Shown here: positions 1 through 41,897 of the stretch, one piece after another
How positions within the stretch are numbered: the first letter of the stretch is position 1
Layout: the number at the start of each line of letters is the position of its first letter
Assembly (NCBI GenBank): GCA_016208495.1
Contig: JACQXX010000102.1
Location: 1 to 41,897, forward strand
Reading direction: 5' to 3'
DNA length: 41,897 nucleotides
DNA from: Acidobacteriota bacterium
Lineage (GTDB): Bacteria > Acidobacteriota > Blastocatellia > Chloracidobacteriales > Chloracidobacteriaceae
The notes under the pieces: model-generated
Databases searched by the model: none
What the model was told of the DNA's origin: nothing
What the model saw: only the letters and a program-made list of their open reading frames with translations
Program-made: the position numbers and the translations under genes

Positions 1-57
1 TACTGACTACTGACTACTGACTACTGACTACTGACTACTGACTACTGATTACTGACT
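1..57. repeat. TACTGAC heptamer tandem array (8 units)
   Basis: Eight consecutive 7-bp units of TACTGAC, one of them (the seventh) ending in T instead of C. The array lies 11 bp beyond the pdxA stop codon. The same heptamer forms both arms of the inverted-repeat element at 16200-16523, so this may be one arm of a similar element cut by the window edge. Confidence 0.95.
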
Positions 58-67
58 ACCGCCATGG

Positions 68-1150
68 TCAAATTTCGACCAGATCTTCCGAAAATTCCTG
101 CCCTCGTTTGACCAGTTCCGCCGCCAGTTTAATCGCTTCAATCAGGCTTTGGGGATCTGCCAATCCACGTCCGGCAATGTCAAAGGCGGTGCCGTGGTTG
201 GTGGAGGTTCTGATGAAGGGAAGGCCGAGCGTTACGTTGACGGCTTCGCCAAAGGACAGGCATTTAATCGGGATCATTCCCTGATCGTGATAGGAACACA
301 GGACAATGTCGAATTCACCTCTGGCCGCCCGTAAAAAGACATTTTCGGCGGGAATCGGGCCAGTGATGATCATGTCGGGGTGTTCAGTGAGGCAGGTTTC
401 AATCGCTGGAACCATTTCCGAAGCTTCTTCAAGACCAAACAAGCCTCCTTCGGCGCCATGTGGATTGACAGCGGCGACTGCAATGCGTGGCCGCCGGATG
501 CCCCATCGAATCAGTTCACGGTGGGTGAGTGTGAGCATGCGCTCAATGCGTTCTTTGGTGATATAGGTCAACGCCCGGCTCAAGGGAAGGTGATTGGTCA
601 GCAACACCACGCGCAACACCGCCGAAACAAAACCCAGGGCAAAGGTGCGGGTCCCAGTCAAATGGGCGAGGAGTTCGGTGTGCCCGGTGAAACTATAGCC
701 GCCAAGCAGAAGCGACCGTTTATTGATTGGACAGGTGGTTAACCCTTCGATGATGCCAGCCTGATAGAGTTTGACGGCGGCTTCGATGTATTCACCTGAG
801 GCTTTTCCGTAGGTCGGAGAGATTTCACCCCAGGTGAGAGGTTCAAAGAGGTTATCAATGGTGCATAACAGCGGGCGGTCACTCTGAGTTGGGATTGATG
901 CTTCGGAAAAGCGGGCCACCAGTTCGTCAAATGGCCAGACATCCATCTCAAATGGAAGATCAAGGTGGCGGGCGACCTGGCGCAGATGATTGGCGTCTCC
1001 GACGAGGATCAGGTCAGCCACGGCACGCACCTCGGGGTCGGTGCAGGCTTTCAGGGCAATTTCTGGGCCAATCCCGGAGGGGTCTCCGATGGTAATTCCA
1101 ATTCTGGGTTTCCAGGTGGACGGGGTAGATGCGGAAAACTCTTGTGTCAA
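68..1150 (-). CDS. pdxA: 4-hydroxythreonine-4-phosphate dehydrogenase
   Basis: PdxA oxidises 4-phosphohydroxy-L-threonine with NAD(P)+ in the DXP-dependent route to pyridoxal 5'-phosphate; it is a cytoplasmic metal-dependent enzyme. The 360-aa product has the family signatures in order: an N-terminal ITIGDPSGIGPE loop (about residues 19-30), TGHTELLA carrying a metal-ligand histidine, AVNPHGAEGG, SYHDQGMIPIK and a C-terminal NHGTAFDIAGRG. Typical PdxA is about 330 aa; the surplus is a 15-residue Ser/Thr-rich N-terminus. The start used is TTG at 1150, with a GAGG Shine-Dalgarno-like tract about 10 bases upstream; no ATG lies between it and the first conserved motif. It points away from the heat-shock genes and has no partner gene of the pathway in view. 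Confidence 0.95.
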   Translation of the reverse strand: MTQEFSASTPSTWKPRIGITIGDPSGIGPEIALKACTDPEVRAVADLILVGDANHLRQVARHLDLPFEMDVWPFDELVARFSEASIPTQSDRPLLCTIDNLFEPLTWGEISPTYGKASGEYIEAAVKLYQAGIIEGLTTCPINKRSLLLGGYSFTGHTELLAHLTGTRTFALGFVSAVLRVVLLTNHLPLSRALTYITKERIERMLTLTHRELIRWGIRRPRIAVAAVNPHGAEGGLFGLEEASEMVPAIETCLTEHPDMIITGPIPAENVFLRAARGEFDIVLCSYHDQGMIPIKCLSFGEAVNVTLGLPFIRTSTNHGTAFDIAGRGLADPQSLIEAIKLAAELVKRGQEFSEDLVEI

Positions 1151-1661
1151 GGTTTGATATCCTCAGTGCCAGAAATAAATCTTGGAATTTGGGGACCGGG
1201 CTGAGAGGCATAAATGCCAGAGAAGAGAAATGAACCCGATCTGGACAAGGGGACAAGGGGACAATTCCACCAAATTTGTGAGTGTGACTGACGTTCGGTT
1301 GGGAGCGGGGATGAGACGATTGGTTTTTTCTCCAGGTCTTTGTGTCTCCCCATACTTCTTGTCACCCACATACTCAACTTTCCTTCTCCTGGGGCTCATG
1401 CCTGTGAGAGTCTGATCGGGATCAAGGGCCACACCAGATCAGGCTCTCGGGAAGTATCATATGGGAGGGCAAAAATCAATATCCGGTGCAGGAGCCGCCG
1501 GGAAAGGGCTGGGCCCGCAGTTGCCGCCAGTCAGGCTAAACGTTGAAAAGATAAGGAGATTAGCTCCTTTTTGCCACGCAACCTGCCTTGACAGTCGGTT
1601 TTGCGAAATGGTACTTTTTTGGCCGCATCCCCACACTAACCTCCTCCGCATGCAGTTCTAT
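1151..1661. other. Intergenic region between divergent pdxA and hrcA
   Basis: About 510 bp without a convincing gene. It holds a short 9-bp direct repeat (GGACAAGGG, about 1245-1263) and a weak promoter-like pair before hrcA. The reading frame of hrcA stays open back to 1461, but that part has no resemblance to HrcA proteins. I saw no CIRCE operator (TTAGCACTC-N9-GAGTGCTAA). Confidence 0.6.
1588..1617 (+). promoter_or_regulatory. Weak sigma70-like promoter candidate for hrcA
   Basis: A perfect TTGACA (1588-1593) is followed after 18 bp by TACTTT (1612-1617), which matches only 3 of 6 positions of a -10 box. Transcription would start about 40 bp before the preferred hrcA start at 1662. The -10 is poor, so this is tentative. 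Confidence 0.25.
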
Positions 1662-2813
1662 ATGAGCAAGAAAGCGTCTGATTTTATTTTTGATGAGCGA
1701 AGTCGTGACATTTTGTTGGCGATTGTGAAGCTCCATATTGCCACTGGTGAAGCGGTTGGTTCCCGCACGCTTTCAAAAAATTCCAAACAGACTCTGAGCG
1801 CGGCCACCATTCGCAACATCATGGCGGACCTGGAAGAGGCTGGATATTTATCTCAGCCACACCCGTCAGCCGGTCGGATCCCGACTGATAAAGGCTATCG
1901 CTATTATGTTGACAATTTGATCCGTGGCGCCCGGGTTTCGCGATTGGATGAGGAATTTATTCACCGGTCACTTTTGACGGATCCTGAATTAACCCGTGAG
2001 AACCTGCTGGAACGAACTTCGCATCTGTTGTCGCAAATCTCGCACCATGTGGGCATTGTCCTTTCCCCCAGGTTTTCACAGGATATTATTCAGCATATTG
2101 AGTTTATTCGATTGTCAGAAGGACGGATTCTGGTTATCGTCGTCTCCCGCACCGGGATTGTCCACGATTGTGTGGTTCGCCTGGACGAAGACTTATCGCA
2201 GGACGAACTCAATCGCACCTCACGATATTTGTCAGAAAATTTCAAAAATTGCAGCCTTGGCGCCATCCGCGAAGAGCTTCTGGTCCGCATGACCGAAGAA
2301 AAAGCCCTCTATGACCGCCTGTTAAAAAACGCGATTTTGTTGTGCACCCAGACCATTGACCACGATGCCGAGCAGGCGGACGTGTATGTTGATGGGACGG
2401 TGAACATGTTGAATCAGCCTGATTTTGTTGATCTTGATCGAATGCGGGCTCTGTTCCGAATGTTTGAAGAAAAAGGGCGACTGGTGAAAATTTTGAACAA
2501 ATGCCTGGCGATGGTGCCTGACGGTGGAATTGCCATCCAAATCGGGGCTGAAAACCAGCTTCCAGGCATGCGTGACTGCACCATCATTACCTCACCCTAC
2601 TCATTTAGCAATCAGGTCATTGGCGGAATCAGCATCGTGGGGCCAACCCGGATGCATTACACCCGCGTCATCAGCATTGTAAGCTACGTGTCTCAACTGT
2701 TTAATCAATTGCTGAATGAGGAGGGGCCGTTTGAAATTCGCCAGGATGGGTCAATTCACCTGATTGACCAGAAATTGAAGCCGACACCGTTTGCCCTTCC
2801 GATTCCGGAATGA
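1662..2813 (+). CDS. hrcA: Heat-inducible transcription repressor HrcA
   Basis: HrcA represses class I heat-shock genes by binding CIRCE operators, with GroEL as the usual co-factor. The N-terminal winged helix is clear: FDERSRDILLAIVKLHI, TGEAVGSRTLSK, SAATIRNIMADLEEAGYLSQPHPSAGRIPTDKGYR (about residues 6-85). The C-terminal GAF-like domain includes GISIVGPTRMHYTRVISIVSYVS near the end. The frame is open 67 codons further upstream, but HrcA proteins normally begin a few residues before this helix, so ATG 1662 (383 aa) is chosen; ATG 1650 is the alternative, and neither has a good Shine-Dalgarno. It heads the order hrcA-grpE-dnaK-dnaJ, known from many bacteria. No CIRCE sequence was found near any of these four genes. 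Confidence 0.93.
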   Translation: MSKKASDFIFDERSRDILLAIVKLHIATGEAVGSRTLSKNSKQTLSAATIRNIMADLEEAGYLSQPHPSAGRIPTDKGYRYYVDNLIRGARVSRLDEEFIHRSLLTDPELTRENLLERTSHLLSQISHHVGIVLSPRFSQDIIQHIEFIRLSEGRILVIVVSRTGIVHDCVVRLDEDLSQDELNRTSRYLSENFKNCSLGAIREELLVRMTEEKALYDRLLKNAILLCTQTIDHDAEQADVYVDGTVNMLNQPDFVDLDRMRALFRMFEEKGRLVKILNKCLAMVPDGGIAIQIGAENQLPGMRDCTIITSPYSFSNQVIGGISIVGPTRMHYTRVISIVSYVSQLFNQLLNEEGPFEIRQDGSIHLIDQKLKPTPFALPIPE

Positions 2814-3386
2814 CCAGTGGCCAGTGGGAGAAATTTTAAGCCTGCACCAGTTCGGGTTGCTTTTGTAAAGAGTTGCAGCCGAATCCGCAACAGCGAATAG
2901 GCTCAAAACGACCTCAGGTGACCCCGCCCAGGTTTTTTTATGGATCCGTCATCACGACGCTTGGCAACATCGCTTTGTTTTCGGTAAGGTAAGACAGCAC
3001 ACAGTTTTTCAAAAACCGGTGTGATTCAAACACCGCCCGCACCCATTCGTGAGTCAATCACCTGTCATTTCTGTTTTCAGCAACGCTCTTTTTATTGTTT
3101 TTCCATCTTCAGTCCAGTGCCTTGGACCACAACTGACCAACTGCCGAACCGAAGTTCTTGCCATTATTTGCCTGGTTCATTCACTTGTGCACATTCAGTG
3201 CTCATTGAAAACGGTTGTTTTTGTGCTGGCGATGTTGGTTCAGGCGGGTTTTCGTTCCCAGTCCAATCACCGAATCCCCGACCGTTGAAAACTGAGAAAA
3301 AGAATGACAGCGCGGCAAAAAATCTTTACCAGTTACCTGTGTTCATTTCATTTCTGATATTGAGCCACTAACCACCCGGAGGGTCT
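2814..3386. other. 573-bp gap between hrcA and grpE
   Basis: No gene is supported here. An open frame at 3021-3371 has atypical Phe/Ser/Pro-rich composition and no family resemblance. A small hairpin (CGGTGT at 3017-3022 pairing with ACACCG at 3030-3035) is the only structure noticed. A gap of this length suggests that grpE may have its own promoter. Confidence 0.5.
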
Positions 3387-4256
3387 GTGACGAATATTCC
3401 CGTTCATTTCGAGTCATCAAAGCAAAAAGAAGAACCTGCGCCCCAGATGCCGGAAACGATACAACCGGAATCTGGTGTCACGGAAATCGAATCTCAGCCG
3501 GAGGTTGTTGCGGTGCAAACCCCAGAAGTTTCAGCGGCTCAGCCAGTCGTGGCTGAGCCGGAGCCTGCCGAAGTTGTTGCCCCTGAACCACCCAAAGGGC
3601 TGGAGCCGGTTGAACCCCAACCAGAACCACCGGTTGACCCGCCGGCGGCACCACCGGTTGAGGCGAAACCTCAGTCAAGTGGTGGTCTCACAATGGAGGA
3701 AACCGTTCAGTTGCTCACTGATCTGGCAACTTTACAGGAAAATCTGGCCCACGCTGAACAGCAAACACTTTTGGCTCGCAAACACGTTGAAATCGTGCAA
3801 GAGCAGCTTGCCAAGGTCAATGAAGAAAAGAATTCCTGGCACGAGCAGTTGCTGCGTCAGCGGGCTGAATTTGAAAACTTCCGCAAACGGGTTGAACGTG
3901 AAAAGCAGGAGTTGCGGCTGAATTCCAGAGTAGATGTGATCAGAAGCATGCTGGAGGTTTTAGATAACCTTGAGCGGGCACTCACCATCGGGCAATCGGA
4001 TTCAGGCAACCTGGAAGCCTTTTTGGAAGGTGTCCAACTGATCCAAAAACAATTGTTTGGCTCCCTGACCAACTTTGGCTTGACGCCAGTCAAAGCCGTT
4101 GGCGAAATGTTTGATCCGTCCATCCACGAGGCGGTGGCAACTCAAGTATCAGAGGACCTGGAGCCAAACACCATTGTTGACGAACTGCAGCGAGGGTACC
4201 AGCTTGGCGACCGATTAATCCGTCCCGCCCGGGTCCGAGTCGCGATTCGGGGCTAA
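3387..4256 (+). CDS. grpE: Nucleotide exchange factor GrpE with long Pro/Glu-rich N-terminus
   Basis: GrpE releases ADP from DnaK and acts as a dimer in the cytoplasm. The C-terminal ~180 residues are GrpE: a long heptad-rich helix (about 108-170) with AEFENFRKRVEREKQE, then SMLEVLDNLERAL, FLEGVQLIQKQLFGSLTNFGLTPV, GEMFDPSIHEAVATQ and the beta-domain ending GYQLGDRLIRPARVRVA. The first ~100 residues are low-complexity Pro/Glu/Val (many PEP, EPV and QPE words) and probably disordered; GrpE is usually about 190-200 aa against 289 here. Start is GTG 3387, with GGAGG at 3378-3382 four bases upstream. The downstream dnaK and dnaJ are its functional partners. Confidence 0.95.
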   Translation: MTNIPVHFESSKQKEEPAPQMPETIQPESGVTEIESQPEVVAVQTPEVSAAQPVVAEPEPAEVVAPEPPKGLEPVEPQPEPPVDPPAAPPVEAKPQSSGGLTMEETVQLLTDLATLQENLAHAEQQTLLARKHVEIVQEQLAKVNEEKNSWHEQLLRQRAEFENFRKRVEREKQELRLNSRVDVIRSMLEVLDNLERALTIGQSDSGNLEAFLEGVQLIQKQLFGSLTNFGLTPVKAVGEMFDPSIHEAVATQVSEDLEPNTIVDELQRGYQLGDRLIRPARVRVAIRG

Positions 4257-4620
4257 GGGATCGTTAAAAATAAATTCCTGGGAGCGCAGGCGTCCCGCCC
4301 GCCATAAGTCGGAAGATGCGGGCAAGATGCCCGCGCTCCCAAATGAAAACGGGAAGTTGATTTTTTACAGTCCCTAAGGATGGGGGCGATTCCTGTGCAA
4401 AATTCACTGTGAGGCCACTGGTTTTTGCCTTTTCGGCAACCTGGTTTTGTTTTCACTTATTTTTGATGAATGTTCACCCACCAATTGGCGGCGCTTTGCT
4501 GGTTGTCAATTCGGCAACAACAAAAAACTGCCAGATGGATCTACTTAACCGAACACACTCCTTCACTCCCGTATTCAGTCGGGGGGATTCAGTAAGTCTT
4601 TAGGAAAGGCTGAAAAGTTT
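4257..4620. other. 364-bp gap between grpE and dnaK
   Basis: It contains the imperfect inverted repeat at 4280-4340 and otherwise nothing recognisable. An AGGAAAGG tract (4602-4609) lies a little far upstream of the dnaK ATG. No CIRCE operator is visible. Confidence 0.5.
4280..4340. repeat. Intergenic inverted repeat (GGGAGCGC...GCGCTCCC)
   Basis: Two 23-bp arms (4280-4302 and 4318-4340) are inverted copies differing at 4 positions; each begins or ends with GGGAGCGC/GCGCTCCC and contains a GCCCGC/GCGGGC core. A 15-bp spacer separates them. The transcript could fold into a long hairpin between grpE and dnaK. It looks like a dispersed REP-like element, though no second copy is in this window. 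Confidence 0.75.
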
Positions 4621-6498
4621 ATGGGGAAGGTCATTGGCATTGACTTGGGTACGACCAACTGTTGTGTGGCTGTCATGGAGGGGGGAACGACGCAAATCAT
4701 TCCCAATAAAGAAGGTGGCCGTACAACTCCGTCCGTCGTCGGGTTTACAGACAAGGGGGAACGACTCGTAGGGCAGATTGCCAAGCGCCAGGCAATTACC
4801 AATGCCGCCAATACTGTCTATGCAGTGAAACGCTTAATTGGGCGCAAATTTAACTCCCCTGAAGTCCAGCGGGCACGGGAAAGCAGTCCGTATGAAATTT
4901 CCGAAGCCCCAAATGGCGATGCCCGGGTCCGTGTCCAGGGACGTGACTATAGTCCACCTGAAATTTCAGCCATCATTTTGCAGCGACTCAAGGCTTCGGC
5001 TGAAGATTTTCTCGGTGAAGAAATTGAGGAAGCCATCATCACCGTCCCGGCCTACTTTGATGATTTCCAGCGCCAGGCGACTAAAGATGCTGGAAAAATT
5101 GCCGGATTGAATGTCCAGCGGATTATCAACGAACCAACGGCTGCCGCACTGGCCTATGGTTTGGGGAAGACCCAATCGGAACGCATCGCCGTCTATGACC
5201 TGGGTGGCGGCACGTTCGATATCTCAATTTTGGAAATGAACGATGGTGTTTTCGAAGTTCTTTCCACCTGCGGTGACTCGTTCCTCGGTGGCGAAGACTT
5301 TGACCAACGGATCATTGACTGGCTGATTGAGGAGTTTAAAAAACAGACCGCCATTGACCTGCGGGCTGACCGGTTGGCGCTTCAGCGGTTGAAAGAAGCC
5401 GCCGAACGAGCCAAGTGCGAAGTTTCCACCTCGCTGGAGGCCAATATCAATCTGCCGTTTATTGCGGCTGACGCCACTGGCCCCAAGCATCTTAATATCA
5501 ATCTGACCCGCGCCAAATTTGAAGAACTGGTTTCGGATCTGGTTGAAAAAACAGTTGAACCCTGCCAGAAAGCCCTGTGGGATGCCCGTTTGAAACCCGA
5601 AGACATTGATCAGGTGCTTCTGGTTGGAGGGCAAACCCGTTCCCCCATCATCCACGAGTGTGTTCGCAAAATCTTTAATAAAGATGCTTCAACCGCCATC
5701 AACCCGGATGAAGTCGTGGCGATTGGTGCTTCGATTCAGGGTGCGGTGCTGACGGGTGAAGTAAAGGAACTGGTTCTGCTGGACGTGATTCCGCTCTCGC
5801 TCGGGATTGAAGTTCGCGGTGGACTGTTTCAGAAAGTTGTGGAACGCAACTCAACCATTCCAATTCGCAAAGGGTTGACCTTCACCACCGTTGCTGATAA
5901 CCAAAACTCAGTCGAAGTCCATATTTTGCAGGGGGAACGCGAAATTGTCGCCGGCAATCGCTCGCTTGGACGATTTGAGCTGGTTGGGGTTCCGCCGGCA
6001 CCGCGGGGTATTCCACAGATTGAAGTTGTGTTTGAAATCAATGCCGATGGGATTGTCCAGGTTTCAGCTCGCGACAAAATGACCGGGCTTGAACAGGCAA
6101 TGCGTGTCACTCCTTCGTCGGGTCTGTCAGCCTCGGAAATTTATGATCTGATCAATGAGGCTCAGATCAATGCCGAAGCTGACCGCCGCACCAAAGAATT
6201 GCTCCTGCTCAGGAGCCGCCTCGAAGGGTTGATGCAAAATACTCAGCGGTCATTTAGTGAATTTGGCTGGATGTTGTCAGCTAATGATCAAGAAATGGTT
6301 CGTGACACGCTGCTGCAAGCCAAAGATGGGCTCTCGTCCCAGGATCCGCTCTTAATCCGTCAACTCCTTGAAGCCCTTGAACATGCGGCGAAGGTGATTA
6401 CCGATGCCATGTTTAGCCCGGCGGCTTCTGGGCAGGAACCAGGTCCTTCAAGCGAAGCTGATGCCGGGGAAAGTGGGACCAAATTGTTGACAGAATAG
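4621..6498 (+). CDS. dnaK: Hsp70 chaperone DnaK (divergent lid and C-terminus)
   Basis: ATP-dependent cytoplasmic chaperone working with DnaJ and GrpE. The ATPase domain is canonical: IGIDLGTTNCCVAV (residues 5-18), AVKRLIGRKF, AIITVPAYFDDFQRQATKDAGKIAGL, IINEPTAAALAYGLG, VYDLGGGTFDISIL, DQVLLVGGQTRSP. The substrate-binding beta domain follows (LLDVIPLSLGIEVRGG, LQGEREIVAGNRSLGRFELVGVPPAPRG). The lid after about residue 500 is less typical, and the tail (GESGTKLLTE) lacks the acidic EEV-type ending of the main bacterial DnaK. With 625 aa and a place in the hrcA-grpE-dnaK-dnaJ cluster it may be a DnaK2-type paralogue or simply the lineage's version; the window cannot tell. Confidence 0.96.
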   Translation: MGKVIGIDLGTTNCCVAVMEGGTTQIIPNKEGGRTTPSVVGFTDKGERLVGQIAKRQAITNAANTVYAVKRLIGRKFNSPEVQRARESSPYEISEAPNGDARVRVQGRDYSPPEISAIILQRLKASAEDFLGEEIEEAIITVPAYFDDFQRQATKDAGKIAGLNVQRIINEPTAAALAYGLGKTQSERIAVYDLGGGTFDISILEMNDGVFEVLSTCGDSFLGGEDFDQRIIDWLIEEFKKQTAIDLRADRLALQRLKEAAERAKCEVSTSLEANINLPFIAADATGPKHLNINLTRAKFEELVSDLVEKTVEPCQKALWDARLKPEDIDQVLLVGGQTRSPIIHECVRKIFNKDASTAINPDEVVAIGASIQGAVLTGEVKELVLLDVIPLSLGIEVRGGLFQKVVERNSTIPIRKGLTFTTVADNQNSVEVHILQGEREIVAGNRSLGRFELVGVPPAPRGIPQIEVVFEINADGIVQVSARDKMTGLEQAMRVTPSSGLSASEIYDLINEAQINAEADRRTKELLLLRSRLEGLMQNTQRSFSEFGWMLSANDQEMVRDTLLQAKDGLSSQDPLLIRQLLEALEHAAKVITDAMFSPAASGQEPGPSSEADAGESGTKLLTE

Positions 6499-6514
6499 GA
6501 AAGACGTTTAAGTT

Positions 6515-6715
6515 TTGAGTTCTGAAAAAACCAGGGCTGAGGGCTTGGGCTGAAAAGGCCAGGGCTTGGGGCAGAAAGACTCGCAAGCTCGGAGCAAAGG
6601 AAGGGATGAGGGATGACGGATGAGGGATGAAACAAAACCAATTCTTCAGCCCAATTTCTTCAGCCCAATTTCTTCAGCCCTAAGCCCTAAGCCAGGCCCT
6701 GAACCCTGGTTCTGT
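6515..6715. repeat. Intergenic repeat element with GGGCTGA/CTTCAGCCC arms, copy 1
   Basis: Between dnaK and dnaJ. The left side repeats GGGCTGA/GGGCTTG words; the centre (about 6576-6630) reads AGACTCGCAAGCTCGGAGC followed by repeated GATGAGG words; the right side has three units of TTCTTCAGCCCAAT and two CCCTAAG heptamers. The left and right words are reverse complements of each other. The same core and arms recur in opposite orientation at 14765-14940. Confidence 0.8.
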
Positions 6716-6771
6716 AGCTCAAAACTTAATCCAAGACTCAAAATTTTCGCAGTGAGGTTTTAGCAACTGCA

Positions 6772-7884
6772 ATGGCAACCAAAAGAGATTACTACGAGGT
6801 CCTGGGTGTCCAGCGTGATGCCAATGAGGCCGAAATCAAAAGTGCATACCGTAAACTGGCCATGAAGTACCACCCGGATAAAAATCCAGGTGACCAGGAA
6901 GCAGAAGAAAAATTTAAAGAGGCCGCCGAAGCCCATCGGGTATTGTCTGATCCACAACAACGAGCCCGATATGACCGGTTTGGCCACGCCGGAGTTGGAA
7001 CGGCAGCCGCTGGCGGTAGCCAGGGATTTGGTGACTTTACCAATATTGAAGATTTGCTCGGCGATTTATTTGGGTTTCGGGATGCCTTTGGTGGCGGTGG
7101 TCGTCGAGCCAGCCAGGTCCAGCGCGGAGCTGATCTGCGCTACGACCTTGAAATTACCCTTGAAGAAGCGGCCAATGGGGTCAGACCCCGAGTGCGGATT
7201 CCACGGCTCGAAACCTGTGAAACCTGTACCGGATCAGGTGCCGCCGCTGGTTCATCCCCCTCAACCTGTACCACCTGTAGCGGCACAGGTCAGATTCGAT
7301 ACCAGCAAGGGTTTTTCAGCGTCAGTCGAACCTGTTCGGCGTGCCGGGGCACTGGCCGCATGATCAAAAATCTATGTAAAGATTGTCGCGGGGAAGGCCG
7401 GGTCCAAAAAGAAAAAGTGCTTGAACCAAAAATTCCGGCTGGGGTTGATACCGGAGCTCGGATTCGAATTCAAGGTGAAGGTGAATCGGGAATGGGCGGC
7501 GGCCCGGCTGGCGACCTCTATATCGTCATTCATGTCAAAGAACATGAAACCTTCAAGCGGCAGGACAACAATCTCTATTGCACGGTTCCGATTACCATTT
7601 CACAGGCGGTTCTCGGCACCGAAATCAAGGTCAACACCCTCGAAGGCGAAGAAACACTGTCTATTCCCGAAGGCACCCAAACCGATACCGTCTTCCGCAT
7701 TCGCAATAAGGGCATTGTTTCACTTTCAGGTCGTGGAAAAGGCGATTTGTTTGTTTCAGCGACGGTGGTTACCCCAACTCGCCTGTCACGAGAACAGCGA
7801 AAACTCTTTGAGGAACTGGCGAAACTGGAGTCTCAACAGACCGAAGAAGGGTTTTTTGACAAAGTGAAGAATATTTTTGGATAG
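6772..7884 (+). CDS. dnaJ: Co-chaperone DnaJ (Hsp40)
   Basis: Stimulates DnaK ATP hydrolysis and delivers substrates. Full-length type I architecture in 370 aa: J domain (about 6-70) with HPD at residues 34-36, Gly/Phe-rich linker (75-115), four zinc-binding CxxCxGxG repeats between about 145 and 215 ([32 protein letters not shown]), then the substrate-binding domains ([36 protein letters not shown]) and a C-terminal [10 protein letters not shown]. The upstream gap of 273 bp is filled by a repeat element, so coupling to dnaK is not tight. ATG 6772 is the natural start, only a few residues before the J domain; its Shine-Dalgarno is weak. Confidence 0.97.
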
Positions 7885-8195
7885 GAATTTGGTGATTGGC
7901 TCTGGGGAATCCATTCTCCCCAGAACCCGGAACCCTGACAAGGTGACCGACTGACAAGGTGACCGGGTGATTTTTTCATCCCTCATCCTTCATTCCTTAT
8001 CCTGTCCGAAAACCCGGAACCCAAAAATAAGCTCCCAGACCTTCAGGCTGTAAAAATCCATCGTTGACGGATTTACTCAAAGTCTGGTAAGTTAGGCACG
8101 CCTACCATTTCGTTTTCATCCAGGGTTTCTCGCACAATTTCATCGGCACCTAGCCACTTCATTGAAAGACCTTCAACTCTTGCGGAGGAACGTCC
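7885..8195. other. 311-bp gap between dnaJ and the secreted-protein gene
   Basis: Contains two short direct repeats of a TGACAAGGTGACCG-like word (about 7936-7968) and repeated CATCC words that echo the intergenic repeats elsewhere. On the minus strand, 8073-8162 encodes a 29-residue acidic frame with a GAAGG upstream; it is discussed as a finding and not called as a gene. Confidence 0.5.
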
Positions 8196-9140
8196 ATGGC
8201 ATCCTTGTTGAAAAAATTTCTCTTCACGGCCACTCTCACAACCGTGATGCTCGTTGCCGTCGGGCTTTTGGGGACCACAGCAAAGGCTCAAACTCCAGAA
8301 AGCCCGGTCTCATTGCCGGTTGCTTCAGAATACACAATGGCCTGTGCCGGGTATATTGCTTCCGGACCTGCATCTGAAGAAATTCAAATTGTTGGTGCGG
8401 ACCGCGAATCTGAGCACGATATGTTCGCCGATGGCGACATTGTCTACCTCAACAAAGGCCGTGGGAGCAATGTTCAGCTTGGAGCTGAATACCAGATTGT
8501 TCGCAACATTGGCCCCGTCAAGGATTTTAAAGGTGGAAAGGTTGTCGGAACGCTGATTTATGAATTAGGTCTTTTGCGGGTCATCGCTTTGCAAGACAAT
8601 ACTGCCACGGCCCAAATCAAAGTTGCCTGCCGGCCAATTAGTTTTGGGGATGCGGCTGTTCCCTACGACAAAAAAGTTTCACCCACCCCTCGGCCTTATA
8701 AGCCACTCTCTGTCGCTGGTACCCCAACCGGACGAACGTCAGGTCAAATTTTAGCAGCGCCGGATAACCGGGAATTTTTGGCCCAAAATGATATTGTGTA
8801 CCTCAATATCGGTGCTGACAATGGGGTCAAGGTTGGTGATTACCTGACGATTTACCGCCGATTGGGCAGTGATGGAATTACCAGGTTTCGCGATGACCGG
8901 GTTGGTTCACCCCGCCGGAGAGACTACTCCAGTGATCGCTACAACAGCCGTGACAATACCTCGATTGCAACGGTAACCAAACCAAAGCCCCAAATTATTG
9001 AACAGGTACCTCGAAACACGCTCCCACGAGCATTGATTGGTGAAGTTGTCATTGTGCGGGTTGAGGCAAATGCTGCCACCGCGATCATTACCCGAACCAC
9101 TCGTGAAGCGTACCCTGGTGATTTCGTCGAACTCCAATAA
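8196..9140 (+). CDS. Secreted protein with two similar beta-rich modules
   Basis: A 314-aa exported protein. Residues 1-31 form a Sec signal peptide (KK, hydrophobic stretch, cleavage after AKA). Two related modules follow: DIVYLNKGRGSNVQLGAEYQ with GTLIYELGLLRVI (about 85-145), and DIVYLNIGADNGVKVGDYLT (about 195-225) with ALIGEVVIVRVEANAATAII ending YPGDFVEL. The form 'DIVYLN-G...VGD-Y' followed by 'G-L/V...ATA-I' resembles FlgT C-terminal or other SH3-like cell-envelope modules, but no family can be named safely. A basic Arg/Asp/Ser/Tyr-rich loop (about 235-255) sits within the second module. The strong GGAGG at 8182-8186 fixes the ATG start. The gene ends in a clear intrinsic terminator. 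Confidence 0.88.
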   Translation: MASLLKKFLFTATLTTVMLVAVGLLGTTAKAQTPESPVSLPVASEYTMACAGYIASGPASEEIQIVGADRESEHDMFADGDIVYLNKGRGSNVQLGAEYQIVRNIGPVKDFKGGKVVGTLIYELGLLRVIALQDNTATAQIKVACRPISFGDAAVPYDKKVSPTPRPYKPLSVAGTPTGRTSGQILAAPDNREFLAQNDIVYLNIGADNGVKVGDYLTIYRRLGSDGITRFRDDRVGSPRRRDYSSDRYNSRDNTSIATVTKPKPQIIEQVPRNTLPRALIGEVVIVRVEANAATAIITRTTREAYPGDFVELQ

Positions 9141-9169
9141 CTCCATTGTTCTCCACCAATCCAAATTGT

Positions 9170-9208
9170 GCCTGCCAGTGCGATGTACTGGCAGGCTTTT
9201 TCTTTTTG
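9170..9208 (+). terminator. Rho-independent terminator
   Basis: A perfect 10-bp stem (GCCTGCCAGT at 9170-9179 with ACTGGCAGGC at 9187-9196) with a 7-nt loop, followed by TTTTTCTTTTT. It lies 30 bp after the stop of the secreted two-module protein and before typA. Confidence 0.92.
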
Positions 9209-9328
9209 GAAAGCCCCTCACCCCTTTCTGGAATTTGGTATGGCCTTTCCAGCCAAGTTACGTTACCCTGACCAGTTTTGCTGTTTCATCCAAATTTTAA
9301 CCCCATTGAATTGTAAAAGGTGAATGTT

Positions 9329-11149
9329 GTGAAAGTACGTCAGGACCTTCGGAATGTCGCGATTATTGCCCACGTAGACCATGGCAAGACCACGTTGGTT
9401 GATTCCATGCTCAAGCAATCAGGACTCTTCCGCTCGAATGAACGAATTATTGACCGCGTCATGGACAATATGGATCTGGAACGCGAACGCGGCATCACGA
9501 TCATGGCCAAAAATACGTCGGTTGAGTATCACGGTGTCAAAATCAATATCCTCGACACCCCAGGCCACTCTGATTTTGGCGGCGAAGTGCAGCGCATTCT
9601 CAAAATGGTGGATGGCGTGATGTTGCTGGTGGACGCTTCGGAGGGGCCGCTTCCGCAAACGCGATATGTGCTTTCCAAAGCCCTGGAACAAAATCTGAAA
9701 TCAATTGTGGTGATCAACAAAATTGACCGCCAGGATGCCCGTCCCCAGGAAGTGGTCAATGAAGTGTATGACCTGTTTATTGACCTCGATGCCAATGACG
9801 ACCAGATTGATTTTCCAATTATCTATGCCATTGCGCGGGATGGAATGGCGAAACTAAGCCTGGAGGAAGAGGGCAATGATTTGCGCCCGCTCTTTGAACA
9901 AATCATCAAAACGATTCCGCCGCCCCCAGATCGCCGCGAAGAGCCGCTCCAGGTGTTGGTGACCAATATTGCCTATGACGAATATGTTGGAAGACTCGGA
10001 ACCGGGCGAATTGTGGCTGGCGAAATCAAAATGGGCGATCAAGTGATGCTCATCAAACGGGATCGGCAGATGGAACGCCATAAAATCACCCAGTTGTACA
10101 CTTTTGACGGGTTGAAACGGGTTTCGTGTGACCGCGCTGGCGCCGGCGATATCATTGCGGTTGCAGGGATCGAAGCGATCAACATCGGTGAAACCATTGC
10201 TTCGGTGGAAAATCCGATTCCGCTGCCGCTGATCCAGATTGACGAACCGACCATCTCGATGATCTTTTCAGTCAATAATTCACCGTTTTCTGGAAGAGAT
10301 GGGAAGTATGTGACCTCACGTCAGTTACGCGAACGGCTGTATAAAGAGACATTGGGGAATGTTTCGATCCGCGTGGATGACACCGACTCTCCGGAAAGTC
10401 TGAAGGTCTCGGGACGAGGCGAACTCCAGCTTTCGATTTTGATTGAAATGATGCGCCGCGAAGGGTACGAAATGCAGGTCTCAAAGCCCGAAGTGGTCAT
10501 CCGGTTTGAAGACGGCATCAAAAAAGAACCCATCGAACTGGCCGTGATTGACTGTCCCGATACCTTTATTGGTGTGGTGACGGAAGCAATGGGCCGCCGA
10601 AAAGGCAATATGACCAAGATGGTCAACCACGGTACGGGTCGAGTTCGCATGGAATTTGAAATTCCTTCACGTGGCTTGATCGGATTTCGCTCGGAATTTC
10701 TGACCAATACCAAAGGAACAGGCATTCTCAATACTCTGTTTCTCAAATGGGGTGAATGGTCAGGTGCGATTACGACTCGCCTGACCGGCGCTCTGGTGGC
10801 TGACCGTTCTGGGGAAGCAACTGCCTATGCCTTGTATGGGTTACAGGAACGCGGCGAATTGTTCATCCGACCGCAAACCCCAGTTTACGAAGGCATGGTC
10901 GTGGGTGAAAACTCCCGCGAAGTGGATCTGGACGTCAACGTAGTTCGGGAAAAGAAACTGACCAATATGCGGGCTTCCACTTCGGATGAAGCCATCCGCC
11001 TGATTCCATTTCGTGAATTGTCGCTTGAACAGGCACTCGAATTTATCCGGGATGATGAACTGGTGGAAATTACTCCGGCGGCGATTCGGATTCGGAAACG
11101 AGTCCTGGCTGCCAATATGCGTCCCAAACGAAAGAGTGAAGAGTCTTGA
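9329..11149 (+). CDS. typA: Ribosome-associated GTPase TypA/BipA
   Basis: Translational GTPase of the EF-G family that associates with ribosomes and supports 50S assembly and stress growth. G1 AHVDHGKTT, switch [15 protein letters not shown]4 [15 protein letters not shown] in switch I, and the BipA-specific C-terminus ([56 protein letters not shown]) are all present over about 606 aa, the family's usual length. The frame also opens at GTG 9320, but an AAAAGG ribosome-binding site at 9315-9320 is better spaced for GTG 9329, which gives [17 protein letters not shown] as commonly seen. It is transcribed separately from the upstream gene, judging by the terminator at 9170-9208. Confidence 0.95.
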
Positions 11150-11156
11150 ACCTCCC

Positions 11157-11190
11157 CGCCCTACCGCTGCGCGGTTGAGGACAGGGCTTT
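11157..11190 (+). terminator. Possible typA terminator or hairpin
   Basis: GCCCT and AGGGC near the ends enclose an ACCGC-TGC-GCGGT mini-hairpin, followed by a T-rich stretch (TTTCTCGCATTTTTT). The stem is interrupted, so this is only a probable terminator, about 10 bp after the typA stop codon. Confidence 0.45.
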
Positions 11191-11323
11191 CTCGCATTTT
11201 TTCTGGTAAAGAGCTAACTAATCACCGGATACAGGTGCAACTTGAGAAAAATTTGAGCTTTTCTTGAGGACAAAATAAAAGCCAACCCGGTATTGTCACT
11301 GCCGAACTACTTCACCGTAGAAC

Positions 11324-11360
11324 TCTGGTTGACGGAGAATGCGAACCACCGTCAACCAGA
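11324..11360. repeat. Perfect 12-bp hairpin
   Basis: TCTGGTTGACGG (11324-11335) is exactly complementary to CCGTCAACCAGA (11349-11360) with a 13-nt loop. No U-tract follows directly, so terminator function is doubtful; role unknown. Confidence 0.7.
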
Positions 11361-11667
11361 TCACTTTCTTTCATCAAAACCCCGAAGACCCATTGGCCTC
11401 TCTCCCCTCAATTTCCCACCTCACCCGTTCAAAGAAGCTTCCCAACCTGATTCGCTTCCATTGCTTTCATTGATGTCCAAAACCACTGGCAACGGAGGTG
11501 ACCTCCTGCTTCGACAGGGGATTTACCTGTGGAATCAGTCAATCATTTTGACGCTGCGGCTGTGAACGTGGTATCGTGGGGCGTCAATAATTCAATCCAA
11601 TTACAATTTGCAGGGTTTTTCACATCAAGGGTTTTCCAAAGGGATTATCGAGCCGGGGAGGTTTTTA

Positions 11668-11695
11668 AACGATAAGTCTCTTTTTGCTTATCGTT
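11668..11695 (+). promoter_or_regulatory. 9-bp hairpin in the leader of the 55-aa ORF
   Basis: AACGATAAG (11668-11676) pairs exactly with CTTATCGTT (11687-11695) around a 10-nt U-rich loop. It lies about 75 bp upstream of the small ORF start. It could be a protein-binding palindrome in DNA or a leader hairpin in RNA. Confidence 0.45.
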
Positions 11696-11770
11696 CGTTG
11701 GCGCCGACCACGACTAAACTCCTTGTTTGGTCAAGCTCAAACCATTGAAAAATAAAGATTTGAGGATTGT

Positions 11771-11938
11771 ATGGTAAAAAAAATCGGTGTATGCGTCTGG
11801 ATTGCCTGCCTGACCTGCGTGGTTGGCCAGCCGGTGGTTGAACTGAGCCACCATATTGCCAAGCCGGGACATATTGCGAAACCAGGTCATATTGTGCGAC
11901 CAATCACTGGATCTTCACTTCTGGAGATGCAGTCCTAG
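11771..11938 (+). CDS. Small secreted protein with KPGHI repeats (55 aa)
   Basis: A short ORF of 55 codons: a basic start (MVKK), a hydrophobic Cys-containing stretch (about residues 5-19, like a signal peptide or membrane anchor) and then the tandem hexapeptide AKPGHI twice (residues 30-41), ending VRPITGSSLLEMQS. A GAGG at 11762-11765 gives a plausible ribosome-binding site. Its reality is supported by the next gene, 49 bp downstream on the same strand, which encodes three copies of nearly the same hexapeptide (QKPGHI). Both products look exported. The family is not one I recognise. It could be a secreted peptide, a partner of the downstream propeller protein, or a truncated relative of it. 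Confidence 0.6.
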   Translation: MVKKIGVCVWIACLTCVVGQPVVELSHHIAKPGHIAKPGHIVRPITGSSLLEMQS

Positions 11939-11987
11939 TGCATCTGGCGGGCTGGTCCCGCGAGCAAGAGTGGGCATTGGGGGGAAC

Positions 11988-13352
11988 ATGCGAAAATATT
12001 TAGCTTCGCTTCTATTTCTATTGAGTTTGCTGACGGTTTATGTGCCGTTGCCGTCGGTTGACGCCGATCAGGCTGGTGTGACGGCCAATGTCGAAGTCTT
12101 GATGCCGGGCGGGTTGTTGGAACGAACCAACACGGTGGCCTATACCGCCAATGGTCGCTATGGGGTCATTGCTTCAGCTCAGGCCCGACCTGGGGATACC
12201 GACCCTCATTCCGGGCAATATGCCTATGCGTTTGATGCTTTAACCGGCGCGATTACCGATCAATACTGGTTGGGGCCAACACCGAGCCGAACCGTCCTGC
12301 ATAAACTTACTTCACAGGTGGCTATTGTTCACCAAAGCAAAGAGCCGGAAACCTTTGGGGCTGGGTGCATCAGTCTGATTGCGATTGATGGGGCTGGCCA
12401 ATTTAACCAATCACCACATCTCAATTCACTGCTACCAGAACCGATCCAGGTTCTTCTGCCTGCGTGTGGAAATCCAGACCAGTATTCATCTGAAATTTTG
12501 GATGAAATCTGGATGCATCCACAAACACCAGTTGCGATTGTTTCAAACAAAGCCTCGTTGTTTGCTGTCAGCCTGACTGACGGCACGATTTTGAATCGAA
12601 TCGAAATGATTCCCCCCGACTTGTTTGAAGAAGGGTGGCGAATTTCCGATTTTGACGTCAACGTTCAAACTGGTCGAATTGCCGTCTTGAAGCGGTCAAA
12701 TGATGAACGATTTAGCCTGAGCTTTGTGCGGTATACCCATCCCGGCAGCTTTACATTTTTGGGTGAAACTCTGCGGGTGGTGGATATTATTGGCGACCAG
12801 AGCAACGTCGCTTTCAATGAAGATGGTACTGAGGCTTTTGTCGCCGCCAGTGGGTCTGGGTCGCTGTATCGGTTTACGTTGCAAGGCATTCGGATTTCAA
12901 CCTTCCGCCTGCCGTTTATGCAGGCCGAAAGCAGTGCCGAAGCCGAGGCGACGCCACTGATTGTGTTATCACTGGCCAATAGTACCCGTCTGGCAATTCA
13001 AAAACCGGGTCACATCCAAAAACCAGGTCACATCCAAAAACCAGGGCATATCACGCTGATCAATGATACCAAAGGCACGATTAGCTTTGTGGCTGAACAG
13101 ACTTTTTCGTCAGCCTTGACCAATTTATCTTTTGATCGGACTGGAAACCTGGGATTTGTCGGTACACTCAACGGCGAGGTTTTCCAATTCTCGTCCTTTG
13201 ATGGGCAATTCACCCAAATGCCGATGGGTCTGCAAGATGCCATCAGTCTAACCTATGACGATACACATCAACGGTTAAGCATTGGCACAAATCTGGCACA
13301 AGCTTCGGATGGCACTCCGGTCAGTGCCGTTCGCCTGGTTGACGTCCAGTAA
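11988..13352 (+). CDS. Secreted beta-propeller-like protein with QKPGHI repeats
   Basis: A 454-aa exported protein of unknown function. The signal peptide is MRKYLASLLFLLSLLTVYVP (residues 1-20) with likely cleavage near VDA (26). The mature part has repeated blade-like units (NTVAYTANGRYGVIASA, AYAFDALTGAITDQYW, NVAFNEDGTEAFVAASGSGSLYRF, LSFDRTGNLGFVGTLNGEVFQF), typical of WD40/YVTN-like propellers that report values. An insertion at residues 338-355 (bases 12999-13052) holds three perfect QKPGHI hexapeptides, encoded by an 18-bp tandem repeat. The frame opens earlier at 11856, overlapping the 55-aa ORF, but ATG 11988 has a GGGGGG tract just upstream and leads straight into the signal peptide. 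Confidence 0.82.
   Translation: MRKYLASLLFLLSLLTVYVPLPSVDADQAGVTANVEVLMPGGLLERTNTVAYTANGRYGVIASAQARPGDTDPHSGQYAYAFDALTGAITDQYWLGPTPSRTVLHKLTSQVAIVHQSKEPETFGAGCISLIAIDGAGQFNQSPHLNSLLPEPIQVLLPACGNPDQYSSEILDEIWMHPQTPVAIVSNKASLFAVSLTDGTILNRIEMIPPDLFEEGWRISDFDVNVQTGRIAVLKRSNDERFSLSFVRYTHPGSFTFLGETLRVVDIIGDQSNVAFNEDGTEAFVAASGSGSLYRFTLQGIRISTFRLPFMQAESSAEAEATPLIVLSLANSTRLAIQKPGHIQKPGHIQKPGHITLINDTKGTISFVAEQTFSSALTNLSFDRTGNLGFVGTLNGEVFQFSSFDGQFTQMPMGLQDAISLTYDDTHQRLSIGTNLAQASDGTPVSAVRLVDVQ
12999..13052 (+). repeat. 18-bp in-frame tandem repeat, 3 copies
   Basis: Three copies of CAAAAACCRGGKCAYATC encode QKPGHI three times inside the propeller-like protein. The upstream 55-aa ORF carries two diverged copies (AKPGHI, about 11858-11893). 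Confidence 0.9.
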
Positions 13353-13485
13353 ATTGAATCAATTCCTTTGAGTTTTGGACTCCGCTTCTCTGACCACGAT
13401 GGTTGGCCGGGAACGGGTTTCAAAACTCAAATTTATTTTGTAGAAGCTCAGGTTCCGGCATTCCAAAAATAGAAAAAATTCAGTT

Positions 13486-14361
13486 ATGTCGTTCTGCCGA
13501 TTGATTTTCGTGGTTACCCTGGTTTTGACGGCCTGTGTCCAGGTTGGTGCTGGCGTCCCCCAGCGACACACACTGACGGGTGATATTCGGGTCCATCCTC
13601 AAGTTCAGTCCAGTTTTTTATCCCAAAATCGGGACATCCTGGTGTATTTGCCTCCCAATTATGAAAAGCACACCACCAAGCGGTACCCGGTTCTGTACAT
13701 GCATGATGGCCAAAACCTCTTTGACGGCGCGACGTCGTTTATTCCCGGCGCTGAATGGCGAGTTGATGAAACCGCTCAGGCACTGATCACTGCCGGCCAG
13801 ATTCGACCCGTCATTATTGTGGCCATCTACAACACTCGGGATCGAATTGCCGAATACACACCAACTCCGGATCCAGAATACCCCAATGGGGGCAAAGCTG
13901 ATCTCTATGCCCGAATGCTGGTTGAGGAAGTAAAACCCTTCATTGATCGAACCTATCGGACCAAACCGGATGCCTGTAACACCGCGCTGGCAGGTTCCTC
14001 GCTGGGTGGTTTGGTTTCATTGCATATCAGCTTGAAATATCCGGGCACCTTTGGGCGAGTTGCCGTGATTTCTCCATCTGTTTGGTGGGATAATCGGGTC
14101 ATCGTGAACGAAGTTTCAGCTTTGCCTGCCCGGTTACCATTCAGAATTTGGCTTGACATCGGGACACAAGAAAGCACCAGCAGCATACCGAACGTGAGGC
14201 TTTTGCGTGATACCTTGATTGGCAAAGGCTGGATGCTCAACCAGGATCTGAAGTATCTTGAAGCAGAAGGCGCCAGACACAACGAAAGTGCCTGGGCACT
14301 CCGAGTCGAACCTATCTTGAAATTTCTATTTGGACCTGGAAGCACCAAGTTGAGGTGTTAG
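13486..14361 (+). CDS. Putative esterase (esterase D / enterochelin esterase-like alpha/beta hydrolase)
   Basis: A 291-aa alpha/beta hydrolase of the 'putative esterase' family (PF00756-like). Seen: RDILVYLPPNYE and YPVLYMHDGQNLFD (about 50-80), the nucleophile elbow GSSLGG (170-175, Ser172), SPSVWWDN, an IWLDIGTQE strand supplying an acidic residue, and a late ARHNESAWALRVEPILKFLF with the likely catalytic histidine. The N-terminus is hydrophobic and contains LTAC (Cys17), matching a lipobox, so it may be a lipoprotein in the periplasm or outer membrane. The substrate cannot be read from the sequence; this family includes siderophore esterases, acyltransferases and xylan esterases. It follows the propeller gene by 133 bp; ATG 13486 has no strong Shine-Dalgarno. 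Confidence 0.88.
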   Translation: MSFCRLIFVVTLVLTACVQVGAGVPQRHTLTGDIRVHPQVQSSFLSQNRDILVYLPPNYEKHTTKRYPVLYMHDGQNLFDGATSFIPGAEWRVDETAQALITAGQIRPVIIVAIYNTRDRIAEYTPTPDPEYPNGGKADLYARMLVEEVKPFIDRTYRTKPDACNTALAGSSLGGLVSLHISLKYPGTFGRVAVISPSVWWDNRVIVNEVSALPARLPFRIWLDIGTQESTSSIPNVRLLRDTLIGKGWMLNQDLKYLEAEGARHNESAWALRVEPILKFLFGPGSTKLRC

Positions 14362-14426
14362 GAGGATGAGAACTGGGGGTTTTGAAACCCAACCTTCAAA
14401 AGAAAACCCTGAACCCGGAGGGGACT

Positions 14427-14762
14427 ATGGCTATTAAACCAACTGATGCAAAAAAACTCGCCGACCAGTTTAACACCCGTGAGCTTTCACATTTGATCGA
14501 AGTCTCGGATGAACTGATGCGTGTGGTGATGGAAGCTGGAGAATTTGACAAGGCTGAAGGCGCTGCCCAGGCAGCGGCGGAAATGTCGGCGGCACTGGTG
14601 GTTCGCAAAGAGGGCGGGGTGCGTGAACTTGCCCGCCGGGTGCGCGACCGTGTCACAGAGGACAAAACCGCACCCGGGGTTGAGGCTCAACCAGCCGAAA
14701 CCCAACCGGAGTTCAAAGCTGCTGACACCGATCCACCTGGAGAACCCCAACCTGCAAGCTGA
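14427..14762 (+). CDS. Small Ala/Glu-rich conserved hypothetical protein
   Basis: A 111-aa protein beginning MAIKPTDAKKLADQFNTREL. Residues 1-80 are predicted helical (EVSDELMRVVMEAGEFDKAEGAAQAAAEMSAALV, then RELARRVRDRV) and the tail is Pro/Glu/Gln-rich and probably disordered. No signal peptide or known motif. GGAGGGG at 14417-14423 places the start at ATG 14427, although the frame is open from 14382. It lies 65 bp after the esterase gene on the same strand and may share its transcript. Function unknown. Confidence 0.7.
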   Translation: MAIKPTDAKKLADQFNTRELSHLIEVSDELMRVVMEAGEFDKAEGAAQAAAEMSAALVVRKEGGVRELARRVRDRVTEDKTAPGVEAQPAETQPEFKAADTDPPGEPQPAS

Positions 14763-14764
14763 AG

Positions 14765-14940
14765 ACATTGATTGGGCTGAAGACATTGGGCTAGGGGCTG
14801 AGGGCTGAAGAAGTTGGGCTGAAGAACTGGGTTTATTTCATCCCCCATCCCTTCAATCGCTCCGAGCTTGCGAGTCTTCATCCCCAAGCCCTGAGCCCGT
14901 CTTCTTCAGCCCGATGTCTTCAGCCCAACATTTTCCTCCC
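14765..14940. repeat. Intergenic repeat element with GGGCTGA/CTTCAGCCC arms, copy 2
   Basis: Second copy, inverted relative to 6515-6715. The core GCTCCGAGCTTGCGAGTCTT (14860-14879) is the reverse complement of the core in the first copy, flanked by CATCCC words. GGGCTGAAGA words on the left pair with TCTTCAGCCC words on the right. The element runs up to the start of hutI and overlaps its upstream alternative start. Confidence 0.8.
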
Positions 14941-14946
14941 CAACCT

Positions 14947-16203
14947 ATGACTGAACATCTCTGGATCAATGCTGCCCAACTTGCTACCCCAACCGGTTCA
15001 CCAGCGTGCGGTGCCGGACCGATGAATACCTTGCAAATAATTGAAAATGCTGCCGTTTTAGTTCGTGATGGAAAGATTGCGGCGCTTGGGGCGACTGATG
15101 AAGTCCGGAAAATCACTTCGGAACAAGCCGAACTTCACGATGTCGGCGGGCTGACGATTGTACCTGGGCTGGTTGACGCTCATACCCATCCGGTCTTTGC
15201 TGGAACACGGGCGGATGAGTATGAACAGCGAATTTTGGGGAAGACCTACAAGGAAATCTCGGCGGCGGGCGGGGGGATACGGCGTTCGGTTCGGTTGACA
15301 CGAGCCGCAACCGAAGATCAATTAACCGAACTGGCCATCCACCGGGCCAGGTCTTTTGTGTCGCACGGAACGACAACCATTGAAGGAAAAAGTGGTTATG
15401 GGCTCTCGCTCGAAGATGAACTCAAGCTCCTGCGAGTCCTTCGGACGATGAATCAAACCACGCCGCTGGAAGTAGTTCCTACATTTCTCGGTGCCCACGA
15501 AATCCCCGATGAATACCGCGAGCGGCGTGATGAATATCTGACTTTACTCGTTGAAACCATGCTTCCAGCCGTTGCCAAAGAACACCTGGCGGTCAACTGC
15601 GATATTTTTTGCGAGCCGCATGTGTTTTCACTTGAGGAATCACGGACCTATTTAAAAGCCGCCAAACAGCTTGGATTTGGACTGCGCGTCCATGTTGATC
15701 AACTCACCCGCTCTGGTGGCTCGCAACTGGCTGCTGAACTGGGCGCCGTATCAGCCGATCATCTTGAACAGGCTGAAGAAGAAGAACTCCTGGCGCTCAA
15801 AGAAGCCCGAGTCTTTCCAGTTTTGCTGCCGGGTTCGGTTTTCCACCTGGGATTGAAAAAATATCCGCCTGCCCGCCGCATGATTGAACTGGAACTCCCA
15901 GTTGTACTGGCAACTGATTTTAATCCGGGAAGTTCGCCTTCACTCAGCCTACCAATGGCCATGAGCCTGGCCTGTACTCAGATGCGGATGACACCCGGCG
16001 AAGCCCTCACCGCCTGCACGCTCAATGCTGCCCACAGCCTGGGCCTGGGAGACCGGATTGGTTCGCTTGAAGTTGGGAAGCAGGCCGATTTTGCCGTTTT
16101 TGATGTCACTGATTACCGACAAATTCCTTACTACTTTGGAACGCATCTGGTGCAGGCAACTGTCAAACGCGGGGAAGTTGTGTACTTTAAGACCAGTTTG
16201 TAG
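14947..16203 (+). CDS. hutI: Imidazolonepropionase
   Basis: HutI hydrolyses 4-imidazolone-5-propionate to N-formimino-L-glutamate in histidine degradation; cytoplasmic, Zn/Fe-dependent amidohydrolase. The 418-aa product shows VPGLVDAHTHPVFAGTR (metal-ligand HxH), SAAGGGIRRSVRLTR, SHGTTTIEGKSGYGL, PTFLGAHEIP, RVHVDQL, SADHLEQ, and ATDFNPGSSPSLSLP carrying the catalytic/metal aspartate, in the usual family order. The frame opens at 14914, but that part overlaps the intergenic repeat; ATG 14947 (MTEHLWINAAQLAT) fits the normal N-terminus. Its TAG stop lies within the TAGTCAG heptamers of the next repeat element. No other hut gene is in the window. Confidence 0.94.
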   Translation: MTEHLWINAAQLATPTGSPACGAGPMNTLQIIENAAVLVRDGKIAALGATDEVRKITSEQAELHDVGGLTIVPGLVDAHTHPVFAGTRADEYEQRILGKTYKEISAAGGGIRRSVRLTRAATEDQLTELAIHRARSFVSHGTTTIEGKSGYGLSLEDELKLLRVLRTMNQTTPLEVVPTFLGAHEIPDEYRERRDEYLTLLVETMLPAVAKEHLAVNCDIFCEPHVFSLEESRTYLKAAKQLGFGLRVHVDQLTRSGGSQLAAELGAVSADHLEQAEEEELLALKEARVFPVLLPGSVFHLGLKKYPPARRMIELELPVVLATDFNPGSSPSLSLPMAMSLACTQMRMTPGEALTACTLNAAHSLGLGDRIGSLEVGKQADFAVFDVTDYRQIPYYFGTHLVQATVKRGEVVYFKTSL

Positions 16204-16523
16204 TCAGTAGTCAGTAGTCAGTAATGCCAGTCAAGGGTTGAAGCAGTTTTGGTTTTTAACCTACGAAGTAGGTGACGGCTCGTAGCCCAGGGCGAGTCTT
16301 CGAGCCCTGGGAACCGGTCACTCCCCACTTTTCCCGCCTGGCCAGCCGCCGCCGTGGGCGGCGGCTGGCCAGGCGGGGGAAATCTGGATCTGACCCGCAT
16401 CCGGTGGTAGCGCGTCCAAAGCGACGCTGACCACCGGCTCACCTTACTCCATCCCAACGGGGATGAAAACCAAAAAACACTTCAATCCTTAACTGGCATT
16501 ACTGACTACTGACTACTGACTAC
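16200..16523. repeat. 324-bp inverted-repeat element with internal hairpins
   Basis: 44-bp terminal inverted repeats (16200-16243 and 16480-16523) with only 2 mismatches, built from TACTGAC/GTCAGTA heptamers plus a unique ~20 bp. Inside are several hairpins: CCCAGGGC/GCCCTGGG (about 16285-16310), a perfect 21-bp stem with a 3-nt loop (16333-16353 with 16357-16377), a CCGGTGGT/ACCACCGG stem (about 16401-16437) and CATCCC-AAC-GGGGATG (about 16450-16465). No ORF inside. It looks like a MITE- or REP-type structured element between hutI and the tricorn gene. Confidence 0.9.
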
Positions 16524-16662
16524 AAATCTGGTATTCTCCCCGATTCTATTTTTCACTACCTCTTACACGTTCTAACCCGTCGCAAAATAAGTTGGTTCAA
16601 GGTGCTTTTGAAGAGCGCCTGAATTTTGGCTGCATTGTCAGTCGAGGAGGAGTTCTACCTTC
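16204..16662. other. 459-bp hutI-tricorn intergenic region
   Basis: Occupied to 16523 by the inverted-repeat element; 16524-16662 is the leader of the tricorn-like gene and ends in a strong AGGAGGAG ribosome-binding site. No gene is seen. Confidence 0.6.
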
Positions 16663-19600
16663 ATGAAAATTTTGTTTTCCGTGTGGTTCATTGCGAGTTT
16701 TGTGTTCAGTTTATGGATCCCGAATGGAACCGTATCATCCAATACCCGGTTGATGCCGGCAAAAGTTGAAAGCGGCAATACGGTTCAACTTCCACGTCAC
16801 CCAACGCTGTCTCCGGATGGCAACACCGTTGCATTTAGCTGGCGCGGCGATATCTGGACCGTTTCGACCCAGGGTGGGACAGCGTTTCGGTTAACGGCCC
16901 ATCCAGCCTATGATTCACAACCTCAATGGTCACCTGACGGGAAGTGGGTTGCGTTTGCTTCGACCCGAAACGGAAACACCGATGTTTTTGTCATGTCTTC
17001 GCAGGGAGGCTCACCCCGCCAACTGACGTTTTATTCTGGCGGAGATGCTCCGGTGGGTTGGACGGCTGATAGTCAAGCGGTGCTTTTTACGTCAGTGCGC
17101 GAATATCGAAATGCCGGAAACATCCCGTCGCTCTACCGGATCGCACTTTCAGGCGGCCAGCCACAGCGAATGCTTGAAGAAGGTGCAATGGAAGCCCGCC
17201 TGTCTCCGAATGGAAAACAGATTGCTTTTACTTCCGGACGGGTTGAATGGTGGCGGAAACGGTATCGTGGCACGGCCAATTTCGATCTCTGGACCTATAT
17301 TCCAGGCACAAAGAAATACACCCAGTTGACCACGCACGAGGGAAATGACCACTGGCCGCTGTGGTCACCTGATTCAGGCGAAATTTATTATGTTTCCGAT
17401 GAAGATCAGACCTTTAACCTCTGGATGATGAGCAGCACGGGGGCTGGCAAACGCAAATTGACGAGTTTTAAAGATGATGGTGTGCGATTCCCAACGATTT
17501 CGGCGAACGGCAAGATGATTGCCTTTGAAAGCAGTACCGATCTGTATGTGATGGAAACGGCTGGGAAAAGCCCTCGCAAACTCCAAATCGAAGCCCCAAC
17601 CGATGATTCTGAAAATCCGACGGACCGGCGGGTGCTGACTGGACAGGCCACCGAGATGGCACCGTCGCCTGATGGTGAGCAGGTTGCTTTTGTGGTGCGC
17701 GGCGAAATCTTTGTGGTGAAAAAAGACGGCGGTCAGGCCAAAGCCATTGCCAGCCATGCCACACGAGAACAGGATCTGGTCTGGTCGGCGGATGGGAAAT
17801 CACTGGTGTTTGTTTCAGCTCGGGATGGAAACCTGGAGTTGTACTCGGTGACCTCGGACGAAACGGAAGAAAAGCGGTTGTCGTGGGCGCTCAAGACCAA
17901 AATCACCCGATTGACCGAATCACCGGAACCGGAATCGAATCCGGCGTTTTCTCCAGATGGCAAGAAACTGGCCTTTGTGCGTGGACGTGGTGATTTGTAT
18001 GTCGCCGACGCCGACGGCAAAAATCCGGTGCGACTGGTCGAAGGGTGGAGCACGCCGCAGTTTTCCTGGTCTCCGGATGGTGAGTGGATTGCCTATACCA
18101 AAGAAGATGATGAATTTAATAGCGAAGTTTTTATCATTCCCGCCAAGGGGGGCACGTCGGTGAACGTGTCCATGCACCCCGATAATGACTTCTCACCGCA
18201 GTGGTCAGCCGATGGGCGGACCCTGGCCTTTGTTTCCCGGCGGCCTCGAACCGATTTTGAAGTGTACTATCTGTTTTTGCGCAAGAGCGATGATGAAAAA
18301 AGCAGAGAGGAACTCGAAGACGAAGAAAAGAAAAATGCCAAGCCTGCCCGTCCGATAACTCTTTTACCAGGTCAAGGGGCCCCGAAATCCCAGGCTGAAC
18401 GCCAGCAGGATCCCCAGGATCCATCTGGCCAGTCAGACGAATTCCCCAAAATGCCCGAGAAATCAGCACCGGTCAAAGTTGAGATTGACTTTGAAGACAT
18501 TCATAAACGGTTGCGGTTGCTGACCACGTTTCCGGGCACAAAAAGTACCTTTGCGATTGCTCCAGACAGCAAAACCTATGTGTTTACCTGTGACAACCAG
18601 GGTTCAATGGACCTCTATTCGATTGTCAGAGATGGCGGAACGGCTCAGAACATCACACGGGGCGGGCAATTCCCATCCAGTTTGAAATTCACCAAAGACC
18701 AGAAGCTCTTTTTCCTGAGCCAGGGCGGGCGGATCAATACGGTTTCGATTCCACCGGCACCAAAGCCAGGGGGGCGTCAGTTGCCGGCAGGTCTTACCGG
18801 TGGTGGTGGTGCGACCCCCACACCGGTGGCATTTCAAGCCCGTGTCCTGCTTGACCGGGCGACGCTCCGGCGCGAAGCGTTTTTGGAAGGCTGGCAGAAT
18901 ATGAATGATGGGTTTTATGACCCGAAATTTCATGGTGCCAACTGGCAAGCCTGTCGCCAGAAATACCTGACCTGGGCCATGGCGGCTTCCTGTGATGAAG
19001 ATTATTTCGATGTCTTTCGAATGATGCTGGGTGAACTCAACTCCTCGCATCAAGGAATCTCCCCACCGTTTGAAGGTTCGGACCAGGCGCCGCTCCAAAC
19101 CGGTGCTTTGGGTGTGATGTGGGATGAAGCCTACTCCGGCGAGGGGATGCGTGTCGCCAGAGTGATTGCTCGCTCACCAGCTTCAAAAAGCATCAGTCGG
19201 CTCAATCCCGGAGATGTGGTGCTCTCCATCAATGGCGAGCCGGTTTCGATGAAGACGGGTGTTGATCAAGTATTAAATGACACCGTTGGTCAGCGGACGT
19301 TGCTGGTGGTGGCCAAAGACAATGCCCAGGGAGAAAAGCGGGACGTAGTAATCCGTCCAATCAGCATGGGTGAATTTGGAACGCTGATTTATAACGACTG
19401 GGTTGAAAGCCGCCGCGTGATGGTTGACAAACTTTCGAATGGAAAGCTTGGGTATTTGCACATTCGAGGGATGGATCAGGTGAGCCTGGACCGGTTTGAA
19501 CAAGAACTTTATTCCGAAGCTCACGGCAAATCCGGGCTGGTCATTGATGTTCGCGACAACGGCGGCGGATCAACCGCGGATTATTTGTTGACGATGATCA

Positions 19601-20010
19601 ACGTCCGCCCGCACGCCTACACCACACCACGGGGAAGCAATGGAAAAGGCTATCCACAAGACCGACTGCCGTTTTATTTCTGGACTAAACCGACGACCTT
19701 ACTGTGCAACCAGTTTTCCTACTCGAACGCTGAAATCTTTTCGCATGCGTTTAAAGCCACCAAACGCGGCAAATTGATTGGGAAGCAGACGTACGGAGCC
19801 GTGATCAGCACCGGGGCGGCCCCGTTGATTGATGGTTCGACGCTTCGCATGCCCTTCCGCGGCTGGTACGTGGTTGGGACCAACCTCAACCAGGAACTCA
19901 ACGGTGCCATGCCGGACATCACGGTTGACGTGATGCCAGGTGACGAAGCCGCTGGTCGTGACCGCCAGATCGAACGGGCCGTTCAGGAACTGATGACTGA
20001 GGTGAAATAA
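16663..20010 (+). CDS. Tricorn-like peptidase with N-terminal beta-propellers and PDZ domain
   Basis: A 1115-aa homologue of tricorn protease (family S41B), which cuts oligopeptides in archaea and some bacteria. An N-terminal signal-like hydrophobic segment (residues 1-25) suggests export. Residues ~50-560 hold TolB/WD40-type blades (repeated SPDGNTVAFSWRGDIW, WSPDGKWVAFAST words), a charged linker follows (~545-610), a second short propeller, the tricorn core with LNSSHQG (Ser795-His796), a PDZ domain (~825-900: LNPGDVVLSINGEPV) and the tail-protease fold: VIDVRDNGGGSTADYLL, FSYSNAEIF (nucleophile Ser1021) and NQELNGAMPDI (Glu1078). All four expected catalytic residues are present. The start follows GAGGAGGAG. 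The gene stands alone between two repeat regions. Confidence 0.94.
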   Translation: MKILFSVWFIASFVFSLWIPNGTVSSNTRLMPAKVESGNTVQLPRHPTLSPDGNTVAFSWRGDIWTVSTQGGTAFRLTAHPAYDSQPQWSPDGKWVAFASTRNGNTDVFVMSSQGGSPRQLTFYSGGDAPVGWTADSQAVLFTSVREYRNAGNIPSLYRIALSGGQPQRMLEEGAMEARLSPNGKQIAFTSGRVEWWRKRYRGTANFDLWTYIPGTKKYTQLTTHEGNDHWPLWSPDSGEIYYVSDEDQTFNLWMMSSTGAGKRKLTSFKDDGVRFPTISANGKMIAFESSTDLYVMETAGKSPRKLQIEAPTDDSENPTDRRVLTGQATEMAPSPDGEQVAFVVRGEIFVVKKDGGQAKAIASHATREQDLVWSADGKSLVFVSARDGNLELYSVTSDETEEKRLSWALKTKITRLTESPEPESNPAFSPDGKKLAFVRGRGDLYVADADGKNPVRLVEGWSTPQFSWSPDGEWIAYTKEDDEFNSEVFIIPAKGGTSVNVSMHPDNDFSPQWSADGRTLAFVSRRPRTDFEVYYLFLRKSDDEKSREELEDEEKKNAKPARPITLLPGQGAPKSQAERQQDPQDPSGQSDEFPKMPEKSAPVKVEIDFEDIHKRLRLLTTFPGTKSTFAIAPDSKTYVFTCDNQGSMDLYSIVRDGGTAQNITRGGQFPSSLKFTKDQKLFFLSQGGRINTVSIPPAPKPGGRQLPAGLTGGGGATPTPVAFQARVLLDRATLRREAFLEGWQNMNDGFYDPKFHGANWQACRQKYLTWAMAASCDEDYFDVFRMMLGELNSSHQGISPPFEGSDQAPLQTGALGVMWDEAYSGEGMRVARVIARSPASKSISRLNPGDVVLSINGEPVSMKTGVDQVLNDTVGQRTLLVVAKDNAQGEKRDVVIRPISMGEFGTLIYNDWVESRRVMVDKLSNGKLGYLHIRGMDQVSLDRFEQELYSEAHGKSGLVIDVRDNGGGSTADYLLTMINVRPHAYTTPRGSNGKGYPQDRLPFYFWTKPTTLLCNQFSYSNAEIFSHAFKATKRGKLIGKQTYGAVISTGAAPLIDGSTLRMPFRGWYVVGTNLNQELNGAMPDITVDVMPGDEAAGRDRQIERAVQELMTEVK

Positions 20011-20012
20011 AT

Positions 20013-20069
20013 TCCGGGTTCGGGGTTCGGGGTTCGGGGTTCGGGGTTCGGGGTTCGGGGTTCGGGGTT
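20013..20069. repeat. TTCGGGG heptamer array
   Basis: Seven consecutive TTCGGGG units (20019-20067) preceded by a variant, starting 3 bp after the tricorn stop codon. It is followed by TTTTTCGAA and an ACGAAAAGGACGAAAG-like word (reverse complement, about 20085-20105). It faces the inverted CCCTGAA array at 20237-20268. Confidence 0.95.
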
Positions 20070-20130
20070 TTTCGAACTGTCACCTCTTTCGTCCTTTTCG
20101 TTTTTCCCGGAACCTGGGACCTCGGATTTC

Positions 20131-20152
20131 ACCGTGGGCTGCGCACCACGGC
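20131..20152. repeat. CCGTGG...CCACGG hairpin
   Basis: CCGTGG (20132-20137) pairs with CCACGG (20146-20151) across an 8-nt loop, with a GACCCTGCGGGCC word shortly after. It looks like a REP-like hairpin sitting between the two heptamer arrays. Confidence 0.6.
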
Positions 20153-20236
20153 TATTACACGACGACCCTGCGGGCCTAAACCCTTATCCTGGTGTAGATG
20201 AAAAGGTGAATCTGTCATTCCTCTTCTCTCATGCCT

Positions 20237-20268
20237 TTGAAAACCCTGAACCCTGAACCCTGAACCCT
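20237..20268. repeat. CCCTGAA heptamer array abutting a start codon
   Basis: Four CCCTGAA units, opposite in orientation to the TTCGGGG array at 20013-20069. The last unit touches the ATG of the GNAT gene, leaving no room for a normal ribosome-binding site. Confidence 0.92.
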
Positions 20269-21123
20269 ATGATCTACCGCACCTTAACCCCTGAGGATTT
20301 TCCCGAACTTTTCCAGGTGATGCGGCTGGCTTTTTCGGATTACGTGGTGCCGATGCAGCCCACGGAAGCGCAATTTTTTGAAATGTTGACCCGGCGGGGT
20401 GTGGTCTATGACCTCTCCGCTGGTGTTTTTGATGACGGTAAGCTGGTTGGATTTACCTTAAATGCCGTGGACGACTGGAATGGTGTCATTACGGCGTATG
20501 ACATCTCAACCGGAGTAATTCCCGCCTTTCGAGGGAAAGGCGTTGCCGGAGCATTGTTTGAATTTTGCCGGCCACGGTTTGAATCATGTGGTGTCAGGCA
20601 CTATCAGCTTGAAGTGATTGACCAAAATACCCCGGCGATCAAAGCCTACCAAAAAATGGGGTTTGAGACCGTTCGCCACCTCGACTGCCTGGTCCTGAAG
20701 CCCAATACAGTTCGATTGCCAGTTGAAACAACCCCGGTTGAAGTACAAGCGGTGACTTCACCGAAGTGGAGTCACCTGCAAACTTTTTGGGATTGGCAGC
20801 CGTCGTGGCAAAACTCAATCCGGTCGCTCGAACGCAGCCGGGAGCCAAAGGTCATTCTTGGTGCCATGGTGGAAGGGAACTGTGTTGGCTATGGCGTGAT
20901 TTATCCTTCCAACGGAGACCTTCCGCAACTTGCAGTTTCACCAGGGTTTCGAAGACAAGGGATTGGAACTGCAATTCTGGCAGGTTTGATTCAGTATCTG
21001 TCTGGTGAAACGACAGTTCGATCGATCAACATTGATGCCGCGGCTGACAAAACGCTGCAGTTTTATCGGAAGCTTGGATTTGTGCCACTGGTGTCTCAGC
21101 TTGAAATGCGGCTTGAACTCTGA
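20269..21123 (+). CDS. Tandem GNAT-family N-acetyltransferase
   Basis: A 284-aa cytoplasmic protein with two GNAT (acetyl-CoA-dependent acyltransferase) domains. The N-terminal domain (about 1-145) has an acetyl-CoA-binding motif VIPAFRGKGVAGALFEFC and NTPAIKAYQKMGFETVRH; the C-terminal one (about 165-284) has VSPGFRRQGIGTAILAGLI and KTLQFYRKLGFVPL. Both carry the R/Q-x-x-G-x-G/A loop, so both may bind acetyl-CoA. The substrate is unknown. The ATG directly follows a CCCTGAA heptamer array, with no Shine-Dalgarno visible, so translation may rely on a leaderless or structure-based start. It converges with the CHAT gene, four bases from its stop. Confidence 0.9.
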   Translation: MIYRTLTPEDFPELFQVMRLAFSDYVVPMQPTEAQFFEMLTRRGVVYDLSAGVFDDGKLVGFTLNAVDDWNGVITAYDISTGVIPAFRGKGVAGALFEFCRPRFESCGVRHYQLEVIDQNTPAIKAYQKMGFETVRHLDCLVLKPNTVRLPVETTPVEVQAVTSPKWSHLQTFWDWQPSWQNSIRSLERSREPKVILGAMVEGNCVGYGVIYPSNGDLPQLAVSPGFRRQGIGTAILAGLIQYLSGETTVRSINIDAAADKTLQFYRKLGFVPLVSQLEMRLEL

Positions 21124-21127
21124 GCTT

Positions 21128-24100
21128 TTAATATTCTCCGTGGAGCGTAAACGCCGCCCAGTAAAATGGGGAAGCGTACTTCTTACTTCGGTACAGTTCG
21201 AGTTGGGCGGCTCGAAGCGCAGCCGAAGGCGACATCTTCTGCTTGAGAATTTTTTGATAGAAGCGGGTCATCAGTTCGGATGTGGCTCGGTCATTGACCG
21301 ACCAGAGGCTGACCATCACGCGCGGTGCCCCGGCGTATATAAATCCACGAGTGAGGCCCACGAGTCCTTCACCCTGGATATTGGCACCGAGACCGGTTTC
21401 ACAGGCGCTTAAAACAACCAGGTCAGCGTGTAAATTGAGCTTATAAATGTCAGATGTGCGAACAAATCCATCCTGTGTTTTTCCATCTGGGCTGACCAGC
21501 GACAAAATCAAAGCCGATTGTTCGGGTTTCTTGGGGTCAAAATAGCCGTGAGTTGCCAGATGAACATACCGAAACCGGCTGAGTTCGTCTGAAAACAATG
21601 CGTCTCGACTGGCTTCAAAGTCAAACCGGGTCAGTACTTTATCTGAGCGGGGAATCAGTCGGAGGATATTGGTGGCTTCGGTGCGGGTAAACGGCAGTCG
21701 CGTGAGTTGTAATCGGGTGTTGTAGTCAGACACGATAGCCGTGAGGTTGCGCTGGCCAGAGGCAAGTTGTTTCACTGTTTCCGCAATGTCTGAACGAGGG
21801 GAAGGGGATTTCTGTCCTTCAGTTTCCGGTCCACGAACTCCCATCACTTTGAGTCGTGGGTCAGAGGATTCAAACACCGGATCAGCAAACAACGCCAGGG
21901 TGCCATCGGCTGGCGTGCGAGTGGCGTGTTCCTGTCGAATTAAGGCCAGGGTGGTGGCCGATGGAATCGAAACAATTTCGTGCTCAACCACCAGCGGCAC
22001 GTAGCTGGACTGGCCGGGAGTTGAAAGCACCCCAAATGGAAGGTAGTGCAAGGCCCCATCCGCCACCACCAGCAACCGTCTGGTGCCGAGTTTTTTCGCC
22101 ACCGGACCCAATACCAGGTCTGAGACCTCACGCGCCAGTTGAGTCAGTTCCACTTCAGAGCAATCGGCTTGTGACTTGCTGGCTTTATCTGAAGTTTCCT
22201 GGCCCAAGAAAACTCGTTTGAGGGGATTGAGTTTCAGGCATTCATACAATGCTCGGGTTTTGGTCTCGATTTCTGCTTTTCCCGCAAGCTGAAAGACCTG
22301 ACAGTCGGTTTTAGAAATCACCCACAGGTAGCTGTGAGGTGTGCCCAGCGAATATTCAAGCAGGAGCGTGTTGTTGTCCAAACACGTCCGCTGAACCTGC
22401 TCGACACTGAGGGGTTGAGGCTGGGTCAGGCTGGCATAGTGGGGGCTTTGGTTGCGAATCTCAATCTGGGTCTTTCGATAATCATCATAGAGGGTTGAAA
22501 TTTCTTCCTGAATGCGGGTGATCCGCTCCTTACGGGCCGATTCGGCCAGGGTTTTGGTCAGGTTTTGTTCTCTGGCCAGAATCCGCTCAATCAAATTTTT
22601 TTCCTGAGAGAGCAAATCGCCTGATCCTTCGGTTGGCAATCCTTCGCCGGGCAACAAGAGCAACTCAAGCAAGCTCCGGGCCCGGCGAGCTTCGTTCTTT
22701 TGAAAGGCTTCGCGGTCATACCCGGCTGAAGGATTGCGGCGATGGAGTTCCATCAACAAGTGAATGTAATTTTCAAACAAGGATTGAGTTGATGAGAAGT
22801 AGGACAGTCTGAACGATTGATCAAGGACGGTGGACCGAATTTGTTCCACCAGTTGAATGGCTCGTTCCAGGTCAGCCCGTGCCTCATTATATTGACCAAG
22901 CTGAAAGTGGATGGCAGCCAGATCATTGAGCAGGTTGACAGTGGTGGCGCGATCTCCTCGTTGTTCCGCTGAGGCCAGTGATTTTTGAAATTGTTCGAGG
23001 GCGAGCGGATAGTTTTTTTCCGCAACGTAGACTTTGCCAAAGACGCGCCAGATTCGACTCAACTGGCTCTGATTTCGGGTCGCTTCAAAAATTTGATTGG
23101 CCTGGGTCAAATATGAAAGCGCCTCCTGAGTATTGTTCTGGTCAAGATGAAACTGCCCAAGCAGGGCCAGGGCCGCCGCTTCATCAATCTGGCTTTTCAA
23201 AGTCCGCGACAAGGCAAGTGATTGATTCAAATACTGTAAACTGGTGGCTGGTGAAATATTTGGCAGGCGGGCAAGGTCATGAAGGAGAAGGATTTGCTGT
23301 TGTTGATTCCCAATTCTGATGGACAGGTCTAAGCCTTTTTGGAAGTACTCGGTGGCCTCATCTATCTTTCCGAGTTTCAGATACAGGTTTCCAATCTGTG
23401 CCAAAATTGAAATTTCGCGGTTCTGGTCATTGAGTTTCACCAGCAACTGGTATGACTGCATGGTGTAGAGCAGTGTTTTCTCAAAGTCTCCTAAACTGGC
23501 GTTGATGGTTGCCAGATTTCCAAGATTGGAGGCCAGCCCGCTGATGTTTCCGACTCGCTGGGAAATTTCAAGCGAGCGTGTCAGGTATTCTTCAGCTTTG
23601 CGATATTCGCTCGAAGCCACATAGACCGAGCCGATGTTGTTGAGTTCAATAGATTCCCCCACCAGATCGTCAATTTTCCTGCGGAGCACCAGCGCCTGCT
23701 CATAATAGTCAAGTGCGGTTTCAAACTGTTCCATCAATCGGTAGGACCGGCCAATGTTGGTCAGTGCTGCTGCCTGAATGACCAGATCCGGCTGGGTTTC
23801 CAGTAACTTCAGCGCCTGGGTATAGTATTCGATTGATTTTTGCAGGTTCCCAAAGGTTCGCTCAATCCGCCCGGCAAAAACGATCATGATGGCTTCACTG
23901 GCCAGATCGCCGGCTTCGTGGAATTCCCTGGCGGCTCCAAGATATGAATCAAGTGATTTCTGGAAGCCGGCTTTGTCCTTTGCGCCACGGCCAGTGGTTT
24001 CCGCCACATAGTTCAGCTCCTGGGCCCGGAGCAGGTGTTGATCCTGTGGAGTTGGGGGGCGATGAACGGTTGGCCGGATCACATAGCTACCCGGAATTTC

Positions 24101-24523
24101 TTCCTGGTAAGTAGAGCCCACGATCACAAAGTACCGGCTGGGTGTTTCACTGGAGAAATAAATGGGCTCGATGCCACGATCACTTTCCAGCCGGTTACAA
24201 TGAAACAGTTTTTTCCCATCCGCATCCTCAATGATGAGGTACAGATCCATGCCCTTCTGTTCAAAATCAATTTTGAGGAATTCGCCACCCTCCAGATCAA
24301 CGATGTAGCGGTGTAATTGATTGGGACGAAGTTTAAACTCAGTTGGAACTTTCGGGAGTGGAACGGTTTCAGGTTGACTTTTGGCGGTTGCAGTTTGAAA
24401 AATGGGGGCTGACTCCGCCAAAACTGGAACCCCAGTCAGGTACAGCAAGCCAATGAGGTTGCTCAGGCAAAAGACAATCTGACGAGAGAAAGAGGGGCGA
24501 TTCCAAAAAGTCGAGATAGGCAT
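21128..24523 (-). CDS. Secreted TPR-CHAT domain protein
   Basis: A 1131-aa protein with a C-terminal CHAT domain (caspase-like peptidase of the C80/HetF-associated type). The His/Cys dyad is visible in LATHGYF (about His992) and VLSACETGLG (about Cys1041), followed by GLTRGFIYAGAPRVMVSLWSVND, the usual CHAT ending. Residues ~155-590 are about ten tetratricopeptide repeats (SLGDFEKTLLYTMQSYQLLV, KLGKIDEATEYFQKGLDL), and ~70-150 resemble a bacterial pre-peptidase C-terminal (PPC-like) beta domain. A hydrophobic N-terminal segment with AES suggests a signal peptide. The frame extends to TTG 24595, but that part overlaps a dispersed 19-bp repeat (24554-24572), so ATG 24523 is preferred. It is divergent from the small operon at 24716, possibly functionally linked. 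The target peptide is unknown. Confidence 0.92.
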   Translation of the reverse strand: MPISTFWNRPSFSRQIVFCLSNLIGLLYLTGVPVLAESAPIFQTATAKSQPETVPLPKVPTEFKLRPNQLHRYIVDLEGGEFLKIDFEQKGMDLYLIIEDADGKKLFHCNRLESDRGIEPIYFSSETPSRYFVIVGSTYQEEIPGSYVIRPTVHRPPTPQDQHLLRAQELNYVAETTGRGAKDKAGFQKSLDSYLGAAREFHEAGDLASEAIMIVFAGRIERTFGNLQKSIEYYTQALKLLETQPDLVIQAAALTNIGRSYRLMEQFETALDYYEQALVLRRKIDDLVGESIELNNIGSVYVASSEYRKAEEYLTRSLEISQRVGNISGLASNLGNLATINASLGDFEKTLLYTMQSYQLLVKLNDQNREISILAQIGNLYLKLGKIDEATEYFQKGLDLSIRIGNQQQQILLLHDLARLPNISPATSLQYLNQSLALSRTLKSQIDEAAALALLGQFHLDQNNTQEALSYLTQANQIFEATRNQSQLSRIWRVFGKVYVAEKNYPLALEQFQKSLASAEQRGDRATTVNLLNDLAAIHFQLGQYNEARADLERAIQLVEQIRSTVLDQSFRLSYFSSTQSLFENYIHLLMELHRRNPSAGYDREAFQKNEARRARSLLELLLLPGEGLPTEGSGDLLSQEKNLIERILAREQNLTKTLAESARKERITRIQEEISTLYDDYRKTQIEIRNQSPHYASLTQPQPLSVEQVQRTCLDNNTLLLEYSLGTPHSYLWVISKTDCQVFQLAGKAEIETKTRALYECLKLNPLKRVFLGQETSDKASKSQADCSEVELTQLAREVSDLVLGPVAKKLGTRRLLVVADGALHYLPFGVLSTPGQSSYVPLVVEHEIVSIPSATTLALIRQEHATRTPADGTLALFADPVFESSDPRLKVMGVRGPETEGQKSPSPRSDIAETVKQLASGQRNLTAIVSDYNTRLQLTRLPFTRTEATNILRLIPRSDKVLTRFDFEASRDALFSDELSRFRYVHLATHGYFDPKKPEQSALILSLVSPDGKTQDGFVRTSDIYKLNLHADLVVLSACETGLGANIQGEGLVGLTRGFIYAGAPRVMVSLWSVNDRATSELMTRFYQKILKQKMSPSAALRAAQLELYRSKKYASPFYWAAFTLHGEY

Positions 24524-24640
24524 AGATGTCGAACACAAGAATGAAAAGGTACGGAGTTCAAGCTTTCGCTTGTCTTCAATCTGGCGCTGAACCAAATTAG
24601 GGCTGAGGATATTAGGCTAAGGGCTGAGGGAAATACAATT

Positions 24641-24670
24641 TTATCAACAGCTTAACCTTAATGGTATTAT
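24641..24670 (+). promoter_or_regulatory. Sigma70-like promoter candidate
   Basis: TTATCA (24641-24646) and TATTAT (24665-24670) are separated by 18 bp, matching 4 and 5 of 6 consensus positions. It would drive the two-gene operon starting at 24716. Confidence 0.4.
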
Positions 24671-24715
24671 TATCTGAAAAGCAGTGAATGCAAAATGCTT
24701 TGAAGGGAGCTTGTA

Positions 24716-25120
24716 ATGTCTGGGTTGTACATCGTGATCGAAATTAAAATACCAGATTTCGATCATTACGTGAGCGGGCGGGTACTTTCAAGAGTAGAAC
24801 CCGTCCTTCACGCGGTTGCCCAGCACCAAAATGTCAAACCCTTGATGGAATTCTTTAGCCAAAATCCAGAGGCAACCCTGGAGATCTTGCGGAGCGAAGG
24901 TGTTCCTGTAAAAAAGCAAAAACCAAAAATCCTTCCTGAGCAATGGTTTGAAGCCAAAGAAGGATTAGCAACTGTTCAAACACTTTTAAAGTGGGTCACT
25001 GAAAACCCGGAGCGAATTAAAAATCATGAGGCACTCATCACAGAACTGAAAGATTTTAAACGGGTACTGGAACGGGCTCAGGCAGCAGGTGTCAGATGGC
25101 ATTTAGATGTTGATTATTAA
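24716..25120 (+). CDS. Hypothetical protein, first gene of an overlapping pair
   Basis: A 134-aa soluble protein I do not recognise. It begins SGLYIVIEIKIPDFDHYVSGR and is mostly helical after residue 40 (KPLMEFFSQNPEATLEILRSEG; TVQTLLKWVTENPERI; ELKDFKRVLERAQAAGVRWHLDVDY). There is no signal peptide or metal motif. GAAGGGAG at 24702-24709 supports the start. It overlaps the next gene by 14 bp, so the two are probably translated together. Its divergent neighbour is the TPR-CHAT gene; small helical proteins beside CHAT genes can be regulators or partners, but this is only context. Confidence 0.78.
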   Translation: MSGLYIVIEIKIPDFDHYVSGRVLSRVEPVLHAVAQHQNVKPLMEFFSQNPEATLEILRSEGVPVKKQKPKILPEQWFEAKEGLATVQTLLKWVTENPERIKNHEALITELKDFKRVLERAQAAGVRWHLDVDY

Positions 25121-25649
25121 GGGTAGCTTCCAGTTCAAAAAATCAATCAACCCAGATGAGCCACACGAGGTTAAAACGACAATTGTGATTTGTTCAAATT
25201 GCAAAACACTCAATCCAGATACCCATGTGTCCTGTGCGGAATGCGGAACCCCATTGAAGGCAAGAGAGTCCATCCGTTCGGTTGATCATTTCCGACCAGT
25301 CAATCAAGTGTCAACTCCAACCTCAGTTGGCAAATGTATCACCTGGGAAGGCCACCAGGTGCGGTTCTTCTCATTTCTCTCGCCCCGGTACTGGTATTTT
25401 GCAACCGAGATGTATCTCTATGTTGACGGGAAACTTCTCGGAACAGCGGGCGGATTTGGTTTTGTTGACTCAATTGAATGCCAGATCACCCATCAACGGC
25501 AAAAAGTCCAACTGCGGGTGACGACAGGGCCAAGTTTGATCCCGATGTTTGAGAACTATCGGGTATTTATCAATGATCGGTTGATTGATAAAGGAAGAAT
25601 GCGGGTCTTTTTTGGTCTCGATCCCAATCTCCACCAAAAGTCAGGTTGA
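25107..25649 (+). CDS. Zinc-ribbon protein with C-terminal beta domain
   Basis: A 180-aa protein with a zinc ribbon: CSNCKTLNPDTHVSCAECG puts two CxxC pairs at residues 29/32 and 44/47. The rest (about 75-175) is beta-rich with aromatic residues (KCITWEGHQVRFFSFLSPRYWYFATEMYLYVDGKLLGTAGGF in two parts, then YRVFINDRLIDKGRMRVFFGL). Function unknown. The ATG overlaps the upstream gene by 14 bp, and no separate ribosome-binding site is obvious, so translational coupling is likely. The next gene's open frame overlaps it, but that gene's preferred start is 46 bp further on. Confidence 0.8.
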   Translation: MLIIKGSFQFKKSINPDEPHEVKTTIVICSNCKTLNPDTHVSCAECGTPLKARESIRSVDHFRPVNQVSTPTSVGKCITWEGHQVRFFSFLSPRYWYFATEMYLYVDGKLLGTAGGFGFVDSIECQITHQRQKVQLRVTTGPSLIPMFENYRVFINDRLIDKGRMRVFFGLDPNLHQKSG

Positions 25650-25695
25650 ATTTCAGCCAAAATCAAAATTTCAGACCAAGCGAAGGAGGCACGGA

Positions 25696-27204
25696 ATGAC
25701 TGGGCCAGTAAAACGGGCTTGTTTGTTGATTGGAGTTGTTCTGGTTGGTATGACGGGAGCTTTCTCTGGTGTTTCAGGCCAGACCGCTGTGCCTGCTGGG
25801 AAAGCCAATGTCGCCGTACCGGCGGAACTGGTTACGGTTCGCACGAAAATCCTTGAGCGAATACAGAGTGACCATATCCCCTCCTTTGCCATTGGCGTTG
25901 TGCGAAACGGAAAAGTGATCTGGGAAGAAGGACTTGGCTGGGCTGACCAGGAACGAAAGATTCCAGCGACAGCGGAAAGTCTGTACGCGGCGGCTTCGGT
26001 TTCGAAGTCAATTACAGCCACTGGTACCCTGGCACTGGTTGGGAAAGGCCGGTTCAAACTTGATCAATCGGTAGATTCGATTCTGGGGGCTGGTTGGGCG
26101 CCGCCGATTGGGTATCCATCGCAGGACGTGTTGATTTCCCATCTGCTTGCCCATACTTCGGGAATTCCACACCTCTGGCATTATCAATATCCTGACGTTC
26201 CAGCCAGTCTTGTCGGACGTGATGTGCTCATTCAAAAGTATGCTTTCCAGGCGGCACCTCCCGGACAACGCTACGTTTACACCAATTTGGGCTATGGCGT
26301 GCTGGCAAAAATCATCGAAAAAGCCGGGAATGCCCCATTTCAGCGAGTGATGAAACAGTCACTCTTTCGACCCCTTGGAATGCAGCAAACGACAACTGAT
26401 GCCTGGCTCGGAGACAAAAAGACCGTGCGTGGCTACAGCGGAGACGGAAAAGTGCTGCCATACCGTTTTCGACTGGGACCGGATGGCGGCGCTGGGTTTT
26501 TCTCGACGGCACACGACCTGACCCGGTACGCTTTATTTCATCTTGGAGCGATTGCTCCGGCGGCGCATTTGGGTGGAGCTTCGATTTCGACGGAACTGGC
26601 CAATTTGCCAGTGGAAAAAGCCTACTATCGTGGCTGGGGTGTGGTGAAACTGCCGACTTCCACCCTGCTCATCAGCGACGGGCAAATGGCTGGAGGCACA
26701 GCGGTTGTGATCTTGGTGCCGGAACAGCATGCCGGAGTGGTCGTGCTTTCAAATGCGACCGGGAGTCCATCAGCCGAAGTAGCGGTTGATATTCTCAATG
26801 CACTGATTCCTGAATTCGGTGCTCAGTTTGGCGCTGCGATTGGTGAACTTGAACAAAAACTGACCGCCCCTGGTCAAATTCCAACCGGGCGTTTCAAAGG
26901 ATCACTCAAAAGCGTGGCCGATGAAGTACCGGTCAGCCTGGATTTGACCAATCCCGCCCTGCCGGTGTTTGAACTTGGCGGAAGCACGTTTGTCCTGCGG
27001 GGAATTTCCTGGGAGCGCGGCGCGATGCAGGCAACGGTGACTGGTTCGCTCGCCTTTGCGCGAGGGCGTGACCGAACCCACAATCTGGTTTTAACAATGT
27101 GGCTGCACAACGGAGAGCTTCAGGGCATCGCCCAGGAAGATTTTACCGATGACCGGTCACGAAGTGGCGTTCCCTATCGGCTGATTTTGAAACCTGTTCC
27201 ATAA
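25696..27204 (+). CDS. Serine beta-lactamase-like hydrolase (class C / penicillin-binding-protein family)
   Basis: A 502-aa exported hydrolase of the beta-lactamase class C / esterase group. Signal peptide residues ~1-29 (KR, hydrophobic core, VSGQ). Catalytic SxxK is Ser101-Val-Ser-Lys104 in AASVSKSIT; YxN is Tyr195-Thr-Asn197 in VYTNLGYG; SHLLAHTSGIPH is the usual intermediate motif. The third motif, normally KTG or HxG, appears as DGQMAGG, so true lactamase activity is doubtful and a peptidase or esterase role is more likely. A C-terminal ~120-residue beta domain (from LEQKLTAPGQ) follows. AGGAGG at 25684-25689 decides the ATG 25696 start over the longer frame from 25585. Confidence 0.9.
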   Translation: MTGPVKRACLLIGVVLVGMTGAFSGVSGQTAVPAGKANVAVPAELVTVRTKILERIQSDHIPSFAIGVVRNGKVIWEEGLGWADQERKIPATAESLYAAASVSKSITATGTLALVGKGRFKLDQSVDSILGAGWAPPIGYPSQDVLISHLLAHTSGIPHLWHYQYPDVPASLVGRDVLIQKYAFQAAPPGQRYVYTNLGYGVLAKIIEKAGNAPFQRVMKQSLFRPLGMQQTTTDAWLGDKKTVRGYSGDGKVLPYRFRLGPDGGAGFFSTAHDLTRYALFHLGAIAPAAHLGGASISTELANLPVEKAYYRGWGVVKLPTSTLLISDGQMAGGTAVVILVPEQHAGVVVLSNATGSPSAEVAVDILNALIPEFGAQFGAAIGELEQKLTAPGQIPTGRFKGSLKSVADEVPVSLDLTNPALPVFELGGSTFVLRGISWERGAMQATVTGSLAFARGRDRTHNLVLTMWLHNGELQGIAQEDFTDDRSRSGVPYRLILKPVP

Positions 27205-27247
27205 AGAATCAGCCAATGAAGCCCAGACGAATCATGCTCATCCAATA

Positions 27248-27428
27248 TTTTTGGAGTGCGGGGACTTGTCACCGCTTTGGTATTCGGCGACTCGTCGCCA
27301 GAGTTTGGGTCTTGGGGCTGAAGGCTGAGGGAAATATTGTTTTCTCAACAACTTTGCCTCTGAGGTTTTGGACCTTGGCGACAAGTCGCCAGATATAAAA
27401 GCTCCGACAAGTCGGAGCACTCCAAAGG
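27248..27428. repeat. Imperfect inverted repeat with TTTGGAGTGC ends
   Basis: The left arm (27249-27301) and the right arm (27375-27428) are imperfect inverted copies beginning TTTGGAGTGC and ending GCACTCCAAA. Each arm carries its own hairpin (GCGGGGACTTGTCACCGC; GCTCCGACAAGTCGGAGC) and a GGCGAC-GTCGCC palindrome. The middle includes GGGCTGAAGGCTGAGGG, a word of the 6515/14765 repeat family. The right end supplies AAAGGG, a plausible ribosome-binding site for the lipoprotein gene. Confidence 0.82.
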
Positions 27429-27435
27429 GTTTGTT

Positions 27436-28308
27436 ATGCTTTTCATTCGATTGTGGTTGGTGTTGTGTCTGATGATGGTTTTAGCGGGGTGTCACTCTTC
27501 AGCATTGCCGCCGCCAGCCGCCAGGCCAGAGGTGATACCCAAGAAACCGCCTGAATCAATGTTTCAGATCCAGGATTTTTTTCTCAAGGTAGACCACCTG
27601 ACCATCAACGAATATGAAGTGGTTAAAGTGAGAAAAACAACTGCTATCAAGGGGATTCGAGAACCTGTCCCGGTCAATGTGGCTGTTCTCAAACACCAGG
27701 GAACAGTGCTGGCTACCTTTGAAGGTGCCCCTTATCCATTGGGGAACGCGATTGACTTTGCTCTGGTCTCATTGCTCAACGATGCGCACAAAGAACTGGT
27801 CATTTCCTCCACTATTCCGCGAGGAGGGAGGCATTGGGTCGTGAATTTTTCTCCCCAACCAGAAGTCATTTTTGATAGTGCTGAGTTTCAGCTTGGCGGA
27901 GAAGACCTGTTCTTCAGCGACCTTGACCAGGACGGGATGGCCGAACTCTCAATGTCAGTTAATGCGTTTGCTGGGTTTCAAAATATAAATCTGGCCGAAA
28001 GCCCTCGCCCGGAAGTCATGTTTAAGTTCGATCCAGTGGCCAGGCAGTATCAAATTGCCAATAAACTCTTTCGGGAAAGGCTTTTACAGGGAATCGAAGT
28101 TCAGCGAAAACACCTCAGTCCAAACCAGACTGAGCCTTCCCTTGCTGCACGGCTCGATGTGTTGCTCCGCTATGTGTATGCCGGGGAAGAAGCGCAAGGG
28201 TGGGCGTTTTTTGATGCTGCGTATCCTGGACATGATCGTGAAGAAATCAAAAAAGCGATCAAAAAGGTACTTGCGCAGGATCTGGTTTATAAATCCCTCA
28301 ATCAATAA
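27436..28308 (+). CDS. Putative lipoprotein, function unknown
   Basis: A 290-aa protein with a lipoprotein signal: hydrophobic residues 3-16, then LAGC with the lipidated cysteine at residue 19. A Pro-rich stretch follows (residues ~24-40), then a mixed domain. VFFSDLDQDGMAELSM-like text (about 157-172) resembles a calcium-type DxDxDG loop seen in FG-GAP/VCBS repeats. The C-terminal ~70 residues are helical (LAARLDVLLRYVYAGEEAQGWAFFDAAYP; EEIKKAIKKVLAQDL). AAAGGG six bases before the ATG supports the start. It is probably anchored in the outer or inner membrane facing the periplasm. No family assigned. Confidence 0.8.
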   Translation: MLFIRLWLVLCLMMVLAGCHSSALPPPAARPEVIPKKPPESMFQIQDFFLKVDHLTINEYEVVKVRKTTAIKGIREPVPVNVAVLKHQGTVLATFEGAPYPLGNAIDFALVSLLNDAHKELVISSTIPRGGRHWVVNFSPQPEVIFDSAEFQLGGEDLFFSDLDQDGMAELSMSVNAFAGFQNINLAESPRPEVMFKFDPVARQYQIANKLFRERLLQGIEVQRKHLSPNQTEPSLAARLDVLLRYVYAGEEAQGWAFFDAAYPGHDREEIKKAIKKVLAQDLVYKSLNQ

Positions 28309-28401
28309 ATGCGGTTTCCCAGCCTGACTCTAACAAATATGTCTGAGGAGCGCCTTTTGAATTTTCCTTCACGAACACAATTGACTTTATAAAAGAGGAT
28401 A

Positions 28402-28420
28402 TGTACGGTTTTTCTGTACA
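28402..28420. promoter_or_regulatory. Operator-like TGTAC-N9-GTACA palindrome of the yefM-yoeB pair
   Basis: TGTACG (28402-28407) and TGTACA (28415-28420) are centred 13 bp apart, just 18 bp before the antitoxin ATG. YefM-YoeB of E. coli is known to repress itself through paired TGTACA-core sites, so this is a good autoregulatory operator candidate. A TATAAA (28388-28393) just upstream could be the -10 box. Confidence 0.65.
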
Positions 28421-28438
28421 GATTCTGAGAGGTATCCC

Positions 28439-28720
28439 ATGCCAATTCAAACCACCTACACTGATGCCCGAGCAAATTTTGCGAAGTTGTGCGATCAGGT
28501 GACATCTGACCGTGAGGTGGCGATCATTACTCGCCGTGGTGCCGAAGATGTCGCCCTCATTTCAGCTTCTGAATTATCCAGTTTGCTTGAAACCGCACAT
28601 TTGTTGCGCTCCCCAAAGAATGCGGACCGGTTATTGACCGCGCTCAAGCGTGCCCAGGAGCGAACAGTCGCTTCCCAAACAGTTGATGAACTGCGCCAGG
28701 AGCTTGGGGTTGATGAGTGA
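28439..28720 (+). CDS. yefM: Antitoxin of the YefM/Phd (Axe) family
   Basis: A 93-aa antitoxin that would neutralise the downstream YoeB-like RNase and repress the operon. The N-terminal Phd/YefM DNA-binding fold is visible (TTYTDARANFAKLCDQVTSDREVAIITRR, then VALISASELSSLLETAHLLRSPKNADRLL, closely like YefM); the flexible acidic C-terminus (TVDELRQELGVDE) is where the toxin is usually bound. GAGAGG six bases upstream supports the ATG. It overlaps the toxin gene by 8 bp, typical of translationally coupled toxin-antitoxin operons. Confidence 0.92.
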   Translation: MPIQTTYTDARANFAKLCDQVTSDREVAIITRRGAEDVALISASELSSLLETAHLLRSPKNADRLLTALKRAQERTVASQTVDELRQELGVDE

Positions 28721-28975
28721 TCGGGATGCTGTGTTCCAGCCTGAATTTCGTGAAGATTTGCGGTTTTGGGTTGAAACAAACCGCAAAATCGTTTTACGGG
28801 CATTTGCTCTGATTGAAGCCACCATGCGTGATCCGTTCAAAGGTATTGGTAAACCCGAACCGCTCAAATATTTGGGGGCGAATGTCTGGTCACGCCGACT
28901 GACCCAGGAACACCGCATCGTCTATCTGGTCAGTGACGACCGAATTGATTTTCTGCAAGCCAGATATCATTACTG
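28713..28975 (+). CDS. yoeB: YoeB/Txe-family mRNA interferase toxin
   Basis: An 87-aa RelE-superfamily toxin that would cut mRNA in the ribosomal A site when freed from YefM. It aligns by eye along its length with E. coli YoeB: FRxDLxFWVETNRK, PFKGIGKPEPLKYL (Glu49), WSRRLTQEHRIVYLV (Arg68) and the C-terminal RYHY with the catalytic His86-Tyr87. All known catalytic residues appear intact, so the toxin is probably active. The ATG at 28713 overlaps the antitoxin stop region; the frame is open further upstream inside yefM but those residues are not toxin-like. Confidence 0.93.
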
Positions 28976-28979
28976 ATCC

Positions 28980-29045
28980 ACCCGTTTTCTTCAGCCCGAA
29001 GTCTTTCAGCCCCCCGCCCCAAGCCCTCAGCCCTGGTTTTCTCAG
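28980..29045. repeat. CTTCAGCCC/CCCTCAGCC repeat words
   Basis: A short stretch of TCTTCAGCCCGAAGTC and AAGCCCTCAGCCC words matching one arm of the elements at 6515 and 14765. It separates the convergent yoeB and DUF4132 genes. Confidence 0.65.
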
Positions 29046-29047
29046 CC

Positions 29048-30751
29048 TCACACTCCACAAATCTTCTTCCACTCTGGATTGAAGCCAGTTCCAGCCGCCG
29101 CCAGTTGGCGGATTTCATGCCAGATTTCGCTCAGGAGCACCGGCGAGATCTTGCCGAGTTCGAGTTTTTTCGCTTCGTAGCCATAACTTGAGAGATCTGA
29201 AGTCAGGTAAAAGTTTTTGAGCGCCACCGTCCGTTTTTCCTTCAAGTCACCGCTGCCCGTGTATTCAATCACCACTTTCACGCCCAGTGAGGGCAGGTTT
29301 TTTTGATACACCCAAAACCAGAGGCCATTGTCAGACTCAGCCCGGCTATAGCCAAATTTGGCGGCTTTGCCGTGCAGCACGACGGATTCGATGAGATGGC
29401 CGGCAAAATCAGCAAGTTCTTTTATTTTGTGAAGGTTCTCAGGCAGGTGATAGGGCGCCCAGGCAACCTGTGGAAAAAGGGTTTCCACTTCGTAATCGGC
29501 CAGATGTGACTGCCACTGAGCGCGTTCGGCTTCGGTCATTGAAAGTGCATGCGCGACTCGAATCCGCGAATCCGCCGGCAGTTCAACCGGGTTGTCATCG
29601 GCATCGGTCAACGTTCCATCTGCCAGCGGTCGAAATGAACATACCGATGAATGCGGGGTGGCTGCTTCCCAAATCACGTGCTGGCACAGTCGGCCCATGA
29701 CTGGATGCTTTTGGAAAGACAGCGTCCAGTCTTCCGCCGACCAGTTGCGGCGAAGGCACATCGCTTCCCAGAGGTGATTGGTCTGAAAATCAAAGAGTTC
29801 TTTCAGTTGTTTTTTGAGATCCGAAAACGTCTTTTTGGCTTCTTTGGCCAATTTTTCATCATCGCTGGCTCGCGGTGTCGGAAGTGCTTTGAGTACGGTA
29901 CCTTCTGCGTCCTTGAGCACCAGTTTGACGCTATCATCAATCTGGACTGAAAACGAACGCGGGCCAAAATCGAGCTTCAGCACACCGTCGGAATCAAACC
30001 CAAATGTCGGAATGGTGCGGTCAATCAGGTCATCTTGAGACCAGCCTTTGCCTTTGGCCAGAATGTCCAGGTACTTTTGGGCTTGCTGGCGGATACTTTT
30101 GGTTCGATTCTTTGCCTGCGAAGTCCGCACCAGCCACTGAATACACCGCGCATCATCAACCGTTCCAAGCATTTGCACCAGTGCCCAGCATTGGGCTGAC
30201 CGTTTGACCTGCCAGTCGTCAAGATACTTTTCAATCAGCGGAATCAACGTCGCTCCACCAAATGACCCGGCAACCGACAGAATGCCTTTTTCCTTAATTG
30301 CGCTGCCGCGTTTGGTTTTGTCGGCAATCATATAGGTCAGAAAGTCCTGAAGCCGCTGATTTTCTGCTTCGGGCGTGAGGTTCAGGAATGAAAAATGCCG
30401 AAATTGTTGAAATTCAGCGGTGAATTGCTCAGTCAGGGCGGCAATGTCAGGGTGCTCAATAATCTTTATATCTTGTTGAATCCATTGCTCCAAAACAAAT
30501 TTTCCCAGGACCTCGCCCTGCGAGTTGGGGATTTGTTCGGGCCAGCCCTCCTGGAGCAAGGTGGCTTCGGGATTTTTCTTCCGAAAGCCTTGAACGAGCC
30601 ACCACGAAACAATGTCAGGTTCGACTGGTTCTCTGGTATCGCTCCAGGTCACAGCCGGAAGTTGATCAAACGGAAACCAGAGCAGGTCTTCAGAAATGCC
30701 TTTTTTCAGGCCACGTTGGGCCGTGTCGAGCAGGGAGTCACGGGTAAGCAT
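29048..30751 (-). CDS. DUF4132 (MolR-like) domain protein, shorter than usual
   Basis: A 567-aa protein resembling the C-terminal part of MolR-type WGR/DUF4132 proteins. Residues ~150-260 are HEAT-like helices (GSFGGATLIPLIEKYLDDWQVKRSAQCWALVQMLG, read in two parts); ~330-567 contain the DUF4132 core with HPVMGRLCQHVIWEA, FRPLADGTLTDADD, RIRVAHALSMTEAERAQW and HKIKELADFAGHLIESVVL. MolR relatives are often above 1000 aa, so this may be the C-terminal half or a compact form. Function of the family is poorly known. The start codon lies 8 bp from a heptamer array with no ribosome-binding site in view, so an upstream portion may have been lost. Confidence 0.78.
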   Translation of the reverse strand: MLTRDSLLDTAQRGLKKGISEDLLWFPFDQLPAVTWSDTREPVEPDIVSWWLVQGFRKKNPEATLLQEGWPEQIPNSQGEVLGKFVLEQWIQQDIKIIEHPDIAALTEQFTAEFQQFRHFSFLNLTPEAENQRLQDFLTYMIADKTKRGSAIKEKGILSVAGSFGGATLIPLIEKYLDDWQVKRSAQCWALVQMLGTVDDARCIQWLVRTSQAKNRTKSIRQQAQKYLDILAKGKGWSQDDLIDRTIPTFGFDSDGVLKLDFGPRSFSVQIDDSVKLVLKDAEGTVLKALPTPRASDDEKLAKEAKKTFSDLKKQLKELFDFQTNHLWEAMCLRRNWSAEDWTLSFQKHPVMGRLCQHVIWEAATPHSSVCSFRPLADGTLTDADDNPVELPADSRIRVAHALSMTEAERAQWQSHLADYEVETLFPQVAWAPYHLPENLHKIKELADFAGHLIESVVLHGKAAKFGYSRAESDNGLWFWVYQKNLPSLGVKVVIEYTGSGDLKEKRTVALKNFYLTSDLSSYGYEAKKLELGKISPVLLSEIWHEIRQLAAAGTGFNPEWKKICGV

Positions 30752-30758
30752 AGAAGAA

Positions 30759-30790
30759 GGGTTCAGGGTTCAGGGTTCGGGGTTCGGGGC
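30759..30790. repeat. TTCAGGG/TTCGGGG heptamer array
   Basis: About four heptamer units (GTTCAGG, GTTCAGG, GTTCGGG, GTTCGGG) immediately upstream of the DUF4132 start codon. Confidence 0.9.
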
Positions 30791-30794
30791 TGTT

Positions 30795-30857
30795 TTACGG
30801 TTTTTGAATAAACTCGTCAAACTGTTTTTCGGTGAGTACTCGGGATGATGCCAGTTC
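30795..30857 (-). pseudogene. Isolated C-terminal coding fragment between heptamer arrays
   Basis: Between two heptamer arrays the minus strand reads ELASSRVLTEKQFDEFIQKP and then a stop (TAA at 30795-30797). The composition looks like a real protein tail. Upstream the frame runs into the repeat and then a stop. It is probably the end of a gene destroyed by, or excised with, the repeats; what gene it came from is unknown. It could be chance. Confidence 0.4.
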
Positions 30858-30990
30858 GGGTTCAGGGTTCAGGGTTCAAAAGACAAAAAGGACAAAAAGG
30901 ATGAAAGGGACACAAAATCGAAACCCTGAACCCTGAACCCTGAACTCCGAACCCCGAACCCCGAACCCCGAACCCCGAACCCTGAACCCT
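30854..30990. repeat. Inverted pair of heptamer arrays
   Basis: A TTCAGGG array (30854-30878) and a CCCTGAA/CCCCGAA array (30921-30990, about ten units) face each other across a spacer rich in AAAAAGGACAAAAAGGAT. The second array runs into the stop codon (TAG) of the IorB-like gene. The spacer word resembles the one beside the pair at 20013-20268. Confidence 0.92.
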
Positions 30991-33121
30991 ACTTCATCGG
31001 CAATCGCCGCACCCGTTTGCCTCCGGCAGCAAAAAACGCATTGAACACTGCTGGCGCGGCTGGAGGCACCGGTTGTTCGCCGATGCCGGTTGGAGGCGCC
31101 GTGCTGGGGACCGTGTAGACTTCGACCCGCGGCATATCCTTGATTCGAAACACCCCAAAATCAGCATAATTGCTTTCGGCGACGCCACCATTTTTCAGCG
31201 TGATTTCACCTGACATCGCGGCTGAGAGTCCCCACACGATACCGCTTTCAATCTGACCTTCCAATCCGAGCGGGTTGATGACCTGTCCACATTCGACAGC
31301 ACAGACAATTCGATGGATTTTGGGCCGGCCATCGGCGCCAACTGAGACTTCGGCAATTTGCGCCATGGTGGTTCGTTCGTGATAGACGTTACAGGCGATG
31401 CCCAGTGCGTGGCCGTTGGGAAGTGGTTTGCCCCAGCCGGCTTTTTCAGCCGCCAGTTGGATCACCCGTCGCAGACTCGGACGAATGGTTTGAAACGGGG
31501 CAACATCAGGCTTGAGAAACTCCAGTCGAAATTCAACCGGGTCGGCTTTGGCCGCATGCGCCAGTTCATCCAGAAAGCTTTCACGGGCAAAGACATTTGG
31601 TGGGTAATGCACCGCCCGCCACGGCCCTGAGGGTACCGGCGAATCAACCAGTACAAAATCATAGTGCATGGCTGGAAATGCGTAGGGTGAATCATAGAGC
31701 CCCCATCCATAGCCAACGTGCCAGTTTGGATCCTTAAAATCAGGTGGACTCAGAACTGAGAGTAACGACGCACAGAGCCGATGGCCGAAACTGGTCAATT
31801 TGCCGCTGGCATCCACCGTTCCGGTCATCCGGTGCATGGAAGCCGGATGAAAATAACCATGTTTCATATCATCACTTCGCGACCAGATAACCTGGACCGG
31901 GTCCGGGCTCTGTTTGGCGACTTCGACGGCTTCGGTGACATAATCAAACTGCAATCTCCGGCCAAAGGCGCCTCCGAGCAGAGGAACGTGCATTTTGACA
32001 GCGCCAATTTCAAGGCCAAGCTGTTTGGCTACGCCTTCCTGAGCCTGATTGGCGCACTGGGTACCGGTCCAGATTTCGCATTCGCCTTTGCGGACGTGAA
32101 CCGTACAGGTCAGGGTTTCCACTGGTGCGTGGGCCTGAAAACCGTAGGCATATACTTCTTCAAGTTTATGGGTTGCCGATTCAACCGCTTTGGCCCGGTC
32201 ACCCTGGGTCCAAATCACTCGGCCTTCCTGGCGGCTCAAGTCCTCCATCCGTTTCCAGTGGAGTTCAGACGAATAGTCTTTATTTGCACCCAGATCCCAT
32301 TCGATTTCAAGGGCTTCGACGCCCCGAAAGGCCGCCCACGTGTCATCGGCAATCACGGCAATTCCAGTTGGCACCTGCACGACGTTGCGCACACCCCGAA
32401 TCTTTTTGGCTTTTGTTGCGTCCCATCTGGCCACTTTTCCACCCAGGACTGGAGACCGTTTCACAGCCGCAAATCGCATGCCGGGCACGCGAATATCTGC
32501 CGTGTAGGCGGCTTTCCCGTTCACGATATCTGGTCCGTCAACGCGTTTGACCCGGCTTCCGAGCAGTTTGAAATTGTTTGGGCTCTTCACTTTCGGGGAA
32601 AGCGGTGGTGTCAGTTTGGCTGCCGCCGCGACGAGTTCGCCATACGCCGCTTTGCGTCCCGTCGGAGGATGGATGACCATTCCCTGTGAGGTTTCACAGG
32701 TCGCGGGCTCAACCTGCCAGGTGGTCGCTGCTGCTGCAATCAACATCTCCCGAGCCGTGGCCCCGGCGATCCGAAGTGGGCTCCACGAACCGGTAACGCT
32801 GCCGCTGCCGCTGGTGCGCATCCGTGGAAAGTCAGTGCCAGGCATGGGGAATTGAACTGTGACCTGTTTCCAATCAACGTCGAGTTCTTCGGCCACAATC
32901 ATTGGAAGTGATGTCCGGACACCCTGACCCATTTCAGCCTTGGCAGCCATAATCGTGACGTTTCCAGCCTGATCAATCGAGAGCCACTGGTTGGGCTGAA
33001 ATGGCGCTTGTTCCAGGCTCAGATTGCGCACTGCGCTTTCAGCCGAAGCCGGGATTTCCAGAATAAGTGCCAGCCCGGTGAGGGCGCTAAGTTTGAGAAA
33101 TTGTCGTCGTGAAGTACTCAT
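30989..33121 (-). CDS. Molybdopterin-binding large subunit, isoquinoline 1-oxidoreductase-like (IorB)
   Basis: A 710-aa xanthine-oxidase-family large subunit (molybdenum hydroxylase), partner of the [2Fe-2S] protein encoded upstream. The N-terminus has a Tat-type motif SRRQFLKLSALTGLALIL, so the folded cofactor-loaded complex is probably exported. Family features: MGQGVRTSLPMIVAEELDVDW, GSGSVTGSW, LLGGAFGRR, PSGPWRAVHYPPNVFARESFLDELAH, VVCAVECGQVINPLG-type text, and GIGEQPVPP near the C-terminus with the catalytic Glu. These enzymes hydroxylate N-heterocycles or oxidise aldehydes with water as oxygen source; the actual substrate here is unknown. The start codon follows a 33128-33210 heptamer array, with no ribosome-binding site seen; the stop lies in another array. 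Confidence 0.9.
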   Translation of the reverse strand: MSTSRRQFLKLSALTGLALILEIPASAESAVRNLSLEQAPFQPNQWLSIDQAGNVTIMAAKAEMGQGVRTSLPMIVAEELDVDWKQVTVQFPMPGTDFPRMRTSGSGSVTGSWSPLRIAGATAREMLIAAAATTWQVEPATCETSQGMVIHPPTGRKAAYGELVAAAAKLTPPLSPKVKSPNNFKLLGSRVKRVDGPDIVNGKAAYTADIRVPGMRFAAVKRSPVLGGKVARWDATKAKKIRGVRNVVQVPTGIAVIADDTWAAFRGVEALEIEWDLGANKDYSSELHWKRMEDLSRQEGRVIWTQGDRAKAVESATHKLEEVYAYGFQAHAPVETLTCTVHVRKGECEIWTGTQCANQAQEGVAKQLGLEIGAVKMHVPLLGGAFGRRLQFDYVTEAVEVAKQSPDPVQVIWSRSDDMKHGYFHPASMHRMTGTVDASGKLTSFGHRLCASLLSVLSPPDFKDPNWHVGYGWGLYDSPYAFPAMHYDFVLVDSPVPSGPWRAVHYPPNVFARESFLDELAHAAKADPVEFRLEFLKPDVAPFQTIRPSLRRVIQLAAEKAGWGKPLPNGHALGIACNVYHERTTMAQIAEVSVGADGRPKIHRIVCAVECGQVINPLGLEGQIESGIVWGLSAAMSGEITLKNGGVAESNYADFGVFRIKDMPRVEVYTVPSTAPPTGIGEQPVPPAAPAVFNAFFAAGGKRVRRLPMK

Positions 33122-33127
33122 AAGATT

Positions 33128-33304
33128 AGGGTTCGGGGTTTAGGGTTCGGGGTTCAGGGTTCAGGGTTCGGGGTTCGGGGTTCAGGGTTCAGGGTTCAGG
33201 GTTCGGGGTTTTCGAATAAATGTCATCTTGTCACCCTGTCACCCTGTCATTTGTCACCTTGTCATTTGTCACCCGGTTACCTTGTCACGTTGTCACTTTG
33301 TCAG
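33128..33304. repeat. Heptamer array plus TCACC/TGTCA repeats between iorA- and iorB-like genes
   Basis: 33128-33210 holds about eleven GTTCGGG/GTTCAGG units; 33221-33304 repeats TGTCACC, TGTCATT and TTGTCAC words and runs into the C-terminal codons of the IorA-like gene. It fills the 171-bp gap in what should be a tight operon. Confidence 0.9.
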
Positions 33305-33757
33305 TTTGGTCGCGGCTCGATGGACGGCCCGGCGGATGCGCTGATAGGTGCCGCACCGGCAGACGTGTTGGGAAAGCACTTCGTCAATTTGTTCGTCGGT
33401 TGGATGTGGCGTGTGTTTGAGGAAAGCGGCGGTCTCCAAAATCATGCCGCTCTGGCAAAAACCACACTGGGCGACGTCTTCTTCAAGCCAGGCTTTCTGA
33501 CAGGGATGGGAATTGTCTTTCGAGAGTCCTTCGATGGTGGTGAAGGACTTCCCGGCGGCATCCTGGCACGGGATCTGGCAGGCGCGAACCGACTGGTTCC
33601 CCTGCAAAATGGTACAGGCGCCGCACACCCCAAGGCCGCAGCCAAACTTGGTTCCGGTCAGCCCCAAATAATCACGCAACACCCACAGGAGCGGCATTTC
33701 GGGTTCGACCGAAACCGTTACTTTTTGCTGATTGATCGTTAATTTGTAATCTGGCAT
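33293..33757 (-). CDS. [2Fe-2S] subunit of a molybdenum hydroxylase (IorA-like)
   Basis: A 154-aa electron-transfer subunit with two [2Fe-2S] clusters. The plant-ferredoxin-type cluster ligands are Cys40, Cys45, Cys48 and Cys60 (TKFGCGLGVCGACTIL); the second cluster ligands are Cys98, Cys101, Cys133 and Cys135 (CGFCQSGM, HVCRCGTYQRI). Length and order match xanthine-dehydrogenase-type small subunits. It would pass electrons from the molybdenum centre of the downstream IorB-like subunit to a further acceptor. The frame is open to a TTG at 33778 inside a repeat, but ATG 33757 (MPDYKLTINQ) fits the family N-terminus. The upstream tandem repeat leaves no clear ribosome-binding site. Confidence 0.93.
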   Translation of the reverse strand: MPDYKLTINQQKVTVSVEPEMPLLWVLRDYLGLTGTKFGCGLGVCGACTILQGNQSVRACQIPCQDAAGKSFTTIEGLSKDNSHPCQKAWLEEDVAQCGFCQSGMILETAAFLKHTPHPTDEQIDEVLSQHVCRCGTYQRIRRAVHRAATKLTK

Positions 33758-34190
33758 ATCTGGAGTGCTGCGGCTCAACGCAGCTTTGGAGTGCTGCGGC
33801 TTGACGCAGCTTTCAGCTTTGGGAAGCTTTGAGGATATGAGCGAAGGGATTTGAAGTAGAGGAACTTCTTGTGGTCGGTCTGGTAGAAACCGACTCTAGC
33901 GGAGAAATTTAGATTGCACCAGATGCGTGATTGGGAATTTACAGATTGTTTACAGCCATCTGAGCCGTAACCCAAATCCTAGAGGGCAAAATCAATCCAG
34001 TTGCCGCCCAAACCCCAGTCCGAAAAGTTCTGGATTTATACCGAAAAATCCCGCCAAATTTGCCTGTTCAAAGCGGTTATTCACGGTGTGTTTAACTTCG
34101 GCATTCTAAGCTGGTGAGCAACCGAACGATCTTTCAATCCCCAATGATTCTGATTTGTGGTTCATTACTCGCCAGAGAAGGATGGTGGTT
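33758..34190. other. 433-bp intergenic region between iorA-like and NHL genes
   Basis: Starts with the two 26-bp repeats (33762-33813). The rest, 33814-34190, has no convincing gene. An AGAAGGA (34176-34182) provides the ribosome-binding site for the NHL-repeat gene. Confidence 0.55.
33762..33813. repeat. 26-bp direct repeat, two copies, each with a hairpin
   Basis: Two adjacent copies (33762-33787 and 33788-33813) beginning GGAGTGCTGCGG and differing at 2 bases. Each contains a GCTGCG...CGCAGC stem. They overlap the upstream alternative start of the IorA-like gene. Confidence 0.92.
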
Positions 34191-37100
34191 ATGGTCACCT
34201 TGAGGTCGCCGCACTTTGTTATTTCTTTCATTCTTTTTGCAATGAGCTCAGTATTTTGGGTTCCTGCCAGCCTGACATCTGCTTCGTTTCTTCCGCTGCA
34301 ATCCGCTTCATTTTCAATTGTTGAACGCACACCAGTGGTCAATGAAGGAAATCAACTTCGATTGACGGTGATTGATGCAACTGGTCAACCGATTTCGGGT
34401 GTTGTCTGGGAATCCGGTAGCCCGGAAATTGTGACTGTTGAGTCCCAAACCGGAGTCCTGCACGGGGTTTTACAGGGAGTTGCCACGGTGACGGCTCGTC
34501 GGAATGCAGAGAGCACATCGGTGTTTGTCGTGGTGACGCGAGTCAGTTCCAATCGCGGCGCAACTGTGCCGGGTGAAACCAAAGTTGATACCCGAGGACG
34601 AGTCTATCTGACCGACCCGGTCAACAGCGTGGTTCTGCGCAAGGAAAGTCTTTCCGCGCCGGCTCAGCTTTTTGCCGGTTCAGAGTTAGCGCACGGCCAT
34701 CGGGATGGAAATCGGCTGGGTGCCTGGTTTGCCGGGCCAACCGCTGCCACGATTGACAACGGTGCGCTGGGCGGAGTGTATGTGGCTGACACGCTCAATC
34801 ATTGCATTCGCAAGGTTGGGTATGACGATCAGGTTTCAACCGTGGTGGGGAATGGTACCGCGGGAATCTTGACGGCTGACATCACGCCGCTTTCAAGCGC
34901 GGTTTTGCGCGGTCCACGTGGCGTGGCGATTGATACGGGTGGCAATCTGTTTGTCGCAGATACCGAAAATAACGCCATTTTTTATGTTGATTTTAACCGG
35001 CAGGAGATCCGTCTGCTGGCTGGAATGCCCGGTGAGGCGGGGCTGGCAGATGGAACTGGCCGCACCGCCCGGTTTGCTCATCCGCGAGGGCTGGCGCTCA
35101 GTCCAGATGGGCGACTGCTGGCGGTGGCTGACGAAGGAAACCGGGTGGTCCGACTGGTTTCAAAATCCGGGGTGGTCAAAACAGTCGGTCGCCAATCTGC
35201 CGCACGGGAATGGAAGACGAGTTCCGAAGATGAATTTTTGTTTCAAGCGCCACAATCGGTCAGCTTTGACGGGCAGGGAAATCTGTGTGTGGTTGACAAG
35301 GCCGAAGCCTACGTTGTGACCAATCCTGAGACGACCTCTCCCGAACGGATCCCGCTGGCTCAACCGGGCGTGTCGTTTGGACAGGCGGTGAGTGTGACTG
35401 TCCGGGGCTATCAGACGTTTGTGCTTGATGCCCAGGCCGCCAGCCCAGACGAGGCGGTCAAAGTGGTAACGATTGGCCCGCCGCGCATTAAAACCATCAG
35501 CCGGACGTCTGACCAGATCGAAGGTGGTGCCGAAGTTGTGGTTGATGGTCAAAATTTCGGACCCGAAACCCACGTTCTGCTGGGTGACCGGCTGGTTGAA
35601 GCTGCGGTCATCGAAAGTGCCACACGCTTGCGGTTTCATGTTCCGCCACAAAATGCGCCTGGGAAACGCACCCTTTCGATCCAAACCCGAGGCGGTCTGG
35701 TCCAGCAAAAGTTCGAAATCTTTGCCAAAACTTTTGAAGCCATGGCGGCTGGGGAAATCACGACCGTGGCGGGTGGGGTTCCGTACTCGGGCGACAGCGG
35801 CGTTGCTACCCTGGCCAGCTTGAAATTTCCGCGTTCGATTGCCATTGACGGTGCCGGAAATATGTTTATTGCTGATCGGCTCAATCATCGTGTTCGGCGG
35901 GTGGATGCCATTTCAGGCATTATTTCAACCGTTGCCGGAACCGGAGCGGCAGCCTATAACGGCGACGGGCAACCAGCCCTGAGTGCCAGTTTGAACTTCC
36001 CGACTGGTGTCGCGGTTGACCACGATGGGAATGTCTGGATTGCTGACCAGCTCAATCATCGGATTCGCCGGGTGGATGCCATGACGGGAATCATCACGAC
36101 GGTTGGTGGAACCGGGGTGGCTGGTTTGAGTGGTGACGGAGGACCAGCGACCAACGCACAACTCAATTCACCACAGGCAATTGTCTTTGATTCGGCTGAA
36201 AATGTGTTCCTGACAGATTTAGAAAATCATGCGGTTCGCCGGATTGATGCCATGACCGGTGTGATAACCACTGTGGCCGGGACCGGTATCAGCGGTTTTG
36301 GCGGCGACAACGATCTGGCCCAGCGGGCACGGCTCAATCAACCCTATGGATTGGCCGTTGACCAGTTTGACAATCTTTTCATTGCCGACACTGGCAATCA
36401 CCGGGTTCGCCGGGTGGATGCTGGGTCGGGTGTTATCACAACGGTGGCCGGAAACGGGATTGCAGACTTTCACGGAGACGGTGGCCCGGCTCCTCGTGCC
36501 AGCTTGAATCAACCCTATGGTGTCACGATTGACCTGACTGGAAATCTCATCATTGTCGACCGCAACAATGGTCGGATCCGCCGGGTTGACTTCGCCACCC
36601 AGGTTATGAGCACTGTGGCCGGCAATGGTTCGGATGATTTCAGCGGTGACGGCGGCCCCGCCGTCAGCGCCGGGTTATTGGATCCGGAAGCAGTTGCGGT
36701 TGATGGCAACGGGCGGTTGTTTATTGCCGACACCGAAAATAATCGAGTTCGGCTGGTTTCTCCGGATGGTGTCATCCAAACCGTGGTTGGAACTGAATTT
36801 GTCAGCGGTGACGGAGGGCCGGCGATTAACGCCAGTTTGAGCAACCCCTTCAAAGTGCTGATTGACCACCAGGGTAACCTGATTATTGCTGATTCTGAAA
36901 ACAATCGCGTGCGTCGCGTGGATCGCCAAACCTGGATCATTCACGGCGTGGCTGGAAACGGGGTTGAAGGTGACAGTGGTGACGGCGGACCAGCGGTTCT
37001 GTCACGGCTACACGATCCGGAAGGGCTGGCCATTGACCGGGCCGGGAACCTTTATATTGCCGACCAGGAAAATAATCGCATCCGCCGGATCAATGCCGCC

Positions 37101-38060
37101 ACCGGCGTGATTGTCAATTTTGCTGGAAATGGACAGGCTGGATTTGCGGGTGATGGCGGGCTGGCGACGCTGGCGACGTTGAATTCGCCGCGTGGGATCA
37201 CCATTGATGTCAACGATAATCTGTATCTGGCTGATCGGCTTAACCATCGCATTCGCCGGGTAGATGCCCAAACTGGTGTGATCACGACGATTGCTGGAAT
37301 GGGAACTGCCGGGTTTACCGGAGATGGCGGTCCAGCTATGTATGCCCATTTGAATTCACCGGAAGAAATTGTGTTTGACCAGCAGGGAAACCTCCTGATT
37401 GCTGATTTAGGCAATCACCGCATTCGTCGGATTGATGCCCGGACCAGTATTATCACGACAATCGCCGGGGTTGGCATTCCAGGTTTTAGCGGTGATGGGG
37501 GACCAGCCATGCTGGCACAACTCAATTCGCCGCATGGCATTGCGGTTGACGGGGCGGGCAATCTGTTTATTGCTGACCGTGATAATCATCGCCTCCGCCG
37601 GGTAGATGCCCAAACGGGAATCATCTCGACGATTGCGGGAACTGGGGAACAGGGCTACAGCGGAGACGGTCAGCCTGCCAGTGAGTGTCGCTTAAACTAT
37701 CCGCTGGGACTCGTCATTGACGGGGAGGGCAACCTCTGGCTGGCGAGTGGGTTCAACGATGCCATTCGGGTCATCCGGCAGGCGGCGGTTGGACTGCAGA
37801 GGGTCACAATCACTCAGGTCAACTTCCAGGCCCGGCGGTTGACGATTACTGGCACCGGGTTTGGTTCAACCGGCGCTCAGGTTTTGATCAATGGAACGGA
37901 TGCAACGGCATTTCTCAAATCCCAGACTGATACCAGCTTGATGCTCAAAGGGAAGAAAAAGAAATTGGGTCTCATCAATGGCACGAACCTGATCAGGGTG
38001 ATCGCGGGCGGTGTGAGTTCGAATCAATTTGAGTTTGATATCAGTCGAGATGAGTTTTAG
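34191..38060 (+). CDS. Giant secreted NHL-repeat protein with Ig-like and IPT/TIG domains
   Basis: A 1289-aa predicted exported protein. Signal peptide residues 1-~33. An Ig-like (Big2-type) domain at about 40-115 (VDATGQ-like, SPEIVTVESQTGVLHGVLQGVATVTA), a first NHL group to about 400, an IPT/TIG domain (~425-510: VVVDGQNFGPETHVLLGD), then roughly a dozen NHL units of ~56 residues with the consensus ITTVAGxGxxGFxGDGGPA and GNLFIADxxNHRIRRVD, and a C-terminal IPT-like domain (LTITGTGFGSTGAQVLINGTDA). NHL units form beta-propellers; this number suggests two propellers. Such proteins are abundant in Acidobacteriota and similar groups, and their ligands are unknown. AGAAGGA upstream of ATG 34191 decides the start over the earlier TTG 34155. 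Confidence 0.93.
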   Translation: MVTLRSPHFVISFILFAMSSVFWVPASLTSASFLPLQSASFSIVERTPVVNEGNQLRLTVIDATGQPISGVVWESGSPEIVTVESQTGVLHGVLQGVATVTARRNAESTSVFVVVTRVSSNRGATVPGETKVDTRGRVYLTDPVNSVVLRKESLSAPAQLFAGSELAHGHRDGNRLGAWFAGPTAATIDNGALGGVYVADTLNHCIRKVGYDDQVSTVVGNGTAGILTADITPLSSAVLRGPRGVAIDTGGNLFVADTENNAIFYVDFNRQEIRLLAGMPGEAGLADGTGRTARFAHPRGLALSPDGRLLAVADEGNRVVRLVSKSGVVKTVGRQSAAREWKTSSEDEFLFQAPQSVSFDGQGNLCVVDKAEAYVVTNPETTSPERIPLAQPGVSFGQAVSVTVRGYQTFVLDAQAASPDEAVKVVTIGPPRIKTISRTSDQIEGGAEVVVDGQNFGPETHVLLGDRLVEAAVIESATRLRFHVPPQNAPGKRTLSIQTRGGLVQQKFEIFAKTFEAMAAGEITTVAGGVPYSGDSGVATLASLKFPRSIAIDGAGNMFIADRLNHRVRRVDAISGIISTVAGTGAAAYNGDGQPALSASLNFPTGVAVDHDGNVWIADQLNHRIRRVDAMTGIITTVGGTGVAGLSGDGGPATNAQLNSPQAIVFDSAENVFLTDLENHAVRRIDAMTGVITTVAGTGISGFGGDNDLAQRARLNQPYGLAVDQFDNLFIADTGNHRVRRVDAGSGVITTVAGNGIADFHGDGGPAPRASLNQPYGVTIDLTGNLIIVDRNNGRIRRVDFATQVMSTVAGNGSDDFSGDGGPAVSAGLLDPEAVAVDGNGRLFIADTENNRVRLVSPDGVIQTVVGTEFVSGDGGPAINASLSNPFKVLIDHQGNLIIADSENNRVRRVDRQTWIIHGVAGNGVEGDSGDGGPAVLSRLHDPEGLAIDRAGNLYIADQENNRIRRINAATGVIVNFAGNGQAGFAGDGGLATLATLNSPRGITIDVNDNLYLADRLNHRIRRVDAQTGVITTIAGMGTAGFTGDGGPAMYAHLNSPEEIVFDQQGNLLIADLGNHRIRRIDARTSIITTIAGVGIPGFSGDGGPAMLAQLNSPHGIAVDGAGNLFIADRDNHRLRRVDAQTGIISTIAGTGEQGYSGDGQPASECRLNYPLGLVIDGEGNLWLASGFNDAIRVIRQAAVGLQRVTITQVNFQARRLTITGTGFGSTGAQVLINGTDATAFLKSQTDTSLMLKGKKKKLGLINGTNLIRVIAGGVSSNQFEFDISRDEF

Positions 38061-38162
38061 TGCCGCAAGGCACAGAGTTCAAGCTTTCGCTTGCTTCCAT
38101 CGAACGGACCAGGCAACCCACCGGAAACCAGTTGCCTCTCCGACATTGCTTCGGAGACGCCG
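38060..38162. repeat. Hairpin-rich REP-like sequence between convergent genes
   Basis: Contains GTGCC-GCAA-GGCAC (38060-38073), the 19-bp dispersed word shared with 24554-24572 (38075-38093), an AGGCAAC...GTTGCCT stem (about 38110-38135) and CTCCGA...TCGGAG (about 38138-38156). The last two resemble hairpins of the 39458-40606 units. It may act as a bidirectional terminator. Confidence 0.7.
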
Positions 38163-38699
38163 TTACTCCTGGCTGTAAATCATTTTGACATATTTGCAAT
38201 CAGAAACAGCCGTGCGGTTGGGTTGGGCCAGATAAGAATTCAAACAGGCCAAATCCTGTTCAATTTGACGGCGTTCCTGGATGGACAATTGGGGAACCGC
38301 CAGATCAACGGCGATTGCCCCAGCAAGTTGGTATTTTATTGATTCAAGGATGTTCTGCTTGACAGTTTCTGAGTCAGATCGTGAGCCTTTAACACTTGCC
38401 TCGATATAAAGAATCATCTCTTTGGATGTCGGATAATAGAGCAATCCGCCACCATAACACTTGGCAATTACACTCCACTGGTGACCTTTTATTCTTAATG
38501 ATGCAGCAAGTTTGTATGATTCTTTGGCGACCTGTTTTCTTAGCGCATCATGCTGCCACTCCGTAGCTTTCTTCGCGAGGAGCACAGGGTTTTCCAAATC
38601 GCTTTGGTTTAAATGTTCTTTGGGTAGGGGAACAGTTTGTAAAGAAAAAAGCAAAACAAGGATTGCCAGTAGATTAAATAACTTTAAGGGTACCCACAT
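38163..38699 (-). CDS. Signal-peptide protein overlapping the upstream L,D-transpeptidase-like gene
   Basis: A 178-aa protein with an N-terminal signal peptide (LFNLLAILVLLFSLQTVPL), so probably periplasmic. The mature part is helical with a short beta patch (WSVIAKCYGGGLLYYPTSKEMILYIEASV) and three cysteines; no family recognised. The start overlaps the end of the preceding minus-strand gene by 26 bp. An AAGGAG nine bases before the ATG, lying inside that gene, gives it its own ribosome-binding site. The arrangement is that of a cotranscribed enzyme and its dedicated partner or immunity protein; that role is inference. Confidence 0.72.
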   Translation of the reverse strand: MWVPLKLFNLLAILVLLFSLQTVPLPKEHLNQSDLENPVLLAKKATEWQHDALRKQVAKESYKLAASLRIKGHQWSVIAKCYGGGLLYYPTSKEMILYIEASVKGSRSDSETVKQNILESIKYQLAGAIAVDLAVPQLSIQERRQIEQDLACLNSYLAQPNRTAVSDCKYVKMIYSQE

Positions 38700-39285
38700 T
38701 CTTTCTATCTCCTTGCCTTGATAGAATCAGAAAACGATAAAGATCAGTCCATTGGTCAGGATTGGTGGTTGCACAACCGGCAGTTACTTGCCCTGGGTGC
38801 AAATATCTTGCATTTTGCCCCTGAACTGCTACACCAGTTCCAATCAAAAACCAAGTTTGAGAAAAAACTGATTGCCCAAGATAGCCGTTTCCTAACTGAT
38901 GCGGGAAGTCTGGAATTTGAATATTGTGAGTTCCTTGTGGAATTGGAGACCTTGGATAAGTCAACGTACCAATCCTTTTGTTTCCATTGTAAGTGATTTC
39001 ACCTTTTGTAGTATTGAACACAAGTCTTGCTGGCCCACGGTAGACAGGAAGAGGGAATCCAAGGTTTGTCTTTCCTTGTGAAGTAAGCCTCACCGAAGCT
39101 TTTTTCCCCCGATAAACTCCTTCATAAATGGTGAAGTAGTCCCGCCGTTCACTGGAATTTTCTTCTTGTCGGGTTTCTTGATAATCAACCCGGAGGTATT
39201 CAGGTAAGGCGATGATTTCACCGCTTGGCTCAAGTCTGACACGAAGCCAGCCATTTGCGTCTCCGATAATGTATCTATTTGACAT
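38674..39285 (-). CDS. Putative L,D-transpeptidase-like (YkuD-fold-like) protein
   Basis: A 203-aa protein with no signal peptide. The first ~100 residues are a beta-rich region (GWLRVRLEPSGEIIALPEYL; IYEGVYRGKKASVRLT; ITYNGNKRIGTLTYP). The second half, SPIPQGTHNIQIPDFPHQLG, then WFLIGTG, RYLHPGQVTAGCATT and WTDLYRFLILSR, has the layout of a cysteine L,D-transpeptidase or Tlde1-like domain, with His163 and Cys171 as candidate catalytic residues. The HGC motif is changed to AGC, so the assignment is uncertain. It lacks a secretion signal, while its overlapping downstream partner has one, which would suit an effector exported by another route with a periplasmic immunity protein. Weak Shine-Dalgarno; ATG 39285. 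Confidence 0.6.
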   Translation of the reverse strand: MSNRYIIGDANGWLRVRLEPSGEIIALPEYLRVDYQETRQEENSSERRDYFTIYEGVYRGKKASVRLTSQGKTNLGFPLPVYRGPARLVFNTTKGEITYNGNKRIGTLTYPRSPIPQGTHNIQIPDFPHQLGNGYLGQSVFSQTWFLIGTGVAVQGQNARYLHPGQVTAGCATTNPDQWTDLYRFLILSRQGDRKNVGTLKVI

Positions 39286-39457
39286 AAATATTTGATGATC
39301 CTTGAGTTGTCAGAGTAATGAAGAGCGGTAGAAATTAAATTTCTTGCTCAAGAACCAACAGAGCAAAATCTATGCCACAGAGATTATTTAAATTTGAATT
39401 TAACTTGGTTGAGATTCGTTGTTTTGGTATCACAAAAAATTAAATTGATCTTGTTTT
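39286..39457. other. Short AT-rich intergenic region
   Basis: Upstream of the transpeptidase-like gene and before the first REP-like unit. It probably contains that gene's promoter; no clear box was picked out. It is distinctly more AT-rich than the genes to the left. Confidence 0.4.
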
Positions 39458-39560
39458 GCACTCCGAAGGATTGCCGTTCGGATAGCCGGTCGGTTGCTCG
39501 GCTACAGCGAGCTACCACCGGTCACAGGTCACCCCACCTTTCATCCCGAAGGGATGCGGC
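39458..39560. repeat. REP-like unit 1
   Basis: About 103 bp with three structured parts: GCACTCCGAAGGATTGCC...TTCGGA, a GAGCTACCACCGGTCACAGG part, and CATCCCGAAGGGATG followed by CGGC. It ends 9 bp beyond the 3' end of the Y1 transposase gene. Confidence 0.88.
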
Positions 39561-40060
39561 TCATCAGTTCAGGTCCACAGGTAACGTTCATCATATTCGA
39601 CGCCGCTTCGCTTGAGGAATGCCAGATATTCATCCTGGAAGGTCCATTTTCGGTGATGGTTTTCCTGGTTGTGGATATACACTTTGGCAGCTTCAACTTG
39701 TGATGAACTGACGGTAAATGCCCCATATCCTTCCTGCCAGGAAAATTGAGGCAGCCGGTGTTTCTCGTGAATCCACATTGAGGAAGATCGTTTTAACTCA
39801 CGCACCACTTCGGCCAGACAATGATTTGACCGTAGCCGCATAAGAATATGAACGTGGTCGCTTGTTCCGCCTACAGCTAGAGAAACTCCGTTGAGCGTTT
39901 GGATTGAATTGACCAGAAACGCATAAAGCTGATCGCGAAGGGCTGCGGAAATGAAGGGCTTCCGATTTTTGGTGCTGAAGACGACGTGATAATGGAGTGA
40001 TAAATGGGTTGACGCCATACGGGTGTAAATGGATGACTTCGCCGCATCCCTTCGGGATGC
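39541..40060 (-). mobile_element. Y1 transposase module bounded by inverted hairpins
   Basis: TCATCCCGAAGGGATGCGGC (39541-39560) and GCCGCATCCCTTCGGGATGC (40041-40060) face each other around the tnpA gene. Such hairpin ends fit an IS200-like or REP/RAYT unit. The exact ends of the mobile unit cannot be fixed from one copy. Confidence 0.65.
39569..40018 (-). CDS. tnpA: IS200-like / REP-associated Y1 (HUH) transposase
   Basis: A 149-aa single-strand DNA transposase of the IS200/IS605 TnpA or RAYT type. Seen: ASTHLSLHYHVVFSTKNRKP at the N-terminus, GTSDHVHILMRL with the HUH motif (His-Val-His), FSWQEGYGAFTVSSS, and VYIHNQENHHRK with the candidate catalytic tyrosine. It recognises hairpins and cuts single-stranded DNA by a 5'-phosphotyrosine intermediate. 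The frame is open to 40087, but those codons come from the flanking repeat; ATG 40018 matches the family's start. The gene lies between inverted CATCCCGAAGGGATG hairpins (39541-39560 and 40041-40060) and near further REP-like units, so a REP-mobilising RAYT is likely. The HUH and Tyr motifs are intact. Confidence 0.93.
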   Translation of the reverse strand: MASTHLSLHYHVVFSTKNRKPFISAALRDQLYAFLVNSIQTLNGVSLAVGGTSDHVHILMRLRSNHCLAEVVRELKRSSSMWIHEKHRLPQFSWQEGYGAFTVSSSQVEAAKVYIHNQENHHRKWTFQDEYLAFLKRSGVEYDERYLWT

Positions 40061-40083
40061 AATCAGATATCGGATTGGGTTTA

Positions 40084-40187
40084 GCACTCCGAAGGGTTGC
40101 CATTCGAAGTGCCGATTGATTTACTGATCTGAGCTTGCCACCGGTAACAGGTTGCCCCTCCCTTTTCTCATCCCAAAGGGATGCGGC
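40084..40187. repeat. REP-like unit 2
   Basis: Same order as unit 1: GCACTCCGAAGGGTTGCC...TTCGAAGTGC, CTTGCCACCGGTAACAGG, then CATCCCAAAGGGATG-CGGC. It is preceded by ATCGGATTGGG, as is unit 4. It lies upstream of the transposase gene. Confidence 0.88.
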
Positions 40188-40227
40188 TCAATGCTTCACA
40201 TCAAACCAAACAACCAGAAAACAAGAA

Positions 40228-40278
40228 TGCCATTTGCCAAACCACCAGGTTGATACCTGAATGGAATCGCAAATGGCA
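40228..40278. repeat. TGCCATTTGC / GCAAATGGCA inverted repeat
   Basis: Perfect 10-bp arms (40228-40237 and 40269-40278) with a 31-bp spacer. A degenerate hairpin of the unit type follows at about 40345-40375. Nothing coding is seen here. Confidence 0.7.
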
Positions 40279-40404
40279 CAACAAGAAAACCAAAATTGAA
40301 ACGGTTAAATGACATCCTGGTTTTCAGGCAGATGCTTTTGATTTGCCTTCCAATGGATTGCCATTTGGAAAGCAACTCGGCTTCAAGAATTGAAAAAAGG
40401 TTTC

Positions 40405-40476
40405 GCACCCCGAAGAATTGCCATTCGGAGTGCTGGTTGATTGACCAATCTGAGCTTGCCACCGGTAACAGGTTGT
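40405..40476. repeat. REP-like unit 3 (partial)
   Basis: GCACCCCGAAGAATTGCC...TTCGGAGTGC and the CTTGCCACCGGTAACAGG part are present, but the CATCCC hairpin is missing; the unit stops where ATCGGATTGG and unit 4 begin, as if unit 4 had inserted here. Confidence 0.82.
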
Positions 40477-40500
40477 TTTTCAGGTATCGGATTGGCTTGA

Positions 40501-40606
40501 GCACTCCGAAGGATTGCAGTTCGGATAGCCGGTCGGTTGCGAGGCTTTGCGAGCTACCACCGGAACAGGTTGCCCCTCTCCATCTTTCATCCCGAAGGGA
40601 TGCGGC
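40501..40606. repeat. REP-like unit 4
   Basis: Complete unit, very close to unit 1 (both contain GATAGCCGGTCGGTTGC, GCGAGCTACCACCGG and CATCCCGAAGGGATG-CGGC). It lies just beyond the 3' end of the gene at 40645. Confidence 0.88.
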
Positions 40607-40644
40607 AAGAAGAAAGGTAAATCAATAAATGACACATAAACCCA

Positions 40645-41025
40645 TTATGGGCTGACAGATGTGCCGTCGCCGCTGTTCTTTGGTTTTCGCGGGGCGCGAG
40701 TTCGAGAAATTACGGTTGTTCCAAAGTTCCCAAGCACCGGGTTGTCTTTTCCATAAAAACCACGAAGCATACTGTCATCTTTTGACAGTTGCTCAGTCGC
40801 AGCTTTTAGCAAGGATTGAAAACGATCATAGGCTAAATCAGCCGCTCTTTGCTTGGATTCATATTCTGTTCGAATGCTTTCCAGTTCTGTGCGCATTCTT
40901 CGGCGTTCAGCTTCAATTAATGTAGGTGGAAAGTGAGTTTCCTGGTTATGTTGAGCGATTCCATCAGCCATTCGCTCAAGTCTTTGGGTTGTTTCTTGAA
41001 AATTTTGAGAATTTAGACGTCTCAT
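40645..41025 (-). CDS. Small coiled-coil hypothetical protein
   Basis: A 126-aa protein of unknown function. It is strongly charged and helical for residues ~10-85 (QNFQETTQRLERMADGIAQH; ERRRMRTELESIRTEYESKQ), likely a coiled coil, followed by DSMLRGFYGKDNPVLGNFG and a basic/Ser tail (APRKPKNSGDG). No signal peptide. The frame opens at 41073, but AAGGAG at 41036-41041 lies ten bases before ATG 41025, which is preferred. It lies between the REP-like cluster and an AT-rich patch. Confidence 0.75.
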   Translation of the reverse strand: MRRLNSQNFQETTQRLERMADGIAQHNQETHFPPTLIEAERRRMRTELESIRTEYESKQRAADLAYDRFQSLLKAATEQLSKDDSMLRGFYGKDNPVLGNFGTTVISRTRAPRKPKNSGDGTSVSP

Positions 41026-41361
41026 GTAAATCAATCTCCTTGAATTAAGAATAGAGATTGGAATTATATCCATAAACCTATTTTTTTTGACAAGAATAAT
41101 TAATAAAATAATTAATTTTTGGATAATTAATAAAATAGTTGTAGGCTTTAACTTAAAAAATAATATGAATTTGTGTTGTTTTAGTTATTCTTGTAAGGTT
41201 TATGTTAAGTTTTCAAAGAATAAATATAAATATTGTAAAATCAATGATAGGATAGAAAATATTATGAATGAAAGCGTGACGAATAAGCTTAATATTCTTA
41301 GAATAAGATTAAAATTATTATTTGAACTGAATAAGATGATAAGTTAATGATACTTGGGTTG
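41026..41361. other. Extremely AT-rich intergenic region
   Basis: Made largely of A/T (ATTAATAAAATAATTAA-type text from about 41088), in sharp contrast with the roughly 50% GC of the rest. A plus-strand open frame at 41087-41347 exists but is Asn/Lys/Ile-rich with no ribosome-binding site, so it is not called. It might be recently acquired DNA or a regulatory region. Confidence 0.6.
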
Positions 41362-41775
41362 TTAATATTCAGGCCATTTCCAAGGAATAGCTATTTTATC
41401 TTTATTAGTTTCACTCATATCGTTATTATTAATTCTTTCTTCTTCACTTTTAAACATTTCTTCACAATTATTCAAAATTTTTTGATACCAAATTTTATGA
41501 GCATCATTATTGGCATGTAATATAAAATGTGGTCGTTCACTAACTTTAATTTTATTAGGAGTTAGTTCCACTAAAATAGTTCCATTCGGTTGATCTCCAT
41601 CTATAATTTGAAAACTCAGCGTTGGTACATAATTAATGATTCTGAGGTTGATACGATATTTTTGATCATCTGGCAATTCTCTTCTAAATTTAGTGATAAT
41701 TTCGTAAAAAGAATTAAAATCTGGTTCAGTGGAAGAACTTTCAATTACACCGAGGCTTATTGTTTTGGTGCTCAT
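41362..41775 (-). CDS. AT-rich hypothetical protein, probably horizontally acquired
   Basis: A 137-aa cytoplasmic protein that I do not recognise. Residues 1-90 look like a compact alpha/beta domain (STEPDFNSFYEIITKFRREL; YRINLRIINYVPTLSFQIID; GTILVELTPNKIKV; RPHFILHANN), followed by a helix (HKIWYQKILNNCEEMFK) and a charged tail ending AIPWKWPEY. An in-frame TAG lies two codons upstream of ATG 41775, fixing the start region, though no Shine-Dalgarno is obvious. Codon use is strongly A/T-biased compared with all other genes in the window, which suggests transfer. Confidence 0.72.
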   Translation of the reverse strand: MSTKTISLGVIESSSTEPDFNSFYEIITKFRRELPDDQKYRINLRIINYVPTLSFQIIDGDQPNGTILVELTPNKIKVSERPHFILHANNDAHKIWYQKILNNCEEMFKSEEERINNNDMSETNKDKIAIPWKWPEY

Positions 41776-41797
41776 CGGCTAATACTTTGAAAAAGAA

Positions 41798-41858
41798 ACA
41801 GGTCAGTCCTACGATAGAAAAGACAAAAAACAGAAGAGAAGTCGGAGGGCTGACCTGT
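41798..41858. repeat. 13-bp inverted repeat near the window end
   Basis: ACAGGTCAGTCCT (41798-41810) and AGGGCTGACCTGT (41846-41858) are inverted copies with one mismatch and a 35-bp spacer. It lies upstream of the AT-rich gene; it may be another intergenic repeat or an operator. Confidence 0.6.
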
Positions 41859-41897
41859 GAGAAAACCAAAAGAATGGGGACAAGGATGCCCCAAACC

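Follow-up and report, generated by a model that had tools for sequence, protein, structure and literature searches.

Three-hairpin arms around a Y1 transposase of Acidobacteriota: a seemingly little-described system of mobile repeats akin to bacterial REPs

The transposase locus and its repeat units

The window, that is, the whole stretch of 41,897 nucleotides analysed here, is one whole contig (JACQXX010000102.1) of an 8.38-Mb genome of the Chloracidobacteriaceae (Acidobacteriota). It contains a gene for a HUH transposase, tnpA, intact as the preliminary description of this DNA had proposed and complete with its stop codon, and four repeat units (Table 1), which that description had placed at 39458, 40084, 40405 and 40501 and which are indeed direct repeats, all in one orientation. 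Two further statements held in part. The three structured parts ascribed to every unit are present in units 1 and 4, but units 2 and 3 have a decayed hp2, and hp3 is missing from the latter; inverted hairpins, described on both sides of the gene, are found there for hp3, whereas units 1 to 4 themselves point one way.

Table 1. Features around tnpA, in positions of the window.
Feature	Position	Strand	Remarks
Unit 1, complete arm, 3' side of tnpA	39458-39556	+	All three hairpins kept
Unit 1 hp1	39458-39474	+	One mismatch in hairpin
Unit 1 linker	39475-39485	+	Ends in ATAG
Unit 1 hp2	39486-39521	+	Followed by spacer
Unit 1 hp3	39542-39556	+	CATCCCGAAGGGATG hairpin
tnpA, Y1/HUH transposase, 149 aa plus stop	39569-40018	-	DHVH, WQ, YIHNQENHH
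hp3 left over from the right arm, opposite in orientation to unit 1	40044-40060	-	Inverted CATCCCGAAGGGATG hairpin
GATATCGGATTGG edge word before unit 2	40066-40078	+	Read as the repeat's outer edge
Unit 2, oriented as unit 1	40084-40187	+	hp2 decayed, hp3 intact
Unit 2 hp3	40169-40183	+	One change relative to CATCCCGAAGGGATG
Unit 3, truncated	40405-40475	+	hp1 and hp2 decayed, no hp3
GGTATCGGATTGG edge word before unit 4, like GATATCGGATTGG	40483-40495	+	Outer-edge reading
Unit 4, complete arm	40501-40602	+	All three hairpins kept
Unit 4 hp1	40501-40517	+	One mismatch in hairpin
Unit 4 linker	40518-40528	+	Ends in ATAG
Unit 4 hp2	40529-40563	+	Long hairpin
Unit 4 hp3	40588-40602	+	CATCCCGAAGGGATG hairpin

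To the left of tnpA stands one complete arm; to its right, a mirror arm is represented by its inner end, hp3, with hp2 and hp1 absent. Beyond this remnant follow three more arms (units 2 to 4), one of them complete. Since all four units run in the same direction, we read the right arm of the element as lost except for hp3, and because its outer part is gone, the element, judged from its sequence, is probably immobile. The fold of unit 1 on the plus strand beat 200 of 200 dinucleotide shuffles (z -3.68), and units 2, 3 and 4 taken singly were unremarkable against theirs (z -1.24, -1.36 and -1.03). A strict three-hairpin scan gave a score of 0 on either side of the window tnpA, owing to the imperfect hp1 and the lost right arm, and likewise at another locus, L032. 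The arm nature of the window units is recognised through comparison with relatives, the window being one decayed member of a wider set.

The preliminary description had also suggested that unit 4 interrupted unit 3 at a specific target word. This part found no support, the word being found before many half-units of the genome: GGATTG precedes 46 and a TTGGTTTTG-type word 49 of 102 distinct own-genome half-units, a few of which are spurious matches, and neither precedes the remaining 7. Since such words stand before most half-units, we read them as the repeat's own outer edge and reject ATCGGATTGG as a proven target; a ATCGGATTGG-type word could still have begun as one.

The window TnpA scores 84.3 bits against Pfam Y1_Tnp (cut-off 23) and passes the NCBIfam IS200/IS605 model with 62.2 bits (cut-off 55). 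An AlphaFold2 model built from a 40-sequence alignment (mean pLDDT 87.7) best matched the structures of ISDra2 and IS608 TnpA with end DNA (E 6e-9 to 1e-8); the REP transposase of E. coli, in complex with its REP hairpin, follows at rank 30 (E 6e-6). Sequence profiles concur, and Pfam, NCBIfam and fold all place the protein in the IS200/IS605 transposase family. Quentin et al. 2018 (PMC6006769) sort TnpAY1 proteins into subclasses, with Y---Q--HH as the motif given for subclass 1.2, and with YIHNQENHH, DHVH and a length of 149 aa the window TnpA agrees with that subclass, a placement made by motif alone. Membership of the RAYTs (TnpAREP class 2) was rejected, the motif being Y---Q and not Y---NP and the score against NCBIfam REP_Tyr_transpos 25.7 bits for a cut-off of 80. 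Among homologues, taken as the best 80 of 528 confirmed relatives from one scan of 84,980 species genomes, the strict Y---Q--HH motif is present in 76 and [DN]HuH in all 80.

Elsewhere in the window, a 203-aa frame at 38674-39285 (minus strand) has no Pfam match and carries an HPG..T.GC stretch near its end, and 34155-38060 (plus strand) encodes a protein of 1301 aa that combines NHL repeats with TIG domains and bacterial Ig-like domains.

Arms at homologous genes and dispersed doublets

Arms with the order hp1, linker, hp2, spacer, hp3 are directed outward from the tnpA homologues. In the same best 80 of 528 relatives, an outward arm (score of at least 20) stands upstream in 46 of 80 and, inverted, downstream in 42 of 79, with 32 loci having both; shuffled flanks gave 2 hits in 159 and distant windows 0 in 201. 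The scan in the opposite orientation also found matches (17 of 80 upstream, 21 of 79 downstream), partly because the tolerances of the pattern are nearly symmetrical. At further loci of the class (30, less 5 dropped as duplicates of earlier ones and 3 without a located frame), an arm with a score of at least 18 was present on at least one side in 9 of 22, compared with 0 of 44 shuffles and 1 of 63 distant windows, and the strict scan found no arm at the other 13. TAG lies at the foot of hp2 in 85 of 97 arms (TTAG 47, GTAG 32, ATAG 6), ATAG being the form of the window units, and in 53 of 67 a distance of exactly 18.5 nt separates the hp1 centre from hp2. In 48 arms of regular geometry, chosen for having hairpins so that the pairing percentage itself proves little, 14 of 22 pairs show both-sided changes, a result reached by 0 of 500 shuffles.

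As read from genome sequences, this architecture recurs across phyla, arms flanking homologues in Acidobacteriota, Verrucomicrobiota, Planctomycetota and Methylococcaceae. Two Bacteroidota plasmids carry relatives as well: in Persicobacter, three hairpins and a TTAG linker, missed by the strict scan, are visible by eye upstream and mirrored downstream, and on the Bernardetia plasmid three hairpins were not seen by eye. A mirror-score test was dropped as main evidence, as 24 of 78 scores exceeded the 99th percentile of controls that share related arms, but so did 16 direct-orientation scores. Three loci titled Akkermansia muciniphila or Klebsiella pneumoniae (L042, L053, L077) come from environmental MAGs among Verrucomicrobia/Planctomycete-type matches, and their titles look misassigned.

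The genome-wide search called for by the preliminary description turned up many further copies of the unit. With unit 4 as a blastn query, at least 72 matches were obtained in the own genome (40 of 128 candidates scored), and a search for the arm's core, with 3 mismatches allowed, found 156, against 0 for its backwards-read version. Head-to-head doublets take in 64 of 80 distinct copies (60 loci), arm A being joined with arm B in 33 of 34 distinct doublets, and a single example folds as one long structure (z -11.7). This head-to-head, dispersed and gene-less layout, that of REPINs, was seen in the own genome and in two others, G015 and G131; the GTAG form of the REP foot is that of 32 of the 97 arms above.

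Three arm families, with 156, 23 and 19 pattern matches (controls 0), occur in the own genome and adjoin different TnpAs. Among its nine Y1 matches, L034, L035, L037 and L038 stand within the second family, and L033 adjoins the third, whose pattern was built from doublets, so that the 19 matches leave out L033's own arm, a gapped variant. Several of these Y1 copies look altered or broken: L035 has DYVH for DHVH, L034 another C terminus, and L037 and L038 are cut. At the DNA level, relatives of the window family were found in 1 of 58 genomes, namely the own genome itself.

Matches to an arm covariance model (E<=0.01; up to 35 candidates scored per genome) are present in 82 of 118 genomes of the class and TnpA (E<=1e-10) in 89. 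With TnpA taken at E<=1e-40, 70 genomes have both, 9 TnpA only, 12 the arm only and 27 neither (Fisher p 3e-10), a table inflated by arms that flank tnpA; with at least 5 arms, the counts are 46, 33, 4 and 35 (p 4e-7), and both tables ignore kinship. Copies in genomes lacking such a transposase had been named beforehand as an observation that would speak against the system. Co-occurrence held over the 118 genomes, but of the 39 without TnpA at E<=1e-40, 12 carry one or more matches to the unit (E<=0.01) and 4 carry at least 5; two of these four are 83-87% complete and the other two have weaker TnpA matches (E ~1e-24 to 1e-26). No arm match was found in 9 of the 79 class genomes with a strong TnpA. 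In 18 genomes picked for arms at tnpA, the model matched 2 to 147 times each (150 scored), 3 genomes, among them both of Methylobacter tundripaludum, having only 2.

Apparent mobility of whole elements and spread of the doublets

In two other genomes, whole elements appear from their sequences to have moved as insertion sequences do. G015 holds three arm-tnpA-arm elements (L280-L282) of 689-693 bp that share 85.6-94.1% of their letters, while identity in the flanks is 25.6-51.2%, the 51.2% belonging to one left flank pair; in G131, the genome of L078, L305 and L306 are 92.2% identical over ~850 bp, with flanks at 25.3 and 39.5% (shuffled control: mean 30.8, maximum 42.3). Identity ends sharply at hp1. 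These are the copies at unrelated sites with common ends by which an IS is recognised, and they come from G015 and G131; the window element has lost its right arm. A single element, 86% similar between its copies, also occurs with unrelated flanks in genomes from two families of the class. At other tnpA loci (L052/L206, L221/L223, L091/L239 and those of Methylobacter), different species or genera have the same neighbouring genes, which counts against pure IS behaviour. At L058 and L101, both verrucomicrobial tnpA loci, the flanking genes are conserved on both sides, but no blastn match of 150 nt or more was listed between the two tnpA genes; this may reflect insertion more than once at the same place or an old divergence there.

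We consider it likely that the arms are the TnpA-recognised ends of an IS-like element and that the head-to-head doublets are its gene-less, REPIN-like derivatives, our confidence having been lowered somewhat since the strict scan misses the window locus. A full element would run from arm through tnpA to inverted arm (~0.69-0.85 kb where measured) and end at hp1 on both sides; in each arm, hp1 would be followed by a linker of ~9-13 nt, then by the long hairpin hp2, a ~20-nt spacer and, closest to tnpA, hp3. The last letters of the linker are usually NTAG, which borders the base of hp2 as GT[AG]G does in REPs. By analogy, we infer that the Y1 transposase recognises the arms as folded single-stranded DNA, binding them on one strand with hp2 and the TAG foot in the parts of REP hairpin and guide, that cleavage proceeds through Tyr114, and that the intermediates are single-stranded. 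The two extra hairpins may set the register or hold two arms together. Arm pairs without tnpA would then be non-autonomous derivatives equivalent to REPINs, each TnpA lineage would have arm families of its own, and doublets could still be substrates in trans for the window TnpA.

A serious, if doubtful, competitor is an ordinary IS200-group IS with unusually complex ends and MITE-like internal-deletion derivatives, and nothing more REP-like. It would account for the NCBIfam models, of which IS200 is passed and the REP transposase one missed by far, for a fold closest to IS608 and ISDra2, and for multi-copy whole elements in unrelated flanks. IS200 family ends are generally single subterminal hairpins. 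The arms found here, however, are mirror copies with inverted TAG feet, the doublets far outnumber tnpA in several genomes, and several tnpA loci are syntenic across genera, like housekeeping-like RAYTs, all of which speaks against this competitor.

Filled and empty sites in congeners, a comparison proposed at the outset, showed no G015 doublet where the site is readable, with no exact junction. At nine G015 doublet sites in five congeners, no exact empty site was found; the flanks matched at 70-94%, and the junctions were unreadable because the intergenic DNA is too diverged. At the L252 site (G068, G110, G111, G116) and the L254 site (G110), where both flanks lie on one contig, there is no doublet, and one-sided comparison at the L240, L241 and L249 sites revealed no G015-type doublet beside the shared flank where readable; at the L249 site, G068 carries different hairpins. 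IS200/IS605 elements insert next to a fixed short target without duplicating it; in G015 and G131, hp1 is preceded by recurring short words, with no empty site to read beside them.

What surrounds the doublets bears on how they spread. In the own genome, 20 of 41 distinct doublet loci lie in or beside another, TA-flanked MITE, its terminal repeat being nearby. Other, free own-genome copies have in common an outer inverted word around CACGTGTAGGTTTTTG, and in G015 and G131, too, doublets lie between outer inverted repeats, which differ in sequence. Because of these MITE ends and outer repeats, the copy number is not creditable to TnpA alone; another transposase may account for some of the spread, and what moves may at times extend beyond the doublet. 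That TnpA made all 156 core matches was rejected on the same 20 of 41 loci. One could go further and see the doublets as passengers in MITEs moved by other transposases, for example of the IS630/Tc1 type, with TnpA at most a past source. These surroundings speak for such a reading, which we nevertheless hold to be unlikely: about half of the own loci are without that MITE, some G131 and G015 doublets are without outer repeats, tnpA-bearing elements end at hp1, and the presence of TnpA and of arms is associated over the 118 class genomes.

The TA-flanked MITE, with ends like TAAGGGACTGTAAAAAATCAACTTCC, holds the doublet inside it (for example at L172, L173, L183 and L198 of the own genome), and L183 and L198 are MITE copies in which the doublet has shrunk to a short joint. 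Among 30 of 40 matches listed, no MITE copy without the doublet was found, save deletion derivatives and truncated ends.

That the hairpins are mainly regulatory, as terminators or in translation control near tnpA and its neighbours, and not transposition substrates, is very improbable: hp3 does lie near the tnpA start at many loci and REP-type hairpin repeats can act in RNA (as stated in PMC3733652), but mirror arms flank the gene with constant spacing and TAG foot, gene-less doublets occur throughout the genome, and Rfam families were matched in 0 of nine loci.

Relation to known transposases and repeats

The REP- or REPtron-like association proposed in the preliminary description, with three-part units longer than ordinary REPs, is supported by these comparisons. 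Like the REPtrons of REP/REPIN/RAYT systems, the elements have a Y1 gene between inverted hairpin repeats and a TAG-type foot at the long hairpin, and head-to-head doublets occur in tens to hundreds, with several families per genome. Unlike them, the arms measure ~95 nt, each having two additional short hairpins whose distances are fixed, the commonest foot is TTAG, the motif is of class 1 and not Y---NP, and whole elements look mobile. The tnpA-only elements of the IS200/IS605 family resemble the present ones in transposase family and fold, element size and end hairpins, and differ in lacking mirror-inverted three-hairpin arms and doublet populations, their ends being described as single subterminal hairpins (PMC6006769).

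With respect to subclass 1.2, Table 1 of PMC6006769 gives no REP, and its account of the subclass describes members, mostly from Cyanobacteria and Bacteroidetes, generally without terminal structures or IS properties. The proteins studied here are like that subclass in Y---Q--HH, DHuH, WQ and a length near 148 aa. They are unlike its published account in that three-hairpin arms flank many members (46 of 80 and 42 of 79) and that some elements, in G015 and G131, are present as IS-like copies. If our reading is true, the published "subclass 1.2 without REP" would need correction.

Class 3 TnpAY1 in the same paper, with ~600 structures in Solibacter usitatus and a suggested position between IS and REPtron, shares the atypical high-copy hairpins beside a Y1 gene and the occurrence in Acidobacteria and Planctomycetes, but as described there has a CnGA foot and a Y----Q motif in place of the TAG foot and Y---Q--HH found here. 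Di Nocera et al. 2013 (PMC3733652) reported GTAG repeats in PVC bacteria, which are likewise GTAG-footed palindromes of Verrucomicrobia and Planctomycetes with head-to-head dimers, yet are given as single hairpins of 20-40 bp; the arms are set apart from them by this description rather than by consensus sequence, and it is possible that some PVC GTAG repeats are the hp2 of such arms, in partial overlap with known repeats.

Word searches of the open-access literature did not find three-hairpin arms described with this transposase type; as a set of mobile repeats akin to bacterial REPs, the system appears to have been little described. It bears on how REP repeats arise from transposons, REP transposases being without evidence of their own mobility according to PMC8266576. 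If our reading is true, a single transposase type would show both states, mobile whole elements and gene-less doublets in tens to hundreds, and three hairpins at fixed spacing make a well-defined substrate on which binding and cleavage could be assayed. More tentatively, and with somewhat less than even confidence, we suggest that Y1 transposases of the subclass 1.2 type form a single-strand transposon of a kind apart, bounded by mirror arms of three hairpins and acting both as autonomous IS and as source of REPIN-like doublets in several phyla, and that they are a living intermediate between IS200/IS605 and domesticated REP transposases, the extra hairpins setting strand, register or dimer geometry.

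A minor observation concerns the outer inverted repeats around the G131 doublets L289-L304, which contain TTATACACA, matched in 10 of 16 on the left, in 9 of 16 inverted on the right and in 6 on both sides. TTATACACA fits TTWTNCACA, the DnaA-box consensus as quoted in PMC6006769, a fit that may be the chance use of a MITE end.
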